A stretch of DNA of 64,000 nt from Blautia parvula (GTDB taxonomy: Bacteria; Bacillota; Clostridia; Lachnospirales; Lachnospiraceae), in assembly GCF_020215665.1 (NCBI RefSeq), contig NZ_CP084061.1, positions 1,426,001 through 1,490,000 of the forward strand, read 5' to 3'. Position 1 is the first letter of the stretch. Each line of letters starts with the position of its first letter. The notes beneath the pieces were generated by a model. The model worked only from the letters and a program-made list of their open reading frames with translations, had not been told where the DNA came from and ran no database searches. Made by a program: the position numbers and the translations under genes. Below are positions 1 to 64,000 of the stretch, in pieces.

Positions 1-166
1 CGGTACAGGATCTGCCGCAGGCGCGGTGGTGCTGGATGAGGAGAGGACAAAAAAGAATCTGCAGCCATTTCTTGGGCGGAAGAGTATATTCTTATGTGTG
101 CAGGAGGACGGGGAATGCGTTAGTCCGGAGATTGTGATGGGGGCTGAAATACTTTCCAAAATATAA
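1..166 (+). CDS. C-terminal end of an unidentified protein (5' partial)
   Basis: An open frame enters at the left edge (codons start at base 2) and ends with TAA at 164-166, giving 54 residues that end in GAEILSKI. Codon use looks coding and the frame is followed at once by a strong hairpin terminator, which suggests a real gene end. The fragment begins with a glycine/alanine-rich stretch (GTGSAAGAVVL) and shows no motif that I can assign. It converges on the phosphohexomutase gene. The family cannot be named without the missing upstream sequence. Confidence 0.5.
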   Translation, partial: GTGSAAGAVVLDEERTKKNLQPFLGRKSIFLCVQEDGECVSPEIVMGAEILSKI

Positions 167-179
167 GGACACAAAAAAC

Positions 180-236
180 GGAGACTGCATTGCCGGGGAA
201 TATATCCATATTCCCCGGCAGCATAGTCTCCTTTTT
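180..236. terminator. Bidirectional intrinsic terminator
   Basis: A long near-perfect hairpin (outer arms GGAGACT/AGTCTCC, inner arms TGCCGGGGAATAT/ATATTCCCCGGCA) is followed by TTTTT on the plus strand and preceded by an A-rich run that serves the minus strand. It separates the convergent partial gene and the phosphohexomutase gene and should terminate both. Confidence 0.85.
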
Positions 237-245
237 CCGTTTTCC

Positions 246-1601
246 TTATCCCTTTGCCAGATTCAGCAGAGATTCCTTTAACTCCGGCACTGCCGCCTTC
301 ACAATTCCTCTTATCCGCTCAAAAGCCTCCGCATCTGCCGCCTCAATCCGGTACGTCATGGCCTGTTCCGTTACAGATTTTCTGAGCAGGAACCAGCCGT
401 CTGCAAATTCAATACGCACACCGTCCATTCTGCTCACAGGATAGCATTCTCCCATCTCTGCCGCCTTATCCAGCCATTTTTCCTGTTCCTCATAGGGGCA
501 GAAGACCCTCAGATCCGGTGTGATGATGGAATCCGGAAACTCTTCTGCCATCTCTGCCAGGCTCCTGCCTTCCTCCTCCAGGATTTCGCACATTTTCAGT
601 GTTGCGTAAAGGCCGTCATCTCTGCCGATTTCCCGGAAGAAAAAATGTCCGCTGATCTCCCCTGCTGCCAGTGCCCGTTCCTTTAAAAAACGCTGCTTGA
701 TGAATCCGTATCCGCTCCGCTCCATAACAGGCATCCCACCGTAAGCCAATATGGTATTCTTCACCAGGGAGGCGCTTTTCTGATCATATACAAATGAACC
801 CGGGCCTCCTTTCAAATACTGACGGATAAAAACGGCAAAGCTTTTCTCACTGGTCAGATAATGCCCCCTGTTGTCAATAAAGACAACTCTGTCCCCGTCT
901 CCGTCATAAGCGGCTCCCAAATCTGCCCCTGTTTCCAGAACTTTCTTACAGACATCTGCAAGGCAGTTATACTCTGCAGGATTGGGGTTCCTGTTCGGAA
1001 AATTTCCGTCGTATCCGCAGTAAAGCCGGCTCACCTCATACCCCATTGTTTCCATGATCTGTGGTACAATTTTACTGGTGGCGCCATCACAGCAGTCCAG
1101 GACTATCTTCAGACTTCCCTTTCTGCAGTTTCTTTCTATGAAAGCCGCGTAGTTTTTCTCCACATTTCTTGTTTCATATGAGCCGTTCCCTGTTAAGAAG
1201 TCTCTCAGGTGCACCAGATTCTCCACCTTTTTGATTTCTTCCGACGTCACCGGGAAATTCCCGAACATCATTTTAAATCCATTATACCGTGCCGGGTTAT
1301 GGGATGCTGTGACCATGATTCCTCCCTGCGGCGCTTCGGTTCCAAATTCCGCTGCGTCCAGAGCGTAATAAAACATAGGTGTGGTCACACAGCCTACATC
1401 TATCACATGGATGCCCGTTTCCATCAGTCCCCGCATAAGAGAGGCCTTCAAAACCGGTGTTGACAGGCGGATATCCCCTCCCACCGCCAGCCGCTTTCCC
1501 CTCTGCAGGGTCCCGACTGCTTTGCCGATGAGGTAAGCATCCTTTTCATCAAATTCCTCTCCGTATATCCCCCGTATATCGCAGTCTTTATAAATACTCA
1601 T
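246..1601 (-). CDS. Alpha-D-phosphohexomutase (phosphomannomutase/phosphoglucomutase)
   Basis: Cytoplasmic enzyme expected to interconvert hexose 1- and 6-phosphates. The 451-residue protein has the hallmarks of the ManB/AlgC-type family: the catalytic phosphoserine in TASHNP (Ser100), the metal-binding loop DGDGDR at 233-238, and the sugar-binding GEISGH at 314-319, followed by a C-terminal phosphate-contact domain. The start has a GGAG ribosome site. It is the last gene of the DeoR-to-mutase operon, 18 bp after the FGGY kinase gene. Its place beside kinases suggests it feeds or drains the sugar-phosphate pool of this pathway; the actual substrate (mannose, glucose or another hexose) is not visible in the sequence. 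Confidence 0.9.
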   Translation of the reverse strand: MSIYKDCDIRGIYGEEFDEKDAYLIGKAVGTLQRGKRLAVGGDIRLSTPVLKASLMRGLMETGIHVIDVGCVTTPMFYYALDAAEFGTEAPQGGIMVTASHNPARYNGFKMMFGNFPVTSEEIKKVENLVHLRDFLTGNGSYETRNVEKNYAAFIERNCRKGSLKIVLDCCDGATSKIVPQIMETMGYEVSRLYCGYDGNFPNRNPNPAEYNCLADVCKKVLETGADLGAAYDGDGDRVVFIDNRGHYLTSEKSFAVFIRQYLKGGPGSFVYDQKSASLVKNTILAYGGMPVMERSGYGFIKQRFLKERALAAGEISGHFFFREIGRDDGLYATLKMCEILEEEGRSLAEMAEEFPDSIITPDLRVFCPYEEQEKWLDKAAEMGECYPVSRMDGVRIEFADGWFLLRKSVTEQAMTYRIEAADAEAFERIRGIVKAAVPELKESLLNLAKG

Positions 1602-1619
1602 GTAACACTCCTTCGCTGT

Positions 1620-3077
1620 TCATCCTTTTCCAAGCTGATATCTCTCTTGATACGCCTCAAATGCACACTGATAAAGCTCATCATATAGAGAGGTAAGCCC
1701 GTACACCGGCTCAATGATGTCCCGGTAAGAAATCATGTGCCCTGCTGCCTCCGGTAAATCATGGTAGCAGGAAGCCGATGCCGCTAAAATCGCACATCCC
1801 ATAGCCGCCCCCGTATTCTCCGGCACTTTCAGCATCCTGTCCAGTACACTTGCCCGTATACGCAGCCACTCCGATGATCTGCAGGCCCCGCCTGTTGTAA
1901 AGATCTCCTGTCCCACACAGGCGCCGCACTCCTGCATATGTTCAAAGGCCAGCCGTTCAGCGTAGGCCACACCTTCCATGAGCGCAGCATAATGAATCTG
2001 CGGATCGGAAATATCTCCTAGGACAAATGCCCGGGCCTCCGGGTCCAGAAATGGAAAACGTTCCCCTCTGCCATGCAGAGGATAACTGATGACCTTCGTG
2101 GGAATCACGTCCATAACTCCCCGGTTCCACATCTCAAACTCTTCTTTTTCAAAAAAATCATTCAGACACCTTCCCCCAATATTGGAGGCGCCTCCAAACA
2201 TCCAGTCCCCGGAGGGCAGTTTGTGTGAATAACTGCTTCCCCCCGCATCGACGAACAGTTCTTTTGTGACTCCTTTTAAGACCATGGTCGTTCCGATGAT
2301 GGAAGCCCAATCTCCTCTTTTGACTGCTCCTGTAGAGACTGCGGACACATAACCATCTGTCGCTCCGGCAGCAACCACGGTATCCGGTGAAAACCCAAAT
2401 TCCTCCGCAGCCTCTTTTGTGATATTTCCTATGACCTGCCCCGGGGGAATCACCGATGGAAATATGCGCCGGTCAAGCCCCAGCACCTCAAGCAGTTCCG
2501 GCCAGACTTCTTCTTTCAGGTCAAACCCGCTTTTCAGCGCATTGGAGTAATCCGTGATTCCATATTCACCTGTAAGCCTGCCTACGATATAGTCTGACTG
2601 ATGCACCATGTATTCTGCCTTCTCATACACATATGGATCCTGCTCTTTTATCCACAGGATCTTCGGCAGGGCAAAGGATGCGTTGAATACATAACCCATT
2701 TTCTTTTCCAGCTCACCGGCATGTTCGTGTATCTTCTCCGCCTGGACAGCCGCGCGCATATCATTATACATCAACGCATTCCTGAGAGGATGCTTCTCTT
2801 CGTCTAAAAGCACGATTGTACCAGAAGTACCGTCTACCGTGACGGCGCGTATTTCCGTCGGCTTTCTGCCCGTCCTCTTAAGTGCATCCACACACTTTTT
2901 TATAACCGTTCCGGCCGCATCCCACCACATAGCAGGGGCCTGTTCATACCAGCCCTCTCTCCTGCTTGTATTCAGCTCCCAAAAGTTGCATGTCCCCTGT
3001 GCAAAGACTTGGCCCTGTTCATCACATATAATACCTCTGGCTCCCTGGGTACCCACATCAATCCCTAAAAAAAGCAT
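1620..3077 (-). CDS. FGGY-family carbohydrate kinase, ribulo/xylulokinase-like
   Basis: ATP-dependent sugar kinase of 485 residues with the two-lobed actin-like fold. The N-terminal phosphate loop reads GIDVGTQGARG (about 5-15), the substrate region contains VDGTSGTIVLLD (about 93-104), and the C-terminal lobe has GGACRSSEW near 398-406. The DGTSGT segment resembles D-ribulokinase/XK-1-type proteins more than classical XylB, but I would not name the sugar. It lies just after the dehydrogenase gene (4-bp gap) and is the second kinase of the operon. Two kinases in one operon imply either two substrates or a step after oxidation or epimerisation. Confidence 0.85.
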   Translation of the reverse strand: MLFLGIDVGTQGARGIICDEQGQVFAQGTCNFWELNTSRREGWYEQAPAMWWDAAGTVIKKCVDALKRTGRKPTEIRAVTVDGTSGTIVLLDEEKHPLRNALMYNDMRAAVQAEKIHEHAGELEKKMGYVFNASFALPKILWIKEQDPYVYEKAEYMVHQSDYIVGRLTGEYGITDYSNALKSGFDLKEEVWPELLEVLGLDRRIFPSVIPPGQVIGNITKEAAEEFGFSPDTVVAAGATDGYVSAVSTGAVKRGDWASIIGTTMVLKGVTKELFVDAGGSSYSHKLPSGDWMFGGASNIGGRCLNDFFEKEEFEMWNRGVMDVIPTKVISYPLHGRGERFPFLDPEARAFVLGDISDPQIHYAALMEGVAYAERLAFEHMQECGACVGQEIFTTGGACRSSEWLRIRASVLDRMLKVPENTGAAMGCAILAASASCYHDLPEAAGHMISYRDIIEPVYGLTSLYDELYQCAFEAYQERYQLGKG

Positions 3078-3081
3078 CCCA

Positions 3082-4137
3082 TCACCTTGATCCTTTCAGG
3101 ACTTCCGGGTTCATAAGAAATCTTGGCATCTCCCCCGCAAAATACCGTTCTGCCTGTCCGAGAACCATGGCAGGACTGTCAGCAAAAGCCTCCACTGTAT
3201 CTCCGCTTTTATGACAACTGAATGTCAGATTATCCAATTCAAAAAGTGGGCTGTCCACAGGTACCGGCTCCACCTCATAATTGTCAATGGCTGCCCCTGT
3301 GATCCACCGTTCCTTCAGTGCCTCATAAAGGGCATCCATATCAACCAGAGGAGACCTGGCTGTATTGATAAAAACTGCTGTTTCTTTCATCATCCTGAAC
3401 TGCTCTCTTCCCATCATACCCCTTGATGTCTCAGAAACTCTTGCATGCATGGAGACGATATCACTGCGTTTTAACAGTTCTTCCAGACTGACTGCTTCTC
3501 CCCCCGCCTCCTGCACTTCAGCTTCCTTCACATAAGGATCATATACCAGCAGCTTTACTTGGAACGCTGCCAGAAGCCTTGCGACCGTCCGGCCAATGGT
3601 GCCGAATCCGATAATTCCTACTGTCCTGCCTTTCATCTCATGGATTCTTCCGAAGTTGGGGAAGTTTTCCAACCAACGGTGGTGTGCCTGCATGGAGGCA
3701 TGACAGCGGCCGATATTTCTGGTCTCTGCGATCATCAGTCCAATCGTCATCTCTGCCACGGCATTGGCATTGTGCGCCGGATTGGCAATGACAGGGATTC
3801 CTGCCTTTGTAGCTGCCTCCAGGTCGATATTCTCAATTCCGCCTCTGTTTGTCAGCAGCAGCTTCAGACATTCAGCCTCCTCAAAGACCTGGGAGGGTAT
3901 GGGGCATTGATGCGTCTGTATCACATCCGCATCTCTGATCTCTCTCATGATCTTATCCGGTACAGGCACGCAGCGGGACCCTGTCGTCTCCATGTTCTTG
4001 ATATAGACCCGCATCTCTTCATGAGACTTTGGCCCGAAATAAAAGAATTTTTTCTCATCATAACGGACAAAGCCTTCTATTCCTTTTTCCATCATTTCCG
4101 GTGGAAGCAGCAGGTCACCAATGCATACGATTTTCAT
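3082..4137 (-). CDS. D-isomer-specific 2-hydroxyacid dehydrogenase
   Basis: NAD-dependent oxidoreductase of 351 residues, SerA/GyaR-like. The Rossmann loop GFGTIG lies at 177-182, followed by Asp200 (LVYDP), which favours NAD. The catalytic triad is visible as Arg261 (NTARSPL), a glutamate in NYEVEP (288 or 290) and His309 (SCHKSG). The last motif is odd because most relatives have a proline and histidine in TPH. The start codon overlaps the stop of the upstream kinase gene by 4 bp (ATGA), so the two are translationally coupled. In this operon it may oxidise or reduce a sugar acid derived from the imported compound; that is inference from context. Confidence 0.85.
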   Translation of the reverse strand: MKIVCIGDLLLPPEMMEKGIEGFVRYDEKKFFYFGPKSHEEMRVYIKNMETTGSRCVPVPDKIMREIRDADVIQTHQCPIPSQVFEEAECLKLLLTNRGGIENIDLEAATKAGIPVIANPAHNANAVAEMTIGLMIAETRNIGRCHASMQAHHRWLENFPNFGRIHEMKGRTVGIIGFGTIGRTVARLLAAFQVKLLVYDPYVKEAEVQEAGGEAVSLEELLKRSDIVSMHARVSETSRGMMGREQFRMMKETAVFINTARSPLVDMDALYEALKERWITGAAIDNYEVEPVPVDSPLFELDNLTFSCHKSGDTVEAFADSPAMVLGQAERYFAGEMPRFLMNPEVLKGSR

Positions 4138-5723
4138 ACATTTCCTCCTTCGGTTCTCATCTCTCTGCTTTCCTGCCTCTGCATATGTGAATCAAAGCAG
4201 GGAAGCAGGCATTTCTGCAGCTCACAGAATGTCTGATAATTTATCTCATACTGTCTTTGTTTATGAGCATCAGGCAGATACGTCCGTCCGATGGTCTTCA
4301 TCTTCTCTGCCCCTTCTTTCAGGCTCGAAAACACACCTGCCGCGCAGCCTGCCACCACCACATCTCCCATAGCTGCCCCCTCTGTGTTTTCCTGTATGGT
4401 CACAGGAATCCCCAGGATGTCACTCAGCATCTGCATCCAGGCACTGCTCTTGCACGGACCGCCTGTGGCGACGATTTCCCGAACCTCATCCGGCCTCATC
4501 CCCTGGGCATCAAGGACAATATCCACGTTCTGCCTAACCGCATAGCAGGTCCCCTCCATCACGGCCCTGAGCATTTCTTTTTTCGTGGAAGTCCCTGACA
4601 ATCCGAAGAATACCCCCCTTGCATTGGGGTTATAGATTGGAGATAATTCACCTGCCAGATACGGCAGAAAAACGATTCCATTCGCCCCGATCGGGGCCTC
4701 CGTCACATAATCGCTCATGACTGTAAAGACATCCTTATGAAGGGTCACTGCACACAAAGTCTCCATATCACAGACAGCCTCTTTCATCCATTTAAAAGCT
4801 CCGCCCGTATTGGACATAACTCCTATATTCATCATATAATCCTTATCCGCATATCCGATCGTGATGAGCCTGTCATCTGTCTTATACTGCTCTCTTTCCC
4901 CACATTCCTGGAGCATGACCACGCTGCTCCCTGTCCCGCAGGAATAGGCCATTTGATTTCTGCTGAAGATTCCTGCGTTCAGTGTTGCCACTGCCGTATC
5001 CGAAGCTCCTGCTGCCACCATAGTCTGTTTTGGCAGTCCCAGTTCTTCAGCGGCTTCTTTTGTTAAATGTCCAATCACCTCATGACAGTCGCAGACTTTC
5101 GGGAAACGCCTCAGATCGATCTGCAGTTTTTCTGCCAGCCTTTCATCCCATTTTTTTTCAAAAATGTTATAGAAATGATAGTTCGTAGCCATAGATCGGT
5201 CAATGGTAAAGCGGGAAGTAAGCCTGTATGTAATGTAGTTACTGCAGTCCAGAAACATGGCTGTCCTGTCATACAATTCTCTCTTATATTTTTTAAACCA
5301 GAATAGTTTTGAGACAATATGATAGGGACGAATCGAGGCCGGATTCACAGAAGCGATCTCTTTTCCGTAATCTCTCTGAAGTTCCAGACTCTCCTCCACA
5401 GCCCTTCCGTCGGCCCATATCATGCCGTTCATCAAAGGCTCTCCGTCCTCTTTTACAGGTGTAAGAGTCGGCGTGTGGCTGCTGACACAAAGAGCCGAAA
5501 CCTGTTCCTTTTGAAAAGCGCCCTCTGCCAAAAGCTTGCCGACACACCATACAAATGCACTCCACCACTCTTTCGGATCATGTTCCGCCTGATTTTTATA
5601 AGGGGTTATCACAGGATAACTCTTATAAGCCGTTATCATCACTTTTTCCATCCTGACACTGTATGCCAGGGCCTTCACACCGTTTGTGCCGAAGTCAAAC
5701 CCCATAAGAATCTTATCGTCCAT
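4134..5723 (-). CDS. Xylulokinase-like FGGY carbohydrate kinase
   Basis: Second FGGY kinase of the operon, 529 residues. The N-terminal ATP loop is GFDFGTNGVKA and the C-terminal signature GGPCKSSAW followed by MLSDILGIPV matches the xylulokinase subfamily pattern (GG...S..W.Q..AD..G.P) closely. A WADGRA segment near residue 108 corresponds to the usual substrate-binding WxDxR region. It is slightly longer than E. coli XylB (484 residues). It lies 21 bp after the URO-D-like gene and overlaps the dehydrogenase gene by 4 bp. Phosphorylation of a ketopentose or related polyol is likely; the precise sugar is not determined. Confidence 0.87.
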   Translation of the reverse strand: MDDKILMGFDFGTNGVKALAYSVRMEKVMITAYKSYPVITPYKNQAEHDPKEWWSAFVWCVGKLLAEGAFQKEQVSALCVSSHTPTLTPVKEDGEPLMNGMIWADGRAVEESLELQRDYGKEIASVNPASIRPYHIVSKLFWFKKYKRELYDRTAMFLDCSNYITYRLTSRFTIDRSMATNYHFYNIFEKKWDERLAEKLQIDLRRFPKVCDCHEVIGHLTKEAAEELGLPKQTMVAAGASDTAVATLNAGIFSRNQMAYSCGTGSSVVMLQECGEREQYKTDDRLITIGYADKDYMMNIGVMSNTGGAFKWMKEAVCDMETLCAVTLHKDVFTVMSDYVTEAPIGANGIVFLPYLAGELSPIYNPNARGVFFGLSGTSTKKEMLRAVMEGTCYAVRQNVDIVLDAQGMRPDEVREIVATGGPCKSSAWMQMLSDILGIPVTIQENTEGAAMGDVVVAGCAAGVFSSLKEGAEKMKTIGRTYLPDAHKQRQYEINYQTFCELQKCLLPCFDSHMQRQESREMRTEGGNV

Positions 5724-5744
5724 TTACACCGCCCTTTCTGCCGC

Positions 5745-6896
5745 TTAACTAAGCGGATATTTTCCATATTCATGAATCGCTTCATACATGGCGATCACAT
5801 TTTTCATGGGCACGCCGCCCTGTATGTTATGGGATGGAGCGCACAGATATCCTCCGCCCTGTCCCAGATCACGGATTCTCTTTTTTACTTCTTTCCTGAC
5901 ATCCTCCTCATTTCCTAAAGCCAGTACGTTTACGCTGTCTATTCCACCATGTAAGCAAAGGCGGCTGCCGAATTCCCGTCCGATCAGAGCTGTATCCATC
6001 CCCGCTGCCGACGGCTGGATCGGATTTAAGACATCTGCTCCTGCATCTATAAAATGCTGAATAAAAGGATAGACACCTCCGCAGGTATGGATTGAGAGTT
6101 TCCCCTGGGGATTGTGTTTCCGAAATTCCCGTTTCACATGGTTCCATTCTATTTCATGGCGGGGTTTTACCACCTGTTCGTAATATGCAGGATTGATCAG
6201 AGGACCGTTCTGAGTCCCCACATCTTCCCCGTTCAGTCGGACATAAGAGAGATACTCTCCTATGGTATCCATCACCATAGTCTCTACTTTCATCTGGATT
6301 TCCCTTGTTTTATCCATGATGGCTTCCACGATTTCCGGTTCTGTATAGAGGTATGCCAGATAATCTTCAAAGCCTAACAGGAACTGTCCCATCTCAAAAA
6401 GATGTCCACCCACCTGGCAGGTAAGGGCAAAGTCTGTCTCCTTATAAAGACTCCTCACCAGCGGCACCGCCAAATCCGGGTCATAGAGTTCCTCCGGTTC
6501 TGGCCAGTGATAGGCATAGACGTCCGCTACATCCTCGATTCCGGCCAGAGGCGCATCTCCATTGATGTACATAAAATCCGTCTCTGTATCCCAGATTTTC
6601 TTTCTGAGAACGCCCCACTGGTCCCGGAATTCATCCTGTTCGATGGAAAAATTCTTCGGCACAAATGCATTTGCAGAAAAATGCATGATGTCAATATCCA
6701 GCTTTTCCAATACCTCCGCAGAGGCAAATGCGTGATTACAGTCATCCCACCAATACGGCTCAAAGGGCACATGCAGATATTCGCACAGCTCTATGTACGC
6801 CGGCGGCGCAATGGTCATATCACAGGGAACCCGGTCCGGCTCCCGGTGGTTCAGTGCAGTCTCGACACGTTCTCTTCTGGTATATACTTTTCCCAT
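5745..6896 (-). CDS. URO-D superfamily protein, MtaA/CmuA-like
   Basis: A 383-residue member of the uroporphyrinogen decarboxylase superfamily. It is unlikely to be HemE: it sits in a sugar operon and carries the zinc-type His-x-Cys...Cys set seen in methylcobamide methyltransferases (MtaA/CmuA): His270 and Cys272 in IHTCGG, and Cys352 in GYLCAPSH. I chose the ATG at 6896 because GGAGG lies 6 nt before it; an in-frame ATG two codons upstream directly abuts the ribosome site. It follows the ABC ATPase gene almost without a gap. Function is unknown; methyl or other one-carbon chemistry on the imported compound is a possibility, but no corrinoid protein gene is present nearby. Confidence 0.8.
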   Translation of the reverse strand: MGKVYTRRERVETALNHREPDRVPCDMTIAPPAYIELCEYLHVPFEPYWWDDCNHAFASAEVLEKLDIDIMHFSANAFVPKNFSIEQDEFRDQWGVLRKKIWDTETDFMYINGDAPLAGIEDVADVYAYHWPEPEELYDPDLAVPLVRSLYKETDFALTCQVGGHLFEMGQFLLGFEDYLAYLYTEPEIVEAIMDKTREIQMKVETMVMDTIGEYLSYVRLNGEDVGTQNGPLINPAYYEQVVKPRHEIEWNHVKREFRKHNPQGKLSIHTCGGVYPFIQHFIDAGADVLNPIQPSAAGMDTALIGREFGSRLCLHGGIDSVNVLALGNEEDVRKEVKKRIRDLGQGGGYLCAPSHNIQGGVPMKNVIAMYEAIHEYGKYPLS

Positions 6897-6898
6897 AA

Positions 6899-8026
6899 TC
6901 ATCCTCCATTTCTTTGTCCCTGTTCCCTCACACGCTCTCCTGTTTCCCTGTCAAAGAGGTACAGCAAATCTTCCTTCATTTTCACATATATCCTGCTCCC
7001 TTTTTGGAAAACCAGCATATCTTCTATCACAATTGTAAGAAAATCCTCCAGGATACGAATACTGATGATTCTCTCATCCCCCAGATTTTCAAATACATCC
7101 ACGGTAAACTGTGCATCATAGTCTTTCTCATCGGCGATCACAATGCTGGTAGGCCGGATTCCCATGGTATACTGCTGTCCGTCTTCCAGAATGGAATGAA
7201 ACTTAGCCGGTGCCTTTATCCTGGTGCCATCCAGCAGGAGAAAACAAAAGCCGCCGTCCGCTTTCTGCACAGTCACTGGCAGCAGATTCATCGGAGGTTC
7301 GCCGATGAAATCTGCTACAAATATATTGACCGGGTCATTGTATATCTCATCCGGCGTCCCATACTGCTGCAGCACTCCCAGTTTCATGATTGCAATATGA
7401 TCAGCCAGGGATAACGCCTCCATCTGGTCATGGGTCACCAGAATCGTGGTACATTTAATCTCTTTGTGCAGTCTTTTGATCTCTCCCCTTAAAATCTGTC
7501 TCATCTTCCCATCCAGGTGAGACAATGGTTCATCCAGCAACAGGATTCTCGGATTCCTTACCAAGGCCCTGGCTATATTGACCCTCTGCTTCTGTCCTCC
7601 GCTCAGACCCTCCACTTTTGCATCCAGCAGTTCTTCCACCTTCATGGTCTTAGCAATCTTCCTGACTCTCTGGTCAATTTCTTTCTTGTCTACTTTGTTC
7701 GCCTTCAGACAAAAGGCGATGTTATTGTACACTGACAGGGGTGGATATAAAGCATAATCTTCAAATGCCAGTCCTATTTTCCGCTCTTTCGGATGGATGT
7801 CATTGATGACCATATCACCAATGGCAATCTCACCTTTTGTGATCTCCTCAAGTCCTGCGATCATGCGGAGCGTCGTGGATTTCCCGCATCCGGAAGGGCC
7901 CAGAATGCCGAGAAACGTACCGTCTTCAATCTCCAGATTCAGGTTGTTTACTGCATAGACGCCGTCCTTTTTTCCATTGCCCTGGTCATACATCTTGTAC
8001 AGATTCTGCAGTTTTAAATTAGCCAT
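6899..8026 (-). CDS. Sugar ABC transporter ATP-binding protein (UgpC/MsmK type), copy 1
   Basis: Energises import of the operon's sugar at the inner face of the membrane. The protein has Walker A GPSGCGKST, the Q-loop region, signature LSGGQKQR, Walker B LLLDEP, the H-loop VTHD and a C-terminal OB-type (TOBE) domain typical of the MalK/UgpC branch. ATG at 8026 (375 residues) is preferred over the upstream GTG because a GGTGG ribosome site lies 5 nt before it. It overlaps the second ATPase gene by 8 bp. Two adjacent, different MalK-like ATPases in one operon suggest a heterodimeric ATPase pair, since there are also two different permeases. Confidence 0.9.
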   Translation of the reverse strand: MANLKLQNLYKMYDQGNGKKDGVYAVNNLNLEIEDGTFLGILGPSGCGKSTTLRMIAGLEEITKGEIAIGDMVINDIHPKERKIGLAFEDYALYPPLSVYNNIAFCLKANKVDKKEIDQRVRKIAKTMKVEELLDAKVEGLSGGQKQRVNIARALVRNPRILLLDEPLSHLDGKMRQILRGEIKRLHKEIKCTTILVTHDQMEALSLADHIAIMKLGVLQQYGTPDEIYNDPVNIFVADFIGEPPMNLLPVTVQKADGGFCFLLLDGTRIKAPAKFHSILEDGQQYTMGIRPTSIVIADEKDYDAQFTVDVFENLGDERIISIRILEDFLTIVIEDMLVFQKGSRIYVKMKEDLLYLFDRETGERVREQGQRNGG

Positions 8027-9161
8027 TCTTTCCACCGCCTCTCATGACTTCCTCATTGTGGCGCACCAGGTATTCCTTTGTCTCACTGTGAAAGAAAATA
8101 CCTTTATCCATGTTAAAATGAAGATAAATCGCCTCATCGATCTCAAATCTCTCATCCACATGTACAATAAAACGTATCATATCATCACCAAGGCTTACTG
8201 TAAGCTCCACTTTATTTCCAAGCGGTTCATGGGTATAGATCTTCCCCCGGACATATCCTTTTCGCGGCTCTCTGCTGTAGTCAATCGCCCAGCCCCTGAA
8301 GCCGATATCCACATCTTTTACCCCCGCACACTGCAGTCTCTCCCCCACGTCATCCGGCACCGGATAGACTTCCTCTCCATAGGGGAGACGGATACCGGTT
8401 CTTCCTTTTTCCTCCGTCACACACCCCTTTAGGATATTGATCTCACAGTCTCCGAAAAGCTTTGCCACAAATTCCGTCTCAGGCAGGTAATAGACCTCAT
8501 TCCCTGTCCCTACCTGGCAGATACTGCCCTCATGGATAACCGCTATCCTGTCTCCAAGGCTCATTGCCTCCGTATAGTCATGTGTCACATAGATTGTCGT
8601 GGTGTGAAATGCTTCCTGCATGGATTTCAATTCCTTGCGCATGGAATTCCTGAGCTTTGCATCCAGATGGGCCAGCGGTTCATCCATAAGAAATACATTC
8701 GGATTTCTTACCAGGGCACGTCCCAGTGCAATCCTCTGCCGCTGCCCATTGCTGGCCTGAGTGGGTTTCCGTTCCAGAAGCTCGGATATATTCATCATCG
8801 CTGCAACTCTTTTCACCTCGCGGTCCACCACTTCCTCCGGCTGCCGGTACTTTTTCGTTCTCATGCTGGAAGCGATGTTTTCGTATACCGTTTTGTGAGG
8901 ATACAGGGCATAATTTTCAAACACCATGGCCACATCCCGCTCCCTTGGCTCCACATAATTCATATATGCATCGTCAAACAGGATATCCCCTTCCTCCGGG
9001 TCTGAGATGCCGGCTATCAGATTCAAAACAGAGGTTTTTCCGGCGCCTGCAGGACCGAAGATCACATAGAATTCATTGTCTTTTACATCAATGGATACAT
9101 CCTTCAGCGCTGTGATGCTGCCATATTTTTTTGTCACATGATCCAGTCTGATTCTCGCCAT
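8019..9161 (-). CDS. Sugar ABC transporter ATP-binding protein (UgpC/MsmK type), copy 2
   Basis: Second MalK-like ATPase, about 380 residues, with Walker A GPAGAGKTS, Walker B FLMDEP, H-loop VTHD and a C-terminal regulatory domain. Its ABC signature is degenerate: ASNGQRQR replaces the canonical LSGGQ, whereas the adjacent copy keeps LSGGQ. This asymmetry is typical of heterodimeric ATPases with one weakened site, so the pair probably works together; that is inference. ATG at 9161 follows AGGTG by 6 nt; a GTG at 9170 is an alternative. The gene begins about 10 bp after the permease stop and is part of the same operon. Confidence 0.88.
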   Translation of the reverse strand: MARIRLDHVTKKYGSITALKDVSIDVKDNEFYVIFGPAGAGKTSVLNLIAGISDPEEGDILFDDAYMNYVEPRERDVAMVFENYALYPHKTVYENIASSMRTKKYRQPEEVVDREVKRVAAMMNISELLERKPTQASNGQRQRIALGRALVRNPNVFLMDEPLAHLDAKLRNSMRKELKSMQEAFHTTTIYVTHDYTEAMSLGDRIAVIHEGSICQVGTGNEVYYLPETEFVAKLFGDCEINILKGCVTEEKGRTGIRLPYGEEVYPVPDDVGERLQCAGVKDVDIGFRGWAIDYSREPRKGYVRGKIYTHEPLGNKVELTVSLGDDMIRFIVHVDERFEIDEAIYLHFNMDKGIFFHSETKEYLVRHNEEVMRGGGKNG

Positions 9162-9170
9162 TTTATTCAC

Positions 9171-10004
9171 CTATCCTTTCACGGCACCAAAGCTCAGTCC
9201 CCGGACCAGATGTTTCTGGATGCACAGACACAACACGATCTCAGGTGCTATGGCGATCAGGGATGCCACAGCCATCTGCCCGTAATGTATCGTGTCCGTA
9301 GCGATATACGTCAGTGCGGAAACTGTAATTGTCTGGATATTAAACCCACAGAGCATCAATCCAAACGTAAAGTTATTCCAGCAGAAAATGAAGGTCAGAA
9401 GCGCTGCTGCCACAAGACCCGGCCGTATGAGCGGTATCAGCATTTTAAAGAACACCTCAAACCAGCTGTATCCGTCAAGTTCTGCCGCTCTTTCCATTTC
9501 CACGGGAATATCTTCAAAGTACCCCCGCAAGACCCAGATCAGCAGCGGAAGACCAATAAACTGATAGATCCATATCATTCCGAAATAGGTGTCATACAGA
9601 TGCAGTTTTTGGAATATGGCAAATAACGGAATTATGATAAGAATCTCAGGCGCGAACTTAAACGAAAGTATCGTAAACGCCACAGTCTCTTTCCGCTTAA
9701 AATTATATCTTGCCAGGGCATAGGCCGCGGGTACGCCCACGATCACGGACACCAGCACCGCCCCGGAACAGATAATAAAGTTATCTCCAAACGCTTTTAC
9801 ATAGTTTCCCGTAGTCAGGACATTTCTGAAGTTATCCAGTGTGGGTTTAAATATGAACAATGTCTTGAACATATCCACATCGCTCTTGAAAGAAATGATA
9901 ACCATCCAAATGAGCGGGAAAACGGAAAAGATCGTATAGATCACAAGAAAAACCGTACTGGCGATCCCCAGCACTTTTGCAAATCTCGATTTGTTCTGAT
10001 ACAT
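9171..10004 (-). CDS. Carbohydrate ABC transporter permease, MalG type
   Basis: A 277-residue integral membrane protein with six predicted membrane segments (the first near 12-35). The EAA motif that docks on the ATPase is visible in the stretch beginning EMERAAELDGYSWF near residues 169-182, followed by IPLIRPG. Length and the N-terminal segment match MalG/UgpE/AraQ-type inner membrane components. The ribosome site GAGGAGG precedes the ATG. It follows the MalF-type permease by 15 bp and is followed immediately by an ATPase gene. Confidence 0.92.
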   Translation of the reverse strand: MYQNKSRFAKVLGIASTVFLVIYTIFSVFPLIWMVIISFKSDVDMFKTLFIFKPTLDNFRNVLTTGNYVKAFGDNFIICSGAVLVSVIVGVPAAYALARYNFKRKETVAFTILSFKFAPEILIIIPLFAIFQKLHLYDTYFGMIWIYQFIGLPLLIWVLRGYFEDIPVEMERAAELDGYSWFEVFFKMLIPLIRPGLVAAALLTFIFCWNNFTFGLMLCGFNIQTITVSALTYIATDTIHYGQMAVASLIAIAPEIVLCLCIQKHLVRGLSFGAVKG

Positions 10005-10019
10005 AGCACACCCTCCTCT

Positions 10020-10949
10020 CTATCCGTTGTTCGCTGACTTTGCTTTCAGCCACGCTTTGACCAGTTTACTGCTGATAAAGTTTATGATCACCCATAAGAC
10101 CAAGATCTGAGGAACCGCTTTTCCGATACTGGAATAGGTGAATGCATCCCGGTATGCACTGAGTGAAAGATTCATCAGGGTATCCCCGGGGCCGCCTTTT
10201 GTCGTAGAATATATGATAGAAAACTCCTGTATCGCAGCGCACAGCCTGAAGATCAATGTGATCAGGATCACCGGTTTTAAAAGCGGCAGTGTCAAAGTCT
10301 TAAAGGTAAACCATGCGCTTCCCCCGTCGATCATGGCTGACTCATAGGGTGACTTTGGAAGTCCCTGAAGGCCTGCCAGGATGAGAAGCAGCACAAAAGG
10401 CGTATATACCCAGGTGTCAATCAAAATGACGGAAAACAATGCGGTGGAGGAATCAGCCGTCCACGGAAATCCATACACGCCGAACAGATTCAGGAATCTT
10501 TCCACCACACCCACAGAGGAATTGGTCATCAATTTAAAAAGCAGTGTAGCAATGACCGGAGATACCATCAGAGGAAAGATCAAGACCACCTTCAAGATCC
10601 TGGTGAACAAATTGTCTTTCCGATTCAGAGATAAGGCGATTACCAGCCCCAGTCCCATCTCTACCACCAGTGCGGCTATGGTATATTTCACGGTAACCCA
10701 CAGAGAGTGCCAGAAATTCACTCCCTTGAACATTTCCAGCCAGTTTTTCAGTCCCACAAAATGCCATACCGGCTTTTTCAATGAATAATCCGTCAAGGAA
10801 TAAAACACAGCCTGATAAAATGGATACAAGATACCAAGCGTCACTACCAAAGTGGGCAGTATGATAAGCCATGGCCGCAGGCGCAGATTCATGGGCTTTT
10901 TATTCAGCTTCTGCCCTGTTTGTTTCGTTTTTGCCATATTTCCCCGCAT
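10020..10949 (-). CDS. Carbohydrate ABC transporter permease, MalF type
   Basis: A 309-residue permease with a basic, lysine-rich N-terminus, a first membrane segment near residues 28-50 and five more downstream. The EAA-type docking loop reads YESAMIDGGSAWFTF followed by LPLLKPV. The start at 10949 has GAGGAGG 7 nt upstream. It is the first gene after the binding-protein gene and is separated from it by a terminator-like hairpin, so it is probably made in lower amount than the binding protein. Confidence 0.92.
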   Translation of the reverse strand: MRGNMAKTKQTGQKLNKKPMNLRLRPWLIILPTLVVTLGILYPFYQAVFYSLTDYSLKKPVWHFVGLKNWLEMFKGVNFWHSLWVTVKYTIAALVVEMGLGLVIALSLNRKDNLFTRILKVVLIFPLMVSPVIATLLFKLMTNSSVGVVERFLNLFGVYGFPWTADSSTALFSVILIDTWVYTPFVLLLILAGLQGLPKSPYESAMIDGGSAWFTFKTLTLPLLKPVILITLIFRLCAAIQEFSIIYSTTKGGPGDTLMNLSLSAYRDAFTYSSIGKAVPQILVLWVIINFISSKLVKAWLKAKSANNG

Positions 10950-10981
10950 GACCCAACCTCCTCATTTTCGTAAAAAAAGTC

Positions 10982-11018
10982 AAAAAAAGCCCGCCCAGAC
11001 ACCAATATCAAGGCGGGC
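10982..11018 (-). terminator. Intercistronic partial terminator after the binding-protein gene
   Basis: On the minus strand the arms GCCCGCC and GGCGGGC flank a 16-nt loop and are followed by TTTTTTT. The hairpin lies between the solute-binding lipoprotein gene and the permease genes of the same operon. This is the classic place for a leaky terminator that gives excess binding protein over membrane components. Confidence 0.8.
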
Positions 11019-11025
11019 CCAGTTC

Positions 11026-12450
11026 TTATTCCGTAATCTCTATATGTGATACAATCTCATCCAGCTTTTCTTTTAACTTGTCCATTCCCTCCTGTGTGGA
11101 CGCGTATTTACCTTCCACCAGCTCCTGTAGTGTCTGGCACCAGGTCTGTGACACCTCAAAGAAATATGTCTCGGGTGTGTAATACATCCTTGTGTAATCC
11201 ACTGTGGCATCAAAAGTCTCCACAAATCCCTCAGAATTTTTAAGCAGTTCCTGGTATGCATCTTGGTCATAGCTTGACTGCCTGGGGGTATTTACAATCT
11301 TCGCGCTTACAGAAGATTCATTCTGATATTCTTTGCCTGAAAAATACTGTAAGAACAGCCATGCGGCATCCTTGTGGGCAGATGCGCTGTTCATTGCCAG
11401 GGACCAGGTCCAGAGCTGTGATTTTGTATCTGCATCTGTCTTGCCGTCCGGCAGAGGAATGGGAGCAATTACCAAATTCTCTGCTTCTGCCGCATTTTCT
11501 GGGATTGTCTGGGAAAACGCGTTGTTGGTGGCATCCAGCATAATGGCTGCTGTTCCTGCACCTAATTCCCCACCGCAGGAAGACCAGGTCGCACTTGCCC
11601 ATGTAGGACTTCCGCCCTCCTGGATCAGTTTTACATACCAATCGGTCATTTCCACAGCTTCCGGGCTGTTTACTTTTGAGACAAGCTTGTCACCCTCCAC
11701 TTCAAAGTCAGTGGCCCCCCACATCTTATACAGACTCTGATAAGCAGTGATGATGGTTCCCCAGCCTAATTCCCCGCGGAGTGCGACACCGTAGGAGTTT
11801 TCCCCATTGTGTTTTTGAAGTGCCCTGGCGGTCTCTAAAAGCTCTGAGGTGGTTTTGGGAACCTGCAGGCCCTTCTCATCCAGGATTCTCTTGTTGTAGA
11901 TCATGACATTTGATTCAAATCCCATTGGCAGGCCTAAAAGGGGACCTGTTCCCATTTCATGGCCCTCAACGCCATCCCAGCGCGCAGAGTCCAGAATCGA
12001 CTGGAAGAAATCATCCGAGTCAAAATCAGGATTTGTCTTCTTATCATTGTCAATATAGGGCTGCAGGTCTTCCATATAGCCGGCGCTTCCGTATTCCCAG
12101 ATTTGATAAGGTCCTGTCATGAAAATGTCCAGTTTATCTGATTTTGCGTTTAAAAGAGTTCCTATCTTGTCAAAATAATTCGATTCCGGTATAGTCGAAT
12201 GCTCCACTTTTATGCCGGTGAGTTTCTCAAAATCCTCCATTTTCTCTATGATCGGCGTTACATACTGATGTTCGTTGAACAGCACCGTTATAGTATCCCC
12301 GGAGCACATATCCCAGGAAAACTCTGCATGATCCGTGTTGCTCCCGCCCTGTGATTTCTCTTTCTTATCGGAACCGCAGCCGTTCAGCGTAAACATCATA
12401 CTTACAGACAAAATCACACCCAGAAACTTCCACACCTTTTTGTTTTTCAT
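11026..12450 (-). CDS. Extracellular solute-binding lipoprotein of a sugar ABC transporter
   Basis: Family 1 (MalE/UgpB-like) binding protein of 474 residues. A basic N-terminus, hydrophobic segment and lipobox LNGC place the lipidated cysteine at residue 25; a Gly/Ser/Lys-rich linker follows. The mature domain has features usual for this family, such as ITVLFNEHQY near the start and a long two-lobe length. The ribosome site GGGAGG lies before the ATG. It lies outside the membrane and captures the ligand for the downstream permeases. The ligand is not evident. It follows the DeoR gene by 98 bp. Confidence 0.92.
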   Translation of the reverse strand: MKNKKVWKFLGVILSVSMMFTLNGCGSDKKEKSQGGSNTDHAEFSWDMCSGDTITVLFNEHQYVTPIIEKMEDFEKLTGIKVEHSTIPESNYFDKIGTLLNAKSDKLDIFMTGPYQIWEYGSAGYMEDLQPYIDNDKKTNPDFDSDDFFQSILDSARWDGVEGHEMGTGPLLGLPMGFESNVMIYNKRILDEKGLQVPKTTSELLETARALQKHNGENSYGVALRGELGWGTIITAYQSLYKMWGATDFEVEGDKLVSKVNSPEAVEMTDWYVKLIQEGGSPTWASATWSSCGGELGAGTAAIMLDATNNAFSQTIPENAAEAENLVIAPIPLPDGKTDADTKSQLWTWSLAMNSASAHKDAAWLFLQYFSGKEYQNESSVSAKIVNTPRQSSYDQDAYQELLKNSEGFVETFDATVDYTRMYYTPETYFFEVSQTWCQTLQELVEGKYASTQEGMDKLKEKLDEIVSHIEITE

Positions 12451-12548
12451 ACGGTTTTATCCTCCCGTTCTTTTGCTTTTTAAACTCTTATATAAACTGT
12501 CCGAACAGACCGTGCGCACTTTGAATCTGTCCTTTTCAGCCATACAAT

Positions 12549-13352
12549 TCACACTACCGTGTCCTTCCAATAATTGACTGGTTCATTGCCGCAGATGACC
12601 CGCACCCCTTTCAGCCTGAGCTGCTCCACAAACTGGATAGGGGCGCCCCAGTCTGTGATCACTGTATCCATTTCCTTAATGGGACAGATCAGGGATAAGG
12701 AGTCGTCACCGAATTTTGAGTGATCCAAAACTATAAATGACTCCTTGGATGAGTTCATAACTGCTCTTTTAAAATTCGCTTCCCCTATGTTCGGCGTTGT
12801 AAATCCATGTTCCAGGGAAAGGTGGTTTCCGCTCACAAAGCCTTTATCAAAAAACAGCCTCCGCACCATCTCATCTGCGAAGTTCCCTGTACAGCAGAGA
12901 ATTCTGTGCCTTACCTCTCCTCCAATCAATACCACCGGGATGTCTTCTGCTTCTGCAAGCTCCATGGCAATATTGATTGCATTGGTGGTCACCATGATTT
13001 TTCTCTTTGGCCCCTTCTTGATCAGTCTTGCTATCTGCAAAGTGGTTGTCCCGGAATCCAGCATGATGGCATCCCCGTCATTGATGCATTCATATGCGGC
13101 TTTTGCAATTGAAAGCTTTTCTTTCAAATATTTGGGAACTTTCTCAGAATGTGAATATTCCTGCAGGGAACCTTCCACACTGACGGCTCCTCCCCATGTC
13201 CTTTTTATTTCCCCCTGTTCTTCCATCTTCACGAGCATCTTGCGGACGCTGACCTCGGACAGTTGAAACGCTTTGCTCAATTCTGCAACTGTTACCGATG
13301 ATTTTGCACTCAGCAAATTTAATATGTACTGCTTTCTCTCTTCCTGTAACAT
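12549..13352 (-). CDS. DeoR-family transcriptional regulator
   Basis: N-terminal DeoR winged helix (ERKQYILNLLSAKSSVTVAE region) and a C-terminal DeoR sensor domain of the ISOCOT fold, with the hallmark DSGTTTLQIARL and the ATTNAINIA-like VTTNAIN segment that bind a sugar phosphate. I place the start at 13352 (267 residues) because AGAGGAAG lies just upstream and family members usually begin right at this point (M-x-x-E-E-R); an ATG at 13385 would add 11 residues. It is the first gene of the operon and probably represses it until a phosphorylated intermediate accumulates. Confidence 0.9.
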   Translation of the reverse strand: MLQEERKQYILNLLSAKSSVTVAELSKAFQLSEVSVRKMLVKMEEQGEIKRTWGGAVSVEGSLQEYSHSEKVPKYLKEKLSIAKAAYECINDGDAIMLDSGTTTLQIARLIKKGPKRKIMVTTNAINIAMELAEAEDIPVVLIGGEVRHRILCCTGNFADEMVRRLFFDKGFVSGNHLSLEHGFTTPNIGEANFKRAVMNSSKESFIVLDHSKFGDDSLSLICPIKEMDTVITDWGAPIQFVEQLRLKGVRVICGNEPVNYWKDTVV

Positions 13353-13431
13353 TGCTTCCTCTCTTTTTTCTTTCGTTCTATCCATCTTTTCCGGATGCCG
13401 GCTGGTTCGTCTGAAAATGGAATCTGTGCTT

Positions 13432-13448
13432 ATTTAGCTCTGCTAAAT
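13432..13448 (-). promoter_or_regulatory. Perfect palindrome, candidate DeoR operator
   Basis: ATTTAGC-TCT-GCTAAAT is a perfect inverted repeat placed about 26-42 nt downstream of the predicted transcription start of the sugar operon. Position and symmetry fit a repressor site; binding by the adjacent DeoR protein is inferred. Confidence 0.5.
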
Positions 13449-13480
13449 ATGATGTGATTTCCTGTTGTTTTTATAAGTTA

Positions 13481-13509
13481 ATTTTACAAAAGCCGCCACA
13501 AATTGTCAA
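13481..13509 (-). promoter_or_regulatory. SigmaA-type promoter of the sugar operon
   Basis: On the minus strand a perfect -35 TTGACA is followed after 17 bp by TAAAAT. It points at the DeoR gene about 120 bp downstream. The rest of the 13.35-14.02 kb gap is AT-rich, holds the aldolase terminator and no convincing gene; a 62-codon frame at 13561-13749 has no supported start or similarity. Confidence 0.75.
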
Positions 13510-13934
13510 TCTATTCATAAACAATTCATACATAATCAGCATAATATTCATTCTTATCTTTCATTTTGATGTATATCTTACAATTTTCAGTTTCGTTTTC
13601 CCATTTTTCTCTTTCGTTTTCAATATCACTTGAAACCATTCGTAACTTTCGTTATATTTCAGACGAGTAAAATATAACATTCTGAGTCCATTTTCTCTGC
13701 TTTCCGGCCTCTCCTTTCCTTTATTCGCAACCAAAACAAAAGGTTTCATAACAATTTAAAACCTGTTTCTTATGAAATCTAAAGTCTTTTGGAAGTATTA
13801 TAATGAAAAATAGCAGATAATAATATATATTTGCGTATATTTACTGAATGGTAATTTCTACCATGGGAATTGATGGAAGAACAGCAGACAATTCGCCTGT
13901 ATCTGCTGATAAAAAGAAACGTTTTCCTCTAAAA

Positions 13935-13966
13935 CTATAAAAGGTGCTGCAAACTACGCAGCACCT
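13935..13966 (-). terminator. Intrinsic terminator of the aldolase gene
   Basis: Arms AGGTGCTGC and GCAGCACCT with a 7-nt loop, followed on the minus strand by TTTATAG. It lies about 55 bp after the aldolase stop codon. Confidence 0.8.
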
Positions 13967-14020
13967 CATCATAGAATATACCCTGCAATTGCAGGAAATA
14001 CTGTCATTATATCACTACCC

Positions 14021-14908
14021 TCAGGTAATAGAAGCCTTATAGATCGCGTCTATGGACTCCCTCAGCAAATTATTGAACTCTTCCTCCGTCTGATTAACAT
14101 TCAGCCCCTGGGTCAGTGCCCTGGAGAAGCTGGCGATCAGGCCCGGATTCCGGGCTAATTTTTCGTCTGCCTCATCCCTGCTGTACCCCCCGGAAAGAGC
14201 CACCACACGAACCACATGAGTGTCTTCCATAATGTCAGAATAAAAACCATCCACATCCGGAATCGAAAGCTTGAACATAATCTGTATACTGTCATCCAGT
14301 TTTGCCAGATGCTCCTGCAGATATCCTTTCATGATTCTTTCAGACTCCGCTTTATCTGTACTGAAAATGTCAATCTCCGGTTCCAAAATGGGAACCAGTC
14401 CGGCTTCTGCAATCTGAATCCCCAGTTCAAACTGTTGTTCCACAACAGCACGGATGCCTGCCTCATTGGCTTCTTTAATGACGGAGCGCATCTTGGTTCC
14501 GAAGATATGACGCTCTTTTGCCCGTACAAGCAGTTCATCCAGTCCCGGAATGGGTTTCATGCACTGTACACCATTCTCCACCGGTGCAAGTCCTTTGTCC
14601 ACTTTCAGAATCGGAAGGATGTGTTTCTCTTCCCACAGATAATCTGCCGTCAGTTTTCCTTCCACTTCCCGCTCCATAGTCTTTTCAAAGAGAATGGCTG
14701 CCAGAATATGCTCCGAAGTAAATGCCGGGCTGGTCATGATCCTTGTACGCATAGAGTGGACCAGGTCAAACATCTCTTCCTCCCCGTGGTAGCTGTCCTC
14801 AGCAATACCATAGAGTCTCAGCGCTTTCGGCGTACTGCCGCCGCTCTGGTCAAGAGCTGCTATAAAACCTTTTCCCGAACGCATTCGATTCAACTGTTCC
14901 GTGTTCAT
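14021..14908 (-). CDS. fda: Class I fructose-bisphosphate aldolase
   Basis: Glycolytic/gluconeogenic enzyme that cleaves fructose 1,6-bisphosphate to dihydroxyacetone phosphate and glyceraldehyde 3-phosphate through a Schiff base. The 295-residue protein begins with a segment (GKGFIAALDQSGGSTPKAL) diagnostic of the staphylococcal-type class I aldolases, contains PILEPEID near 173-180, and has the candidate Schiff-base lysine at 213 in MFKLSIP. AGGAGG precedes the start. It is monocistronic, between aspartase and the sugar operon, with its own terminator. A hairpin-forming palindrome at 15065-15090 lies in its upstream region. Confidence 0.93.
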   Translation of the reverse strand: MNTEQLNRMRSGKGFIAALDQSGGSTPKALRLYGIAEDSYHGEEEMFDLVHSMRTRIMTSPAFTSEHILAAILFEKTMEREVEGKLTADYLWEEKHILPILKVDKGLAPVENGVQCMKPIPGLDELLVRAKERHIFGTKMRSVIKEANEAGIRAVVEQQFELGIQIAEAGLVPILEPEIDIFSTDKAESERIMKGYLQEHLAKLDDSIQIMFKLSIPDVDGFYSDIMEDTHVVRVVALSGGYSRDEADEKLARNPGLIASFSRALTQGLNVNQTEEEFNNLLRESIDAIYKASIT

Positions 14909-15064
14909 GCTTCCTCCTTTCGCCGTTTGTCAGTATCCATGCTCTGTCCGCATACGGTGAAATCTGCCTCTCCTCATACGCAGGCAAACCGGCTGGCTGC
15001 GCGGTCTTTTGATTCTGACAGCAGCGCTGCTGCCGCCATTCTTGTCATGTTGTCTGCAATACCC

Positions 15065-15090
15065 GGATTATAGTGATTTTCACTAAATCC
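15065..15090. promoter_or_regulatory. Inverted repeat between aspartase and aldolase genes
   Basis: TAGTGA/TCACTA arms extended by GGATT/AATCC with one bulged base. It may be an operator for the aldolase gene or the 3' hairpin of aspartase mRNA; no U-run follows, so I do not call it a terminator. Confidence 0.35.
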
Positions 15091-15123
15091 ATAAGAAAAA
15101 CATACCACTTTTTGTCCATTTTG

Positions 15124-16560
15124 TCAAATGTTATCCAGTAACTGTTCACCGGAAATTCCCGGTTCCGTCATGGAGTAGGGATTTAAAATAACATTTAACT
15201 CCTCCTCCCCAAGCAGTTTATCCCTCAGGATCAGACTCCGCACGGAAGCCCCCGTTGAAATAGCCTCCTTTGCAAGAACGGCTGCCTTTTCATATCCCAC
15301 ATGAGGACAGATGGCAGTGATGATGCCCACACTGTTCTCCACCATATTCCTGCAGTGCTCCCGGTTGGCTGTGATCCCTTTGATACAGTTGTCCACCAGC
15401 GTATGCACGGCAAAGGTCAGGGTCTCAATGGACTGGAAAAGATTGTAGAAGATGATCGGCTCAAAAGCATTCAGTTCAAGCTGTCCCGCCTCTGTTGCCA
15501 TGGCAATGGTCATATCATTGCCGATGATGTTAAAGGCAACCTGATTCACTACCTCCGGGATGACCGGATTGACTTTTCCCGGCATGATGGAGGAGCCATT
15601 CTGTCTGGCCGGAAGATTGATCTCCCCAAGGCCGGCTCTCGGTCCGGATGATATGAGGCGCAGGTCATTGGACATTTTGGAGAGATTGACTGCGCAGGTC
15701 TTCACAGCGCCGGATACCGAAGTATATCCATCCAGATTCTGTGTAGCATCGATCAGGTCATAGGACTGCACCAGATCCAGGCCGGATACCAGAGCGATAT
15801 TCTTCACTACTTTCTGGAGATACTGCACATCTGCGTTCAGGCCGGTGCCGATGGCTGTCCCGCCCAGATTTAAGGAACTCATCTCCTCCTTTGCGTGTTC
15901 AAATCTGGTAATATCCCGGCGGATCGCCGTTGCATAGGCCCTGAATTCCTGACCGAGACGGATGGGCACCGCGTCCTGAAGCTGTGTCCTGCCCATTTTG
16001 ATCACATCGTCAAACTCCTCCGCTTTTTCCATAAGCGCCTGATACAGCCGCTCTAACTGTTCCTTTGCCCGGTTCAGAAGCTTCAGGGCTGTGAGCCTTC
16101 CACAGGAGGGAAAGACATCATTGGTGGACTGCCCGTAGTTTACATGGTCATTGGGATTGACAATAGAATAATCTCCCTTTCTGCCTCCTAAAATCTCGAC
16201 GGCCCTGTTGGCGATCACCTCGTTGGCGTTCATGTTCAGGGATGTCCCTGCACCGCCCTGGATCGGGTCCACAATAAACTGGTCGTGAAGCCTGCCGGAT
16301 ATGATCTCGTCACAGGCCCGCACGATGGCGTCCGTTCTTTTTTTATCCAGCCGTCCCACCTCAAAATTCGTGATGGCTGCCGCCTTTTTTATCTGCGCCA
16401 CGCTGTTGATCAGTTCCGGGTGCATATTCATGCCTGTTATGTAAAAATTCTCTGCAGCGCGAAGGGTCTGTACTCCGTAGTAGGCTTCCGCCGGTACTTC
16501 TTTTGTGCCGATAGAATCATGTTCCAGTCTTGTCTTTACCATTTTTTCTTTTGTATCCAT
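15124..16560 (-). CDS. aspA: Aspartate ammonia-lyase (aspartase)
   Basis: Cytoplasmic lyase that converts L-aspartate to fumarate and ammonia; a tetramer in the fumarase/aspartase superfamily. The 478-residue length is typical. The superfamily signature GSSIMPGKVNP is at 322-332, with the catalytic serine in it, and GGAGTSLNMNANEV near 102-114 is the aspartase rather than the fumarase form (fumarases have GSGTQSNMN). It is divergent from a LysR-type regulator gene, which is a likely regulator. The candidate -10 TATAAT lies at 16710-16715 and the -35 region is replaced by a palindrome, fitting an activator-dependent promoter. Confidence 0.92.
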   Translation of the reverse strand: MDTKEKMVKTRLEHDSIGTKEVPAEAYYGVQTLRAAENFYITGMNMHPELINSVAQIKKAAAITNFEVGRLDKKRTDAIVRACDEIISGRLHDQFIVDPIQGGAGTSLNMNANEVIANRAVEILGGRKGDYSIVNPNDHVNYGQSTNDVFPSCGRLTALKLLNRAKEQLERLYQALMEKAEEFDDVIKMGRTQLQDAVPIRLGQEFRAYATAIRRDITRFEHAKEEMSSLNLGGTAIGTGLNADVQYLQKVVKNIALVSGLDLVQSYDLIDATQNLDGYTSVSGAVKTCAVNLSKMSNDLRLISSGPRAGLGEINLPARQNGSSIMPGKVNPVIPEVVNQVAFNIIGNDMTIAMATEAGQLELNAFEPIIFYNLFQSIETLTFAVHTLVDNCIKGITANREHCRNMVENSVGIITAICPHVGYEKAAVLAKEAISTGASVRSLILRDKLLGEEELNVILNPYSMTEPGISGEQLLDNI

Positions 16561-16709
16561 ATCTTTTCCTTACCTCTTTTTCCTGCAGGCCGTTCTTGCC
16601 GCCTTACATGTATTTTACAGCGTTTTTCGCCACTGCCTGCCTCTTCTTTTTACTGCTAATATACTGCCGCATAAAGCAGTTCTGTATACCACAGTCTTTT
16701 GCTATCTAT

Positions 16710-16741
16710 ATTATAAGTTCGCCTGCTATTAGAAGCTAATA
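16710..16741 (-). promoter_or_regulatory. Candidate aspA promoter with overlapping LysR-type site
   Basis: Minus-strand TATAAT (16710-16715) has no good -35; where it should be lies the palindrome TATTAG-AAG-CTAATA (16727-16741), which fits the T-N11-A pattern of LysR-family sites. This suggests activation of aspA by the divergent LysR protein. Inference only. Confidence 0.45.
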
Positions 16742-16813
16742 CATATATGTATATATTTATTATAAATAATTGTTTATATACAGGGGAATTCATGATAAGA
16801 TAAAAAAAGAAGC

Positions 16814-16843
16814 GGTAAGTATTCACCCGGCTGAACACTTACC
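16814..16843 (+). promoter_or_regulatory. Leader palindrome of the LysR gene
   Basis: Arms GGTAAGTATTCA and TGAACACTTACC (11 of 12 pairs) with a 6-nt loop lie 8 bp before the ribosome site of the LysR gene. It may be an autoregulatory DNA site or an mRNA hairpin that controls translation. Confidence 0.45.
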
Positions 16844-16862
16844 AGAAATGCAGGTGGATTTC

Positions 16863-17816
16863 ATGTTTGAAGGAAAAAAATACGTTTATGAAGTTTATAA
16901 AACAAGGAGCTTTTCAAAAGCTGCCGCTAACCTCTATATCTCCCAGCCGTCCTTAAGCGCTACCATAAAAAAGATTGAGGCCCGTCTCGGAACCCCCATT
17001 TTTGACAGAAGCACCAGCCCTATCATGCTTACAGAGTGCGGGGAAAAATACATACATTACGTGGAACATCTCATGGATATGGAAAATGAATTTGAAAATT
17101 ATCTGAATGACTTTGAGGCCCTCAGGACCGGACATCTTTCTGTAGGGGGAAGCAATCTCTTTGCCTCCTACGTCCTGCCGCCCCTGCTCTCCGGCTTTAT
17201 GGGAAAATATCCCTCCATAGAGGTGAAAATGACGGAGTCCACCACAGGCGATCTGGAAAAACAACTCTTTTCCGGCAGTCTGGACCTGGTGATTGACAAC
17301 TATCCTTTCTCAGATACCATTTATGACCGCCATTTTTTCTGCAAGGAACAGCTTCTTCTTGCAGTCCCCGCAGGACTGGCCCGCGAAAAAGGACCGGATA
17401 CCTGCTGTCTGGACGCTGCCTCCATAAAAAACGGTTCTTATGAAGAGTGCTGTGTCTGCCCTGATATCCTGCAGCATTTTGCCCATGACCCTTTCCTGCT
17501 TCTCAGAGCAGGAAATGACACACGTGAGCGCTCTGACCTGCTTTTAAAAAGCGCAGGTCTTGCGCCCCATGTGCCTCTGAAGCTGGACCAGCAGGTCACG
17601 GCCTATCATCTTGCCTGTTACGGCATGGGGATCGCCTTTGTAACAGACACCCTGATCCGGCATGTGCCTGATGACTCCAGGATTGTTTTTTATAAGCTGC
17701 CGCCGGACATCTCCCAGCGGAATATTTATTTCTACCACAAACGCTCCCGGTATGTGACAAGAGCCATGGAGGAGTTTTTAAAAATCGCAGGTTCCGGTAT
17801 CCCCACGGGGCAATGA
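16863..17816 (+). CDS. LysR-family transcriptional regulator
   Basis: DNA-binding activator or repressor with an N-terminal winged helix (SFSKAAANLYISQPSLSATI at the start) and a C-terminal periplasmic-binding-protein-like effector domain that begins near SVGGSNLFASYVLPPLL. I use ATG at 16863 (317 residues) because AGGTGG lies 5 nt upstream and the LysR helix then begins at the usual distance from the N-terminus; the frame is open for 31 codons further upstream. It is divergent from aspA and converges on a URO-D-like gene with only 11 bp between stops and no terminator. Confidence 0.88.
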   Translation: MFEGKKYVYEVYKTRSFSKAAANLYISQPSLSATIKKIEARLGTPIFDRSTSPIMLTECGEKYIHYVEHLMDMENEFENYLNDFEALRTGHLSVGGSNLFASYVLPPLLSGFMGKYPSIEVKMTESTTGDLEKQLFSGSLDLVIDNYPFSDTIYDRHFFCKEQLLLAVPAGLAREKGPDTCCLDAASIKNGSYEECCVCPDILQHFAHDPFLLLRAGNDTRERSDLLLKSAGLAPHVPLKLDQQVTAYHLACYGMGIAFVTDTLIRHVPDDSRIVFYKLPPDISQRNIYFYHKRSRYVTRAMEEFLKIAGSGIPTGQ

Positions 17817-17827
17817 CAAAGACAGGC

Positions 17828-18871
17828 TCACTCCTGATCTTTCCTGCGGTAATACTGCCTGCCGTACTTTCTGGCCTCATCCTCCACCCAGGCTATTTTT
17901 CTCAGCATATCATCCGAATTGCCTACAGGGCTCAGATCCCAGAATACATAGCCGCCGCCCGCTGCGAAGTTATCTATGGCAGTTCTCGCAGACTGCCGCA
18001 CTACCTCCTCGGACGCTCCGGGCATTCCGGCCTTTCCCTGGGAATCCCAGCCGCCGTTTAATACAAGACGGTTTCCATATCTGGCCTTGATTCCCTTAAG
18101 ATCATTCATGACCTGGGCCGGCTGCCAGATATTGACACCCATTTCCACAAAATCAGGTATGATCTTTTCACAGCACCCGCACATATGGAGTTCAACCGGC
18201 AGCCCAAATTCCTTTGCCACATCAATAAGCCTCTGATAAAAAGGACGGAACCTGTTCCGGAAGGTTTCTGTGGAAATAAAAAGATTCGTGGCAGCAGCCA
18301 TATCATCATCAATGATCACCACATCCGGTTTATAGATGGGGATCAGATGCCGCATAGCCTCCTCGGTCAGCACAGTGACTGCATCAAACAGCTCATCCAC
18401 CGCCTCCGGTTCCTCCAGAAGCGCGCATAAACCCTCCTCAAATCCCATCATGTTCATCAGAGGAATGAAAAAGTTACCCCCGCAGCCGTCTGTCCGGTAT
18501 CCCATGGCCTTATTGGGGTTATGCATGCGCAGAGCCTCTGCTGCCATCTGCTCCCAGTCAATTTTGGAGGTATCCGGGAAATTCACAAACTCCCTCCATT
18601 TTGTCACGTCTTCCAACAGCTTTCTGTCCGGTTTTGGCATCTTGCCCGCATCGTTAATTTCCCACTCCACGTTGAAAATATCAAACTTTCTCTCTTTATT
18701 TACATAGTCCAGCATAAAACCCGTAAATACCCAGTCGCAGGCGTCAAAATACAGGGGCACCCAGTCCGGTTCCTCTCCCCGGATAACCTTCAGATAATTT
18801 TCCTTCTCGTCTGCCTCGCCGCCTACTGAGCTGCTGAATTTCATCCAGTCCAGTACCATATTATCTGCCAT
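17828..18871 (-). CDS. URO-D superfamily protein, variant lacking the third zinc ligand
   Basis: A 347-residue relative of uroporphyrinogen decarboxylase/MtaA. The His-x-Cys motif is present (His229, Cys231 in LHMCGCC, with extra Cys233 nearby), but the C-terminal cysteine found in methyltransferase relatives is replaced in GGGYVFWDLSP (about 306-314). It therefore differs from the homologue at 5745-6896, which keeps all three. GGAGG lies 9 nt before the ATG. It is the last gene of the PucR-GntP-URO-D group and may act on the acid that the permease imports. Substrate unknown; tetrapyrrole function is unlikely from context. Confidence 0.75.
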   Translation of the reverse strand: MADNMVLDWMKFSSSVGGEADEKENYLKVIRGEEPDWVPLYFDACDWVFTGFMLDYVNKERKFDIFNVEWEINDAGKMPKPDRKLLEDVTKWREFVNFPDTSKIDWEQMAAEALRMHNPNKAMGYRTDGCGGNFFIPLMNMMGFEEGLCALLEEPEAVDELFDAVTVLTEEAMRHLIPIYKPDVVIIDDDMAAATNLFISTETFRNRFRPFYQRLIDVAKEFGLPVELHMCGCCEKIIPDFVEMGVNIWQPAQVMNDLKGIKARYGNRLVLNGGWDSQGKAGMPGASEEVVRQSARTAIDNFAAGGGYVFWDLSPVGNSDDMLRKIAWVEDEARKYGRQYYRRKDQE

Positions 18872-18909
18872 AATCCATTCCTCCTTCTACAAAAACGTAA
18901 TCCTTCAGA

Positions 18910-19026
18910 TAACTGAACAGTTACATGCATCCGGCCATTTAAAATCGCTTTGCCATGGGCCGGATACTCACTGCCGCCACGCATTCATGCGGTCAGCGCA
19001 GTGAATGCGCACACCTGTCTGAACCG
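18910..19026. repeat. Structured intergenic repeat, copy 1
   Basis: The gap between the permease and URO-D genes is rich in nested inverted repeats (ATCCGGCC/GGCCGGAT; CACTGC/GCAGTG; GCATTCA/TGAATGC). A core around AAAATCGCTTTGC (18941-18953) with following ATG, CG, ATAC and CTGC blocks is shared in order with the gap at 62360-62430. It looks like a dispersed structured element or a transcribed 3' structure rather than a gene. Confidence 0.45.
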
Positions 19027-20355
19027 TTACATCAATACTGCAATAGCAGAAAAAATAATATTGATCACAATAGATGGAAGGATCACGCTGGTGATACACA
19101 CCGGATATGATTCCTTCAAATCCGTTCCCGCAAATCCCATTACCCCGTGAAGTCCGCCCGAATGTGGAGATAAGGTGATGCCGCCTGCTGTATTCGCAAC
19201 GGTTATCTGCCGCAGCAGCCCCGTATTTACTGACGGATTCGCCAGCCATCCTGCCCCAAAAGTTCCAAGGACCGTCTGCGCGGTCACAGCTCCGCCCCCG
19301 GTTATAAATCCCGTTACACTTCCCGCTATAAGGCACTGCATATACGGGTTTCCTCCTACATTCTGAACCGCTTCGGTGAATAGCTGATAACCGTGGGAAC
19401 CTGTAATAACACCCAGGAAACCCGCAATAACAGCAGCGGCAAAGGTGGGATTTAATCCTCCGGCCATTCCTTTGAACAGAATATCCTTTTCACTGCCCCG
19501 AAGCGTCTTCAGGTTCAGAAGATAACATACAATACACGCGATTCCCATGGAGGCCAGTATACTGTTGGACGCTTCCAGTCTCCCGATTCCCATAAAAGAA
19601 AACCAGCCCGATGTCAGTCCTGTATACAAAAGAATCACCAGTACCATGGGAGCAAGCGCTGCTGCCAGACCCGGCAGATTTTCCCTGTCAGGCTTCACCA
19701 TCTGCCTGTCAGACTCCGTCTCCACGTATCTGCGTCCTTTTTCTTCCCATCTTTTTTCCGTCCTTCTGATGATGAAATATCCCGCTGCTGCATAGAGGAC
19801 AAACATTGCCAGACAGATCACCGGCACCGTCCCGGCAGACACCTGCAGCATCTGGGATACCACGGTATTCACCATACTGGGATTTCCCGGAAAGAGCTGT
19901 GCTGTGAACAATCCCAGATAAAATACAGAGAGCCAGATTCCTCTGTTTATATTAAATTCCTTTGACAGAACCACTGCCATTGGCCATACAATAAATATCT
20001 GTACATAAGGATTTACCCCGCCCAGATTCAGCAGACAGCACACAATGAACATGACCAGCAGTATCTTTTCTTTTCCAAATACATCCACCAGCTTATACGC
20101 AATGGCTGAGACCGAACCGGAACGTGACATGAACTCTGAATACACGGCACCGATGGTAAAGATCAAAAACCACGAACCGAAAAATCCCACCAGACCGGGC
20201 ATGTAGTAATCACTGAAAACCGCCCACAGTCCGATACCGCTTGTCAGCCCCACAATAACAGCACAGATCAGGCTGACAAGAAGCATATTCCACTGTTTAA
20301 AAGCCAGGAATACCAGCAGAGCAATGGCTGCCACGATTCCTATTACACTTACCAT
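19027..20355 (-). CDS. GntP-family permease (organic acid/proton symporter)
   Basis: Integral membrane carrier of 442 residues with about 12 hydrophobic segments. GntP-type features include an N-terminal hydrophobic pair, the internal LNLGGVNPYVQIF region and the C-terminal ANTAGGITLSPHSGGLHGVM segment. Gluconate, hydroxy acids or related carboxylates are the usual cargo. ATG at 20355 has GGGAGGA 6 nt upstream; a longer frame upstream is not supported. The PucR-type regulator gene precedes it and a URO-D-like gene follows, so the group likely handles one small acid. Confidence 0.82.
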   Translation of the reverse strand: MVSVIGIVAAIALLVFLAFKQWNMLLVSLICAVIVGLTSGIGLWAVFSDYYMPGLVGFFGSWFLIFTIGAVYSEFMSRSGSVSAIAYKLVDVFGKEKILLVMFIVCCLLNLGGVNPYVQIFIVWPMAVVLSKEFNINRGIWLSVFYLGLFTAQLFPGNPSMVNTVVSQMLQVSAGTVPVICLAMFVLYAAAGYFIIRRTEKRWEEKGRRYVETESDRQMVKPDRENLPGLAAALAPMVLVILLYTGLTSGWFSFMGIGRLEASNSILASMGIACIVCYLLNLKTLRGSEKDILFKGMAGGLNPTFAAAVIAGFLGVITGSHGYQLFTEAVQNVGGNPYMQCLIAGSVTGFITGGGAVTAQTVLGTFGAGWLANPSVNTGLLRQITVANTAGGITLSPHSGGLHGVMGFAGTDLKESYPVCITSVILPSIVINIIFSAIAVLM

Positions 20356-20520
20356 GTGAATCCTCCCTTTCTCCATTTTTAAACACGCTCTAATCTCTTG
20401 GCCTGAAAGAAGATCTTCTTTTATGCTTTCATCATAGCACCGGCAAGTGTAAAAAAATATGCTCATAACACCGAAAGCTTTTCCGGTTCTTTACTCTATT
20501 TTGTAGGAACCGGCAGGCCC

Positions 20521-22029
20521 TCATGTATCTATCATCTCAAAGACAAGCATGAGATACAGTCTTGTCCGATAATCGCTTAACTGCCAGCCGGTGATCTCCT
20601 CAATCCTTTTTATCCTGTACAGATAGGTGGTCCGGTGCACGTGAAGGATTTCCTGGGCAATGACTGCCCTGCCGCTGTTCTCCAGACATATTTTCAGGGT
20701 ATACAGCAGCTCTGTCCCATGCTTTTTGTCGTAATCCATCAGTGCAGCCAGGGGCGGGGCAATATAAAACTCTTTGTTGTGTTTCAGGCAGGCTGTCCTT
20801 ACCATATATTCCAGAATATATTTTTCAAACAGATACACTCTTTCAGTGCTGTCCGTCTGATTGCCTGTTTCAAAAGCGATAACTGCCTGATGGTAATACA
20901 TGCCTACTTTTTCAAAATCAGAAAACCAGCCGCTGCATCCTATATAAAAGTCATGACGGCCGGCAAAGCTCTCCAGTATTTCATATATTTTCTTATTTTT
21001 CCCGGATGGATAGCGCAGAATGAGATGAATATGATTTCCATGGACAAACGTATAATTACTGTCCAGGATCCGGTGCAGATACAACATGTGTTCCGCCAGC
21101 CTGGAATGCCGGTTATTCTCTGAAAAACTGGACAGATAGACATAGAGATATGTATCTGACTTTTCCCATCCGTAAGACCGGAGTATGGAATCATAGACGT
21201 CCAGATAAGGCCGTTCCGAAACGGTAAGCGCCTTCACCATGTGGTCAAACTCCTTTGTCTCTCCCAGATTGACGGGACAGATGTCCAGATACGCCATCTT
21301 CACATAATCGGATATGAGCATCAGAAATGACAGATCACTTTCCCTGCAGGGGCGGTAAACTTCATCTGCCACAAGCCTTCCCAGATATTCCTGACGGTGA
21401 AAAATGTTATAGTAGATTTTCCGAAACCCGTACATTTTCTCTGAAAAGATACCGGGAATTTTTGTCTTTAACGTCTCCTTGTACTCCGGGTCAGAGACAA
21501 CAACCATGTATTCATCTTCCGGAAGATAAGCATTCTCAGCCAGGGAAAAGTTCTTATCATGGTTTTTCTTTCCCGGCACGTACATCATGATCCGGAATAC
21601 AGGGGTCGCGAAAGAGACGGGATTTTCCAATACCTCAAAGAGAATCCTCCCTATCTCATTCATGGGTGCATGGTCCACAAGACATCTTAGAATCCTCACC
21701 TCAATGTCCTGAAACCACCGGAAGATTTCTGCTGCTTTCTGGAACAGTCCGGTGATATCTGTCCCCTCTTCCACACAGAGGTATTCGCAGGGTATCTGCC
21801 TGTAAATTTCCGGCAGTTTTCCTATACAGATCAGTGATATACTGTTTTCCGCCTCCGGAACATCCGGAAGATCTTCTGCATCTGCAATGTAAAGACAGGA
21901 TTCCCGGAACCTTTCTCCTGTGCAGACCTCCACGCTTTCCAGGTAAAAAGAAAAGGGGCGGTTCGTCTGCTTTCTTTTTATGTCCTGACTGTCCAGATAA
22001 TCGGAAATTATAGTCATATTCAGCTTCAT
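20521..22029 (-). CDS. PucR/CdaR-type transcriptional regulator
   Basis: A 502-residue regulator with a long N-terminal sensing part and a C-terminal PucR helix-turn-helix (region around ENSGRAVIAQEILHVHRTT and YRIKRIEEITG, about 450-485), which is the hallmark of this family. The middle resembles the GGDEF-like regulatory segment of CdaR/PucR proteins. GAGGAGG precedes the ATG. It heads the group with the GntP permease and the second URO-D-like gene and probably activates them in response to the transported acid or its catabolite. Confidence 0.85.
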   Translation of the reverse strand: MKLNMTIISDYLDSQDIKRKQTNRPFSFYLESVEVCTGERFRESCLYIADAEDLPDVPEAENSISLICIGKLPEIYRQIPCEYLCVEEGTDITGLFQKAAEIFRWFQDIEVRILRCLVDHAPMNEIGRILFEVLENPVSFATPVFRIMMYVPGKKNHDKNFSLAENAYLPEDEYMVVVSDPEYKETLKTKIPGIFSEKMYGFRKIYYNIFHRQEYLGRLVADEVYRPCRESDLSFLMLISDYVKMAYLDICPVNLGETKEFDHMVKALTVSERPYLDVYDSILRSYGWEKSDTYLYVYLSSFSENNRHSRLAEHMLYLHRILDSNYTFVHGNHIHLILRYPSGKNKKIYEILESFAGRHDFYIGCSGWFSDFEKVGMYYHQAVIAFETGNQTDSTERVYLFEKYILEYMVRTACLKHNKEFYIAPPLAALMDYDKKHGTELLYTLKICLENSGRAVIAQEILHVHRTTYLYRIKRIEEITGWQLSDYRTRLYLMLVFEMIDT

Positions 22030-22158
22030 ACCTTCTCCTCCTCAAACAAAACCCATCCCGGCCTTCCTCATTTTACTGACGCGGAACTGCATGCAGCCCT
22101 CTTCCGGCTGTGTGAAGTGCACATCCTGCCCGGAGAGTCTCTTCTGTGATCACAACAC

Positions 22159-22857
22159 TTATTCCAAACCATATCTCCTGTAACAAAACGTAAAAAACAA
22201 AACAACAGCAAAGAAATTGATTCCTATGATCACCATACTCTCAGTACCTGCTCCATGGGTTCCGATCCCCTCCATGATTTTGCTGACCTGCTGGGAAAAG
22301 ATGTACTTTGACACCTTTGCAATTTTCTCATTGAAGGCCGCCAGCATGGGTAGAAACGAGAGCACCATCATGACAGGAACTGCTATGGAAGTGGCAGCCA
22401 TCTGCCCTCTGCTCCTCACCCCGATCGCTGCTCCCAGAAGCAGGGAGAGCACGATTCCCACACACATGGCAAGCACAAAACCGGCCAGTTCCTCTCCCCT
22501 GAAATTTCCCATGATCCCGAAAAACAGTGCGCCAATGGTGCATATCATGAACACATAACCGCCTGTTCCGAGCAGATATTCCCCTGCCTTTACATTAGAC
22601 ATAAGCAGTACGCGCAAAGTGTTGCATTCTTTTTCCTCTGATATAATTGCCGCCATGGAGGTGAGAGGAGCCATACCGATATACATGGTGGCAAATAAAA
22701 TCACAAAGAAATTATCCTGCATTCCCTGCATATCTATGGTATTCTGCATCACAGCCGTCAGCAGCGGGAACATAACAAACTGAATCAGTATCACTTTATT
22801 TTTCAGGGTATCTTTTACCTGTTTTTTCCATACTGCATATATCTTTCTTCCATCCAT
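22159..22857 (-). CDS. ABC-2 type transporter permease
   Basis: Membrane subunit of an exporter, 232 residues with about six hydrophobic segments. The ABC-2 pattern is visible in EEKECNTLRVLLMSNV, the cytoplasmic loop between helices 2 and 3, and a helix-rich C-terminal half. ATG at 22857 is preferred because GGAGG lies 10 nt upstream; a TTG at 22866 would sit directly on the ribosome site. It follows the ATPase gene directly and belongs to the LytTR-DUF3021-ABC operon. Cargo is unknown; peptides or lipids are common for this type. Confidence 0.87.
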   Translation of the reverse strand: MDGRKIYAVWKKQVKDTLKNKVILIQFVMFPLLTAVMQNTIDMQGMQDNFFVILFATMYIGMAPLTSMAAIISEEKECNTLRVLLMSNVKAGEYLLGTGGYVFMICTIGALFFGIMGNFRGEELAGFVLAMCVGIVLSLLLGAAIGVRSRGQMAATSIAVPVMMVLSFLPMLAAFNEKIAKVSKYIFSQQVSKIMEGIGTHGAGTESMVIIGINFFAVVLFFTFCYRRYGLE

Positions 22858-22858
22858 G

Positions 22859-23713
22859 CTACTCAAACCTCCTTCCGGTCAATTCCAGAAATACCGTTTC
22901 CAGATTTGGCTCTGTAGAGTGGATACTCTCCACCTGTTCCGATGCAAAAAGCTCCTGAATCTTTCCGGCAGATTCCCTGCTGTTTCGAAGATCGATCTCC
23001 CGGCCATCCTTCAGCAGAATCCTGACCCGGTTCTGCTCATTATATTTCCTGCAGATTTCCTCCGGTTTTCCGTATTCCACGATTTTCCCCTGGTTTAAGA
23101 GCGCAACATGGTCACATAATTTTTCTGCCTCCTCCATATTGTGGGTGGTGAGAAAGACTGTGGCTCCTTTTGCCTGCTCCTGACGGATCAGGTTATGGAT
23201 CTCGCTTACTGTGGAGGGGTCCAGCGCACTGCCGGGTTCATCCAGAAAAAGGATTTCCGGGCTGTGCATCAGGGCTCTTGCCATGACCAGGCGCTGCCGC
23301 ATTCCCTTGGAAAGCTTGCTGACCGGACGCTTCTCTGCCTCCAAAAGTCCCACAGCGCTTAGGATTTCCCGTATTTTTGCCTTTGGTATCCTGTAGATTT
23401 CCGCGAATAATGCCAGATTATCACGGCAGCTCAGACGTTCATACAGTCCGGTGTTATCCAGCACCATGCCCATCTTTGTGTAAATACTGCTGGTAAGTTT
23501 TCTGGTATCCGTCCCCAATACTTCCGCCCTTCCTCCTGTCTGTACAAGCTGTCCCGTAAGTATCTTGATCAGTGTTGTTTTCCCGGCTCCGGACGGGCCA
23601 AGCAGGCCGAAGATTTCACCTTTTTTCAGTGTCAGGCTGATGTCCTCCAGAACTGTTTTGTCTCCGAACCTTTGGGTGATTTCCATTATTTTTATACTGT
23701 TTTCACAATCCAT
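22859..23713 (-). CDS. ABC transporter ATP-binding protein
   Basis: ATPase of an ABC-2 exporter, 284 residues. Walker A GPSGAGKTT (about 38-46), signature LSKGMRQR with LSKG in place of LSGG as is usual in this export subfamily, Walker B ILFLDEP, D-loop and H-loop TTHNMEEAEKLCDH are all visible. A C-terminal segment of about 60 residues follows, as in CcmA/DrrA-like proteins. Start lies 1 bp after the DUF3021 stop. It pairs with the ABC-2 permease immediately downstream. Confidence 0.92.
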   Translation of the reverse strand: MDCENSIKIMEITQRFGDKTVLEDISLTLKKGEIFGLLGPSGAGKTTLIKILTGQLVQTGGRAEVLGTDTRKLTSSIYTKMGMVLDNTGLYERLSCRDNLALFAEIYRIPKAKIREILSAVGLLEAEKRPVSKLSKGMRQRLVMARALMHSPEILFLDEPGSALDPSTVSEIHNLIRQEQAKGATVFLTTHNMEEAEKLCDHVALLNQGKIVEYGKPEEICRKYNEQNRVRILLKDGREIDLRNSRESAGKIQELFASEQVESIHSTEPNLETVFLELTGRRFE

Positions 23714-23714
23714 T

Positions 23715-24200
23715 TTATTTCTCTTCCCCTTCCCATTTTTTCTTCATGCGGTTCAGACCCTCTTCCAGTTTCCGGTCCTCAGCCTTCATTTTCAGGCGCA
23801 TAACACCTATGCTCACAGCAACACTGATGGCAAAGCAGACAATGAAACATACCCACGGTTCCCACATATTTACGGGAAACCAGCCGAATCCCCAGATTGC
23901 CATACAGGTGATCGTCAGAATGGACTGCAGCATACATACGGTCCGCCCGGTCCCTGACAAGCGTTTGAACAACTTTTCCGAGAAGAACAGGTACTGCATA
24001 CAGGTCACCAGAAAAGAAGTCAGCAAAAACTCCGCCATGACCTCCAGAGGAATCCCCTGCCTTCCAAGCCTGAATATGCCGGAAATTTCCTTTGCCGTTT
24101 CGCCGAAAAAAAAGGCGATCAGAATCAGTATAGTGGCAGTGATCCCGTAAATACAAAACACATTTCCCAAAAAATCAAATATCGTTTTCTCTCTTTCCAT
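23715..24200 (-). CDS. DUF3021-family membrane protein
   Basis: A 161-residue protein with four predicted membrane helices and a highly charged C-terminus (KKWEGEEK). Membrane proteins of this size and layout encoded directly after a stand-alone LytTR regulator are the DUF3021 family, which is known to act with LytTR proteins, usually as an inhibitor at the membrane. Here it lies 3 bp after the LytTR gene and 1 bp before the ABC ATPase gene. I assign the family from architecture and neighbourhood. Confidence 0.75.
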   Translation of the reverse strand: MEREKTIFDFLGNVFCIYGITATILILIAFFFGETAKEISGIFRLGRQGIPLEVMAEFLLTSFLVTCMQYLFFSEKLFKRLSGTGRTVCMLQSILTITCMAIWGFGWFPVNMWEPWVCFIVCFAISVAVSIGVMRLKMKAEDRKLEEGLNRMKKKWEGEEK

Positions 24201-24203
24201 ACT

Positions 24204-24644
24204 CTACCGAACCCCCAGTTTTTCTTTCATATACTCTGCATATTGTCTGGATACAATCAGTTTTTCCCCGTTTGTCATAGTCACAAGAAGACGCCGGTTC
24301 AGCTCTGACTTCAGAGAAGCAATGTGCCGGAAATTAATGATGCAGGACTTGTTTGCCCTGAAAAAATCAGCGTCCTCCAGTTGTTCCTCCAGCTCATAAA
24401 GCTTCAGATCCGTCTCATACACCTCACTTTTTGTATAGAGAAATGTTTTTTTATCCGCGGTATCAATATACAGCACATCCACTGCCTCGATGAGATACAT
24501 CTCCCCTGCTTTATACCCGGCAAGCTGTTTGTTCAGCATATGCAGCATGGAGAGTATTCTTTCGATCTCCGGTGTCATTTCCGGGCATGTTACGTGGATG
24601 TGAGTCTCTTTTTCATCTGTGTCCGTGTGCACGGTTATCTTCAC
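24204..24644 (-). CDS. LytTR-family DNA-binding regulator (no receiver domain)
   Basis: A 146-residue stand-alone LytTR protein. The LytTR domain occupies about residues 45-145 and contains the characteristic YIDTADKKTFLYT, the RANKSCIINFRHI helix-strand region (F-x-R-x-x-K-S-x-I-x-N) and a basic C-terminal part (SRQYAEYMKEKLG). There is no phosphorylatable receiver, so control probably comes from the neighbouring DUF3021 protein. Paired direct repeats of LytTR-site type lie upstream at 24715-24743, which suggests autoregulation of the whole exporter operon. Confidence 0.9.
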   Translation of the reverse strand: MKITVHTDTDEKETHIHVTCPEMTPEIERILSMLHMLNKQLAGYKAGEMYLIEAVDVLYIDTADKKTFLYTKSEVYETDLKLYELEEQLEDADFFRANKSCIINFRHIASLKSELNRRLLVTMTNGEKLIVSRQYAEYMKEKLGVR

Positions 24645-24714
24645 GCAGCCATCTCCTTTCCCTTCTGCCTAAACCTTAACAGACTCTGTTTAAATGCGCA
24701 ATAGCATGGGGCCC

Positions 24715-24743
24715 CAGTTGCCCTATTCGGGTACCAAGTTACC
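24715..24743. promoter_or_regulatory. Paired LytTR-type direct repeats
   Basis: CAGTTGCC at 24715 and AAGTTACC at 24736 are direct repeats spaced 21 bp start to start, two helical turns, as expected for a LytTR dimer. They lie about 14 bp upstream of a weak -35-like TTGCGC (24696-24701) for the LytTR operon and also upstream of the divergent hydrolase gene. A GGGGCCCC palindrome abuts the first repeat. Confidence 0.55.
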
Positions 24744-24846
24744 ACGCACGCCAAACAGACTGATCTGCCGGACAGCAAAAAATATCAAGTTTCTCTCTTT
24801 CTTTCAAATTATAATCTTTTTATAACAGAAAGGAATGATGTGAAAT

Positions 24847-25953
24847 ATGGAAAGAACAAACGTATATCTGAAAAATTTTACAGGCACAAGCTATGAAGTG
24901 GGAATACAGATTGGGAACTGGATATTATCTGCGCCGGTTCTGCTGCAGAGGGCCTTGCTGCCGCCCGATACCTATCCCCATGATAAATTTGCGCAGATCA
25001 CCGCTCTGCTGGATGAATACTGTCCCGGTATCAACGAGGAGATTCTGGGCTTTTCAGACACCGTCGGCGTTCATGCGGAACAGATCCTCTTCTACGCAAT
25101 GACCTATCTGGAACGCGGATGCAGCCTGATGGCAGCCCTTCCATCCAAAACAGAAAACCGCCACACCATGATGGCCAGAAATTATGACTTCCACGATGAA
25201 ATGGAGGAGATGTGCTTTGCCTATACTGATATCAAGGGAAAATACTGCTATATCGGCTCCACCCTGCATCTGTTCGGCAGAGGTGACGGAATAAATGAGC
25301 ATGGCCTCGCAGTGTGCCAGGCGGGGAACGGACTTCCCGTCGGCAATTTTGAGGGTGCACAAAAGCCGGGGGTAACGGGATTCCAGCTCTGGATCGTTGT
25401 GCGCAGTATTCTGGAAAACTGCAGAACCGTGGAGGAAGCAATCCGGTGGACCATGGATGCCCCTATTGGTTTTAATATCAATTTGATGTTGGCTGACAGC
25501 TATGATAGAATAGCATTATTACAATGCATAGATGGCCACAAGGCATATGAAATCCTGGACAGCAGCAGTGAAAAAACATATCTCACGTCCACAAACCACA
25601 CCCTGTTTGAGGAAATCAAGCCCTACGAAAAAATGGTTATCGAAAATTCCCTGATCCGTAACCGCAATATAGAAAAACTCTTTGAACAGGACAGGCGTAT
25701 TTCCAAGGAAGACATGAAACATCTGTTGTCCGCTCCCTATCCTGAAGGCCTCTGCTGCCACTACTATAAAGAATTTTTCGGAACACTGCGCTCCATGGTA
25801 TTTGATGTGACAGATAAGACCATAGAGATGACATTCGGCTCACCGCAGGTAAATACATGGCAGACATTTTCCGTCGGCATGCTGGATGCCGGGGAAATAC
25901 CGGCACTGCTGCCTCAGGAAAAAGCAGGGCCGGTATTCTATAATATACTTTGA
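24847..25953 (+). CDS. C45-type Ntn-hydrolase (acyl-CoA:6-APA acyltransferase/choloylglycine-like)
   Basis: A 368-residue member of the acyltransferase/hydrolase group related to penicillin acyltransferase and linear amide hydrolases. The nucleophile is probably Cys92 in LERGCSLM, followed by the MMARNYDFH motif (109-116), where Arg and Asp line the active site. Such enzymes mature by self-cleavage before the cysteine, which would expose Cys92. No signal peptide is seen, so it acts in the cytoplasm. The AAAGGAATG ribosome site precedes the ATG and a TATAAT-like -10 lies at 24810-24815. An AraC gene follows 27 bp downstream. The amide substrate is unknown. Confidence 0.82.
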   Translation: MERTNVYLKNFTGTSYEVGIQIGNWILSAPVLLQRALLPPDTYPHDKFAQITALLDEYCPGINEEILGFSDTVGVHAEQILFYAMTYLERGCSLMAALPSKTENRHTMMARNYDFHDEMEEMCFAYTDIKGKYCYIGSTLHLFGRGDGINEHGLAVCQAGNGLPVGNFEGAQKPGVTGFQLWIVVRSILENCRTVEEAIRWTMDAPIGFNINLMLADSYDRIALLQCIDGHKAYEILDSSSEKTYLTSTNHTLFEEIKPYEKMVIENSLIRNRNIEKLFEQDRRISKEDMKHLLSAPYPEGLCCHYYKEFFGTLRSMVFDVTDKTIEMTFGSPQVNTWQTFSVGMLDAGEIPALLPQEKAGPVFYNIL

Positions 25954-25980
25954 CCGAACCATACAAGGAGGGAGGAGACT

Positions 25981-26859
25981 GTGAACGACCATCAAATCAT
26001 CGGACAGGCTATTGTATTCATTGAGAATCATTTGTATGAAACGATTACGGCACGTGACGCCGCAGAAGCGGTCTCCTACTCTTATTATCACTTCCACCGC
26101 TATTTCAGCGCTGTCATGGGGGAAACCATCGGAAGTTACATACGAAGCAGACGCCTGACGCAGGCTGCGTGGGACTTGACCCACAGCGATAAAAAGATTA
26201 TTGACATCGGACTTTCTCTTTATTTTGAATCAGCAGAGAGCTTTACCCGGGCGTTTAAAGACAGGTATTCCATGACACCCTCCGAATACAGAAAACATGG
26301 AATTGATGTTCTGATCGGAAACCGCCAGTCAGCGCGGCTCCCTGATGAGACCATTGTCACCCATGCCGGATTAACCCCGGAATTTGTCTCCATGCCTGCC
26401 ATAAATATTATGGGATTTCGGTTCAATACAACGGTCAGCGGCAATGAATCAATTGCCATGTGGGAGCAGTTTAACCGACAGATTCCCGCCTCGCTTCTCT
26501 CAAACAGACAGTTTGGCGTATACGAGGCAGGGGAAACCTGCTCTTCTGACGGATTTCACATAGACAGCAAAACTTCCGCCTTTGTGGGGGTTGAAATTCC
26601 GGATGCGTATCCTGTGCCGGACCATATGAAAAAGAAAAAGCTCTGCGGGGGCACATACGCAAAGTTCACGCATAAAGGAACTGTGGATACTCTGCTTAGA
26701 ACCTATCATTATATCTGGGGTGTCTGGTTTCCCAAAAGCGGGTTTGAGCTTGCCGCCCGGGATGATTTTGAATGTTATACAGAACGGTTTACAGGACCGG
26801 AAGATGAAAATGCTGAGATTGATATTTATTTCCCGGTTCATGATCGAAAACGGGGATAA
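25981..26859 (+). CDS. AraC-family regulator with GyrI-like effector domain
   Basis: N-terminal AraC double helix-turn-helix (about 8-105; ends with the standard MTPSEYRK) joined to a C-terminal SOUL/GyrI-like small-molecule-binding domain of about 160 residues. This is the Rob/SoxS-BmrR style layout. It starts with GTG, preceded by GGAGGGAGGAG. It is probably co-transcribed with the C45 hydrolase and ends before a bidirectional terminator, so the two may serve drug or amide resistance; that is inference. Confidence 0.88.
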   Translation: MNDHQIIGQAIVFIENHLYETITARDAAEAVSYSYYHFHRYFSAVMGETIGSYIRSRRLTQAAWDLTHSDKKIIDIGLSLYFESAESFTRAFKDRYSMTPSEYRKHGIDVLIGNRQSARLPDETIVTHAGLTPEFVSMPAINIMGFRFNTTVSGNESIAMWEQFNRQIPASLLSNRQFGVYEAGETCSSDGFHIDSKTSAFVGVEIPDAYPVPDHMKKKKLCGGTYAKFTHKGTVDTLLRTYHYIWGVWFPKSGFELAARDDFECYTERFTGPEDENAEIDIYFPVHDRKRG

Positions 26860-26906
26860 AAAAGCTGCTGCAAATGGAAGATTCCATCCATTCACGGCAG
26901 CTTTTT
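26858..26906. terminator. Bidirectional terminator
   Basis: AAAAAGCTGC and GCAGCTTTTT form the arms of a hairpin with an inner partly paired stem. It lies between the convergent AraC gene and the M20 peptidase gene. Confidence 0.8.
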
Positions 26907-26940
26907 CTTTCACCAATAGTGCCCATACTCCGCCGTTCTT

Positions 26941-28383
26941 CTAACAGCGCTTCATAAGGCGAATATAAAACTCAACGGTCTTTGCCAGGGTTTTCACGGG
27001 AACTCTTTCATTGTTTCCATGAATCATACCTCGCTCCTCTTTAGACAGCTTCATCGCAGAGAATTTGTACACCCTGTCCGTGATCCTGCAGTAATGCCAG
27101 GAATCGCTGCATGCCATCATGAGATACGGGGAAACCAGTGCCTCTGTCCAGGTGTCGCATACTGCCTGGGATAAAAGTTCCCATTCCCTGCAGGAAGTAT
27201 CCGACTCTGCGGAAGGATTTCTTCCCTCCACCACACGCACTTCTATATCCGGATTCTGTATGGTGCGGGACAGATAATCCCTGGCAGACTCCACGGTATC
27301 TCTGCCAATCAGCCTCAGGTTCATACCCACAGAGGCCATGGGCGGAATCACATTGTAGGCTTTTCCGCCCTCCATTTTTGTCATGGCACAGGTGGTCCGC
27401 ATCATGGCATTCAGCTCACCGCCGGACTTTTTGCACACCTTGTCAAACAGCCCCTCAAAGCACCAGAGATTTGCAAAGATCACTCTATACAGAAAACCGG
27501 AGTGGCGCCCCAGTATGTCCAGCATTTCCCTCACGGGTTTGGTGAGCTGGCGGGGGAAGGGATGGTTTTCCACCTCTGTCACAGCCTTGGCAAGCTCTCC
27601 CACAATGGTATGGACCGGAGGCATGGAGGCATGGCCGCCGTTACTTTTTGCGTGGAATTCAATGTTTGTAAGACCCTTCTCAGCGATACCGATGAGGGCA
27701 CATTCCCGTGAAACGCCGGGAAATACATTTTCCACCACGGCGCCGCCCTCGTCTACTACCATAGCCGGGGAAATGCCGTTTTGTTCAAACCAGTCCACAA
27801 TGGACGGACAGCTCGGCCCATTGATCTCTTCCTGTCCGGAAAAGGCAAAGTAAATGTCATGTTCCGGCACAAATCCCTCTTTCAGAAGCTGCTCCGCAGC
27901 CTCCATGATTCCGCAGAGAGTTCCTTTGGTATCCAGTGTTCCCCTGCCCCAGAGCACACCATCCTCCACAATGCCTGCAAACGCCGGCTTCTCCCACTGT
28001 GATTCCTCCACAGGCACCACATCATAATGGGACATAAGGACAACCGGGCGCCCCTCCTCTTTTCCTTTCCAGTGATACAGCATGCCGTTAACCCCGATAA
28101 ACTGGCGGGTCAGACGGCTGTGGATCTCAGGATAGATCTTCGGAAGCAGTTCCTGGAATTTTTTAAATTCAGCCTTGTCTATGAGACTTTCGTCATTATA
28201 CGATACGGTTTTGCAGCGTATCATTTCTGCCATGTCCTGTACCGTCTTTTCTTCATCTACTGTGACCTGCTCCCCGGAGGGCTTTGGCCCCGGCTTCGGC
28301 TTGAACATCGCCGCCCGCACTAAGATAACAGCCAAAAATACAATGACTGCCGCCAATAGAATCCACAATATCATCTGCAGCAT
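26941..28383 (-). CDS. M20-family metallopeptidase, membrane-anchored
   Basis: A 480-residue zinc peptidase of the carboxypeptidase S/PM20D1 branch. A single N-terminal membrane segment (about 4-27) anchors it, so the catalytic domain is probably extracytoplasmic or membrane-associated. Zinc ligands appear in LMSHYDVVP (His), [10 protein letters not shown] (Asp), SGQEEINGP (Glu pair) and the C-terminal GMIHGNNE (His). A dimerisation domain lies between. It is the last gene of the MATE-DUF5058 operon and starts 12 bp after its neighbour. Substrate is probably an N-acyl or dipeptide-like amide; the exact one is unknown. Confidence 0.88.
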
Positions 28384-28395
28384 TTCAAATCCCTC

Positions 28396-29061
28396 CTATA
28401 ACTTTCCATTCTTATATAAAAATCTTGCCGAGCCAATGGCGATCAGCGCCCCAACAGGTACCAGCACGCCCACAGACCCGGAAAGGGACGGTACCAGAAG
28501 AAACAGTATGACCATAAAAAGCAGCGGCGCCACGGAAATCTTCCAGTTTTTACTCACATACACCACCGCCAGACCGCCGAATAAGGACGGAAGTATATTG
28601 TCAAAGGCAGGCTTTACTGCCGGATTATTCAGTATTGGGGTCAGCGGTACAAGAAGCGCCACGCCCAGGGCAATGACTATGGTGGTGACAATGGAGGAGG
28701 TGGCAACCGCTATGGTGGAAATCACCTCTCCCTTCTCTGTTCCCGGTTTTACCTTTGCATTCTCCATGGCGGTGAGGGCTGCCGGAACTTTCAGGTTGGT
28801 CAGATTACCGGTGACAAAGGCCAGATAAGACCCGGCTGTCCCCAGCATTGGAACAAAGGTCACCACCTCGATCAGGCCAACCGTCCAAAAAATAGGCGCC
28901 ACACCCAGAAGTCCTTTGAGTACCGGTTTCCAGCCCGGCCACGCCTGATAATAGATACAGGTGACAATGGGATAGGCGAAAATCATGCCCAGCGCGCAGA
29001 GAATCCAGATGCGCCCGTAAATGTGTGTCATGTCTTCATATGTTCTGCCGTTTTTCTTCAT
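28396..29061 (-). CDS. Polytopic membrane protein paired with DUF5058
   Basis: A 221-residue protein with about six hydrophobic segments, including GIIEVVTFVP-like and GGLAVVYVSKNW stretches, and a short charged N-terminus. AGGAGG lies 8 nt upstream of the ATG. It starts 4 bp after the true end of the DUF5058 frame (29066), so the two are a translationally coupled pair and probably form one carrier together. I know of no assigned function. The M20 peptidase that follows hints that the pair moves the peptidase's substrate or product. Confidence 0.65.
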   Translation of the reverse strand: MKKNGRTYEDMTHIYGRIWILCALGMIFAYPIVTCIYYQAWPGWKPVLKGLLGVAPIFWTVGLIEVVTFVPMLGTAGSYLAFVTGNLTNLKVPAALTAMENAKVKPGTEKGEVISTIAVATSSIVTTIVIALGVALLVPLTPILNNPAVKPAFDNILPSLFGGLAVVYVSKNWKISVAPLLFMVILFLLVPSLSGSVGVLVPVGALIAIGSARFLYKNGKL

Positions 29062-29065
29062 CCTG

Positions 29066-29790
29066 TCAACCTCCTATCATGGGTGTGATAACCGCCGCAA
29101 AGATCATAGCTCCCAGCATACTGACAGGAAGCGCATAATTCTCCAGCCATTTCCAGCCGCACTTTTTATGAGAATCCCGCAGATACCCATAAGAAGAGCG
29201 GAAAACAGCAGGACAAAGATTGGGATCCAGCCCTTCAGTCCATTGCGGATATCAGAGAACACCATTCCCAGAAATGCGGATATCATGCCCAAAAACATGG
29301 CTGTCATAAAAATATCGCCCCATTTGCTGTCCTTATTCTTGATCTTCAGCAGGCCTCCCTGAATCTTTTTGATAAAGAGGGGCACCCAGATAAGCCCCGG
29401 AAAGATGCCGAGTGTCATGACCCAGCAGATGGCTGTATAGACTTTCGGGTCTGTCACGGTCTCCGACAGGGAGATATGCAGGGCATTGGCTGTGGACGTG
29501 GCTGCCGGAAGTTCATATGTAATGGCTCCGATGACACTGAGCCTCAGCCACGGCAGAGGCAGCCCCAAAAACTTAGACAGTGTGATGACGCCCAGCAGTA
29601 TGGACACAGCCGGAGCCAAGGTAAATACTGCGGTGGACAGAATGGTCTTTTTCATCTGCGCTGTCTCGATTCCCAAGCTTTTTCCCCGCCTGTAAGCCCG
29701 CACCAGGAAAAATATGGACTGGGCAATAACGAACAGGATCACCAGTCCTGCCAGGGTAAACAAAAAGGTACTGTTTGGTTGAAATTTCAT
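29066..29790 (-). pseudogene. DUF5058-family membrane protein with a frameshift near the 3' end
   Basis: A membrane protein starting MKFQPNSTF at 29790 (GGGAGGAG ribosome site; ATGA overlap with the MATE gene). The uninterrupted frame stops at 29104 after a tail (NGWRIMRFLSVCWEL) unlike a membrane protein. One base shift at the five-T run 29163-29167 (five A on the coding strand) gives a hydrophobic C-terminus (WLENYALPVSMLGAMIFAA followed by VITPMIGG) that ends at 29066, 4 bp before the next start. This is almost certainly the ancestral end. The defect is a single-base deletion, a sequencing error or a programmed -1 slip. Otherwise the protein has about seven hydrophobic segments and is annotated as DUF5058 by resemblance. 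Confidence 0.75.
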
Positions 29791-31181
29791 GTGTTCTCCT
29801 CCCTTGTCAGCTTCCGTATCCAGTTCCCATAATGGGATTCCAGAAACGCCGGTACACATTTGAATATCTGGTCCGCGTTCAGGCAGCAAACCACAACTGC
29901 CGGTGATGCTTTCATCACAAACGCCATAAAAAATGACAGAGGTATGACAATGCCCCAGATACTGATCAGGTCCATTTTCACTACAAACATAGCATTGCCG
30001 CCGCCCCGGATGATCCCGTTGTTGGTGGGCATCTGGTAGGACATGCCCACACAGACTACACTCAATATGATCAGGAATGTGTTGGCCATATCTTTAGTTG
30101 CAGACGACAGATCATAAAGATTCAGAATTGGAATGCGGATAAAGAATAAAAGGATTCCCGATAAGATTCCAATCACCAGGAACATTCTCTGCATCACCTT
30201 TGCGTACACCTTCGTCAGCGCTATGTCTCCTGTTCCGATGGTCTTTCCTATGATGATCGATGCCGTGGAGGCTGCTCCCACTGCTGTGGATTTCACCATC
30301 AAAAACAGTGTGGACGCCGCGCTGTTGGCGGCAATCGCCGCGGATGTCATATGCCCCAGGATCACTGTCTGCAGAGCAGTATTGACACCCCAGAGGCTCT
30401 GTACCACCACCATGGGTGCTGTGATCTTAAAGTAGTCCCTGCACAGAACTTTGTCGAATGACAGATAATCTTTTAATCTGAGATTCAGGTTCTTTTCCTT
30501 TTTTGCTATGTATAGGATCAGCACAGCGCACTCTGCGATTCTGGCTGTCAGCGTTCCCACCGCTGCGCCTGCGGTTCCCATTTCCGGTGCGCCGAAGTGT
30601 CCGTATATGAGGACATAATTGATTCCGCAGTTGATAAAAAATGTCATAATGGAGAGGCCAAACGCAATCTTTACCACCTCCACACTTCTCAGCGCTGCCA
30701 GCAAAAGCTGGGTAACCGCAAAAAACAGATACGTGAACCGTATGATATTCAGATACTGCACACCCTCCTCGATGATGTGTCTGTCAGTGGTAAAAACACC
30801 CACTGCCTGGAAGGGAAACAGACTGACCAGCACAAACAAAAGGAGCGCCACCACAAGCCCTGCATGCATAGCTGTGGCTGCAATCTTTTTCATGGGTTCC
30901 GTCTGCTTTTTTCCCCAATACTGGCTGCAGAAGATCACAAGCCCGTCTCCCAGTGCCATAAGGATCTGCTGAAATACAAACTGGATCTGATTGACCGCTG
31001 CCACGCCTGCCAGTGATGTTTCACTGTAAGCTCCCAGCATCATATTATCCGCCAGATTTACGCTGAGCGTGATAACGTTCTGCAGCACCAGTGCCGCGTA
31101 TATAGAAAAAAAGCTGTAATAAAATGTTTTATTTACCTTGATATGTAAGTTCGTGTTTTCTGTCCTGCGTATTCCTGTCAT
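29787..31181 (-). CDS. MATE-family multidrug/metabolite efflux transporter
   Basis: A cation-coupled exporter of about 464 residues with twelve hydrophobic segments in two repeated halves. Typical MATE stretches include VNLADNMMLG and VAAVNQIQFVFQQ in the first half and AIAANSAASTLF with AASTASIIIGKTIG in the second. ATG at 31181 follows GGAG by about 9 nt; a further upstream start adds 11 charged residues and is less likely. It is the first gene of an operon that includes DUF5058 (4-bp overlap), its partner membrane protein and an M20 peptidase. Substrate unknown. Confidence 0.9.
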   Translation of the reverse strand: MTGIRRTENTNLHIKVNKTFYYSFFSIYAALVLQNVITLSVNLADNMMLGAYSETSLAGVAAVNQIQFVFQQILMALGDGLVIFCSQYWGKKQTEPMKKIAATAMHAGLVVALLLFVLVSLFPFQAVGVFTTDRHIIEEGVQYLNIIRFTYLFFAVTQLLLAALRSVEVVKIAFGLSIMTFFINCGINYVLIYGHFGAPEMGTAGAAVGTLTARIAECAVLILYIAKKEKNLNLRLKDYLSFDKVLCRDYFKITAPMVVVQSLWGVNTALQTVILGHMTSAAIAANSAASTLFLMVKSTAVGAASTASIIIGKTIGTGDIALTKVYAKVMQRMFLVIGILSGILLFFIRIPILNLYDLSSATKDMANTFLIILSVVCVGMSYQMPTNNGIIRGGGNAMFVVKMDLISIWGIVIPLSFFMAFVMKASPAVVVCCLNADQIFKCVPAFLESHYGNWIRKLTREENT

Positions 31182-31288
31182 TTCACTGTCTCCATCCCTC
31201 TTCTGTCCATGCATCCGTGTGTGTCATTACACTTCATAGTGAACCATATTCTCCTCAATTTTTGGGCTGTTGTTTTCTTTTACACGCT

Positions 31289-31843
31289 TTAACGGTAAAA
31301 TCCCAGCCACCTGCTTTCCTGCTGAAAGTCCATCTGTATCACAGAGCCGCTGGCTACAGATTTCCTCTCTATAAACCGCTGTATGACCGTCTCATGGGAA
31401 ACCACAATTATCTTTTTACAGTGCATGTATTTTTTCACTGCCAAAAAGGCCCTTTCTCCAACCTTTGAAAGACTTTCCCAGTGGTATTTACATTCGCTGC
31501 ACCACTCTCCTTCATACCGTTCCATCTCCTTAAGAATAGCCGGGATTTCCTCCGGCCCCGTGTATGTAAAGGTCAAATCAGGCATCCATTCGTGCAGGTC
31601 TGTTTCCACGGTCAGGGGAATACCGGTAACCCGGGATATGACAGACGCGGTTTGAAGCGCTCTGGTATAGGGGGAAGAGAGAATCAGATCCGCACCCGGA
31701 AGTCTTTTGTCCCCAGCCGCCTGTTCTGCCTGCTGCACACCCTTCTCTGTCAGTTTTGCCAGATCACGGCCGTGCCCTGCATAACCTCTCTTATCAACGT
31801 CAGAATAATCCGGTTCCCCGTGTCTGACCAGCAGTAAGTCCAT
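31289..31843 (-). CDS. Histidine phosphatase family protein (phosphoglycerate mutase-like)
   Basis: A 184-residue cytoplasmic phosphatase of branch 1. The phosphohistidine is in LLVRHGE at residues 5-11 (His8), the second arginine lies in LSSPYTRALQTA (about 56-67), and the second catalytic histidine is in VVSHETV near 149. The short length fits phosphatases such as CobC or PhoE-like enzymes rather than glycolytic mutases. AAAGGAG precedes the ATG. It is probably monocistronic; its substrate cannot be read from sequence. Confidence 0.85.
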   Translation of the reverse strand: MDLLLVRHGEPDYSDVDKRGYAGHGRDLAKLTEKGVQQAEQAAGDKRLPGADLILSSPYTRALQTASVISRVTGIPLTVETDLHEWMPDLTFTYTGPEEIPAILKEMERYEGEWCSECKYHWESLSKVGERAFLAVKKYMHCKKIIVVSHETVIQRFIERKSVASGSVIQMDFQQESRWLGFYR

Positions 31844-31908
31844 GATAATGCTCTCCTTTTTCCATTTTTTCTCTTAATTTAAAATTATACTCGTTTTTGT
31901 CAATTAAC

Positions 31909-31957
31909 GCAATGAATTTTCCTTTTCATTGCAAACCGCCGCCGGGAATACTATAAT
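31909..31957 (+). promoter_or_regulatory. Promoter of the Bce-type two-component genes with overlapping palindrome
   Basis: TTGCAA (31929-31934) and TATAAT (31952-31957) are separated by 17 bp. The inverted repeat GCAATGAA-N8-TTCATTGC at 31909-31932 overlaps the -35 element, as an operator would. Confidence 0.6.
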
Positions 31958-31984
31958 ATAAGAAAAACAGCAGGAGGCCTGAAT

Positions 31985-32659
31985 TTGTACCATATATTAA
32001 TTATTGAAGATGATACGGATATCCGCAGTGAACTGAAGCTGATGCTGGAAAACGCATTGTATCAGACAGATGTCATAGAGGATTTTACCCATATTCCCGC
32101 TCAGGTGGACGCGCTCTCCCCTGATCTGATCCTGCTGGACATCCAGCTTCCGGGAGTTGACGGCCTGTCTCTGTGCAGGGAGATCCGCAAAACAAAAGAC
32201 ACGCCTGTCATCTTTGTGACCAGCCGGGGCTCCTCCATGGATGAATTGAACGGCATCATGATGGGTGGCGATGACTACATCACAAAGCCCTACGTGGCCC
32301 CCATTCTGCTTGCCAGAATAGCCGCGGTGCTGAAACGCTCGGGAAGGGAAAACACAGCCACGGATGCCTGTATCCTGACCTGCCGCGGATGCCGGCTCAA
32401 TCTTCTGAACAGCACTCTGGCCTGCGGGGATAAGACAGTGGAGCTTACCAGAAACGAGCTGCGCATCTGCTGGAATCTCTTTTCCAGGTGCGGTGAAATC
32501 GTACCCAGGGAAGACATTATAGACGATCTGTGGGATAATCAGATATTCATTGATGACAATACACTGAGTGTGAACATCACCCGTATCCGCGGCAAGCTGC
32601 GCAGGATCGGCGTGGAAAATCTGATTGAGACAAGGAGAGGACAGGGGTACCGCATATGA
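31985..32659 (+). CDS. OmpR-family response regulator (BceR-like)
   Basis: A 224-residue response regulator with a receiver domain (acid pair Asp9/Asp10, phosphorylation site Asp52 in LLDIQLPG, switch Lys in DDYITKPY) and a C-terminal winged helix that ends RRGQGYRI. It starts with TTG after an AGGAGG site, so translation is probably weak. It overlaps the kinase gene by 4 bp. With the BceAB-type transporter 1.3 kb downstream it forms the standard bacitracin/lantibiotic-sensing module, in which it activates the transporter promoter. Confidence 0.92.
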   Translation: MYHILIIEDDTDIRSELKLMLENALYQTDVIEDFTHIPAQVDALSPDLILLDIQLPGVDGLSLCREIRKTKDTPVIFVTSRGSSMDELNGIMMGGDDYITKPYVAPILLARIAAVLKRSGRENTATDACILTCRGCRLNLLNSTLACGDKTVELTRNELRICWNLFSRCGEIVPREDIIDDLWDNQIFIDDNTLSVNITRIRGKLRRIGVENLIETRRGQGYRI

Positions 32660-33690
32660 ATTTTCCGGAATATATCAAAGACAAAATACTGACCATACTG
32701 ATGCAGATACTGTGCATGACAGGCAGTTTTATCTACCTGTACACCTGCGGTATGAAAAAGAACCAGCTTCTGCTTTTTTATCTGGCCTGGCTCTTTCTTC
32801 TGGCTGTCTGGTTCACCGTTGACTGGTACAGAAGAAGCCGGTACTTTAAAGAGCTGTTCCACATATCAGACTCGCTGGACAAGCCCTATCTCATATCAGA
32901 GGTCATGCCGGATTCCTTCCGCCTGGAGGACCGGCTCTATAAAAGGATCCTCAGAAGCTCCAACAAATCCGTCATCGACACAGTCCATCATCTGGAATCC
33001 GAGCGCACAGAGTATAAAGACTTTATAGAGAACTGGATACACGAAGTAAAACTTCCCATCACCTCCATGAACCTCATCTGTGACAACAACAAAACAGCAG
33101 AGACGAGAAAGATCAAAGCCCAGCTCTCAGAGCTGGAAAATGATGTGGAAAAGGCACTTTTCTATGCCAGATCTGACACGGTGTATCAGGACTACTTCAT
33201 ACACCGGATCGTGCTGAAAGACGCGGTTCTGACTGCCATCCAGCGCATCCGCCCTTATTTGATACAGAATCAGGCGCAGGTAGAGCTTCACGGCTGTGAG
33301 GAAATGGTATACTGCGATGATAAATGGCTGGAATTTATTTTAAACCAGATATTTCTCAATGCCGTCAAGTATAAAAAAGAGGAAAGCCTGCGCATAACCA
33401 TTGATACTCTCCGGGAAAATAACAGCACTGCACTTATCGTTTCAGATAACGGTATCGGCATTCAGGACAGTGAGATCGGGCGCATTTTTGACAAGGGATT
33501 TACCGGAACCAACGGCAGACATAACCGGCAGTCCACAGGGATCGGACTGTATCTGTGCCGAAAGCTCTGCAGAAAACTGGGAATCTCCATAGAAGCCCGT
33601 TCTGAGGAAGGAAAATACACAAAAATACTGCTGCATTTTCCTGACGGCAGCAGTCATTTCTCCAGAGACGGACAAAATGCAGAAGCCTGA
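32656..33690 (+). CDS. Sensor histidine kinase of the intramembrane-sensing BceS type
   Basis: A 344-residue kinase with two closely spaced membrane helices near the N-terminus (about 12-32 and 37-55) and almost no extracellular loop, as in BceS/GraS. The H-box is FIENWIHEVKLPIT (phospho-His in HEVKLP, about residue 134), and the ATPase domain shows the N-box LNAVKYK, SDNGIGI and FTGTNGR followed by GIGLYLC. Kinases of this kind do not sense ligand themselves but are gated by the BceB permease. Its stop is followed by an 8-bp direct repeat and a MITE-like insertion. Confidence 0.92.
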   Translation: MNFPEYIKDKILTILMQILCMTGSFIYLYTCGMKKNQLLLFYLAWLFLLAVWFTVDWYRRSRYFKELFHISDSLDKPYLISEVMPDSFRLEDRLYKRILRSSNKSVIDTVHHLESERTEYKDFIENWIHEVKLPITSMNLICDNNKTAETRKIKAQLSELENDVEKALFYARSDTVYQDYFIHRIVLKDAVLTAIQRIRPYLIQNQAQVELHGCEEMVYCDDKWLEFILNQIFLNAVKYKKEESLRITIDTLRENNSTALIVSDNGIGIQDSEIGRIFDKGFTGTNGRHNRQSTGIGLYLCRKLCRKLGISIEARSEEGKYTKILLHFPDGSSHFSRDGQNAEA

Positions 33691-33698
33691 GCCAATCT

Positions 33699-33871
33699 GT
33701 TACTGTTCACAGCGTGCCCAGTAACACGCTTCGCGATGCACAGTTCTGCCCTTTAGGGTACAAAATGCAATAAATTGCATTTTGGCGCTGGCCAACTCGG
33801 GATTTTGCTTCGCATCGCGCAGCATCCCCTTGGGGAAAACCCCTCGCGGAACATTGGCCGTGAACAGTAAC
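33699..33871. mobile_element. MITE-like insertion with 12-bp terminal inverted repeats
   Basis: The 173-bp stretch begins GTTACTGTTCAC and ends with its exact inverse GTGAACAGTAAC. It is flanked directly by GCCAATCT on both sides (33691-33698 and 33872-33879), an 8-bp target-site duplication. Inside are a 24-bp palindrome (CAAAATGCAAT-AA-ATTGCATTTTG at 33761-33784) and further arms (AGCGTG/CACGCT; GCGATGC/GCATCGC). It has no coding capacity. The element lies between the kinase and transporter genes of the Bce module. Confidence 0.8.
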
Positions 33872-33997
33872 GCCAATCTTTCAAAATTGTAAGGTTACTG
33901 CAGACTACATTGATATGAAACACAGACGCTTTCCGGTATCATAGAACCAAGAACAGGGAACTCCCCTGTACAACAGCCGGAAAGGAAGGATAACAAG

Positions 33998-34762
33998 ATG
34001 GAAGAATTAATCCGTGTGGAGGATATAGAAAAATATTACGGAAGTAAAAACAATCTCACAAAAGCTGTGGACCGCATCTCTTTTACTGTCAGCAAGGGCG
34101 AGTTCACCGGTATCATGGGAGCCAGTGGAAGCGGCAAAACAACACTTTTAAATCTGCTGGCAACTGTGGATATGGTTACCTCAGGCCATATCTATTACGG
34201 TCCCGAGGACATCACAAGGCTCAGCGAGGATAAAATGGCTGATTTCAGGAAAAACAATCTGGGATTTGTCTTCCAGGACTTCAACCTGCTCGACACGCTG
34301 ACCATTCAGGAGAATATTTCCCTTGCCATGTCACTGACAAAGAAAAGCAAAAAGGAGATCCAGGAACGGACGAAAAAAATCATGGAGCGCCTGGATATCC
34401 TGCCCCTTTGCGACAAATTCCCCTACCAGGTATCCGGCGGACAAAAGCAGCGCTGTGCCTGTGCCAGGGCACTGATCAACCATCCGAAAATTGTTTTCGC
34501 GGATGAGCCTACAGGCGCTCTGGATTCCAAATCTGCCCGGATGCTGCTGGAGACTTTTACCCATATGAATGAGCAGATGAATGCCACCATTTTAATGGTC
34601 ACCCACGACGCTTTTTCTGCCAGTTACTGCAAGCGCATCTTATTTTTAAAGGATGGAAAAATCTTTCATGAACTGCAGAAGGGCTCCAGAAGCAGGAAGG
34701 AATTCCTGGATGAGATCCTGGATGTGCTCTCCCTGACAGGAGGTGATGGGGATGCTGAATAA
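33998..34762 (+). CDS. BceA-like ABC transporter ATP-binding protein
   Basis: A 254-residue ATPase of the peptide-antibiotic resistance (Pep7E) family. Walker A GASGSGKTT, Q-loop VFQDFNLLD, signature VSGGQKQR, Walker B IVFADEPTGALDS and H-loop VTHD are all present. It shares the last bases with the permease gene. The complex removes peptide antibiotics from their lipid II-cycle target and also signals to the sensor kinase. A stretch with AACAAGATG start and GGAAAGGAAGG ribosome site precedes it. Confidence 0.94.
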   Translation: MEELIRVEDIEKYYGSKNNLTKAVDRISFTVSKGEFTGIMGASGSGKTTLLNLLATVDMVTSGHIYYGPEDITRLSEDKMADFRKNNLGFVFQDFNLLDTLTIQENISLAMSLTKKSKKEIQERTKKIMERLDILPLCDKFPYQVSGGQKQRCACARALINHPKIVFADEPTGALDSKSARMLLETFTHMNEQMNATILMVTHDAFSASYCKRILFLKDGKIFHELQKGSRSRKEFLDEILDVLSLTGGDGDAE

Positions 34763-36791
34763 GCTGGCTCTTCGCAATGCCAAACGCTCCTTCCGAGACT
34801 ATCTCATCTATCTTCTGACCATGGTATTCACTGCTGCCCTGATGTTCTCCTTTGACTCCATGATCTTCTCAGAGGATGTAAAAAAGCTATGCGCCGAGGC
34901 GGGAATGATGGGCGCCATGCTGGGTCTGGCCACCTTCTTTATCGTGCTCATCATGATATGGCTGGTGCACTATATGATGAAATTCATGGCGGAAAAACGA
35001 AGCAGGGAATTTGCCACCTATCTGCTTCTCGGATTTCACAAAAAGCAGATCGCAAGGCTGTTTTTAAAAGAAATGCTGCTTCTGGGCCTGGCTGCTTTCT
35101 TCATCGGCCTGCTTCCCGGCCTCTTTCTGCAGCAGGTTATCACAACCCTGATCTATGCCATTGTGCAGGCTGACTACACGATCCATATCCAATGGAACAT
35201 AGCGACTTTTTTTATGACTGCAGGGATTTTCTTCGGCTCCTATGTGCTGGCAATGTTCCGGAGCAACCGGCGTTTTAAGAAAATGAATATCCGTGAGATG
35301 ATGTACCTGGACCGCCAGAATGAGGAATTGAAAAACGGAAATAAATCGGGAAAACAGTGGATGTTTTTTGTCTCCCTATTCACGATTCTATTGTTTGGCT
35401 GGATGCTGTACTTTGGGCATTTTAATCAATGGAATGTATATCCCATGATCGCGGCACTCATTGTCTCCGTCTATTTTCTGTACATGGGGCTCTCCGCTTT
35501 TCTTATCAGCTACATCCGGAAAGGAAGAGCCGGCGTATATAACGGAGCCAATATATTCCTTCTCAGGCAGCTTGCCTCCAAAGTAAAAACCATGCAGTTT
35601 ACGCTGGGCACACTCACGATTCTTTTTATGGTGGCCCTGGTGGGGGTATCGGATGCCCTGATGCTGAACCAGTTTCAAAACACACAGGTGCAGGAAAAAT
35701 ATCCCTTTGATGTTTGCATATACAACGAACATACCGATTATGATTTTGCCGAAGAGAAAGCGCTGACGGAAAAGTACGCGAAAATCACAGATTTTCTGGC
35801 CTATGAGATTTATCAGGATCATACCAATTCCTGCAATCGTTATCTTACGGAAGCGCTTTCTGAGAACGACACTTACTATTACTCCTGTTTTAAATACGAC
35901 ACCTATATGCGTTTAAGCGATTACAACCGCCTGCGGCAGATGCTGCATCTGGATCCGGTCAGCCTTCAGCAGGACCAGTATCTGATACAGACAAAAAAGA
36001 GGCTGAAAAAAACACTGCTGCCGTTCTCCGAAACCCCTTTGCACATTCAGGGGCAGGACTATGTCTGTGCCGGAATCTATACCGATACCTTTGAGCAAAG
36101 CGGACACAACGGTGCTGATTATATACTGGTCGTCCCGGATGAAACGGCGGCCTCCATGACGCCTTACTACTCCCTCATGGCAGCCAGTATAAAAGGCAGC
36201 CTTCCGGATGATTTCTACGACCAGGTGCTGTCCATGTGGGGCATCAATATGAAAAATGATTCCTATGAAGAGCTGGATAACTATATGGACAGCCTGGACC
36301 GGGGAACCGGATCAGATGCCATCTATGTGTCTGATAAGCTGGTATTTCTGAAAGAAAACGATGCAAGGGAAATGAAATTTCTGCTCTCCACCCTGATCTT
36401 TCCGCTGATCTATGTAGGGCTTGTGTTCCTCTGTGTGGCGCTCACAGTGCTGGCAGTCCAGCAGCTCTCAGATTCCGGAAAATACAAATACCGCTATCAG
36501 CTTCTCGGCAAACTGGGCATGCGGACAAAGGAACTGAACCAGATAATTTTCCGGCAGCTTGTCATTTACTATATCTGCCCCTTTGCAGGAGCGGTACTGC
36601 TCAGCGGAGGCATTGTGGGCTTTATCAGCCATAATTTCGTCAAATACTCCGGTGTGCAGGCACCGTCCTGGCCTTACTTCGGGCTTGCACTGCTGCTGTT
36701 CGGCGGTGTGTATATAATTTACTTTATCGCAACTTACATTGAATTCAAACGGAATATCATGTCCGCGCAGAAAGTGCCTGATGTGGAATAA
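34752..36791 (+). CDS. BceB-like ABC transporter permease
   Basis: A 679-residue permease with about ten membrane helices and FtsX-type domains at both ends (the second half begins near residue 540). A large extracellular domain of about 200 residues lies between helices 7 and 8 (from LMLNQFQNTQ to KLVFLKEND); this domain senses the peptide in the Bce family. ATG at 34752 has AGGAGG 8 nt upstream; GTG at 34743 sits within that site. It overlaps the ATPase gene by 11 bp. The peptide recognised cannot be read from sequence. Confidence 0.93.
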   Translation: MLNKLALRNAKRSFRDYLIYLLTMVFTAALMFSFDSMIFSEDVKKLCAEAGMMGAMLGLATFFIVLIMIWLVHYMMKFMAEKRSREFATYLLLGFHKKQIARLFLKEMLLLGLAAFFIGLLPGLFLQQVITTLIYAIVQADYTIHIQWNIATFFMTAGIFFGSYVLAMFRSNRRFKKMNIREMMYLDRQNEELKNGNKSGKQWMFFVSLFTILLFGWMLYFGHFNQWNVYPMIAALIVSVYFLYMGLSAFLISYIRKGRAGVYNGANIFLLRQLASKVKTMQFTLGTLTILFMVALVGVSDALMLNQFQNTQVQEKYPFDVCIYNEHTDYDFAEEKALTEKYAKITDFLAYEIYQDHTNSCNRYLTEALSENDTYYYSCFKYDTYMRLSDYNRLRQMLHLDPVSLQQDQYLIQTKKRLKKTLLPFSETPLHIQGQDYVCAGIYTDTFEQSGHNGADYILVVPDETAASMTPYYSLMAASIKGSLPDDFYDQVLSMWGINMKNDSYEELDNYMDSLDRGTGSDAIYVSDKLVFLKENDAREMKFLLSTLIFPLIYVGLVFLCVALTVLAVQQLSDSGKYKYRYQLLGKLGMRTKELNQIIFRQLVIYYICPFAGAVLLSGGIVGFISHNFVKYSGVQAPSWPYFGLALLLFGGVYIIYFIATYIEFKRNIMSAQKVPDVE

Positions 36792-36798
36792 CATTTAA

Positions 36799-36826
36799 GG
36801 GGAAGCCCGGTTTACCGGACTTCCCC
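36799..36826. terminator. Hairpin between convergent permease and MerR genes
   Basis: GGGGAAG-C-CCGG and CCGG-A-CTTCCCC form a compact stem with a TTTA loop. The U-run is weak on both strands, so it may mark 3' ends more than it terminates strongly. Confidence 0.5.
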
Positions 36827-36839
36827 CTGATACTGTCCC

Positions 36840-37760
36840 CTATGCTTTTCTGTTCTGAATAAAATACTGGTAGGCTCTTCCTATAAATTCAGAGGCCCCT
36901 TTGCCATAGTTTTTATCCATAGTATCAATCAAAAGTTTTTCATGCAGATAGCCGTCAATCATGTTTTCCCAGAAGTTTTTGCCCATTTCCATTCCTTCGT
37001 ACAGTTTTTCCGTGATCTCCACACATTCCTTTATGGTCGCCTGCACTTCCTCCGAGCCCGGGTCTCTTGTCAGATCGGATACCAGAGCCTCTGTAAGCTC
37101 CTTGTTCCGCTGCAGTCCGCCGTCCTCTTTGAGTTTCTGTCCTTTTTCCATCAATTCGGGCATATGTTCCAGGTTCTTTCTCATGGCAGATATAAAATCT
37201 TCCATGCTGTCATAATTTTTCTTGGCAGCGTCAACCAGGAAGGACTCTTTTCCTTTCCACTTACTCACCCAGTCATCAAATGCTTCCATGCTTCCAAAGC
37301 TTTTTATGACAGCATCCTCATGCTCCTTCCGGAATTCGGACAGCATGTCAAAATATTCTTTTGTATCAAATTCTTCAAAACTCATACACGTTTCCCCCTT
37401 TTCTAATTTTCCCAACAGACGAATCATTTTGTCCAGCCGTTTTCTCTTTGTCTCCAATAGTTGTTTCTGCTGCTTATACGCCTCTGTTTTGTCAAAGGCC
37501 GGATTTTCGATAATTGCTTTGATCTCTTTTAAAGAGAAATCCAGCTCCTTGAAAAACAGTATCTGCTGCAAGGTTCCAAGTGCAGCGTCATCGTATAAGC
37601 GGTAGCCGGAATCCGTCAGCTTCGTTGGTGCCAGAAGCCCTATCTCGTCGTAATACTGTAATGTCCTTACGCTGATCCCTGTTAGCTCAGAAACCTGTTT
37701 TACTGTCTTAATATGATTCCACTCCCTTCTGTCCATGTGTTTTTTGCAGCTCTGTATCAT
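36840..37760 (-). CDS. MerR-family regulator with TipAS domain
   Basis: A 306-residue activator. The N-terminal MerR winged helix (about 18-85; VKQVSELTGISVRTLQYYDEIGLL) is followed by a coiled-coil dimerisation helix and a C-terminal TipAS-like helical domain (about 175-300) that binds thiopeptide-type antibiotics in the type member. Together with the adjacent Bce genes it suggests a local antibiotic-response cluster. The start has a weak ribosome site (AAAAGAAAT), so the N-terminal boundary is uncertain; residues 1-15 are not part of the conserved fold. Confidence 0.87.
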   Translation of the reverse strand: MIQSCKKHMDRREWNHIKTVKQVSELTGISVRTLQYYDEIGLLAPTKLTDSGYRLYDDAALGTLQQILFFKELDFSLKEIKAIIENPAFDKTEAYKQQKQLLETKRKRLDKMIRLLGKLEKGETCMSFEEFDTKEYFDMLSEFRKEHEDAVIKSFGSMEAFDDWVSKWKGKESFLVDAAKKNYDSMEDFISAMRKNLEHMPELMEKGQKLKEDGGLQRNKELTEALVSDLTRDPGSEEVQATIKECVEITEKLYEGMEMGKNFWENMIDGYLHEKLLIDTMDKNYGKGASEFIGRAYQYFIQNRKA

Positions 37761-37853
37761 ATTTCTTTTCTATGATAATTTCATCTTACACTATCACGGA
37801 ACGTGAGAGTCAATAATGTTTTTCAATAAATTTAAAAGGGGGAAATATAATTT

Positions 37854-39140
37854 TTATCCTTGGATATCTCCGTTTGCACGGAGCAGTTCTTTTGCGCATT
37901 CCATATAATAATGGCGCCCATTTGCGCTTGTTTCGTATTCTGCCGTTTTTTCCAGAGCTGCGGCTTTTAACTGCAGCACTTTGCTGTCAGGTTCCGCAGC
38001 CAGCAGCAGATCACAGAGCTCCAGGCACCACTGGTACTCTTTTTCCTTTAGTGCCTTTTTGGCCGCCTCAAAAGTTTTCGTTTTGCCGCCTATCAGATCC
38101 AGCATTTTTTCGGAATGCGCTTTCGGAGCAAGGGGATGGAGATTCGTCGGATTTCCGTCAAACCATCCTAAATATGCCGAATAAATCTCTCGTACCGTCC
38201 ACTCCACACATCCATAATGCTCCGCCAAATACGGAAGATTTGCATATTCCCCGGGCAGTCGGATTTCAGAAGCCAATTCTTCCGGGCTTTTGCCTGCATT
38301 CATTCCCTCTAATGTTTTGGTGAGAATATAGTCAATAGAATTTTTAAAATTCCCCAGCACTTCCCGGATTTTTTCATTGCCGGATATCAGCGCTGTATGG
38401 CCCGGCAGAAGATATTCTGCAGGGTAAGACATGAGCACATCAAGACTGTGGATCCACGTTGCGAGATTGCGGTACTGTCCGCCGCGAATCGCGTATAAAT
38501 TGGGAAAACAGCCAAAATAATTGTCGCCGCAGCACAGCACTTCCTTTTCAGGGAACCATATCATGAGCTGTTCTTCCGCCTCACCCGGAAGACGAACCAT
38601 CTCGACCTGTACCCCGTCAATTTCTCTGACAATGCGCTCCTGCTGACAAACCCTGGTCGGTGGGACAAAAGCCCTGTGTTCCCCGTAGACCACGCCCTCC
38701 CGCGGTCCGATTCCCTGAGAGATGGCTTCCTCGTCTGTGAGAGAATATCCAAACTGCCGTTTTCCCCGCAGATTCTGAATATCCTGCAGAAGTTCCGTTT
38801 TTTCCAATACAGCAGTTACAGGTTCAAAGGCTATGATTTCCTCCGCGCTTTCCTGAAATGCCCCTGCGCCGCCCCGGTGATCGGGATGTCCGTGTGTATA
38901 AAGAATGGTTTTTACTTTTTTGCCAGTATTCTTTTCAATGATTTCTGACAATCTTTGCCCGCGCTCCAGGGTGTCCAGAGTGTCAATTAAAATAACGCCG
39001 GCAGCCCCCTCAACAAAGACAGCGTTGCTGTGCCCGAAGCCTGATACGAACCACACCCCTTTTGTCACTTCAGAAACGGTTTCTTTGTAATTTTTTTCTG
39101 TAAAGTCCCGTAATGTCTGACCGCCATTTTCTATAAGCAT
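37854..39140 (-). CDS. MBL-fold hydrolase with alkylsulfatase dimerisation domain
   Basis: A 428-residue metallo-beta-lactamase-fold protein. The zinc motif THGHPDH lies at 82-88, a further ligand Asp is in CCGDNYFG, and a histidine in LPGHTALISG. The C-terminal third (about 275-400) matches the helical dimerisation part of class III alkylsulfatases (SdsA1/BDS1). There is no signal peptide, unlike many SDS hydrolases, so it is probably cytoplasmic. AATGGAGG precedes the ATG. It stands alone. Activity on alkyl sulfates is plausible but not shown; other MBL esterase activity is possible. Confidence 0.82.
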   Translation of the reverse strand: MLIENGGQTLRDFTEKNYKETVSEVTKGVWFVSGFGHSNAVFVEGAAGVILIDTLDTLERGQRLSEIIEKNTGKKVKTILYTHGHPDHRGGAGAFQESAEEIIAFEPVTAVLEKTELLQDIQNLRGKRQFGYSLTDEEAISQGIGPREGVVYGEHRAFVPPTRVCQQERIVREIDGVQVEMVRLPGEAEEQLMIWFPEKEVLCCGDNYFGCFPNLYAIRGGQYRNLATWIHSLDVLMSYPAEYLLPGHTALISGNEKIREVLGNFKNSIDYILTKTLEGMNAGKSPEELASEIRLPGEYANLPYLAEHYGCVEWTVREIYSAYLGWFDGNPTNLHPLAPKAHSEKMLDLIGGKTKTFEAAKKALKEKEYQWCLELCDLLLAAEPDSKVLQLKAAALEKTAEYETSANGRHYYMECAKELLRANGDIQG

Positions 39141-39245
39141 ATAATTATGCCTCCATTCCTTTGGTTTTTCTCTATTTTACCACAATTACAGGGGTGTGAA
39201 CATGAGAAACTTGCTGCCGATGCCAGAAGGCAGAAGGAAATGGAC

Positions 39246-39284
39246 GAAAAAACGGCATAGCCGTAATGGCTGATGCCGTTTTTT
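39246..39284. terminator. Terminator after the sigma/anti-sigma genes
   Basis: CGGCAT and ATGCCG arms with an inner GCC/GGC pair are flanked by A and T runs, so the hairpin works on both strands. It ends the minus-strand sigma factor operon. Confidence 0.82.
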
Positions 39285-39317
39285 GTGGTGATGTTTTTAT
39301 GTCCTGTCATGCTGTGT

Positions 39318-40025
39318 TTATTCTCCGTGATGCCCGTTTCTATGCCCGTGTTCTGTATTTTCATAGTCTGAGTCGCCGGAAGAATGACTGCTCTGCTGAT
39401 TTTCCTGACTCTCTTCCGACTGGTCACCCCTGGATTTCTCATCGTGTTTTCCATTGCCCTGGCCGCTGTGTTTTTCTCTGTGGCCTTCTGTCTCCGTGTC
39501 ATGTTCCCGGCTGTGATGTTCACGGTACTGCTGACCGTATGAGTGGCAGGCCTCATTGGCGCTCTGCTGCATATCTGCCTCCTGCTCGTCATCATGGCAG
39601 GAAACCTTCACCTTTGCCTTATCCCCCTGGCACTCCTGATAGGAATCTGTCTCCATAATGGCCTGCAGCGCTTCCTGGTAATGCATTCCCGTCACATCCA
39701 CCTGGGAGATTATGCTCTCTCCGTCTTCGTTCAGACCCTCCGCTGAAATCACCGTTTCTTTGCCGTTTACGGACAGACCGATCTCAACCGGGCCTTCCAT
39801 AGTGATATATGCTGCCTCGGCTTTTATCTCATAAGCCCTCATACTCCCCGCAAACACCAGTACCAGCAGCAAAGCCCCTGCCAGTGTCCGGTAAAATACC
39901 GGTCTTTGGTAAAAGCGGCGTTTTGAACAGGAATCCAGTTGGGCGATCAGGGTTTCCTTTGTTTTTTCCTTCATCTGCTCATCTGCTTTTACAGAATCAA
40001 ATGCGTCTCTGATTTTTCTGCTCAC
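39318..40025 (-). CDS. RsgI-like transmembrane anti-sigma factor with His-rich tail
   Basis: A 235-residue type II membrane protein. Residues 1-44 are cytoplasmic and would bind the ECF sigma factor, one helix spans about 46-64, and the outer part begins with an RsgI-type core (GPVEIGLSVNGKETVISAEGL, about 79-98). The self-cleavage Asn-Pro pair of RsgI is replaced by Gly-Pro. The C-terminus from about residue 155 is disordered, with many His, Gln, Ser and acidic residues and the end GHRNGHHGE. This suggests metal or surface binding in place of the carbohydrate modules of clostridial RsgI. It overlaps the sigma gene by 4 bp. Confidence 0.78.
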   Translation of the reverse strand: MSRKIRDAFDSVKADEQMKEKTKETLIAQLDSCSKRRFYQRPVFYRTLAGALLLVLVFAGSMRAYEIKAEAAYITMEGPVEIGLSVNGKETVISAEGLNEDGESIISQVDVTGMHYQEALQAIMETDSYQECQGDKAKVKVSCHDDEQEADMQQSANEACHSYGQQYREHHSREHDTETEGHREKHSGQGNGKHDEKSRGDQSEESQENQQSSHSSGDSDYENTEHGHRNGHHGE

Positions 40026-40498
40026 TCCACGTCACCTCCTACCATATCCTTCAGCATCTGTCTGGCACGGTTCATCCAGGTATAAACGGTATTCTCTTTT
40101 TTATGCAGGATTCCCGCTATTTCCACTGCTGTGTATCCCTCGTAATAGAAGAGATAAATAACGGATTTGTATTTGTCCGGCAGTTTCAGGACTGCCTCCC
40201 GTATGTAAGATAAATCCTCCTTCTCCTCTATGGGAATTTCCTGTGCTTCCTCCAGGGAAGTATGCCTGCGGAAAATATTCTTCAGGAAATCCTTGCACTC
40301 ATTGATCGTCACCCGGATGATCCAGGCTTTTTCATGTTCCTTAGAGTCAAATTCCGGATTGGCGCGCATCAGCTTCAAAAAGACGTTCTGCATAATGTCC
40401 TGGGTGTCATCATAATTCTTTCCATAAGAATAGCAGATACGGGTTATGGTATCTGCGTATTCTTCCACTATTACATTGATGTCCCATTTTGTCATCAT
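40022..40498 (-). CDS. ECF-type RNA polymerase sigma factor
   Basis: A 158-residue sigma-70 relative with region 2 (YGKNYDDTQDIMQNVFLKLM, where DDTQD and the aromatic core contact -10 DNA) and region 4 (KLPDKYKSVIYLFYYEGYTAVEIAGILHK; helix-turn-helix near 120-145). It lies 4 bp over the anti-sigma gene and 60 bp downstream of the Cys-repeat protein gene, so the three are probably one regulon. ATG ATG at the start has AAAGGAT upstream. Its own promoter and the signal it answers to are unknown. Confidence 0.9.
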   Translation of the reverse strand: MMTKWDINVIVEEYADTITRICYSYGKNYDDTQDIMQNVFLKLMRANPEFDSKEHEKAWIIRVTINECKDFLKNIFRRHTSLEEAQEIPIEEKEDLSYIREAVLKLPDKYKSVIYLFYYEGYTAVEIAGILHKKENTVYTWMNRARQMLKDMVGGDVE

Positions 40499-40558
40499 GT
40501 GAATGAAATCCTTTCGGCTTTATATGATACTATCTGTCTTCTTTTCCTTGATGCTGTC

Positions 40559-41485
40559 TTATTTTCCGTGATGATTTCCATGACTGCTGCCGTGATGTTT
40601 CCCATGGCCCCCGAAAGTGTCTGTGCCGTTCACAGAATCTTCCGGATTCTGACAGGCCGCGCTGTTCCTGCAGGCTTCATGGATCTGGCAGTTGGCGCCG
40701 TACTCACACTCTTCCGAATTCTGACAGGCTGCGCTGTTCCTGCAGGCTTCATGAATCTGGCAGTTGGCGCCGTACTCACACTTCTCCTGGATTTGACAGT
40801 CTTCATTGTTCATGCAGACTCCCTGGTTCCGGCAGTCGGTTCCATTCATGCAGATTTCCGGATTCTGACAGTCGGTTCTATTTATGCTGTCGGTGATGAC
40901 AGTATTAGCCTGGTTTTGACCGTCTGCATGATACGCAGAATCTGTCTGGTTTTGACTGTCTGCGGCATCTGCCTGACTGTCTGGATTATTCCCGACAGAT
41001 GTCTGTTTCACACTGTCCTCATAGTTCACAGTGACGAACTGGTTTTGGCTGTCAGTTTCATTCGCAGTACCTGTACGTTTCTGGCTGTCCGCTTCATTTG
41101 CAGTGCCTTTACCACTCTGATTGCCTGCTTTATTCCCAGTGTCTGCACGATTCTGGCTGTCCGCTTCATTTACAACACCTGTACAGTCACGGCTGCCTGT
41201 TCCGTTTATGACAGTATCCCGGCTCTGTCCGGAAGTACCATAGACGCAGTTGCCCGGGTTCTGACAACCTGCTCCATGTTCACAGTCTTCCCTCTTCTGA
41301 CAATCTGTTCCTGCACAGGTTTCCGTATATGAGCAGTCTGCTCCATGTTCCCTGCACACACTATCCCGGCACCACAGACGGCTGTGATCCCCTTTTCCTC
41401 CTGCCATCACAACGGTACTCATTGTCCCAACCAGGAGCACACCTGCTGCCGCGGCAGCTAAAACTTTTCTTTTATCAAACTTCAT
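40559..41485 (-). CDS. Secreted Cys-rich solenoid-like repeat protein with His-rich C-terminus
   Basis: A 308-residue exported protein; the signal peptide (KVLAAAAAGVLLVG..VMA-G) begins at ATG 41485, which has GGAGG 9 nt upstream. The mature part has 12-residue repeats. In the distal half, 13 cysteines occur exactly every sixth residue (pattern C-x5-C-x5), for example TDCQNPEICMNG. A middle part keeps the period with Ser/Thr in place of Cys (ADSQNRADTGNK). The N-terminal part has nine more cysteines. The tail GGHGKHHGSSHGNHHGK is His-rich. Two 24-residue units are almost identical (DNA repeat at 40638-40781). I recognise no named family; a disulfide-laddered beta-solenoid or metal-binding surface protein is plausible. 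Confidence 0.75.
   Translation of the reverse strand: MKFDKRKVLAAAAAGVLLVGTMSTVVMAGGKGDHSRLWCRDSVCREHGADCSYTETCAGTDCQKREDCEHGAGCQNPGNCVYGTSGQSRDTVINGTGSRDCTGVVNEADSQNRADTGNKAGNQSGKGTANEADSQKRTGTANETDSQNQFVTVNYEDSVKQTSVGNNPDSQADAADSQNQTDSAYHADGQNQANTVITDSINRTDCQNPEICMNGTDCRNQGVCMNNEDCQIQEKCEYGANCQIHEACRNSAACQNSEECEYGANCQIHEACRNSAACQNPEDSVNGTDTFGGHGKHHGSSHGNHHGK
40638..40781. repeat. 72-bp tandem duplication inside the Cys-repeat gene
   Basis: Two adjacent 72-bp copies differ at about three positions and encode two successive 24-residue Cys-repeat units, which shows recent repeat expansion in the gene. Confidence 0.9.
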
Positions 41486-41623
41486 CTTTTTATTCCTCCG
41501 ATTCTTCATCCTTTTATTTTCAGCGGTTTCTTCCCGGCAGAACGCCCGGAAACTCCTCTTTATACTAATAAAACGATTGGACCGGAGGAATCCTTTCAAA
41601 AATATGAAATTTATTTTATTTTT

Positions 41624-44203
41624 TTACTTTTCCACCTTCAGATATGAATCCAGCCCTGTAAACTGCTCCAGATAGCTGACTGCATCCTCATAACGGTTGG
41701 ACTGCAGAATCAGATTTACGGTATTACAGATGCAGCGTCTCAGCTCCTGTATGTTAAGCGTTCCCTCTGACAGCTCCTGACGGATGTTCTCATGATCCTG
41801 GGGAATGCCGGGCATTACCATATCATTGCCCGCACGCATACAGCCTGCCGCTGTACACTCGCCTCTGGGGGACGCAAAGGTCGTCGTCCAGTCTGTCATG
41901 ATGGCGCCTGCAAATCCCCATTCATCTCTGGCTGCCCTGGTGCAAATGTCGTAGCAGTTGGCAGCATGCACGCCATTGATCATATTATAAGAGGTCATAA
42001 TGGACATGGGCTGGGAATTTTTCACTGCGATCTCAAATCCTTTCAGATAGATTTCGCGCAGCGCGCGCTCGGAGAGTACGGAGTCGGAACCCATACGGTT
42101 ATCCTCCTGATTATTGCAAGCAAAATGTTTGATGGTGGTTCCGCATCCCGGTACCTTCTGTACACCCAGAGTCATGGCAGAAGCCATGATACCTGACAGC
42201 AGAGGGTCCTCGGAATAATACTCAAAGTTTCTTCCGCAGAGAGGGTTCCTGTGAATATTCATGCCCGGTGCAAGCCATAAAGTCACCTGGAAAAGTTCCA
42301 TCTCCTTTCCTATCATCTCTCCCACTTCTTTTACAAGTTCGGCATTCCAAGTCTGGGCTAAGAGTGTTCCCACCGGAATCGCAGTACAGAACTGATAATA
42401 GGAGGTTCCTTCCTCTTTTACCGACTCTGCGAAAAATCCTTTTTCTATAGAGTTCATGAAATTCTCAGGTACGATTTCTCCGTCAACCACCTGATATTTC
42501 TGGTTCAGGCGCAGCCCTGCAGGGCCGTCTGCCAGAGCCATGGACGGCAGATTCCAGGGTTCCCCGGACGCAGCGGAGGAGGTCTCAGCCGCAGCTCCCG
42601 GCACAGTGATCCCTGCTGAACCGAGTACAGCATCCTGGCCTTTTCCCGGGTCTCCGGTCGCCATCAGCACAAGCTGCTCCCGGGACAGGGACTCCACAAT
42701 CTCACCCGCCCTGCCGGTAAAATGTTCCGGCAGTTCTGAGTAAACCACGATTTCTTTTCCTATATTCTCTGCGCTCATATGTACACAGGGAAGCCCTGCT
42801 GTTTTTTCCAGCCAGGCAGCTTCTTTCTCCATCATCCTGCCATGGTCCGGTGTCAGCTCCTTCAGCTCCTCTTTCAGCGGGCAGATATGTTCACACTGTA
42901 CCAGAACGGCATCTTTGTTCAGACACAGACTTCCTGCAGGCTCTGCATCCTGAATGGAGCTGCCCACCCAGATACCATAAGTGCCTCCCTCCAGAATCCA
43001 GGCTGCCTTCTCCTCATCGAAAGAGGCAAGCTGGTATACCGGGAATGTAATGGTCATACTGCAGGACTCCTGCGGCTTTAATTCCTCTGTTTTGGCAAAT
43101 CCGGCAAGACGGCGGTATTCTTTAGCCAGTTTTCCCTGAGGGCAGGAGACATAGATCTGCACTACTTCTTTGCCGCAGTATGTATCACCTGTGTTGGTCA
43201 CCTCCACCGTTACCGCGATTTCCGGTTTTCCGCTCTCTGTATTCACAGCCTCAACCCCTTTTGTGTTGACTGAGAAATCCGTATAAGACAGACCATAACC
43301 GAACGGATAACGCACAGGCACGTCAAAGGTATCAAAATACCGATATCCCACATAAATGCCTTCCTGGTATTTTTCTGTATTCACATCCCCGTTTTTAAAG
43401 CTAAACGTATCACTGCTCGGATAGTCTTTATAATCAAGGGCCCAGGTATCCGCCAGTTTGCCGCTTGGTGTCACTTTGCCGGATATCACGTCCGCAAAGG
43501 CATTGCCGCCCTCCTGCCCTGCCTGCACAAACTGCAGCACAGCTTTAATATTGTCAAACTCCTCTGCAAACGCCAGGTCTACAAGACCTCCTGTATTGAT
43601 CATCAGAACAAGGGAATCATAAGCCTTTGATAACTGACCGATCAGCGCTTTTTCCTCCGCGGAAATATAATAATCACCTTCCGTGTCATGACGGTCCGCA
43701 TTTTCTCCCGCTATACGGCTCAGTACATAAATGGCTGTATCTGCACCATCCAGAGCAGCCTTTTCCACATCAACGGGATTTCCGCAGGGCATGAAAAACG
43801 GGGTTGTAGAATATGCCTCAAAAAAATTGTTGTTATATACCGGCAGTTTTCCCAATATCTCATCCCGCCATTTAAGCCGTGTCTCCTCATAGAGAGATGC
43901 ATAAGCCTCCAGCCAGGCGTCACTTGTGATCTCGTATCCCGCGTTTTTCAATCCCTGGCAGATATTGATGCATTCTCTTTCATTGACATCGCCGGAGCCT
44001 GTGCCGCCTTTGATGGTCTTTACTGCACCGGCACCGTAAAGTCCAAGCTTTGCACCATTTTTGATGGGCAGAATATGGTCCTCATTTTTTAAAAGTACAA
44101 ACCCCTCTGCTGCTGCCTGACGGGCAATTTTTCTGTTTTCTGTCTCTCTGGCTGTCACTTCATTTGAAGTTGTTCCTGTAAATGTTTTCTTTTTTAACTG
44201 CAT
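41624..44203 (-). CDS. Circularly permuted GH3 beta-glucosidase-like enzyme
   Basis: An 859-residue glycosidase with reversed domain order. The (alpha/beta)6 GH3 C-domain comes first (about 25-330) with the candidate acid/base Glu167 in RIAGENADR; a fibronectin-III-like domain follows (about 330-430); the TIM-barrel N-domain comes last (about 495-840) with KHFACNN and the nucleophile Asp771 in IMTDW. This order is known from rumen clostridial beta-glucosidases. There is no signal peptide, so it would hydrolyse imported beta-glucosides in the cytoplasm. GGAGG precedes the ATG. It is divergent from an AraC regulator gene, the likely activator. A palindrome lies at its promoter (44267-44296). 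Confidence 0.9.
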   Translation of the reverse strand: MQLKKKTFTGTTSNEVTARETENRKIARQAAAEGFVLLKNEDHILPIKNGAKLGLYGAGAVKTIKGGTGSGDVNERECINICQGLKNAGYEITSDAWLEAYASLYEETRLKWRDEILGKLPVYNNNFFEAYSTTPFFMPCGNPVDVEKAALDGADTAIYVLSRIAGENADRHDTEGDYYISAEEKALIGQLSKAYDSLVLMINTGGLVDLAFAEEFDNIKAVLQFVQAGQEGGNAFADVISGKVTPSGKLADTWALDYKDYPSSDTFSFKNGDVNTEKYQEGIYVGYRYFDTFDVPVRYPFGYGLSYTDFSVNTKGVEAVNTESGKPEIAVTVEVTNTGDTYCGKEVVQIYVSCPQGKLAKEYRRLAGFAKTEELKPQESCSMTITFPVYQLASFDEEKAAWILEGGTYGIWVGSSIQDAEPAGSLCLNKDAVLVQCEHICPLKEELKELTPDHGRMMEKEAAWLEKTAGLPCVHMSAENIGKEIVVYSELPEHFTGRAGEIVESLSREQLVLMATGDPGKGQDAVLGSAGITVPGAAAETSSAASGEPWNLPSMALADGPAGLRLNQKYQVVDGEIVPENFMNSIEKGFFAESVKEEGTSYYQFCTAIPVGTLLAQTWNAELVKEVGEMIGKEMELFQVTLWLAPGMNIHRNPLCGRNFEYYSEDPLLSGIMASAMTLGVQKVPGCGTTIKHFACNNQEDNRMGSDSVLSERALREIYLKGFEIAVKNSQPMSIMTSYNMINGVHAANCYDICTRAARDEWGFAGAIMTDWTTTFASPRGECTAAGCMRAGNDMVMPGIPQDHENIRQELSEGTLNIQELRRCICNTVNLILQSNRYEDAVSYLEQFTGLDSYLKVEK

Positions 44204-44266
44204 GGTATTCCTCCCAGACTGCTTGTCTTTATTAACCGCAGCTGTTCCGTAACTCCCAGCTGCTAT

Positions 44267-44296
44267 CCTGTCTTATATTATGACGAATAAAACAGG
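44267..44296. promoter_or_regulatory. 30-bp imperfect palindrome between GH3 and AraC genes
   Basis: CCTGTCTTAT and ATAAAACAGG are inverted arms (9 of 10 pairs) around a 10-bp centre that contains a TAATAT-like -10 for the GH3 gene. A candidate operator for the adjacent AraC protein or another regulator. Confidence 0.4.
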
Positions 44297-44335
44297 AAAT
44301 TTCTACGGTTCTTTTTAACTATTTATAGGCTGATA

Positions 44336-44364
44336 TTGATATTTTTCACCTGGTTTGCTAGAAT
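44336..44364 (+). promoter_or_regulatory. Promoter of the AraC-type regulator gene
   Basis: TTGATA and TAGAAT are separated by 17 bp, about 85 bp before the AraC start codon. Confidence 0.6.
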
Positions 44365-44447
44365 GTTCCCAGAAGGTTCTCTGTCAGTATTGATAAATTC
44401 AAATTACACACCATGACAAGACCACATGACCGGAAGGAGAAAAGCCC

Positions 44448-45305
44448 ATGTCATACTATTATGAGAAAATCAGTGAAAACAACGGTCTGCCTGCAAAATT
44501 CATGCTCTCCCAGTGTACAGACCTGACCATTCCGGCCCACTGGCATGATTATCTGGAAGTTCTGTATATGATGGAGGGAGAACTGACCGCAGTAGTACAG
44601 GCGGGTTCCTATCTGCTCACCCCGGGCAATCTGATGATCATCAACAGCAAAGAACTCCATATGACCCGTGCCAATGGCTCTGTCTGTTATATTCTGCTGC
44701 AGATTTCCGCTGAGCATCTGCATAATTTTCTGCCTTCCGGCACCGAACTGCATTTTCAGACTATGATTGCTCCTGCGGATAACGGGGAGGTCTTTTCCGG
44801 CCTCAGACAGAGCCTGGAGCATATGCTGGATGCCTATACCCGTCAGGATAATGGTTATCAGTTCTTTTTTGCTGCCAAACTCTATGAATTTCTGTACCAT
44901 CTGTATAGGAACTTCTGCACGCTCTCCCCTTCCGCACCGGAAACGGGGGCCAACCGGGACCTGGAACGTGTCACACAGGTCATGGACTGGGTACGGAACC
45001 ATTTTCAAAAACCGCTGACTCTGGACGATGCAGCCGCAAGTCTGGCAGTGAGCCGGGAATACTTTTGCCGTCTCTTTAAACGGTATACGGGACAGACCTT
45101 TCTGGAATACCTGAACTCTGTCCGCACCATGCATTTATATGAAGATTTAAAAAATACGGACGACAGCATCACTGTACTCATGGAAAAAAACGGCATCAGT
45201 AACTACAAAGTTTTTATGCGCACCTTTAAAAAATTGTACGGCGATACACCGCAGAAGATACGAAGCGAGATCAGGGAATATTTTTCACCGGAACTGCCAT
45301 CCTAA
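44448..45305 (+). CDS. AraC-family regulator with cupin-type sensor domain
   Basis: A 285-residue regulator with an N-terminal cupin-like ligand domain (HWHDYLEVLYMMEGEL near 25-40, SYLLTPGNLMIINSKELH near 52-69) and a C-terminal double helix-turn-helix (about 180-280; AASLAVSREYFCRLFKRYTGQTFLEYLN). AAGGAG precedes the ATG. Divergent from the permuted GH3 gene, so it probably senses a beta-glucoside or its cleavage product and controls the enzyme. It is followed closely by the spore photoproduct lyase gene, which is probably unrelated. Confidence 0.9.
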   Translation: MSYYYEKISENNGLPAKFMLSQCTDLTIPAHWHDYLEVLYMMEGELTAVVQAGSYLLTPGNLMIINSKELHMTRANGSVCYILLQISAEHLHNFLPSGTELHFQTMIAPADNGEVFSGLRQSLEHMLDAYTRQDNGYQFFFAAKLYEFLYHLYRNFCTLSPSAPETGANRDLERVTQVMDWVRNHFQKPLTLDDAAASLAVSREYFCRLFKRYTGQTFLEYLNSVRTMHLYEDLKNTDDSITVLMEKNGISNYKVFMRTFKKLYGDTPQKIRSEIREYFSPELPS

Positions 45306-45332
45306 GTTTATACTAACTTGGAGGTCCGTATT

Positions 45333-46328
45333 ATGTTTCCAGACAAAATCTACTATGAAGAAGCAGCCATGGGCTATGAACTGGGAAAATACCTGAAGCA
45401 GAAATATCAGGACAAAACTTGGATTCCCATTGACAGCCACAATAAAATAGATGAACTGCGCACGCGCCCAAACTCTGATTTCCGGGAAATGAAGCAGTAT
45501 CTCATTATCGGCATCCGCAAAACACACCGGCATGTACCCAATGCCAAAGTCTCTGATTTTCTGGTACCTTACACCTCATCCGGCTGCATTGCCGCCTGTC
45601 TGTACTGTTATCTGGTCTGCAACTATAACAAATGCTCTTATCTGCGTCTCTTCGTAAACCGGGAAGAAATGCTTGATAAAATCATGAAAACAGCAAACCG
45701 CGCTTCAGAAGATCTGACCTTTGAAATCGGCAGCAACAGCGATCTGGTCCTGGAAAATACCATCACACACAATCTGGAATGGACCATAGAACGCTTTGCC
45801 GAAAATGAAAAAGGCCGCCTGACCTTTCCGACCAAATTTGCAAATGTAGCGCCTCTTCTCTCCCTGCATCACAGTGGCAGGGTCATATTCCGCATGAGCG
45901 TAAATCCGGAAAAAATCATCCGGCAGATTGAACTCGGCACCTCCCCTTTAAACAAACGCATCGAAGCCCTGAACCAGATGTGTGAAGCAGGATACCCCTG
46001 CGGAATCCTCATTGCCCCTGTTATTTTCCTGTCCGGATGGCAGGATATGTACAGCGGATTGATCACGGTCCTATCGGAAAAGCTTTCGGAAAAGATCAAG
46101 AAAACAGCATTTATAGAAATCATTTTCATGAGCTACAGCTTTGTCCACCGCAAGATCAATGAGGAGGCATTCCCGGATGCCCCTGACCTTTACGACAAAG
46201 ATAAAATGCAGGTCAGAGGCCGCGGCAAATACGGCTATAATCAACCGTCCAGACAGGAGGGCGAATTGTTTTTCCGCAAAGAGCTTGCCAGAAAACTGCC
46301 GAATATGGAAATATTATATTTCAGCTAA
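45333..46328 (+). CDS. splB: Spore photoproduct lyase-like radical SAM protein
   Basis: A 331-residue radical SAM enzyme that repairs the UV-induced thymine spore photoproduct during germination. The iron-sulfur motif C-x3-C-x2-C is Cys85, Cys89 and Cys92 in SGCIAACLYCYL. ATG at 45333 has GGAGG 8 nt upstream. The core aligns with B. subtilis SplB (TFEIGSNSDLV against FEASCTSDIV from memory), which puts Ser134 where SplB has the hydrogen-donor Cys141; instead two extra cysteines (Cys96, Cys101) follow the cluster. So catalysis may use another residue. The ending EILYFS matches the family. Its presence implies a spore former. Confidence 0.85.
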   Translation: MFPDKIYYEEAAMGYELGKYLKQKYQDKTWIPIDSHNKIDELRTRPNSDFREMKQYLIIGIRKTHRHVPNAKVSDFLVPYTSSGCIAACLYCYLVCNYNKCSYLRLFVNREEMLDKIMKTANRASEDLTFEIGSNSDLVLENTITHNLEWTIERFAENEKGRLTFPTKFANVAPLLSLHHSGRVIFRMSVNPEKIIRQIELGTSPLNKRIEALNQMCEAGYPCGILIAPVIFLSGWQDMYSGLITVLSEKLSEKIKKTAFIEIIFMSYSFVHRKINEEAFPDAPDLYDKDKMQVRGRGKYGYNQPSRQEGELFFRKELARKLPNMEILYFS

Positions 46329-46329
46329 G

Positions 46330-46412
46330 TGTTTCCGACTTATCCCCACATATCCATATGTCGGAAAAAGAAGCCGCGAATCTTCCGGGATACGTGGCTT
46401 CTGTCAGGATAC
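46330..46412 (+). other. Two nested hairpins after the lyase gene
   Basis: TTTCCGAC/GTCGGAAA arms and AGAAGCC/GGCTTCT arms lie in series directly after the stop codon. The first may serve as the lyase transcript end; neither is followed by a clear U-run. The remaining 150 bp before the next gene show nothing else that I can support. Confidence 0.35.
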
Positions 46413-46558
46413 ATACTTTCCTATCGGTTGGATGTTTATTACTGCATATCATCCGGCATACAAAATTTCCGCCAGTATTTTTACCATGAGGGCTGGCTAT
46501 TTTTCTTTCTCTTTGTTACAATATTATCTGAAGATAACCGGAAAGGAAGGAAATACAT

Positions 46559-46792
46559 ATGCGTCTGGAAAAAATACAAACTCTTCTGAAAGAGAAATCC
46601 CTGGAATTCCAATATAATGAAGTGGACGGCTGCGGCAGCCTGGACTTTGACTACAGAGGTGTCCCTTATCATATCTGGGAGTACCAGGAAGACGGCTGGG
46701 GCGTGGAGACGAATGTAAAACACGGCGGATACAATGAAGATATCACCGGTGACTATGAAGAGGAAATCTTTCAGGTCATGAAAGACTGGTAA
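46559..46792 (+). CDS. Small conserved-looking protein of unknown function
   Basis: A 77-residue acidic soluble protein without signal or membrane segment. It contains a Trp/Tyr-rich central part (VPYHIWEYQEDGWGVETNV) and an amphipathic N-terminal helix. GGAAAGGAAGG precedes the ATG and a good terminator (46802-46824) follows, so it is a genuine short transcript. I do not recognise the family. Confidence 0.7.
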   Translation: MRLEKIQTLLKEKSLEFQYNEVDGCGSLDFDYRGVPYHIWEYQEDGWGVETNVKHGGYNEDITGDYEEEIFQVMKDW

Positions 46793-46801
46793 GCAGAAAA
46801 T

Positions 46802-46824
46802 GGGCTCTTGGGAGTCCGTTTTTT
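46802..46824 (+). terminator. Intrinsic terminator
   Basis: GGGCTC-TTGG-GAGTCC hairpin (one G-U pair) followed by GTTTTTT, just after the 77-residue gene. Confidence 0.8.
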
Positions 46825-46922
46825 GTATTTCAGACAAACCTGTCTCCTCTCCCATGTTTGCCTGTCAAACAGATAACGCTTAGTACCATTACAAAAAATT
46901 CAGGAAAAGGAGAACGACAGAA

Positions 46923-47216
46923 ATGAAAACAAAGATACAGCGCCCTGTAAAGAATGAATGCGATAAACAGATTGAAACCCGTTCAAGAAGCCATGCGCTT
47001 GATTTTGTAGCAGCCGCTGCACAGATTTTGACGATTATGTGTATTGTAAAGGGTAATCCTGCGTGGAAGGGAAGTCTTTCTCTCCTATTCTTCGGAGGCG
47101 CTGCCGCACTTGTATATAAGTATGATGAACACAAAGAAAAAACATATTTCATCATTGGAATCGTACTGGGTATCATTGGAACAGCCCTGCTTATTTGGTT
47201 TGGAATTACCGGATAA
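46923..47216 (+). CDS. Small three-helix membrane protein
   Basis: A 97-residue protein with three hydrophobic segments (about 26-45, 49-66 and 75-94) after a basic N-terminus. AAAAGGAG precedes the ATG. The short membrane-protein layout is common beside small regulators in this group of bacteria, but no partner is seen here because the IS256-family element begins 20 bp after the stop and has disturbed the downstream neighbourhood. Function unknown. Confidence 0.65.
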   Translation: MKTKIQRPVKNECDKQIETRSRSHALDFVAAAAQILTIMCIVKGNPAWKGSLSLLFFGGAAALVYKYDEHKEKTYFIIGIVLGIIGTALLIWFGITG

Positions 47217-47235
47217 AAAGGCTGTCTTCTGCATA

Positions 47236-48717
47236 GAGAGTGTGAAACTTTTTCTGTAAAATAGGATTTATAAGGTTCTTCTATGATAAAATAAAAATCA
47301 TAGGAGGGCCTTTTATTATGGCAAGACAAAAGAAACCAGTACACAGAGTACAAATGACGGAAGGAAAGCGCAGCATTATCCATCAGCTTTTGGAAGAATA
47401 CGATATTCAGACAGCTGAAGACATTCAGGATGCCCTGAAAGATCTTCTTGGCGGAACCATCAAGGAAATGATGGAGGCTGAGCTGGATGATCACCTGGGA
47501 TATCAAAAATCGGAACGCTCAGACAATGATGATTACCGGAACGGTTACAAACGAAAACGGGTCAACAGTAGTTTCGGTTCCATGGAAATCGATGTGCCGC
47601 AAGACCGAAAATCTACCTTTGAACCACAGGTGGTCAAAAAACGCCAGAAAGACATTTCTGATATTGACCAGAAGATCATCTCCATGTATGCGAAGGGAAT
47701 GACTACCCGGCAGATATCTGAAGCTATTGAAGATATCTACGGATTTGAGACCTCGGAAGGATTTATTTCTGATGTTACAGACAAGATCCTTCCTCAGATC
47801 GAAGACTGGCAGAACCGTCCTCTGGATAATGTCTATCCCATCCTTTACATTGACGCCATCCACTATTCTGTCCGTGACAATGGTGTGATCCGCAAGCTTG
47901 CCGCCTATGTCATCCTTGGGATCAATACAGAAGGAAAGAAAGAGGTACTGACAATCCATGTGGGAGAGAATGAAAGTTCAAAATACTGGCTGTCTGTTTT
48001 AAATGAACTGAAGAACCGGGGGGTAAAAGACATCCTCATCATCTGTGCGGACGGCCTTACGGGAATAAAGGAAGCCATTGCTGCCGCATTCCCCAAAACA
48101 GAATATCAGAGATGCATTGTCCATCAGGTAAGAAACACATTAAAATATGTTCCAGATAAAGACAGGAAGGCATTTGCTGCAAATCTAAAGACCATCTACC
48201 AGGCAGCTGATGAAAAAAAGGCGCTGGCAGCACTTGACCGGGTAACAGAAAAATGGACGCCCAAATATCCGAATTCCATGAAGCGCTGGAAGGATAACTG
48301 GGATGCCATATCCCCAATTTTCAAGTTTTCAGCAATGGTCAGGAAGGTCATATATACGACAAATGCCATTGAATCGCTGAATTCCACTTATCGAAAGCTG
48401 AACCGCCAGAGAAGCGTATTTCCAAGCGACACAGCGTTGCTCAAAGCGTTATATTTAGCAACCTTTGAGGCTACAAAGAAATGGACCACAACCATCCGGA
48501 ACTGGGCTCAGGTGTATGGAGAATTAAGTATCATGTACGAAGGACGGCTTCCGGAGTGATCGAACATGAGCAAATAACAGGCGGATTTACCGCCTGCTGT
48601 TGACATGCCTTTTTGTAACTGTTATATATAAAGTAAGGGTGAAAAGCCTATTCTTAAGACTTTTCACCACTCATTATCATAGAAGAATCTTATTTACAGA
48701 CTTTTCTTCATAGTCTC
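47236..48717 (+). mobile_element. IS256-family insertion sequence, complete
   Basis: A 1482-bp element bounded by imperfect terminal inverted repeats (GAGAGTGTGAA at the left; right end inverse GAGACTATGAA; both then share TCTGTAAA). It is flanked by a perfect 8-bp target duplication TCTGCATA (47228-47235 and 48718-48725), which indicates a recent single insertion. It carries one transposase gene. Confidence 0.9.
47318..48559 (+). CDS. IS256-family transposase (mutator-type DDE)
   Basis: A 413-residue DDE transposase. The catalytic Asp residues appear in LYIDAIHYS (about residue 175) and ICADGLTGIKEA (about 241), and the Glu in the YTTNAIESLN motif near 350, which is the family signature. 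An N-terminal DNA-binding part with two helical regions is present. AGGAGGG precedes the ATG. The frame is intact and the element has undamaged ends, so it is probably active. It serves only the mobile element. Confidence 0.95.
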   Translation: MARQKKPVHRVQMTEGKRSIIHQLLEEYDIQTAEDIQDALKDLLGGTIKEMMEAELDDHLGYQKSERSDNDDYRNGYKRKRVNSSFGSMEIDVPQDRKSTFEPQVVKKRQKDISDIDQKIISMYAKGMTTRQISEAIEDIYGFETSEGFISDVTDKILPQIEDWQNRPLDNVYPILYIDAIHYSVRDNGVIRKLAAYVILGINTEGKKEVLTIHVGENESSKYWLSVLNELKNRGVKDILIICADGLTGIKEAIAAAFPKTEYQRCIVHQVRNTLKYVPDKDRKAFAANLKTIYQAADEKKALAALDRVTEKWTPKYPNSMKRWKDNWDAISPIFKFSAMVRKVIYTTNAIESLNSTYRKLNRQRSVFPSDTALLKALYLATFEATKKWTTTIRNWAQVYGELSIMYEGRLPE

Positions 48718-48755
48718 TCTGCATACCCTCAGCCGGGACTGCAACATTTGTCCCC

Positions 48756-48795
48756 AATTCCGGAAGGACGGGCTTTCGGTCTCCCTTCCGGAATT
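48756..48795. repeat. Perfect 12-bp inverted repeat of unknown origin
   Basis: AATTCCGGAAGG at 48756-48767 and CCTTCCGGAATT at 48784-48795 are perfect inverse copies with a 16-bp centre, and outer CCCC/GGGG extend the stem. It lies just beyond the IS256-family element and may be the terminator of the lipoprotein gene or the remnant end of another insertion. Confidence 0.5.
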
Positions 48796-48834
48796 AGGGG
48801 GATACAAAATTGACCACTTCTGTTGATATATAAA

Positions 48835-49740
48835 TCATAGGCTGTTGGCTTGACCATCCATACAATTTACGTAATATGTTCTCCCATCCTCCATTTCATA
48901 GTACCAGACAGGTGTATAAGATTCCTCACCGATTTCTGCAAATATTAATTCTACATTACTAACCACTTTTGCATCCTCGCTATTTTCATCTAATCCTAAT
49001 TCCTTATTTTCTTTCGTTATTACGTCTGCTATTAATTCTTCCGATCGTTTAAAATCAACTTTTTGAGCTGCTCCGTAATCGTGTGGTGAATCTATTTTTT
49101 CGTATTCATTCCATGTTATATTACCATAGATAACACCATAATCATCCAACATTACACTAATACCCTCATACTGTATTTTTATACCATCATATTCGTTTGG
49201 GTATTCTATCCTATATCCGATAACAGATTCCTCAACCTCATCTCCCAATTCTGTTTTAAGCATCTCTGCTACAACAGGCTCTTTCTTTTCCAGAAGTTCT
49301 GCATCAAACTCATTAAATGCTGTATGGATCCACGCATTTGCCTTCGCAATAGCCTGCTCCTTATCCATACTGACCGTTTCATCTCTAATCTCTCCATATG
49401 ATATACTGGTCATCCCTCCGCTTTCAGTAAAAATTCCACCTCCGACTTCTTCATTAACTTCATATTGTTTGACGGTTTTCTTCAAAGCATATTCCGGAAT
49501 ATTTAATTCTGTCAGTGCTTCCACATCTGTTTTAAAAATTAATTGCCGGTCTGACAATTCCAAGTCTTCCAGCTTCGTGGTTTCTTTTTTGACTTCTTTT
49601 TCTTTTTTAACTTCTTTTTCTTTTGTCAGCTTCTCAGGGGATTCTGAATTCGCAGAGCATCCCATTAATACCCCGCCAATAATAACGGCCAAAGCTGAAT
49701 TTAACACAACCTTCTTTTTTCTCACTTTTTTACTTTTCAA
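48835..49740 (-). CDS. Hypothetical lipoprotein
   Basis: A 301-residue lipoprotein. The frame is open upstream, but a GGGAGG ribosome site sits inside it and points to a TTG start at 49740, which also places the signal well: a basic start, hydrophobic segment and lipobox LMGC (Cys28). A Lys/Glu-rich linker with repeated KEVKKE follows. The body (about 60-300) alternates strands, with YPNEYDGIKIQYEGISVMLDDYGVIYGNI, and resembles regulatory or YcdB/PepSY-like repeat domains only in general appearance. Function unknown; no partner gene is seen. Confidence 0.72.
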   Translation of the reverse strand: MKSKKVRKKKVVLNSALAVIIGGVLMGCSANSESPEKLTKEKEVKKEKEVKKETTKLEDLELSDRQLIFKTDVEALTELNIPEYALKKTVKQYEVNEEVGGGIFTESGGMTSISYGEIRDETVSMDKEQAIAKANAWIHTAFNEFDAELLEKKEPVVAEMLKTELGDEVEESVIGYRIEYPNEYDGIKIQYEGISVMLDDYGVIYGNITWNEYEKIDSPHDYGAAQKVDFKRSEELIADVITKENKELGLDENSEDAKVVSNVELIFAEIGEESYTPVWYYEMEDGRTYYVNCMDGQANSL

Positions 49741-49948
49741 GATATTCCTCCCATACATTTGTAATATAATAATAGCACAAACGTCATAAACCTTCCACTT
49801 TACTTTTCTATATGTTCCAATTCCAATTTTCTGTCAGTCTTACGTCGAAAGCCTATTATCACTGGAGTTTATCTATCTAAGTGTTAATTTACGTCCCTCC
49901 TTAACAATAAATCAAATGTCAGCAAACCAGAATACAAGATTGCATAAC

Positions 49949-50611
49949 CTAAAAGACAACAAAAAATATAACAACCACTATAAAAACAAGAAACATCAAA
50001 TCCCCCGCATAATTTAACATATCATCTAATTGTTTATATTGAGGATTTTTCTTCATTTCTTTCCGTTTAGATTTTAATTCATAGAATTCCTCATTTGTAA
50101 AATATCGATACAGATTCTTTGTTTCCATCAATAAATAAATGAGCGCCATATCATGAGGAGAATTTTCCTCCTTAGCTGCCGCTGATTTTAAGATACTGAT
50201 CATTTCCTCCTTATGGTTTTTTTCCGGAATATATATGGTTTTATGGCCGAATAAACCACCTTTCCCTTTCGTCGCCATTTCATCATGGAGCAAAGACTCC
50301 CCCAGCTCTGCTGTTAGTTTCTTCATACTGCTGCCAATTGACAGCATATAATAATTCATTAACTGATTCATCGTGCGTGATTTCTGCTTCAAATATGTAT
50401 AGAGAGATTCTATATGACTGAGTTCATTCGGAATGTCTTTGATTACTGTGATTTTTTTATTTTCCATTGTAATTACGCCGTTAAGCTTTAAGTCCATAAT
50501 ACCCGCCGCCACGATTCCGGCGATAGATTCGTCTTGATGCATTACCGGCATATATCCATTTTCATTTGTGGCTAAAATATAATATTCCTGTGCGATTGAT
50601 TTTCTGTTCAT
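49949..50611 (-). CDS. GPP34-like (Golgi phosphoprotein 3-type) protein with C-terminal membrane helix
   Basis: A 220-residue protein. The helical pattern and the N-terminal stretch YYILATNENGYMP and AGIMDLKLNGVI fit the GPP34 fold of yeast Vps74/GOLPH3, known in bacteria mainly from actinobacteria. Unlike the eukaryotic proteins it ends in a hydrophobic segment (about 200-220, LMFLVFIVVVIFFVVF), so it would be tail-anchored. ATG at 50611 has GGAGG 8 nt upstream. Family assignment is from pattern only. Role unknown; a lipid or glycan-enzyme adaptor is one possibility. Confidence 0.6.
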   Translation of the reverse strand: MNRKSIAQEYYILATNENGYMPVMHQDESIAGIVAAGIMDLKLNGVITMENKKITVIKDIPNELSHIESLYTYLKQKSRTMNQLMNYYMLSIGSSMKKLTAELGESLLHDEMATKGKGGLFGHKTIYIPEKNHKEEMISILKSAAAKEENSPHDMALIYLLMETKNLYRYFTNEEFYELKSKRKEMKKNPQYKQLDDMLNYAGDLMFLVFIVVVIFFVVF

Positions 50612-50772
50612 GTGTGTTACCTCCAAATTTTTTAGTGTTTGCTAAACAAGGCTGCGGTATTTTTTCATTTATTCCATGCACTAACCTTAGCATATTGCAT
50701 ACCTCTGCTGAGTGCATAATTCCTAAACGGTATACATCTCTTCCTGAACGGTATGCTTTTGTATGTGTATAA

Positions 50773-50806
50773 CAAAAAGAGACTGCCGTTTTTTATGACA
50801 GTCTCC
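50773..50806 (-). terminator. Terminator after the small membrane protein gene
   Basis: On the minus strand GAGACTGTC and GGCAGTCTC pair (one mismatch) and TTTTTGTT follows. Confidence 0.78.
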
Positions 50807-50848
50807 TTAATTGGATTTTATATAAAGCTTATGGTTATGAGAAGCTTT

Positions 50849-51100
50849 TCAATTTCGATTTTTCTTTCTGTAAAAAAACACACATAAGTACACACCAATT
50901 ATCATTATTACTGCACAATATATGTAAATTCCCATGTAATTTGTCAAATACATAGTATCGCTATAGCTTTGAGTTTCTGATAATTGACTTGCCATTTTCC
51001 CAATGACCGGAATCGTTTTATCAAAAAGCGCAGTAATAAAAAGACATATACATCCTATTTCAAACAGAATAAAAGACAATGCAAATCCGATTTTATCCAT
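50849..51100 (-). CDS. Small two-helix membrane protein
   Basis: An 83-residue protein with two hydrophobic segments (about 5-25 and 55-76), a short outer loop with several polar residues and a basic C-terminus (FFYRKKNRN). GAGGAG precedes the ATG and a terminator follows, so it is a real transcript. Orientation and partner are unknown; I recognise no family. Confidence 0.6.
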   Translation of the reverse strand: MDKIGFALSFILFEIGCICLFITALFDKTIPVIGKMASQLSETQSYSDTMYLTNYMGIYIYCAVIMIIGVYLCVFFYRKKNRN

Positions 51101-51242
51101 ATATTTTCTCCTCGCAAAGTATCTATGATTATTTCGCTGGAAATGTCCTTGTATTTACAAAATAATACATTTATCACATTGTAACTAACAGTGACAATTA
51201 TATCGAATGATTCCTTCGACCTTGAGTTTTCATAATCCGCCG

Positions 51243-52103
51243 TCACTTCTTTTTCCCGAAAAACTTCTTGATGATAATCCCTGTAACCGCCGCTGTCAGG
51301 ACAACCAGCAAAGCCGCTGTCCATATATTTTCTGTACCGGTCCCGGCCGCATTTTCATTTTCTGCAGTTTGTTTATCTGCCTTTTCATTTCTTATATTCT
51401 TATCCGTACCGTTATCTACCTCTGCGGAAGTCCCCGGAACACCGTCAATTTTCTCAGGCGCTTCCTTCACCTCCTCATTAATTTCCCTGACCGGCAGATT
51501 GGGATTTTGGGGCTCATCAACGCACACCCAGAAATCCCTGTTTCCCATATAATACCCTACATTTCCCCACTGATGCCCTTCCTCATCCGTAAATGTAGAA
51601 CCGTAATCAAACGTATCCTCCATAACTTCTATCTTATATTTTGTCTCAGACCCGGGATATGTCCATCCATATATGACATCTCCTTTTGTCACATTTGGTA
51701 TAATGCCTTCATCCGGTGTGATCTTATCCTTATACTCTTCATAAAATGACTGGCTGTTATACACAGGATACATATAGTCCATGGGCACCCAGCCGCTGTT
51801 CTCCTGACCATCTTCTATAAATCCCCATTTCACATGATTCCTGTCTGTATAGACAAACGAAATATAGTATTTCTCCCTGTTTTTAACAGTCATCACTTTT
51901 TCTGCGGATTCCGGACTTTCATAGACATCCGTTTCCCCATCATAACCGTTGACAATGTATGAACGGTTCACATATTCACATGCATCTGCGTGTTTTTCAT
52001 AAAAACTGTCTTCGGGCTCAAAAATCAGATCTGCATGTACTGCTGCAGTCTGAAAAACAATGCACAGTAATACCAACAAAAATATATGTAATCTTTTTTT
52101 CAT
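51243..52103 (-). CDS. Secreted SH3-like surface protein with C-terminal anchor (paralogue 1)
   Basis: A 286-residue exported protein: signal peptide (MKKRLHIFLLVLLC..) followed by FEPEDSFYEKHADACEYVNRS and two copies of an SH3b-like beta domain, then a Lys/Glu/Asn-rich linker and a C-terminal membrane helix with a KKK tail. ATG at 52103 overlaps the upstream paralogue's stop by 4 bp. Residues WGNVGYYMGNRDFWVCVD resemble the paralogue's WAYVNYYYMG..FWICVDD. Both sets likely face the outside and stay attached through the helix. Function unknown. Confidence 0.7.
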   Translation of the reverse strand: MKKRLHIFLLVLLCIVFQTAAVHADLIFEPEDSFYEKHADACEYVNRSYIVNGYDGETDVYESPESAEKVMTVKNREKYYISFVYTDRNHVKWGFIEDGQENSGWVPMDYMYPVYNSQSFYEEYKDKITPDEGIIPNVTKGDVIYGWTYPGSETKYKIEVMEDTFDYGSTFTDEEGHQWGNVGYYMGNRDFWVCVDEPQNPNLPVREINEEVKEAPEKIDGVPGTSAEVDNGTDKNIRNEKADKQTAENENAAGTGTENIWTAALLVVLTAAVTGIIIKKFFGKKK

Positions 52104-52873
52104 ACCTTTCCTCTTTTCCCATATATTCCCCAAATAAGACACCCGATCACAATCACAAGCACTGCAGCAAGTCCGGCCGCAAACCAGACAAAAACCGTAA
52201 CATCTCCATAGACACGGTCAATGGATTCCGGTGGTTCCGGCATCTCGTCGTCAACCTCCCGGACAGGAAGATTCAGATTAGACGGGTCATCCACGCAAAT
52301 CCAAAATGAATGCCATCCCATATAATAGTAATTTACATACGCCCATTTAAGCCCCTCCTCATCTATAAAAACGCGGTCGTAATTAAGAGGATGTCCTTCT
52401 GTTTTCACATTATAAGGATCACCTGAACCGGGATACGTCCAATAATACATCTTCTCATTGCTGTCAACCGCAACAATGCCTTCCTCTTTTTTGATCTGTG
52501 ATTTATATTCCTCCAGAAAAGAATCTCTTACATAATGAGAAAACATATAAACCATGGGAACCCATCCCTCTGTGTCCTCTACATCCTCAACCAATCCCCA
52601 CTCGTTCCCCTTAATGTCTGTATAAACGTATGAAATATAGTGTTCTTCGTTATTTTTCATAACTGCTTTCACTTTATCAGACAGAGGACTTTTATAAAGT
52701 TCTGTTTTTCCTTCATAGCCATTGACTATAAAAAAATGGTTCACGTATTCACATTCATTTGCATGATGCTTGTAAAAAATATCCTGCGGTTCAAATATAA
52801 CATCTGCAGAAACCTCCATAACCTGAATACCAAAACAGATCAACAGCAAAAACAGCCCCACTCCCTTTTTCAT
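52100..52873 (-). CDS. Secreted SH3-like surface protein with C-terminal anchor (paralogue 2)
   Basis: A 257-residue homologue of the downstream gene. Signal peptide, then ADVIFEPQDIFYKHHANECEYVNHF, two SH3-like segments, and a C-terminal membrane helix (about 228-250). The two paralogues share the same order of aromatic and glycine residues (WVPM.YM.., WTYPGS), so they arose by tandem duplication. Fourteen bases separate it from the small membrane protein gene upstream. The shared operon with MFS and membrane genes suggests a joint cell-surface job. Confidence 0.7.
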   Translation of the reverse strand: MKKGVGLFLLLICFGIQVMEVSADVIFEPQDIFYKHHANECEYVNHFFIVNGYEGKTELYKSPLSDKVKAVMKNNEEHYISYVYTDIKGNEWGLVEDVEDTEGWVPMVYMFSHYVRDSFLEEYKSQIKKEEGIVAVDSNEKMYYWTYPGSGDPYNVKTEGHPLNYDRVFIDEEGLKWAYVNYYYMGWHSFWICVDDPSNLNLPVREVDDEMPEPPESIDRVYGDVTVFVWFAAGLAAVLVIVIGCLIWGIYGKRGKV

Positions 52874-52886
52874 ACATACCCCTCCG

Positions 52887-53228
52887 TTAGCCGATCATAA
52901 GCCCCAGAAGAAAGGAACATCCGTTAGCCGCCAGTGAAAACCATACAGGATGTCTCCCCTCCAGCAGATAAGCCTTATAAATCTTTCCTTCCGTTACGAC
53001 TACTGCTGTCTCTGCCACAAGATAAAACAGAAACTTCCCCCCATCTGGCATATACATTCTCCAAACCCAGGCAAGAAACACAGCCGCGGGATTGGTCAGT
53101 ATGTTCACCAGGCAGACCAGCAGAAAATCTTTTCCACGCCTTATCCCATAAATCCACGCAGCAGCTTCCTCTATCATAAGGGTAAGTCCCAGCGAAACAC
53201 CAAACATTTTAATCAGATACAGAACCAT
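52887..53228 (-). CDS. Small polytopic membrane protein
   Basis: A 113-residue protein with four likely hydrophobic segments (about 3-24, 36-56, 64-80, 95-112). It starts 20 bp inside the end of the MFS gene, so it is translationally coupled to it, and precedes the SH3-like genes by 14 bp. No recognised family; possibly an accessory subunit of the transporter or of the surface proteins. Confidence 0.6.
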   Translation of the reverse strand: MVLYLIKMFGVSLGLTLMIEEAAAWIYGIRRGKDFLLVCLVNILTNPAAVFLAWVWRMYMPDGGKFLFYLVAETAVVVTEGKIYKAYLLEGRHPVWFSLAANGCSFLLGLMIG

Positions 53229-54276
53229 CCGCCGCTCCTTTCCGCCTTATCACCCCCATAAGCATCACAAGGGAAAACAAACTTCCCAGGCTTCCGGTCA
53301 GCCGGTAATCCATGGGCAGTACATTCTGGAAATAGACAGGCAAAAAGCCCAAAAACAAAGCAAACGTCAGCACACCAAATGCCAGTCCCGGCTGTTCCCG
53401 CATCTCCTTCCACATAAGAAATAACGTCAGCGGCATGGTCATATTAAAAAATAAAAGCGCCAGTATACCGGCTCCCCAAAAACTTCCCAATCCATACATC
53501 AAAGCTGCAAAAACAAGAGAAACCGTCACTGCCCTGTATATTCCAATCCGGTCAGACAGAAATCCTCCCGCCGCTTTTCCTCCCGCCACAGCCGCGGTAC
53601 ACACAACGCCTAGGAAAACAGTATTCTTCCAAGGAAAAGCAACTGCCATCCCCACATAGGACCTCAGTACCACCACCAGGAAACAACAGACAACCACCAT
53701 TCCGCCTTTTGATGCAGACCTGTTCTCTCCAAATCTGCCAAAACAGCTTCCAAAACCTTCTCCTCGTCCCAGCCACAGGAGCATCCCCCCAAAACACAGC
53801 AGTGCCAACGCTCCCGCTAAAGCGATCCATCCCCTGACAGCAGACTGACTCCACACATTTCCTAAAAATAACCCCAGTGCTCCGGGTGCCACAAAAACAC
53901 CCAGTCGTGTACACACACTGCGCTCCTCTTCACTGGACCAGATCGTGCCTGCGCCGCCTCCCACGTGGAACAGCGCATTTCCGATTCCCAGAACTATCAC
54001 ATGGGTAAATCCGCCGGCCAGCGTAAGCACAGCTCCCAAAACTGCAATCCCCGCAGAGCATCTGTACTTTTCAACCGCACTCTTCCCTCTGCATATCCCG
54101 TCCAGCACAACCCCCAGCGGCATCTGCAGCGCAAACGCACAGAAATTATACAAAAATATATGCCAGTACCAGGCATCCCTCCCCCGAAACACCCCGTACA
54201 TGGCAAAGGCGCAGGCTGCGTCCACGAGAAAATGCATACACGAAAACACCCCTAAAACAGCCCTTTCCCTTCTCAT
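53209..54276 (-). CDS. MFS-type transporter
   Basis: A 355-residue protein with about ten to twelve hydrophobic segments and an MFS-like central loop with charged residues (ERSVCTRLG, and GGFLSDRIGIYRA in the second half, a variant of the GxxxDrxGrr motif). It is shorter than the usual 400 residues, so one or two helices may be missing or short. It begins 8 bp after the peroxiredoxin stop and shares its end with the small membrane gene. Substrate unknown. Confidence 0.75.
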   Translation of the reverse strand: MRRERAVLGVFSCMHFLVDAACAFAMYGVFRGRDAWYWHIFLYNFCAFALQMPLGVVLDGICRGKSAVEKYRCSAGIAVLGAVLTLAGGFTHVIVLGIGNALFHVGGGAGTIWSSEEERSVCTRLGVFVAPGALGLFLGNVWSQSAVRGWIALAGALALLCFGGMLLWLGRGEGFGSCFGRFGENRSASKGGMVVVCCFLVVVLRSYVGMAVAFPWKNTVFLGVVCTAAVAGGKAAGGFLSDRIGIYRAVTVSLVFAALMYGLGSFWGAGILALLFFNMTMPLTLFLMWKEMREQPGLAFGVLTFALFLGFLPVYFQNVLPMDYRLTGSLGSLFSLVMLMGVIRRKGAADGSVSD

Positions 54277-54284
54277 GATCCCTC

Positions 54285-54737
54285 TCAGAGTTCTCCCAGC
54301 ATCTGCGCCGGGTTATCCGCTGCCTTAACCTTACCGAATGCCTTTTCTATCACTCCGTTTTCATCGATCAGGTACGTGGTCCGCACCACCCCCATGACCT
54401 TTTTCCCATACATATTTTTTTCTTTCCAGACATCATATGCCCGGATCACCTTCAGCTCCGTATCCGAGAGCAAAGTAAAAGGCAGGTGATATTTCTCCGC
54501 AAATTTCTTATGGGAAGCCACCGTATCCTTACTAACTCCCAGCACCACTGCACCTTTTTCCATAAACTGCGGATATAGCTCTCCAAAGTTACAGGCCTGC
54601 TTCGTACACCCGGCCGTATTATCCTTACTGTAAAAATACAGCACCACTTTCTTTCCCCTGAAATCACTCAGAGCTGTTTCTTCCCCATCCTGATTTAACA
54701 AACAAAATTCCGGTGCCTTACTGCCGATTTCCAGCAT
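54285..54737 (-). CDS. bcp: Thioredoxin-dependent peroxiredoxin (Bcp/PrxQ type)
   Basis: A 150-residue thiol peroxidase that reduces hydrogen and organic peroxides. The peroxidatic Cys lies in NTAGCTKQACNF (about residues 42-53) and the resolving Cys five residues later in the same motif, which is the PrxQ subtype. FYSKDNTAG precedes it. ATG at 54737 follows GGAGGAAG. It is the first gene of a minus-strand operon with the MFS and SH3-like genes; the promoter TTGCGT-17-TATAAT lies at 54815-54843. Confidence 0.92.
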   Translation of the reverse strand: MLEIGSKAPEFCLLNQDGEETALSDFRGKKVVLYFYSKDNTAGCTKQACNFGELYPQFMEKGAVVLGVSKDTVASHKKFAEKYHLPFTLLSDTELKVIRAYDVWKEKNMYGKKVMGVVRTTYLIDENGVIEKAFGKVKAADNPAQMLGEL

Positions 54738-54814
54738 ATTTCTTCCTCCGTTTCTCATTTTATATTTTCATTTCTTATTTTTCCGCCGTTTACCCGAAAA
54801 ATCCATCTGCTATC

Positions 54815-54843
54815 ATTATAACTTCATTCCCTGTCTAACGCAA
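54815..54843 (-). promoter_or_regulatory. Promoter of the peroxiredoxin operon
   Basis: On the minus strand TTGCGT and a perfect TATAAT are spaced by 17 bp and point at the peroxiredoxin gene 75 bp downstream. Confidence 0.7.
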
Positions 54844-54951
54844 CACACTGCGCCTTCCTGCATATCCTTTTAAATATGTGTCCGTTTAAGTCTCTTCTGT
54901 TGCATACTGCATCCGGTGTTTTTCTTATTTTTCACATCTCAAAAGTTTTTC

Positions 54952-54980
54952 TTGACATTCCCTATTCTCCATGATATGAT
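54952..54980 (+). promoter_or_regulatory. Strong SigmaA promoter of the cold-shock gene
   Basis: Perfect TTGACA, 17-bp spacer and TATGAT. The transcription start would be near 54987, about 110 nt before the cold-shock start codon. Confidence 0.85.
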
Positions 54981-55006
54981 ACAGAAAGTGATTAATTTGA
55001 ATTTAG

Positions 55007-55056
55007 AGCCGACCAGACAATGATTCCATTTAATTCATTGTTGTGTTGGCTTTTTT
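55007..55056 (+). promoter_or_regulatory. Terminator-like attenuator hairpin in the cold-shock leader
   Basis: Within the leader, AGCCGACCAGACAATGA and TCATTGTTGTGTTGGCT form a 17-position stem (two mismatches, two G-U) with an 11-nt loop, directly followed by T6 (55051-55056). It precedes the coding region by 42 nt. No gene lies upstream on this strand, so it is not a leftover 3' terminator. Candidate temperature-sensitive attenuation or antitermination. Confidence 0.65.
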
Positions 55057-55098
55057 CTATTTTATTACGACCAAATATTATATATGGAGGTACTGATT

Positions 55099-55311
55099 AT
55101 GAATAACGGTACAGTGAAATGGTTTAACGCTCAGAAGGGATACGGATTTATTACTGATTCCAATACAGGAGAGGATGTATTCGTACATTTTTCCGCTATT
55201 GTTTCCAATGGTTTCAAAAGCCTTGACGAAGGACAGAGAGTAACATTTGATACAGAGCAGGATCCGAAAGACAGCAGAAAACTGAAAGCAGTTAATGTTT
55301 GTGCAGCATAA
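55099..55311 (+). CDS. Cold-shock protein (CspA family)
   Basis: A 70-residue single-domain RNA/DNA chaperone with RNP1 KGYGFI (after [10 protein letters not shown]) and RNP2 [11 protein letters not shown] at 55099 has GGAGG 8 nt upstream; an in-frame ATG 15 nt earlier overlaps that site. It is monocistronic, with its own promoter, terminator-like leader and bidirectional 3' terminator. The long leader fits cold-inducible control. Confidence 0.95.
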
Positions 55312-55322
55312 TTCCTGATTGC

Positions 55323-55362
55323 AAAAAAGAGGCCGCGCATTCCCATGCGCAGCCTCTTTTTT
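55323..55362. terminator. Bidirectional terminator
   Basis: GAGGC-C-GCGCAT and ATGCGC-A-GCCTC flank a 4-nt loop with A6 and T6 runs outside; serves the convergent cold-shock and membrane protein genes. Confidence 0.88.
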
Positions 55363-55372
55363 ATCCTTTTTA

Positions 55373-55831
55373 CTATTCGTCATACTTCTCTTCCATTTTC
55401 TTCTGCCGTCTTTCGGCACTCTTTGCCAGAATTGTCAGCACTGCCATCCCCAGAACAAAGAACAGAACCATACAGCCTGCACCCCATATACCAAGCACCT
55501 GCAAAGACGTTCTGCCCGCTGTCTTCAGATACATTGTCACTATAAACAACAGTGCAAAAAACACACCGCAGCTAAGACTGATGATAAGATTTTCCATCAC
55601 TCTCGGCGTATGCCTGTTCAGATTCCCGTCTTTTACTGTCAGCCCCAAATAGATGCCTCCGCCGGCCAGAATCGCTATGGTCTCTCCCAGTACCTGCCGC
55701 ACATCGCCCTGCGCCAGGATCATCTGCGCAATGATTACCGCAGCAAGCACAAAAAAGGTACCTTCAAACGCTTTCCTTCCATTCCGGTCTGCATCCTGCT
55801 GTTGTCTTTCATCATAAAATTTTTTGTTCAT
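55373..55831 (-). CDS. Four-helix membrane protein encoded with an XRE regulator
   Basis: A 152-residue protein with four hydrophobic segments (about 24-41, 48-64, 82-104, 115-137), a charged N-terminus (MNKKFYDERQQQDADRNG) and a basic/acidic C-terminus. It overlaps the XRE gene stop by 4 bp, so the pair is co-translated. Such XRE-membrane pairs are frequent in this group and the regulator often controls the pair itself. No function known. Confidence 0.65.
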   Translation of the reverse strand: MNKKFYDERQQQDADRNGRKAFEGTFFVLAAVIIAQMILAQGDVRQVLGETIAILAGGGIYLGLTVKDGNLNRHTPRVMENLIISLSCGVFFALLFIVTMYLKTAGRTSLQVLGIWGAGCMVLFFVLGMAVLTILAKSAERRQKKMEEKYDE

Positions 55832-56031
55832 AGGTCATCCTCCTCCCAGAACAACTGATCCAATGTCTTGTCCAGTGCTCTGCATATAGCAATACACAGT
55901 TTCAACGACGGATTGAAATCGCCGGCCTCGATCATACCAATGGTCTGCCTGGTAACGCCCGTCATCTTTGCCAGCTGAATCTGTGAGAGATTCTTTTCCA
56001 TTCTGGCAATTTTTAACTTCATGTTCTTCAC
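55828..56031 (-). CDS. XRE-family transcriptional regulator
   Basis: A 67-residue helix-turn-helix protein (LSQIQLAKMTGVTRQTIGMIEAG is the recognition helix pair). It starts with GTG at 56031, which has AGGAGG 6 nt upstream; the ATG at 56022 is too far from that site. It overlaps the membrane protein gene. The promoter TTGACG-17-TATAAT lies just upstream, and an inverted repeat CGTCA...TGACG (56079-56103) covers the -35 box, which fits autoregulation. Confidence 0.88.
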   Translation of the reverse strand: MKNMKLKIARMEKNLSQIQLAKMTGVTRQTIGMIEAGDFNPSLKLCIAICRALDKTLDQLFWEEDDL

Positions 56032-56055
56032 GGCACACCTCCTTTGATACTTTCA

Positions 56056-56103
56056 TTATATTCCTTTCCCAAAGATACGTCAACTATATTTAACATATGA
56101 CGC
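56056..56103 (-). promoter_or_regulatory. XRE promoter with overlapping inverted repeat
   Basis: On the minus strand TTGACG (56079-56084) and TATAAT (56056-56061) are 17 bp apart. CGTCA at 56079 and TGACG at 56099 form an inverted repeat over the -35 region, a candidate autoregulatory operator. Confidence 0.65.
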
Positions 56104-56140
56104 ATTTACACGACATCGTCAATTTGTTCTGCGGATTCCT

Positions 56141-58558
56141 TTATCTATAAACCTTTCCATACCGGAAATAAATTTTTTTATACCACGGCAGTCCTCCATA
56201 GACGTAGGAACACGCTTTCTTATAAACACGGCGTGCCTCTCTTCCCTGCATTCCGGAAAGCGCCTCATTTCCAAAGCTTTCCTGCAGGGCAGCCCGCTGT
56301 ATCTGCCCGGCTTCCATTTTTGTAATGGCGGGAACCATACCAGACAGTCTTTCCGGAAAATCCGCTCCCATGGGATCAATGGGATCACAGTCCTTTATCT
56401 CTCCTGTCATTCCAAGAACCTCCAGCATTCTTACCATGATCTGACCGGCTCCGTATTTTTCCTGTCTGCGCAGAATGATATACCGCCGCAGAGAAATCAT
56501 AAGCCATACAAAAATAATCCCTGCCGCAACGGCAAATACAGGTGCCATCCTGATAAAAAAGATGCGAATACGCTCCGGCACATTATGTTTACGGTTCTCA
56601 TTTGTACTGCCTCCCGGCTGCTCCTTCTGTCCGTCATCCCCATCTTTCTTACGGTTTTCTGTCTCGTCGGCAGATTCTTCCTTCCCCGGTTCCTCCCCAT
56701 ATTCTGCCTGATCCGGAACATCCTGGTTTCCCTGATTTGACTCGTCCTCCCTGCCAGTCCCATTTTCCGCCCCGGAAGCTCCGGCTGCTGCCTCTGTATC
56801 CGGCATATAGTCTCCGTTTTCCCCATCCATCCCAGCAGACTGTGTCCCGGCTGCAGGAGTTGTCTCCACAGGAAGCCACCCTTCACCGTCAAAATAGATC
56901 TCCGCCCAGGCATGCGCCTGCTCATCTGTGAGAACCGCCTTATATCTGCCGTCCTCCTGCTCCTCAAACAAATCCGGTGTCACCCGGAATCCAACGGCAT
57001 AACGGGATGGAATCCCATAAATTCTGTACATAAGCGCCGCCGCGGTTGCAAAATGCTGACAGTATCCTTTTCCCTGTTCACATATAAAATATTCCGCCGG
57101 GTCTCTTCCGATAGGTGCCACACCCGGATTCAGAGAATACGCTGCCTTTGACTGCAGCCAGGCCCGGATAAATCCGGTGACCTCCTCTGTCCCGGATTTA
57201 TCATTGGACCTGCAGATATTCACAAACTGCGGTACCTCCTCCCAGGGAACCACGAGACAGGATTGTTCCACGAAAGTTTTGTAGGCGCGCTCCTCCTCCT
57301 CAAACCGAAGTCTGGTGTCTGCGTCTGCCATGGCAAGCACGGTTTTAAAATCCTGTTCTGTATACATAGTTCCCCTGTGTACCTTATCGTCTCCATACTC
57401 TTCTCCGTAAATATAAGGTACCGATACTATCCTGTTCTCCGGCGCCAGAGACCGCAGCTCCACGTTCTTTTCTCCGGGCACATTCATATCACCGTCTGTC
57501 CCTCCAAGACCGGAAAGAATGTAGCGGATCATATAAAACTGCCTGTTTTCAAAATATGTTCTGGCATCTGCTCCCTCCCTGGCCGCGTACTGCCCGTCCA
57601 GCCCCTCATAAAACGCGTTCTGGTCCGCTGCCTTCCAGGCACCGTTTTCATAAATATCCCCCACAAAGCTTTTAAGATACAGATCCTCTTCCGGCTTTTC
57701 CCGGAGGATCACTTCCATCTGTTCCCTGCCGCTTGGATAGAGACCGCCCCTGTTCACCTGGCCTTTGACGGATTCCGGGAGCCACAGGCCTGCTGCCATC
57801 CGCCAGGCTCTGTCACCTGCCTTCAGGGGGACCTGGTACAGGTTTTCCATATGTTTTGACAGCCCTTTGCCTGCAATGCCCATAGCCAGAAGAAGAAGGA
57901 CAACGAGTACCGGAACTGCCCTTCCCGCATTTTTATAGATGCTTCGTCTGGGCTGCCCTGACTTCCGACCCGTTTTCCCCGCAACGGCTGCCATCCGGTT
58001 TCCCAGATGAAAAACAGCCAGAAGGCAGAGTGTCCATATATCTAAATCCGCCTGCTCCATCATTGCGGCAAACACAAGCGGGAAGGTGATAAAATAAAAA
58101 ATCCATCCCTGCCTGGCCAGATTCGCTGTCAGGTAAACAAAAAGAGTCCCCAGAATCATACAGATACACAGAAGTCCGGTCACTTTGATAACAGGAATCG
58201 CCTTCATATTCCACATTCCGGCCGCATACAGCATTTTCATATTCGTAAGATACATGCCCTGCTTTGCCAGAAACATGCCTCCGGCCGCTGCGATGCCCAC
58301 CCCCATTACAAAGACAGGCTTCCATTTCACGATATCCTGCAGAAACCAGCATCCCACACAGGCTGCAGCCAGGACAAGAGCCACCGGCTCCCAACTGTAA
58401 TTCAGCCTGAAGATCAATGAACACAGCCTTAGATATCCGCAAACACCGCAAAAATAGCAGACGAAAAAAAGCAGGCCACTGACCGGTCCGCCGGTTCTTC
58501 CCGCTGCTTTTCCTTTATCAGCTAAGTAAAAATCTTTCTTTTTTGATTTCTTCCGCAT
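56141..58558 (-). CDS. Transglutaminase-like membrane protein
   Basis: An 805-residue protein with five or six hydrophobic segments in the first 230 residues, a long extracytoplasmic part, a transglutaminase-like core (nucleophile Cys in GKGYCQHFATAA, about residue 498; His in DEQAHAWAEIYF and Asp nearby), an acidic Glu/Asn-rich linker, another membrane helix and a cytoplasmic C-terminal part. Such proteins accompany MoxR and DUF58 proteins, as here (46 bp overlap with DUF58). ATG at 58558 has GAGG 6 nt upstream; an ATG two codons earlier abuts the site. Target unknown, perhaps cell-envelope proteins. Confidence 0.85.
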   Translation of the reverse strand: MRKKSKKKDFYLADKGKAAGRTGGPVSGLLFFVCYFCGVCGYLRLCSLIFRLNYSWEPVALVLAAACVGCWFLQDIVKWKPVFVMGVGIAAAGGMFLAKQGMYLTNMKMLYAAGMWNMKAIPVIKVTGLLCICMILGTLFVYLTANLARQGWIFYFITFPLVFAAMMEQADLDIWTLCLLAVFHLGNRMAAVAGKTGRKSGQPRRSIYKNAGRAVPVLVVLLLLAMGIAGKGLSKHMENLYQVPLKAGDRAWRMAAGLWLPESVKGQVNRGGLYPSGREQMEVILREKPEEDLYLKSFVGDIYENGAWKAADQNAFYEGLDGQYAAREGADARTYFENRQFYMIRYILSGLGGTDGDMNVPGEKNVELRSLAPENRIVSVPYIYGEEYGDDKVHRGTMYTEQDFKTVLAMADADTRLRFEEEERAYKTFVEQSCLVVPWEEVPQFVNICRSNDKSGTEEVTGFIRAWLQSKAAYSLNPGVAPIGRDPAEYFICEQGKGYCQHFATAAALMYRIYGIPSRYAVGFRVTPDLFEEQEDGRYKAVLTDEQAHAWAEIYFDGEGWLPVETTPAAGTQSAGMDGENGDYMPDTEAAAGASGAENGTGREDESNQGNQDVPDQAEYGEEPGKEESADETENRKKDGDDGQKEQPGGSTNENRKHNVPERIRIFFIRMAPVFAVAAGIIFVWLMISLRRYIILRRQEKYGAGQIMVRMLEVLGMTGEIKDCDPIDPMGADFPERLSGMVPAITKMEAGQIQRAALQESFGNEALSGMQGREARRVYKKACSYVYGGLPWYKKIYFRYGKVYR

Positions 58559-59615
58559 AATCATCCTCTGAAAACTGAATCAGCAGTTTATGATACAAAT
58601 GCAGTCTGAGGGATGTGTCCATACAAAGAACAATCTCTCCCTCCTCCTGCCTCCGATACATTTCCCTTAAATATACTTCCTCTGTATATCCATTCTCCAC
58701 AGTCAGCGCATCCCTGCGGATCATTTCACATACATTGTCCATAATATCTTCACAACACGCTGTGGGATACACCTGTATTTGCCCGGTCATTCTGTCCCAG
58801 CATCCCACCTGATGGCTGATCTTTTCCTTCAAAAGGCCTGCGCTCACCGCATAGCAGAGTTCCCAGAACGCATCCATCTGCCCGGGACTTAAGGGCTTCT
58901 CCACCCTGGTATCCCAGAATACAAAGACCGGCGCCTGAACCTCTGTGCAATACTGCTTGCTGAGCAGCTCCCCGCTTCTGGCCGTCAGCTTCCAGTGAAT
59001 ATCCCGAAGTCCGTCTCCGGGGCGGTAAGCCTGTATCTGATAGATTTCAGGCGGCTGCACTCCGGGCCTGTTTTTCCCTGCTTCCGCCTCCATGCCGAAA
59101 GGCAGGCTATCCATGAAAAACTGCATCTCATACCCCTTCGGAAATACCACCGCTTTACAGGAAGCCTGTGTCTTTCTCTGTCCGAAGAAAAGGCACAGCG
59201 GCTCCCATACTTTCGCTTTTTCTGTGCAGATTTCCAATACTCCACAGTGCTTTGGGGAAATTTCCGCCTCTATCCTTGCAGTCCCCCTTCCCGGAACATA
59301 TCCCTGTATCTTTTTCACTTCAGCTTTGGATGTTCCCCGGTTCCATATTTTAAGACGGACCTCAAACCGCATGACAGGCACCCGGGAGCGGTTAGCTGCA
59401 GTCAGAGCCACTGTCAGAGTGCTGCCCTTAGACACCTTATTTCTCTCCGGCTCCACACTGATCTCAAGCCTGCGGGCCAAATATTTGGATAAAATCCCCA
59501 GAATTGTCAGAAACACAAGAAAAGCTGAGATAAAAATCATCACCGAAGAAGAACGGTAAAGACCTGCCAGATAAAAAAACAAAACAAGTACCAATGTTAT
59601 CAGGAATTTCCTCAT
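58518..59615 (-). CDS. DUF58 domain protein
   Basis: A 365-residue protein with two membrane helices near the N-terminus (about 3-22 and 25-45) and a cytoplasmic DUF58 part (the YRPGDGLRDIHWKLTARSGELLSKQY block near 195-220 is the signature). It starts 3 bp after the MoxR gene. In MoxR-DUF58 pairs it is thought to be the effector that the ATPase remodels. Confidence 0.92.
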   Translation of the reverse strand: MRKFLITLVLVLFFYLAGLYRSSSVMIFISAFLVFLTILGILSKYLARRLEISVEPERNKVSKGSTLTVALTAANRSRVPVMRFEVRLKIWNRGTSKAEVKKIQGYVPGRGTARIEAEISPKHCGVLEICTEKAKVWEPLCLFFGQRKTQASCKAVVFPKGYEMQFFMDSLPFGMEAEAGKNRPGVQPPEIYQIQAYRPGDGLRDIHWKLTARSGELLSKQYCTEVQAPVFVFWDTRVEKPLSPGQMDAFWELCYAVSAGLLKEKISHQVGCWDRMTGQIQVYPTACCEDIMDNVCEMIRRDALTVENGYTEEVYLREMYRRQEEGEIVLCMDTSLRLHLYHKLLIQFSEDDYAEEIKKERFLLS

Positions 59616-59618
59616 CTG

Positions 59619-60566
59619 TCATCTCCCCTTAAAAAACGGCCTCTCCTCACGTTCCAATATCTCAGCCAGCACGCTTTCTTTTTCCACACCATCCATACGC
59701 GCCCTGGTGCTCAGCCTGACTCTGTGGCCGGTCACAGGAATAAACTGGGCGGACACATCCGCAGGGGAAACAAAATCATTTCCCGCGATCCAGGCAGTGA
59801 CTTTTGCCATGCGAACAAGAGAAATCGTCCCCCTCGGGCTGGCACCGGCTTCAAAATGGGGATTCCGCCTGGTCGCGGTAATGAGTTTCACGATATAGTG
59901 GTAGACAGAATCATGGACAAATACCTGCTCCACTTCCTGTCTGATATTCTGGAGCACCTGGGCATTCAGCATGGATTTCAGATGGTCTGTCCTTCTCTCA
60001 ATCCCCGTTCCCTTTGCCATCTCCACCTCACTGGCAAAATCAGGATACCCCATGCTGGTGCATATCATAAACCGGTCCATCTGCGCCGGCGGCAGCATCT
60101 GTGTGCCGGCAGTTCCGGCAGGATTCTGAGTGGCTATAACAAAAAATGGAGCGGGCACCTTTCTGGTCACTCCCTCCACGGTCACCTGCTCCTCCTCCAT
60201 GACTTCCAAAAGGGCAGACTGCGTCTTCGGCGATGTGCGGTTGATCTCATCTGCAAGGAGCAGATTACAGAACACAGCGCCCGGCTGATAGACGAATCTC
60301 TGCAGGTCCTTTCTGTATATGGAAAACCCCGTCAGATCCGACGGCAGCACATCCGGCGTAAACTGTACACGTTTCCAGTCCAATCCCAGAAGCCTGGACA
60401 GCGCCAGCGCTAAAGTCGTCTTCCCCGATCCCGGCAGGTCCTCCAAAAGGACGTGGCCTCCCGCCAGCATCGCCGCCAGAACCTCTGCCGTCAACGTCTC
60501 TTTTCCCAATATTACCTGATTGATCTGTGCGAGCACCTCCCACACAGCTTCTCTGTTTGATTTCAT
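59619..60566 (-). CDS. MoxR-family AAA+ ATPase
   Basis: A 315-residue AAA+ chaperone. Walker A is in DLPGSGKTT (about 43-51), Walker B in LLADEINRTS with SPKTQSALLE behind it, and the sensor/arginine finger region in ATQNPAGTAGTQMLPPAQMDRF. ATG at 60566 has GGGGGAT upstream; a 26-codon extension has no supported start. It precedes DUF58 and the transglutaminase gene in one operon and probably remodels or activates them, possibly linked to envelope stress. Confidence 0.93.
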   Translation of the reverse strand: MKSNREAVWEVLAQINQVILGKETLTAEVLAAMLAGGHVLLEDLPGSGKTTLALALSRLLGLDWKRVQFTPDVLPSDLTGFSIYRKDLQRFVYQPGAVFCNLLLADEINRTSPKTQSALLEVMEEEQVTVEGVTRKVPAPFFVIATQNPAGTAGTQMLPPAQMDRFMICTSMGYPDFASEVEMAKGTGIERRTDHLKSMLNAQVLQNIRQEVEQVFVHDSVYHYIVKLITATRRNPHFEAGASPRGTISLVRMAKVTAWIAGNDFVSPADVSAQFIPVTGHRVRLSTRARMDGVEKESVLAEILEREERPFFKGR

Positions 60567-60580
60567 AAGATGATATCCCC

Positions 60581-61207
60581 CTATTCCTGTATTTCTTCTT
60601 CCCTGTCCTGATTCTCCCCGTACAGGCCCAGCTTTTCCAGCCATTCTGCCACCTGCTCCCCTGCCTGGTCAGCTCTTGAGCCATAGACTGCCAGTCCATC
60701 TGCGGTCTCCGCATCCGGACATAATTTTTCTATATCCGTTACACTGCTGCCAAGCCCGCTGCCTCCGTGGGTACAGAAGGGCGCAATGATTTTTCCTTCA
60801 AAATCATATTCCTCCAGAAATGTATTTACGGCCATGGGCATACTTCCCCACCAGATTGGGAAACCGAGCAGCACCACGTCGTACTCTTCCATATTTTCCA
60901 CATGGGTGGTGAGTGCCGGACGGGCATTCTGTTCCATCTCCCGGGCTGTCTCTTCCAGACATGTATCATAGTCTTCCGCATAGGATTTTTCCGTTTCTAT
61001 CCGGAACAGATCACCACCCGTGTACCGGGCAGCATTTTCTGCCAATTTTCTTGTGTTTCCGCCGTATGAGAAAAAGGCAACCAGAACCTTTCCGGTATCC
61101 CCTTCTGCCTGCTGCCTTGCTGTATCTTCTGCTTTTTCCTTACCGCAGGAGGACAGGGACAGGGAAACGATCAGGAAACATATGGTCACAGGTATGATTT
61201 TTTTCAT
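60581..61207 (-). CDS. Flavodoxin-like lipoprotein
   Basis: A 208-residue protein with a lipoprotein signal (lipobox LSSC) followed by a linker and a flavodoxin fold (FFSYGGNTRKLAENAA for the FMN phosphate loop; LLGFPIWWGSMP for the second FMN loop). The membrane-anchored, extracytoplasmic location of an FMN protein is unusual but is seen in gut Firmicutes. AAAGGATGG precedes the ATG. It lies directly before the MoxR operon, from which it is separated by only 14 bp, so they may be co-transcribed. Confidence 0.85.
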   Translation of the reverse strand: MKKIIPVTICFLIVSLSLSSCGKEKAEDTARQQAEGDTGKVLVAFFSYGGNTRKLAENAARYTGGDLFRIETEKSYAEDYDTCLEETAREMEQNARPALTTHVENMEEYDVVLLGFPIWWGSMPMAVNTFLEEYDFEGKIIAPFCTHGGSGLGSSVTDIEKLCPDAETADGLAVYGSRADQAGEQVAEWLEKLGLYGENQDREEEIQE

Positions 61208-61291
61208 ATTTGTCCATCCTTTCTGCGTATATTTATGCATATCCCTATTCTATCATAAATGGTGGACCTAACTCCAGCGCAAGACCCCAAT

Positions 61292-62311
61292 TCATTCCTT
61301 TTTTTCCGTTTCCCAGTAAATCCGCTTCTGCTTTTCACTGAGGGATTCGATAAATCGTTTTTTGTAGAGGAGAAATTCCTCTAAATCCATCATGATATGA
61401 TATAAGACTGCCCTTCCCTCAAACTCCTCTCTCGTCACGGGAAGAGGTGCCCTGTGAAAAGCATCCTCCACCTGGCGGAGCCGCTCTATCTGCTTTTTCG
61501 GTATATTTTTCTCCTCCACATAATTCTTCATGTAGGTAATATACTCTGCGATGGTCTCCGCCTGGCTTGGCATGGTACGAATCTTCTGTATTTCCAAGTG
61601 AAGACTCTGCAGCATACTGCACTGCCGGGTCCGCATTTCAATGTAGTGGTTGTAATATTCCGTGTGCGGAAGAAACGTATTTCTGTCGTACTCATAGGCC
61701 CGTTCCATGGAATGGGACAGATGTTCTTCCAGATGGGCGATCTCCTCCCATACATCCGCCTCATTTTCTCTCTGCATAAGGTAGTCTGCCAGCATCTTAA
61801 GGATATCCTGCAGTCTGGCCTCCACATACCGCATATCCAGCATAATCTGCTTTCTTCTGCTCTGGTTGCGCTGGAACAGGTTCAGCAGGACAGCAACCGT
61901 AATGCCGATAAAGACAAGACAGAATTCATTCCAGATAGTAGCTGCCCCGAAATCATGGGTGGTCCAGAAATGTGTCCCTATGACTGCATTGACAGACATG
62001 GTATTCTGCCACCCCACAAAAAGACTGATCCCCACCAGTAAAAATACAAACACACCATATGTGGTCCATTCCCGGCTCATATGGCTGAAGATCATCCAGG
62101 CCAGAAGCACGGTGGCAAAGAAAGAGACAAGCCGCACCCCAGACAGCCTGAGTGTGTCCCATCTCGTATTGATCAAAGTCAGCAGGGCAATGATCCCTGC
62201 GGAACTGGCAAATTCCAGGTGAAACTGCTCTGCCGCAAGTATGGCAATACAGCTTCCTATGGCTGTTTTCAGAGCCACTGCCAAATATTTTCCGGCTTTC
62301 ATTTTCAGCAT
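61292..62311 (-). CDS. Aromatic acid exporter family/FUSC-like membrane protein
   Basis: A 339-residue protein with four to six hydrophobic segments in the first 150 residues (starting GKYLAVALKTAIGSC) and a long helical cytoplasmic C-terminal domain rich in Glu and Arg (about 160-339). The arrangement matches the ArAE_1/YgaD-like half-size aromatic acid exporters (DUF939 group). GGAGG precedes the ATG. It is probably monocistronic. Substrate unknown. Confidence 0.8.
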   Translation of the reverse strand: MLKMKAGKYLAVALKTAIGSCIAILAAEQFHLEFASSAGIIALLTLINTRWDTLRLSGVRLVSFFATVLLAWMIFSHMSREWTTYGVFVFLLVGISLFVGWQNTMSVNAVIGTHFWTTHDFGAATIWNEFCLVFIGITVAVLLNLFQRNQSRRKQIMLDMRYVEARLQDILKMLADYLMQRENEADVWEEIAHLEEHLSHSMERAYEYDRNTFLPHTEYYNHYIEMRTRQCSMLQSLHLEIQKIRTMPSQAETIAEYITYMKNYVEEKNIPKKQIERLRQVEDAFHRAPLPVTREEFEGRAVLYHIMMDLEEFLLYKKRFIESLSEKQKRIYWETEKKE

Positions 62312-62359
62312 ACAAAAACCTCCAAACTCCTGTTTTCATAAATATCACAGCTTTCAGCC

Positions 62360-62430
62360 AACTGAATCCCTACGGGTATTGGCCCGTTAAAAATCGCTTT
62401 GCGATGAAGCGAATACCTGCTGCATGGAAA
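62360..62430. repeat. Structured intergenic repeat, copy 2
   Basis: Shares AACTGAA, GGCC, AAAATCGCTTTGC and following ATG, CG, ATAC and CTGC blocks in the same order with the gap at 18910-19026. An ATCGC-TTT-GCGAT hairpin lies in it. It lies between the exporter gene and the terminator of the helical-bundle gene. Confidence 0.45.
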
Positions 62431-62438
62431 TACGATAC

Positions 62439-62479
62439 AAAAAAGGGCCCCTCACGGATTTCTCCGTCCGGCAGCCCCA
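62439..62479 (-). terminator. Terminator of the helical-bundle protein gene
   Basis: On the minus strand ACGGA-GAAA-TCCGT forms the tip, with outer GGGC/GCCC pairs, and TTTTTT follows. Confidence 0.75.
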
Positions 62480-62484
62480 ATCCT

Positions 62485-62916
62485 TTAAAGAAAAGGTTTT
62501 AAATCTCTCATAAAATTCTCTTCTGATTTGACAAGTCGCTTTGCCAGTGCCACGCTGTCTGTGGACGCATGGCTGTATTGGTTGACAGCCTTGCTGATGC
62601 TCTGGATTCCCATGTTGCTGCCATCCATTAAAATCTTTGCTATTTGTCCGCTGTCATCCTTTATCATAAGCTTCATCTCCGTCGTAACCCAGGAAAATGC
62701 GGCAGCCACAGGACCCGGCTCTTTTTCCTCCTCGCCTGATTGTTCCAGCAGCCTGGAGGTTTCTTTCTCCAAATCCTGATGTTTGCGGATATATTCATTT
62801 ACCAGATTCTTCAGCTTCTCATCTTTGATATAATCGCTGATCTGCTTCATACTGTTGATTCCCATCTTGCATCCTGAGTTACATTCCTCTAAAAGCTTCT
62901 TGGTATGTGTCTCCAC
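62485..62916 (-). CDS. Ferritin-like helical-bundle protein (DUF2383-like)
   Basis: A 143-residue mainly helical soluble protein that starts with GTG (AAGG 9 nt upstream). It has four predicted helices, and residues such as LLEECNSGCKMGINSMKQISDYI and MDGSNMGIQSISKAVNQY sit at the positions where DUF2383-type proteins carry their pattern. No clear di-iron Glu/His set is visible, so it need not bind metal. Expected to be cytoplasmic. Its own terminator follows. I give the family as likely, not certain. Confidence 0.65.
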   Translation of the reverse strand: METHTKKLLEECNSGCKMGINSMKQISDYIKDEKLKNLVNEYIRKHQDLEKETSRLLEQSGEEEKEPGPVAAAFSWVTTEMKLMIKDDSGQIAKILMDGSNMGIQSISKAVNQYSHASTDSVALAKRLVKSEENFMRDLKPFL

Positions 62917-63016
62917 GTTTCATGCCCTTCTTTCTTTTTTCCTTTTAGTATGGGCATTTGCGGATTTTTTATGCGGGTCTGCCGGCGGTTATACCCACAG
63001 GGCACTGGATGACCGT

Positions 63017-63706
63017 TCACTTTAATTCAAGATACCAGTACCTATTTTGTTTAGAGATATCATCATCCTTCGGATAATCCCTGTAATACTTTCGGCCTAT
63101 TTCAAAGTCAACAGGTTTACTGAATATTGGTCCGTCAAATACAAAAGAATGATACTCCCCGTTTTCACCACAGATATCTGCATTGGGCGGCAGATCATGT
63201 ATAAAACTTTCATCAATGATCCTCCCGACAAAAGTTTCATCTAACACCGAGCCGTCAACACATGTGACAATGCTTTTAAATCCCTGCTTTATAAATTCAT
63301 AAAGCAGTTCTCTCGTGTCCATTCCCCATAGCGGAAACTCTGCCCGAATACCTTGTAATCTGCAGTTATCCTCTCTGCGCTTTCTCAATTCCTCCAAATA
63401 CAGGTCGCCAAACAGAGCTGCTGCAATATTTTGATCTTTGAATCGCTCCATCTGCCTGTTCATAGCAAATCGAAATTCTTCCTCCGGAGCTGCCAAATCA
63501 TACTCCAATACCGACAACGGGATCCCAATGGCATCCGCCTGCCTTCTCAGTAAATCAATGCTTATCTCATGCATTGCTATTTTGGATTCTTCCTTTTTGA
63601 TGATGGTAAACAATGACCGAATATCATATTTTCCATATTTCTCTGCATAATACAGAGCCATTGCTGAATCTTTTCCACTGCTCCAATTAAAATATGCGTT
63701 TATCAT
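63017..63706 (-). CDS. Diphthine-ammonia ligase-like PP-loop ATPase
   Basis: A 229-residue adenine nucleotide alpha-hydrolase. The PP-loop is SSGKDS near the N-terminus (residues 9-14 when started at ATG 63706, AGAGG just upstream). The family block ICGENGEYHSFVFDGP lies near residue 183-198. Archaeal and eukaryotic relatives amidate diphthine, but bacteria lack diphthamide, so the bacterial role is unknown. It is followed by the helical-bundle gene. Confidence 0.87.
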   Translation of the reverse strand: MINAYFNWSSGKDSAMALYYAEKYGKYDIRSLFTIIKKEESKIAMHEISIDLLRRQADAIGIPLSVLEYDLAAPEEEFRFAMNRQMERFKDQNIAAALFGDLYLEELRKRREDNCRLQGIRAEFPLWGMDTRELLYEFIKQGFKSIVTCVDGSVLDETFVGRIIDESFIHDLPPNADICGENGEYHSFVFDGPIFSKPVDFEIGRKYYRDYPKDDDISKQNRYWYLELK

Positions 63707-63817
63707 ATGCACCTCTGCAGGCTGAAATTCAGATGAATATACAGCCTTTATCCTGTAAAATCTTTATAATCTAATCCAAGTATTTCACTCGACAGATTGA
63801 AATCTGCTGTCTACAAA

Positions 63818-64000
63818 TTATGTCCGGCGAATAAACTCTAACTCCAGACAATTCCAATCCTCGTCAAGAATATGATAAATCTCAGGTTTTAAAAGAAATA
63901 CATCCTGAAATCCAGCCGCTTTGTAACAATAATAAGCCGGTTCATTATTCTCAAATACTCCAAGTGTTACCTTTTCTGCTTTTAAAATATCAAAGGCGTA
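63818..64000 (-). CDS. GNAT-family acetyltransferase, C-terminal part (5' missing)
   Basis: The frame read from the right edge on the minus strand gives 60 residues with TLGVFENNEPAYYCYKAAGF (the acetyl-CoA-binding end of the GNAT fold) and stops at 63818. It is the C-terminal part of an N-acetyltransferase that extends beyond the window. Substrate unknown. About 110 bp without genes separate it from the PP-loop ATPase gene. Confidence 0.8.
   Translation of the reverse strand, partial: YAFDILKAEKVTLGVFENNEPAYYCYKAAGFQDVFLLKPEIYHILDEDWNCLELEFIRRT

Follow-up and report, generated by a model that had tools for sequence, protein, structure and literature searches.

The three adjacent minus-strand genes at 39318-41485 of the window, by which we mean the whole 64,000-nucleotide stretch of Blautia parvula DNA analysed here, raise the question of whether a secreted cysteine-rich protein, an ECF sigma factor and an anti-sigma factor form one regulated system and, if so, what this system senses. 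An earlier note had proposed such a unit, perhaps for metal or redox sensing, and its description of the genes holds (Table 1). The three open reading frames are present, the last two overlapping by 4 bp (GTGA). The first encodes a protein, called here the companion, with a signal peptide and 22 Cys, 16 of whose 21 gaps are six residues long; when the mature protein was shuffled 20,000 times, no shuffle reached 16 such gaps and the maximum was 6. The second gene product is a short protein carrying regions 2 and 4 of an ECF sigma factor (Sigma70_r2, 53.2 bits against a cut-off of 24; r4_2, 51.3 against 25.7; TIGR02937, 82.1 against 42.9), and it scores 241.9 bits against a sigma profile built from 63 sequences of these loci. 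The anti-sigma factor has the RsgI-type core that had been recognized (RsgI_M, PF23750, 48.9 bits against a cut-off of 25.3), and both exported proteins have His/Gly-containing tails at their ends, the last 30 residues including 6 His in the companion and 5 in the anti-sigma factor.

Table 1. Features of the three-gene operon and its flanks (positions in the window)
Feature	Position	Strand	Basis
Promoter-like element: -35 TGAAAGGA (41591-41598), 14-nt spacer, -10 TCGTTTTA (41569-41576)	41569..41598	-	only zero-mismatch site in the genome; shared motif
Secreted Cys-hexad companion, 308 aa	40559..41485	-	ggagga precedes start at 41485; same-place orthologues in G008 and G009
Companion signal peptide, about 28 aa, ending ...TVVMA/GG	41402..41485	-	hydrophobic-core rule satisfied; cleavage point by eye
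First Cys block, companion residues 39-80	41246..41371	-	Cys spacing count
Second Cys block, residues 206-278, 13 Cys at exact spacing 6	40652..40870	-	spacing count; 36/72-bp DNA repeats
Companion His/Gly tail	40562..40615	-	His count of last 30 residues; sequence
ECF sigma factor, 158 aa	40022..40498	-	Pfam above cut-off
Anti-sigma factor, 235 aa, GTG start, 4-bp overlap with sigma gene	39318..40025	-	RsgI_M match
Transmembrane helix of anti-sigma factor, about residues 43-66	39828..39899	-	helix in structure model; hydrophobic sequence
RsgI_M/SEAL-type outer domain, residues 72-184 in Pfam match	39474..39812	-	PF23750; Foldseek 8t9n_B
Position equivalent to relatives' Asn-Pro cut site; here Pro79-Val80	39786..39791	-	alignment; PDB chain starts
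His/acidic/Gln/Ser-rich outer tail, about residues 165-235	39321..39531	-	sequence; His in relatives' tails
Terminator-like hairpin and T run, 3' of third gene	39252..39264	-	weak alone: region has 9 terminator-like sites against 2.5 expected (shuffles)

That the three genes belong together is strongly supported, since the same layout recurs in two other genomes (G008 and G009, anti-sigma factors 77-78% identical), a companion accompanies most relatives and a promoter motif is common to them. For this comparison, 77 of 121 match rows, among them the 54 best except G430, were analysed together with 41 of 46 further loci, the other 5 being already included; 4 duplicate rows among 133 were then discarded. 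The resulting type-A set holds 84 distinct relatives, 78 of them with at least 700 nt of upstream sequence, and in 69 of these 78 a small, secreted companion, mostly with DxDxDGxCD loops, is encoded ahead of the sigma gene. The count started from a rule that ignored Cys and His and selected 66 loci; one polysaccharide deacetylase (L090) was then subtracted, and 4 companions were added on reading (L083, L085, L133 and L155). The same rule applied to type B selected 6 of 43 loci, namely 4 unrelated ones and 2 misfiled cassettes (L144 and L165, placed there since their sigma gene went unrecognised). In the remaining 9 of the 78 type-A loci no companion adjoins the sigma gene and 5 of these still carry the motif; a companion thus does not invariably go with the sigma factor. 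As to the converse, the earlier note had held that a Cys-repeat gene found elsewhere without the sigma pair would speak against the unit. The window type of Cys protein occurs in 3 of 145 genomes, each time within the cassette (plus 2 weak, seemingly unrelated matches). For the Asp-type companions there are two exceptions: their profile, built from 11 sequences (two from genomes searched), matched 18 of the 145 related genomes, 16 times at the cassette and twice away from it, once beside a two-component pair (G032) and once in a differently built protein (G075). Thus, the link between companion and cassette is strong, but not absolute.

The promoter motif, roughly TGMAWGGA-N14-TCGTNTTA, is present in 70 of the 78 type-A loci. 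Our first expression matched 61 of 78 and was widened after the data had been seen, because most misses carried TGCAAGGA. In the controls, the motif was found in 0 of 78 reverse strands, in 1 of 1560 shuffles and in 2 of 43 type-B loci, both being the misfiled cassettes. The motif is nearly exclusive to the cassette: the 6.25-Mb window genome holds one zero-mismatch site, before this operon, and 21 of the 22 exact sites in 28 cassette genomes precede a cassette, the remaining one lying within a reading frame (G422). The sigma factor therefore seems, as far as its promoters can be read, to serve its own operon, with a conserved promoter-like motif ahead of it as in ECF autoregulatory circuits. 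A wider regulon using the same motif was considered and rejected: with at most one mismatch, 11 of 35 sites in the 28 genomes were off-cassette, against 17 hits in the reversed control, and the two of these 11 that were inspected (the exact site of G422 and the closest-looking one, in G019) both fall inside long reading frames. Targets with a diverged promoter would be missed by such a scan. A sigma-70 promoter scan found 1 site against 3.1 expected by chance.

The anti-sigma factor belongs to the SEAL/RsgI_M group both by sequence (PF23750) and by fold, as its structure model (pLDDT 73.5, pTM 0.50) matches B. subtilis RsgI (8t9n_B) with a Foldseek E of 2.9e-4 and a TM score of 0.71 when normalised to the target and 0.50 when normalised to the query length. 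In a profile comparison, its outer domain matched six RsgI PDB chains, five of which start at the Pro of the Asn-Pro cut site. This pair is retained in 77 of 82 relatives' anti-sigma factors, called from the alignment rows (a regular expression had misjudged L129) and excluding L061 and L074, which contain stop codons. In the window, G008 and G009 the cut site reads Pro-Val instead, and the Asn-Pro of self-cleaving SEAL domains is lost. The loss affects five sensors and requires three changes on the sigma tree.

How does this cassette compare with known systems? As in the SigI-RsgI pairs of Bacillus subtilis and Clostridium thermocellum, a membrane anti-sigma factor carries a related SEAL domain, and most relatives keep the Asn-Pro; the C. 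thermocellum RsgI domains were matched by Foldseek only at E 0.047 and above. Unlike those pairs, the adjacent partner is an ECF sigma factor of 158 aa and not of the SigI type, the operon includes a secreted companion, and the window lineage has no Asn-Pro. RsgI_N (PF12791) also sets the systems apart: it had no match in the window genome at E 0.001, with the B. subtilis control genome matched, and it was absent from the families matched at E 0.01 by 12 members of the anti-sigma alignment. Neither this absence nor that of Asn-Pro had been remarked on in the earlier note. Finally, the outer end is a His-rich tail in place of a carbohydrate-binding module, and the suggestion of an input other than carbohydrate is likely to be right, because no binding module follows the SEAL domain. 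The outer domain of sigmaV-RsiV differs from the SEAL type. In CnrYXH and CorE, which come from other phyla and are not known to have a SEAL domain, ECF sigma output is controlled by metal, a likeness to the cassette if metal sensing holds for it. CorE carries its own C-terminal Cys-rich domain (PMC8999054, accessible part). SigmaV-RsiV, according to the available portions of four articles, likewise couples an ECF sigma factor to a membrane anti-sigma factor that undergoes intramembrane proteolysis after binding an outside protein (PMC4183432, PMC5014341, PMC6066255, PMC9044953), the ligand being lysozyme and not an operon-encoded protein such as the companion. For SigI systems with SEAL/RsgI outer domains, the accessible part of PMC12203970 gives carbohydrates as the known inputs, describes the RseP and ClpXP steps for RsgI, and states that RsgI8 of C. 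thermocellum has no self-cleavage motif and that its first signalling step is unsolved. RsgI8 thus resembles the window lineage as an RsgI-kind anti-sigma factor without that motif, a likeness of description and not of sequence, and differs in belonging to a SigI pair.

Our literature search returned no description of the cassette: the portions of PMC7406223 and PMC8999054 available to us do not mention RsgI, and that of PMC10579405 yielded nothing on the cassette. Since its relatives, undescribed in the literature searched, occur in many gut Clostridia, the cassette seems to be dedicated to sensing something at the cell surface. In these bacteria a SEAL/RsgI-kind outer domain is paired with an ECF sigma factor, the promoter is nearly fixed and the secreted companion appears to be the only output, so that signal, sensor and output may all be encoded by three small genes.

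What might be sensed is hinted at by the tails. The last 30 residues hold on average 3.70 His in 84 type-A anti-sigma factors, against 0.84 in 44 of type B, and tail His of companion and anti-sigma factor covary in phylogenetically independent contrasts (rank 0.46, r 0.31, sign-flip p 0.0002). This covariation is the one quantitative hint for metal or redox sensing as suggested in the earlier note. Metal sensing is plausible. Arg+Lys covaries as well (rank 0.30, p 0.006; six residue classes tested), so His is not unique among the tail classes, and some cassettes (L049 and L059) have zero His in either tail, which is instead rich in Arg, Asn and Gly. For the companion itself, Pfam and NCBIfam gave no match up to E 1, and a Pfam scan of four companions gave nothing above cut-off; one Asp-type companion reached 23.9 bits for EF-hand_1, just under the cut-off of 25.4, and its predicted structure has low confidence (mean pLDDT 50.5).

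We propose a self-contained surface-signalling cassette, a reading to which we give an even chance. The anti-sigma factor would span the membrane and keep the ECF sigma factor inside the cell; a change at the surface, read by the SEAL domain and the low-complexity His-rich tail, would lead to its destruction or loosening, and the freed sigma factor would transcribe essentially one target, its own operon. The first product, a secreted Cys/His-rich protein (with Asp loops too in relatives), would most likely bind metal ions outside the cell and feed back on the sensor, which we suggest because His is present in matching amounts in both tails. Self-cleavage of the sensor at Asn-Pro, followed by its degradation through intramembrane proteolysis as described for RsgI, is probable in most relatives; because this pair is gone in the window lineage, the first step there would have to be taken otherwise, perhaps by another protease or simply by binding.

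The same tails could also serve a response to cell-wall or envelope stress, with the companion attached to the wall or filling space and the tails binding wall polymers or sensing pH. Such a role would fit the covariation of Arg+Lys alongside His, the Arg/Asn/Gly tails of L049 and L059, and the available descriptions tying SigI/RsgI pairs to heat stress among other roles (PMC12203970) and sigmaV/RsiV to lysozyme. However, the companions are rich in Cys and His (Cys+His median 13.5% of the mature protein, 66 type-A companion ORFs) and have Asp loops, features better suited to binding ions than to a spacer, and we regard envelope stress as less likely than not. Redox sensing, in which Cys pairs would form disulfides and alter the sensor when oxygen or oxidants reach the surface, would suit the evenly spaced Cys of the window lineage and a genus of obligate anaerobes. 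Nevertheless, the number of Cys per companion ranges from 1 to 29 and is odd in 26 of 65, it is His that is matched between the tails, and no Cys column is invariant or nearly so in the 12 anti-sigma factors aligned, which makes this reading very improbable.

It is also conceivable that the companion is mainly a ligand or co-inhibitor of the anti-sigma factor which, by docking on the SEAL domain and tail, would determine whether the sensor is cut, and that it has no separate job. The covarying tails agree with this, as does the lack of the DxDxDGxCD module in all five sensors without Asn-Pro (where the companion is of another kind or absent), compared with 22 of 76 with Asn-Pro (Fisher p 0.003, uncorrected for kinship, with a single well-supported independent pair; L056, L119 and L128 were left out as their upstream DNA is lacking). 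Yet the other Cys-hexad lineage without the Asp module retains Asn-Pro, and a circuit would achieve nothing if its sole output were a component of its sensor, barring further targets that escaped notice; we consider this reading unlikely. A further reading holds that the companion is a same-operon ligand gating its own sensor through a metal shared by the two His tails, and that in the window lineage the two proteins changed together, Asp loops giving way to Cys hexads while the SEAL domain became non-cleaving. We rate it as somewhat unlikely; if true, the cassette would be an ECF switch whose activation begins with a new kind of step. In any case, lineages that lost the companion, the cut site or both can serve as natural mutants for studying how such sensors start signalling.

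The Cys hexads are not exclusive to this unit, as companions with C-x5-C-x5-C need two changes on the sigma tree, which we read as two apparent origins, and the idea that Asn-Pro loss simply tracks hexads was rejected, since the second hexad lineage retains it. The same Cys spacing is seen in a CAP-like secreted protein of G136, whose 3.2-kb locus (L034) contains no sigma gene. In the window, the companion gene contains tandem DNA repeats of 36/72 bp, and the Cys fall into two blocks because the units in the middle of the protein, of the same kind when compared by eye, have the Cys replaced by Ser or some other residue.

The secreted protein with a cysteine at every sixth residue, the ECF sigma factor and the RsgI-like anti-sigma factor that the earlier note placed on the minus strand are all borne out by the sequence and by family matches. 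The window is part of one 6.25-Mb contig, and the overlap between the sigma and anti-sigma genes is 4 bp, as read from its sequence. The secreted companion contains 22 cysteines, with the six-residue gap in 16 of 21 Cys-Cys intervals, a regularity reached in 0 of 20,000 shuffles. By eye, these form two blocks, and the similar units between them carry Ser or another residue at the Cys positions. No Pfam or NCBIfam family matched the companion up to E 1. In the anti-sigma factor, a short cytoplasmic segment and a single membrane helix are followed by an RsgI_M domain (48.9 bits against a Pfam cut-off of 25.3) and a long His/acidic/Gln/Ser tail. Downstream of the operon lies an alkylsulfatase-like gene, versus a MerR-type gene in the congener G008.

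Features of the window and of related loci
Sequence	Feature	Position	Strand	Remarks
Window	Companion ORF	40559-41485	minus	signal peptide, Cys-rich, His/Gly tail
Window	ECF sigma factor ORF	40022-40498	minus	Pfam/NCBIfam search
Window	Anti-sigma ORF	39318-40025	minus	RsgI_M match
Window	Promoter-like element	41569-41598		TGAAAGGA-N14-TCGTTTTA; upstream of operon
Window	Alkylsulfatase-like gene	37854-39140	minus	metallo-beta-lactamase fold (by eye)
L225 (genome G075)	Sigma/anti-sigma pair	4165-6309		type A, companion-less
L223 (genome G032)	Companion homologue and two-component pair	2783-6740		His-tailed homologue
L034 (genome G136)	CAP/SCP-like protein	1378-2157		secreted (by eye)

In a protein search, the anti-sigma factor matched 31 of 145 related genomes. 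The congeners G008 and G009 have an identical three-gene order, with anti-sigmas 77-78% identical to the window's and Cys-hexad companions far more diverged. A profile of 12 anti-sigmas (A1) matched 99 of 397 family genomes (E 1e-12) and 12 of the 20 genomes of the genus, counts that also take in anti-sigmas paired with sigma factors of other kinds. Scanning named genomes brought up 46 loci, among them ones in Blautia, Mediterraneibacter, Frisingicoccus, Agathobaculum, Anaeromassilibacillus, other Lachnospiraceae, Oscillospiraceae and other Clostridia. We examined 133 loci, 129 after duplicate removal: 84 of type A, to which the window belongs (above 180 bits to a sigma profile built here), 44 of type B, with sigma factors of other types (below 70 bits or no match) and one intermediate, a decayed locus that alone interrupts an otherwise clean separation.

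At least 700 nt of upstream DNA was available for 78 type-A and 43 type-B loci. Under a rule based on signal peptide, ribosome-binding site, length and place only, a secreted ORF precedes the sigma gene in 66 of the former (62 of them Cys/His-rich) and 6 of the latter, where two (L144 and L165) are cassettes with an unrecognised sigma gene and the other four look unrelated. After reading, companions number 69 among the 78 type-A loci (one polysaccharide deacetylase removed, four missed by the rule added). Together with the gene order of the congeners, this upholds the proposal that the three genes form one unit. Genome G369 has two cassettes (L054 and L077), the second with a frame-broken sigma gene, no companion seen and the promoter motif kept. 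At the decayed cassette L070 (G331), a deletion seems to have fused the end of the companion with the sigma gene's 3' half, the two being in different frames. An ABC transporter pair precedes the L225 genes and is possibly a different target of the sigma factor.

DxDxDGxCD loops occur in 48 of the 78 type-A loci (by rule). Cys hexads without such loops occupy 11 rows of a quickly built 84-row sigma tree (38 of 80 inner branches weak), where two changes are needed, both enforced by branches whose SH-aLRT support is 95% or more. The window's hexads are thus one variant within a family of companions that changes quickly. As for the earlier suggestion to look for the companion away from the sigma/anti-sigma pair, a profile built from 11 companions of the Asp type (A3, with two rows drawn from the genomes searched) matched 18 of 145 genomes, 16 of them at the cassette; the association fails in G075, with a differently built protein, and in G032. 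There, the homologue lies upstream of a response regulator and probable sensor kinase, which looks like an exchange of one regulator for another; the shorter G032 locus L212 contains no type-A promoter motif. In L034, a C-x5-C run stands ahead of the CAP/SCP-like domain, and no sigma gene lies within the 3.2-kb locus.

The motif TG[AC]A[AT]G[AG][AT]-N14-nCGTnT[TAC] is found in 70 of the 78 type-A loci, the window included, against 2 of 43 type-B loci (L144 and L165). Among upstream regions used as controls, it occurs in 1 of 1560 shuffled sequences and in none of 78 reverse strands. The initial expression, which had picked up 61 of 78, was widened afterwards, so the fraction, not the contrast with controls, is post hoc. 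Five of nine type-A loci without a companion keep the motif. The window genome has a single exact site, that of this operon, and sites with one or two mismatches are no commoner than in the reversed control (5 vs 7; 2 vs 2). Across 28 genomes picked for holding a cassette, 21 of 22 exact sites precede cassettes, the other lying within a 455-codon open frame; allowing up to one mismatch gives 35 sites, of which 24 lie before cassettes and 11 lie away from them (control 17), and four genomes have none. Since exact sites almost all precede cassettes, the simplest reading is that the sigma factor would be dedicated to its own operon, though targets with diverged promoters would escape the search. 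Past the -10, 34-37 nt after the -35 start, the 70 sites share a highly conserved TGAA-like stretch (T in 100%, G in 74%, then A in 75% and 94%).

The last 30 anti-sigma residues hold on average 3.70 His in the 84 type-A versus 0.84 in the 44 type-B proteins (Mann-Whitney p 8e-12, kinship ignored), and at least two His in 68/84 versus 9/44. Companion-tail and anti-sigma-tail His correlate over 69 loci (Spearman 0.65, the L090 deacetylase included), and the correlation holds up when independent contrasts are taken along the sigma tree (r 0.31, rank 0.46, sign-flip p 0.0002). Among five other residue classes, Arg+Lys covaries more weakly (rank 0.30, p 0.006), and Gly, acidic, Ser/Thr and Asn/Gln show no covariation in the same test. 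Of the quantitative evidence that ties the two exported proteins together, His covariation is the strongest; it suggests that they share either a ligand, which may be a metal, or a surface.

We found no description of the cassette in the accessible literature on RsgI, ECF, SEAL, Blautia, Lachnospiraceae or His- or Cys-rich secreted partners, a search that most subscription papers fall outside. In the model we propose, the sigma factor would be held by the anti-sigma factor until a surface event works on the SEAL (outer) domain and tail of the latter; once released, it would transcribe its own operon, and the companion would be exported. The companion should be the effector, as it is the only recognisable output besides the two regulators, and the covarying tails suggest contact with the sensor or with the sensor's ligand as well. 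With the Cys and His residues and the Asp loops seen in these anaerobes, we prefer metal binding outside the cell as its putative job, at about an even chance within this model; the rival readings are binding to the wall, action purely as a ligand, and redox sensing.

A model of anti-sigma residues 1-165, built on an 82-row alignment (pLDDT 73.5, pTM 0.50), has its best match in B. subtilis RsgI (8t9n_B, E 2.9e-4; 8t9n_A, 9.2e-4), with C. thermocellum RsgI domains ranking lower (E 0.047 and above). The alignment's profile matched six PDB chains, every one RsgI, and in five the cut-site Pro is the exact first residue, as expected of cut fragments. From these start points, we take the RsgI cut position to be Asn-Pro. 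This pair is present in 77 of 82 aligned type-A anti-sigmas; the window, G008 and G009 have Pro-Val instead. As stated in the literature, the RsgI outer domain cleaves itself, which triggers signalling, closing the site in B. subtilis does not fully block signalling, and RsgI8 of C. thermocellum likewise lacks the motif and is uncut, its first signalling step being unknown (PMC12203970). L088 and L092 lost Asn-Pro separately from the window's lineage, making three changes on the sigma tree. The Asp module is absent in 5 of 5 sensors without Asn-Pro versus 22 of 76 with it (Fisher p 0.003, kinship ignored); L092 has no companion at all, and the remaining four carry another type. With just one well-supported independent pair on the tree, the association is no more than suggestive.
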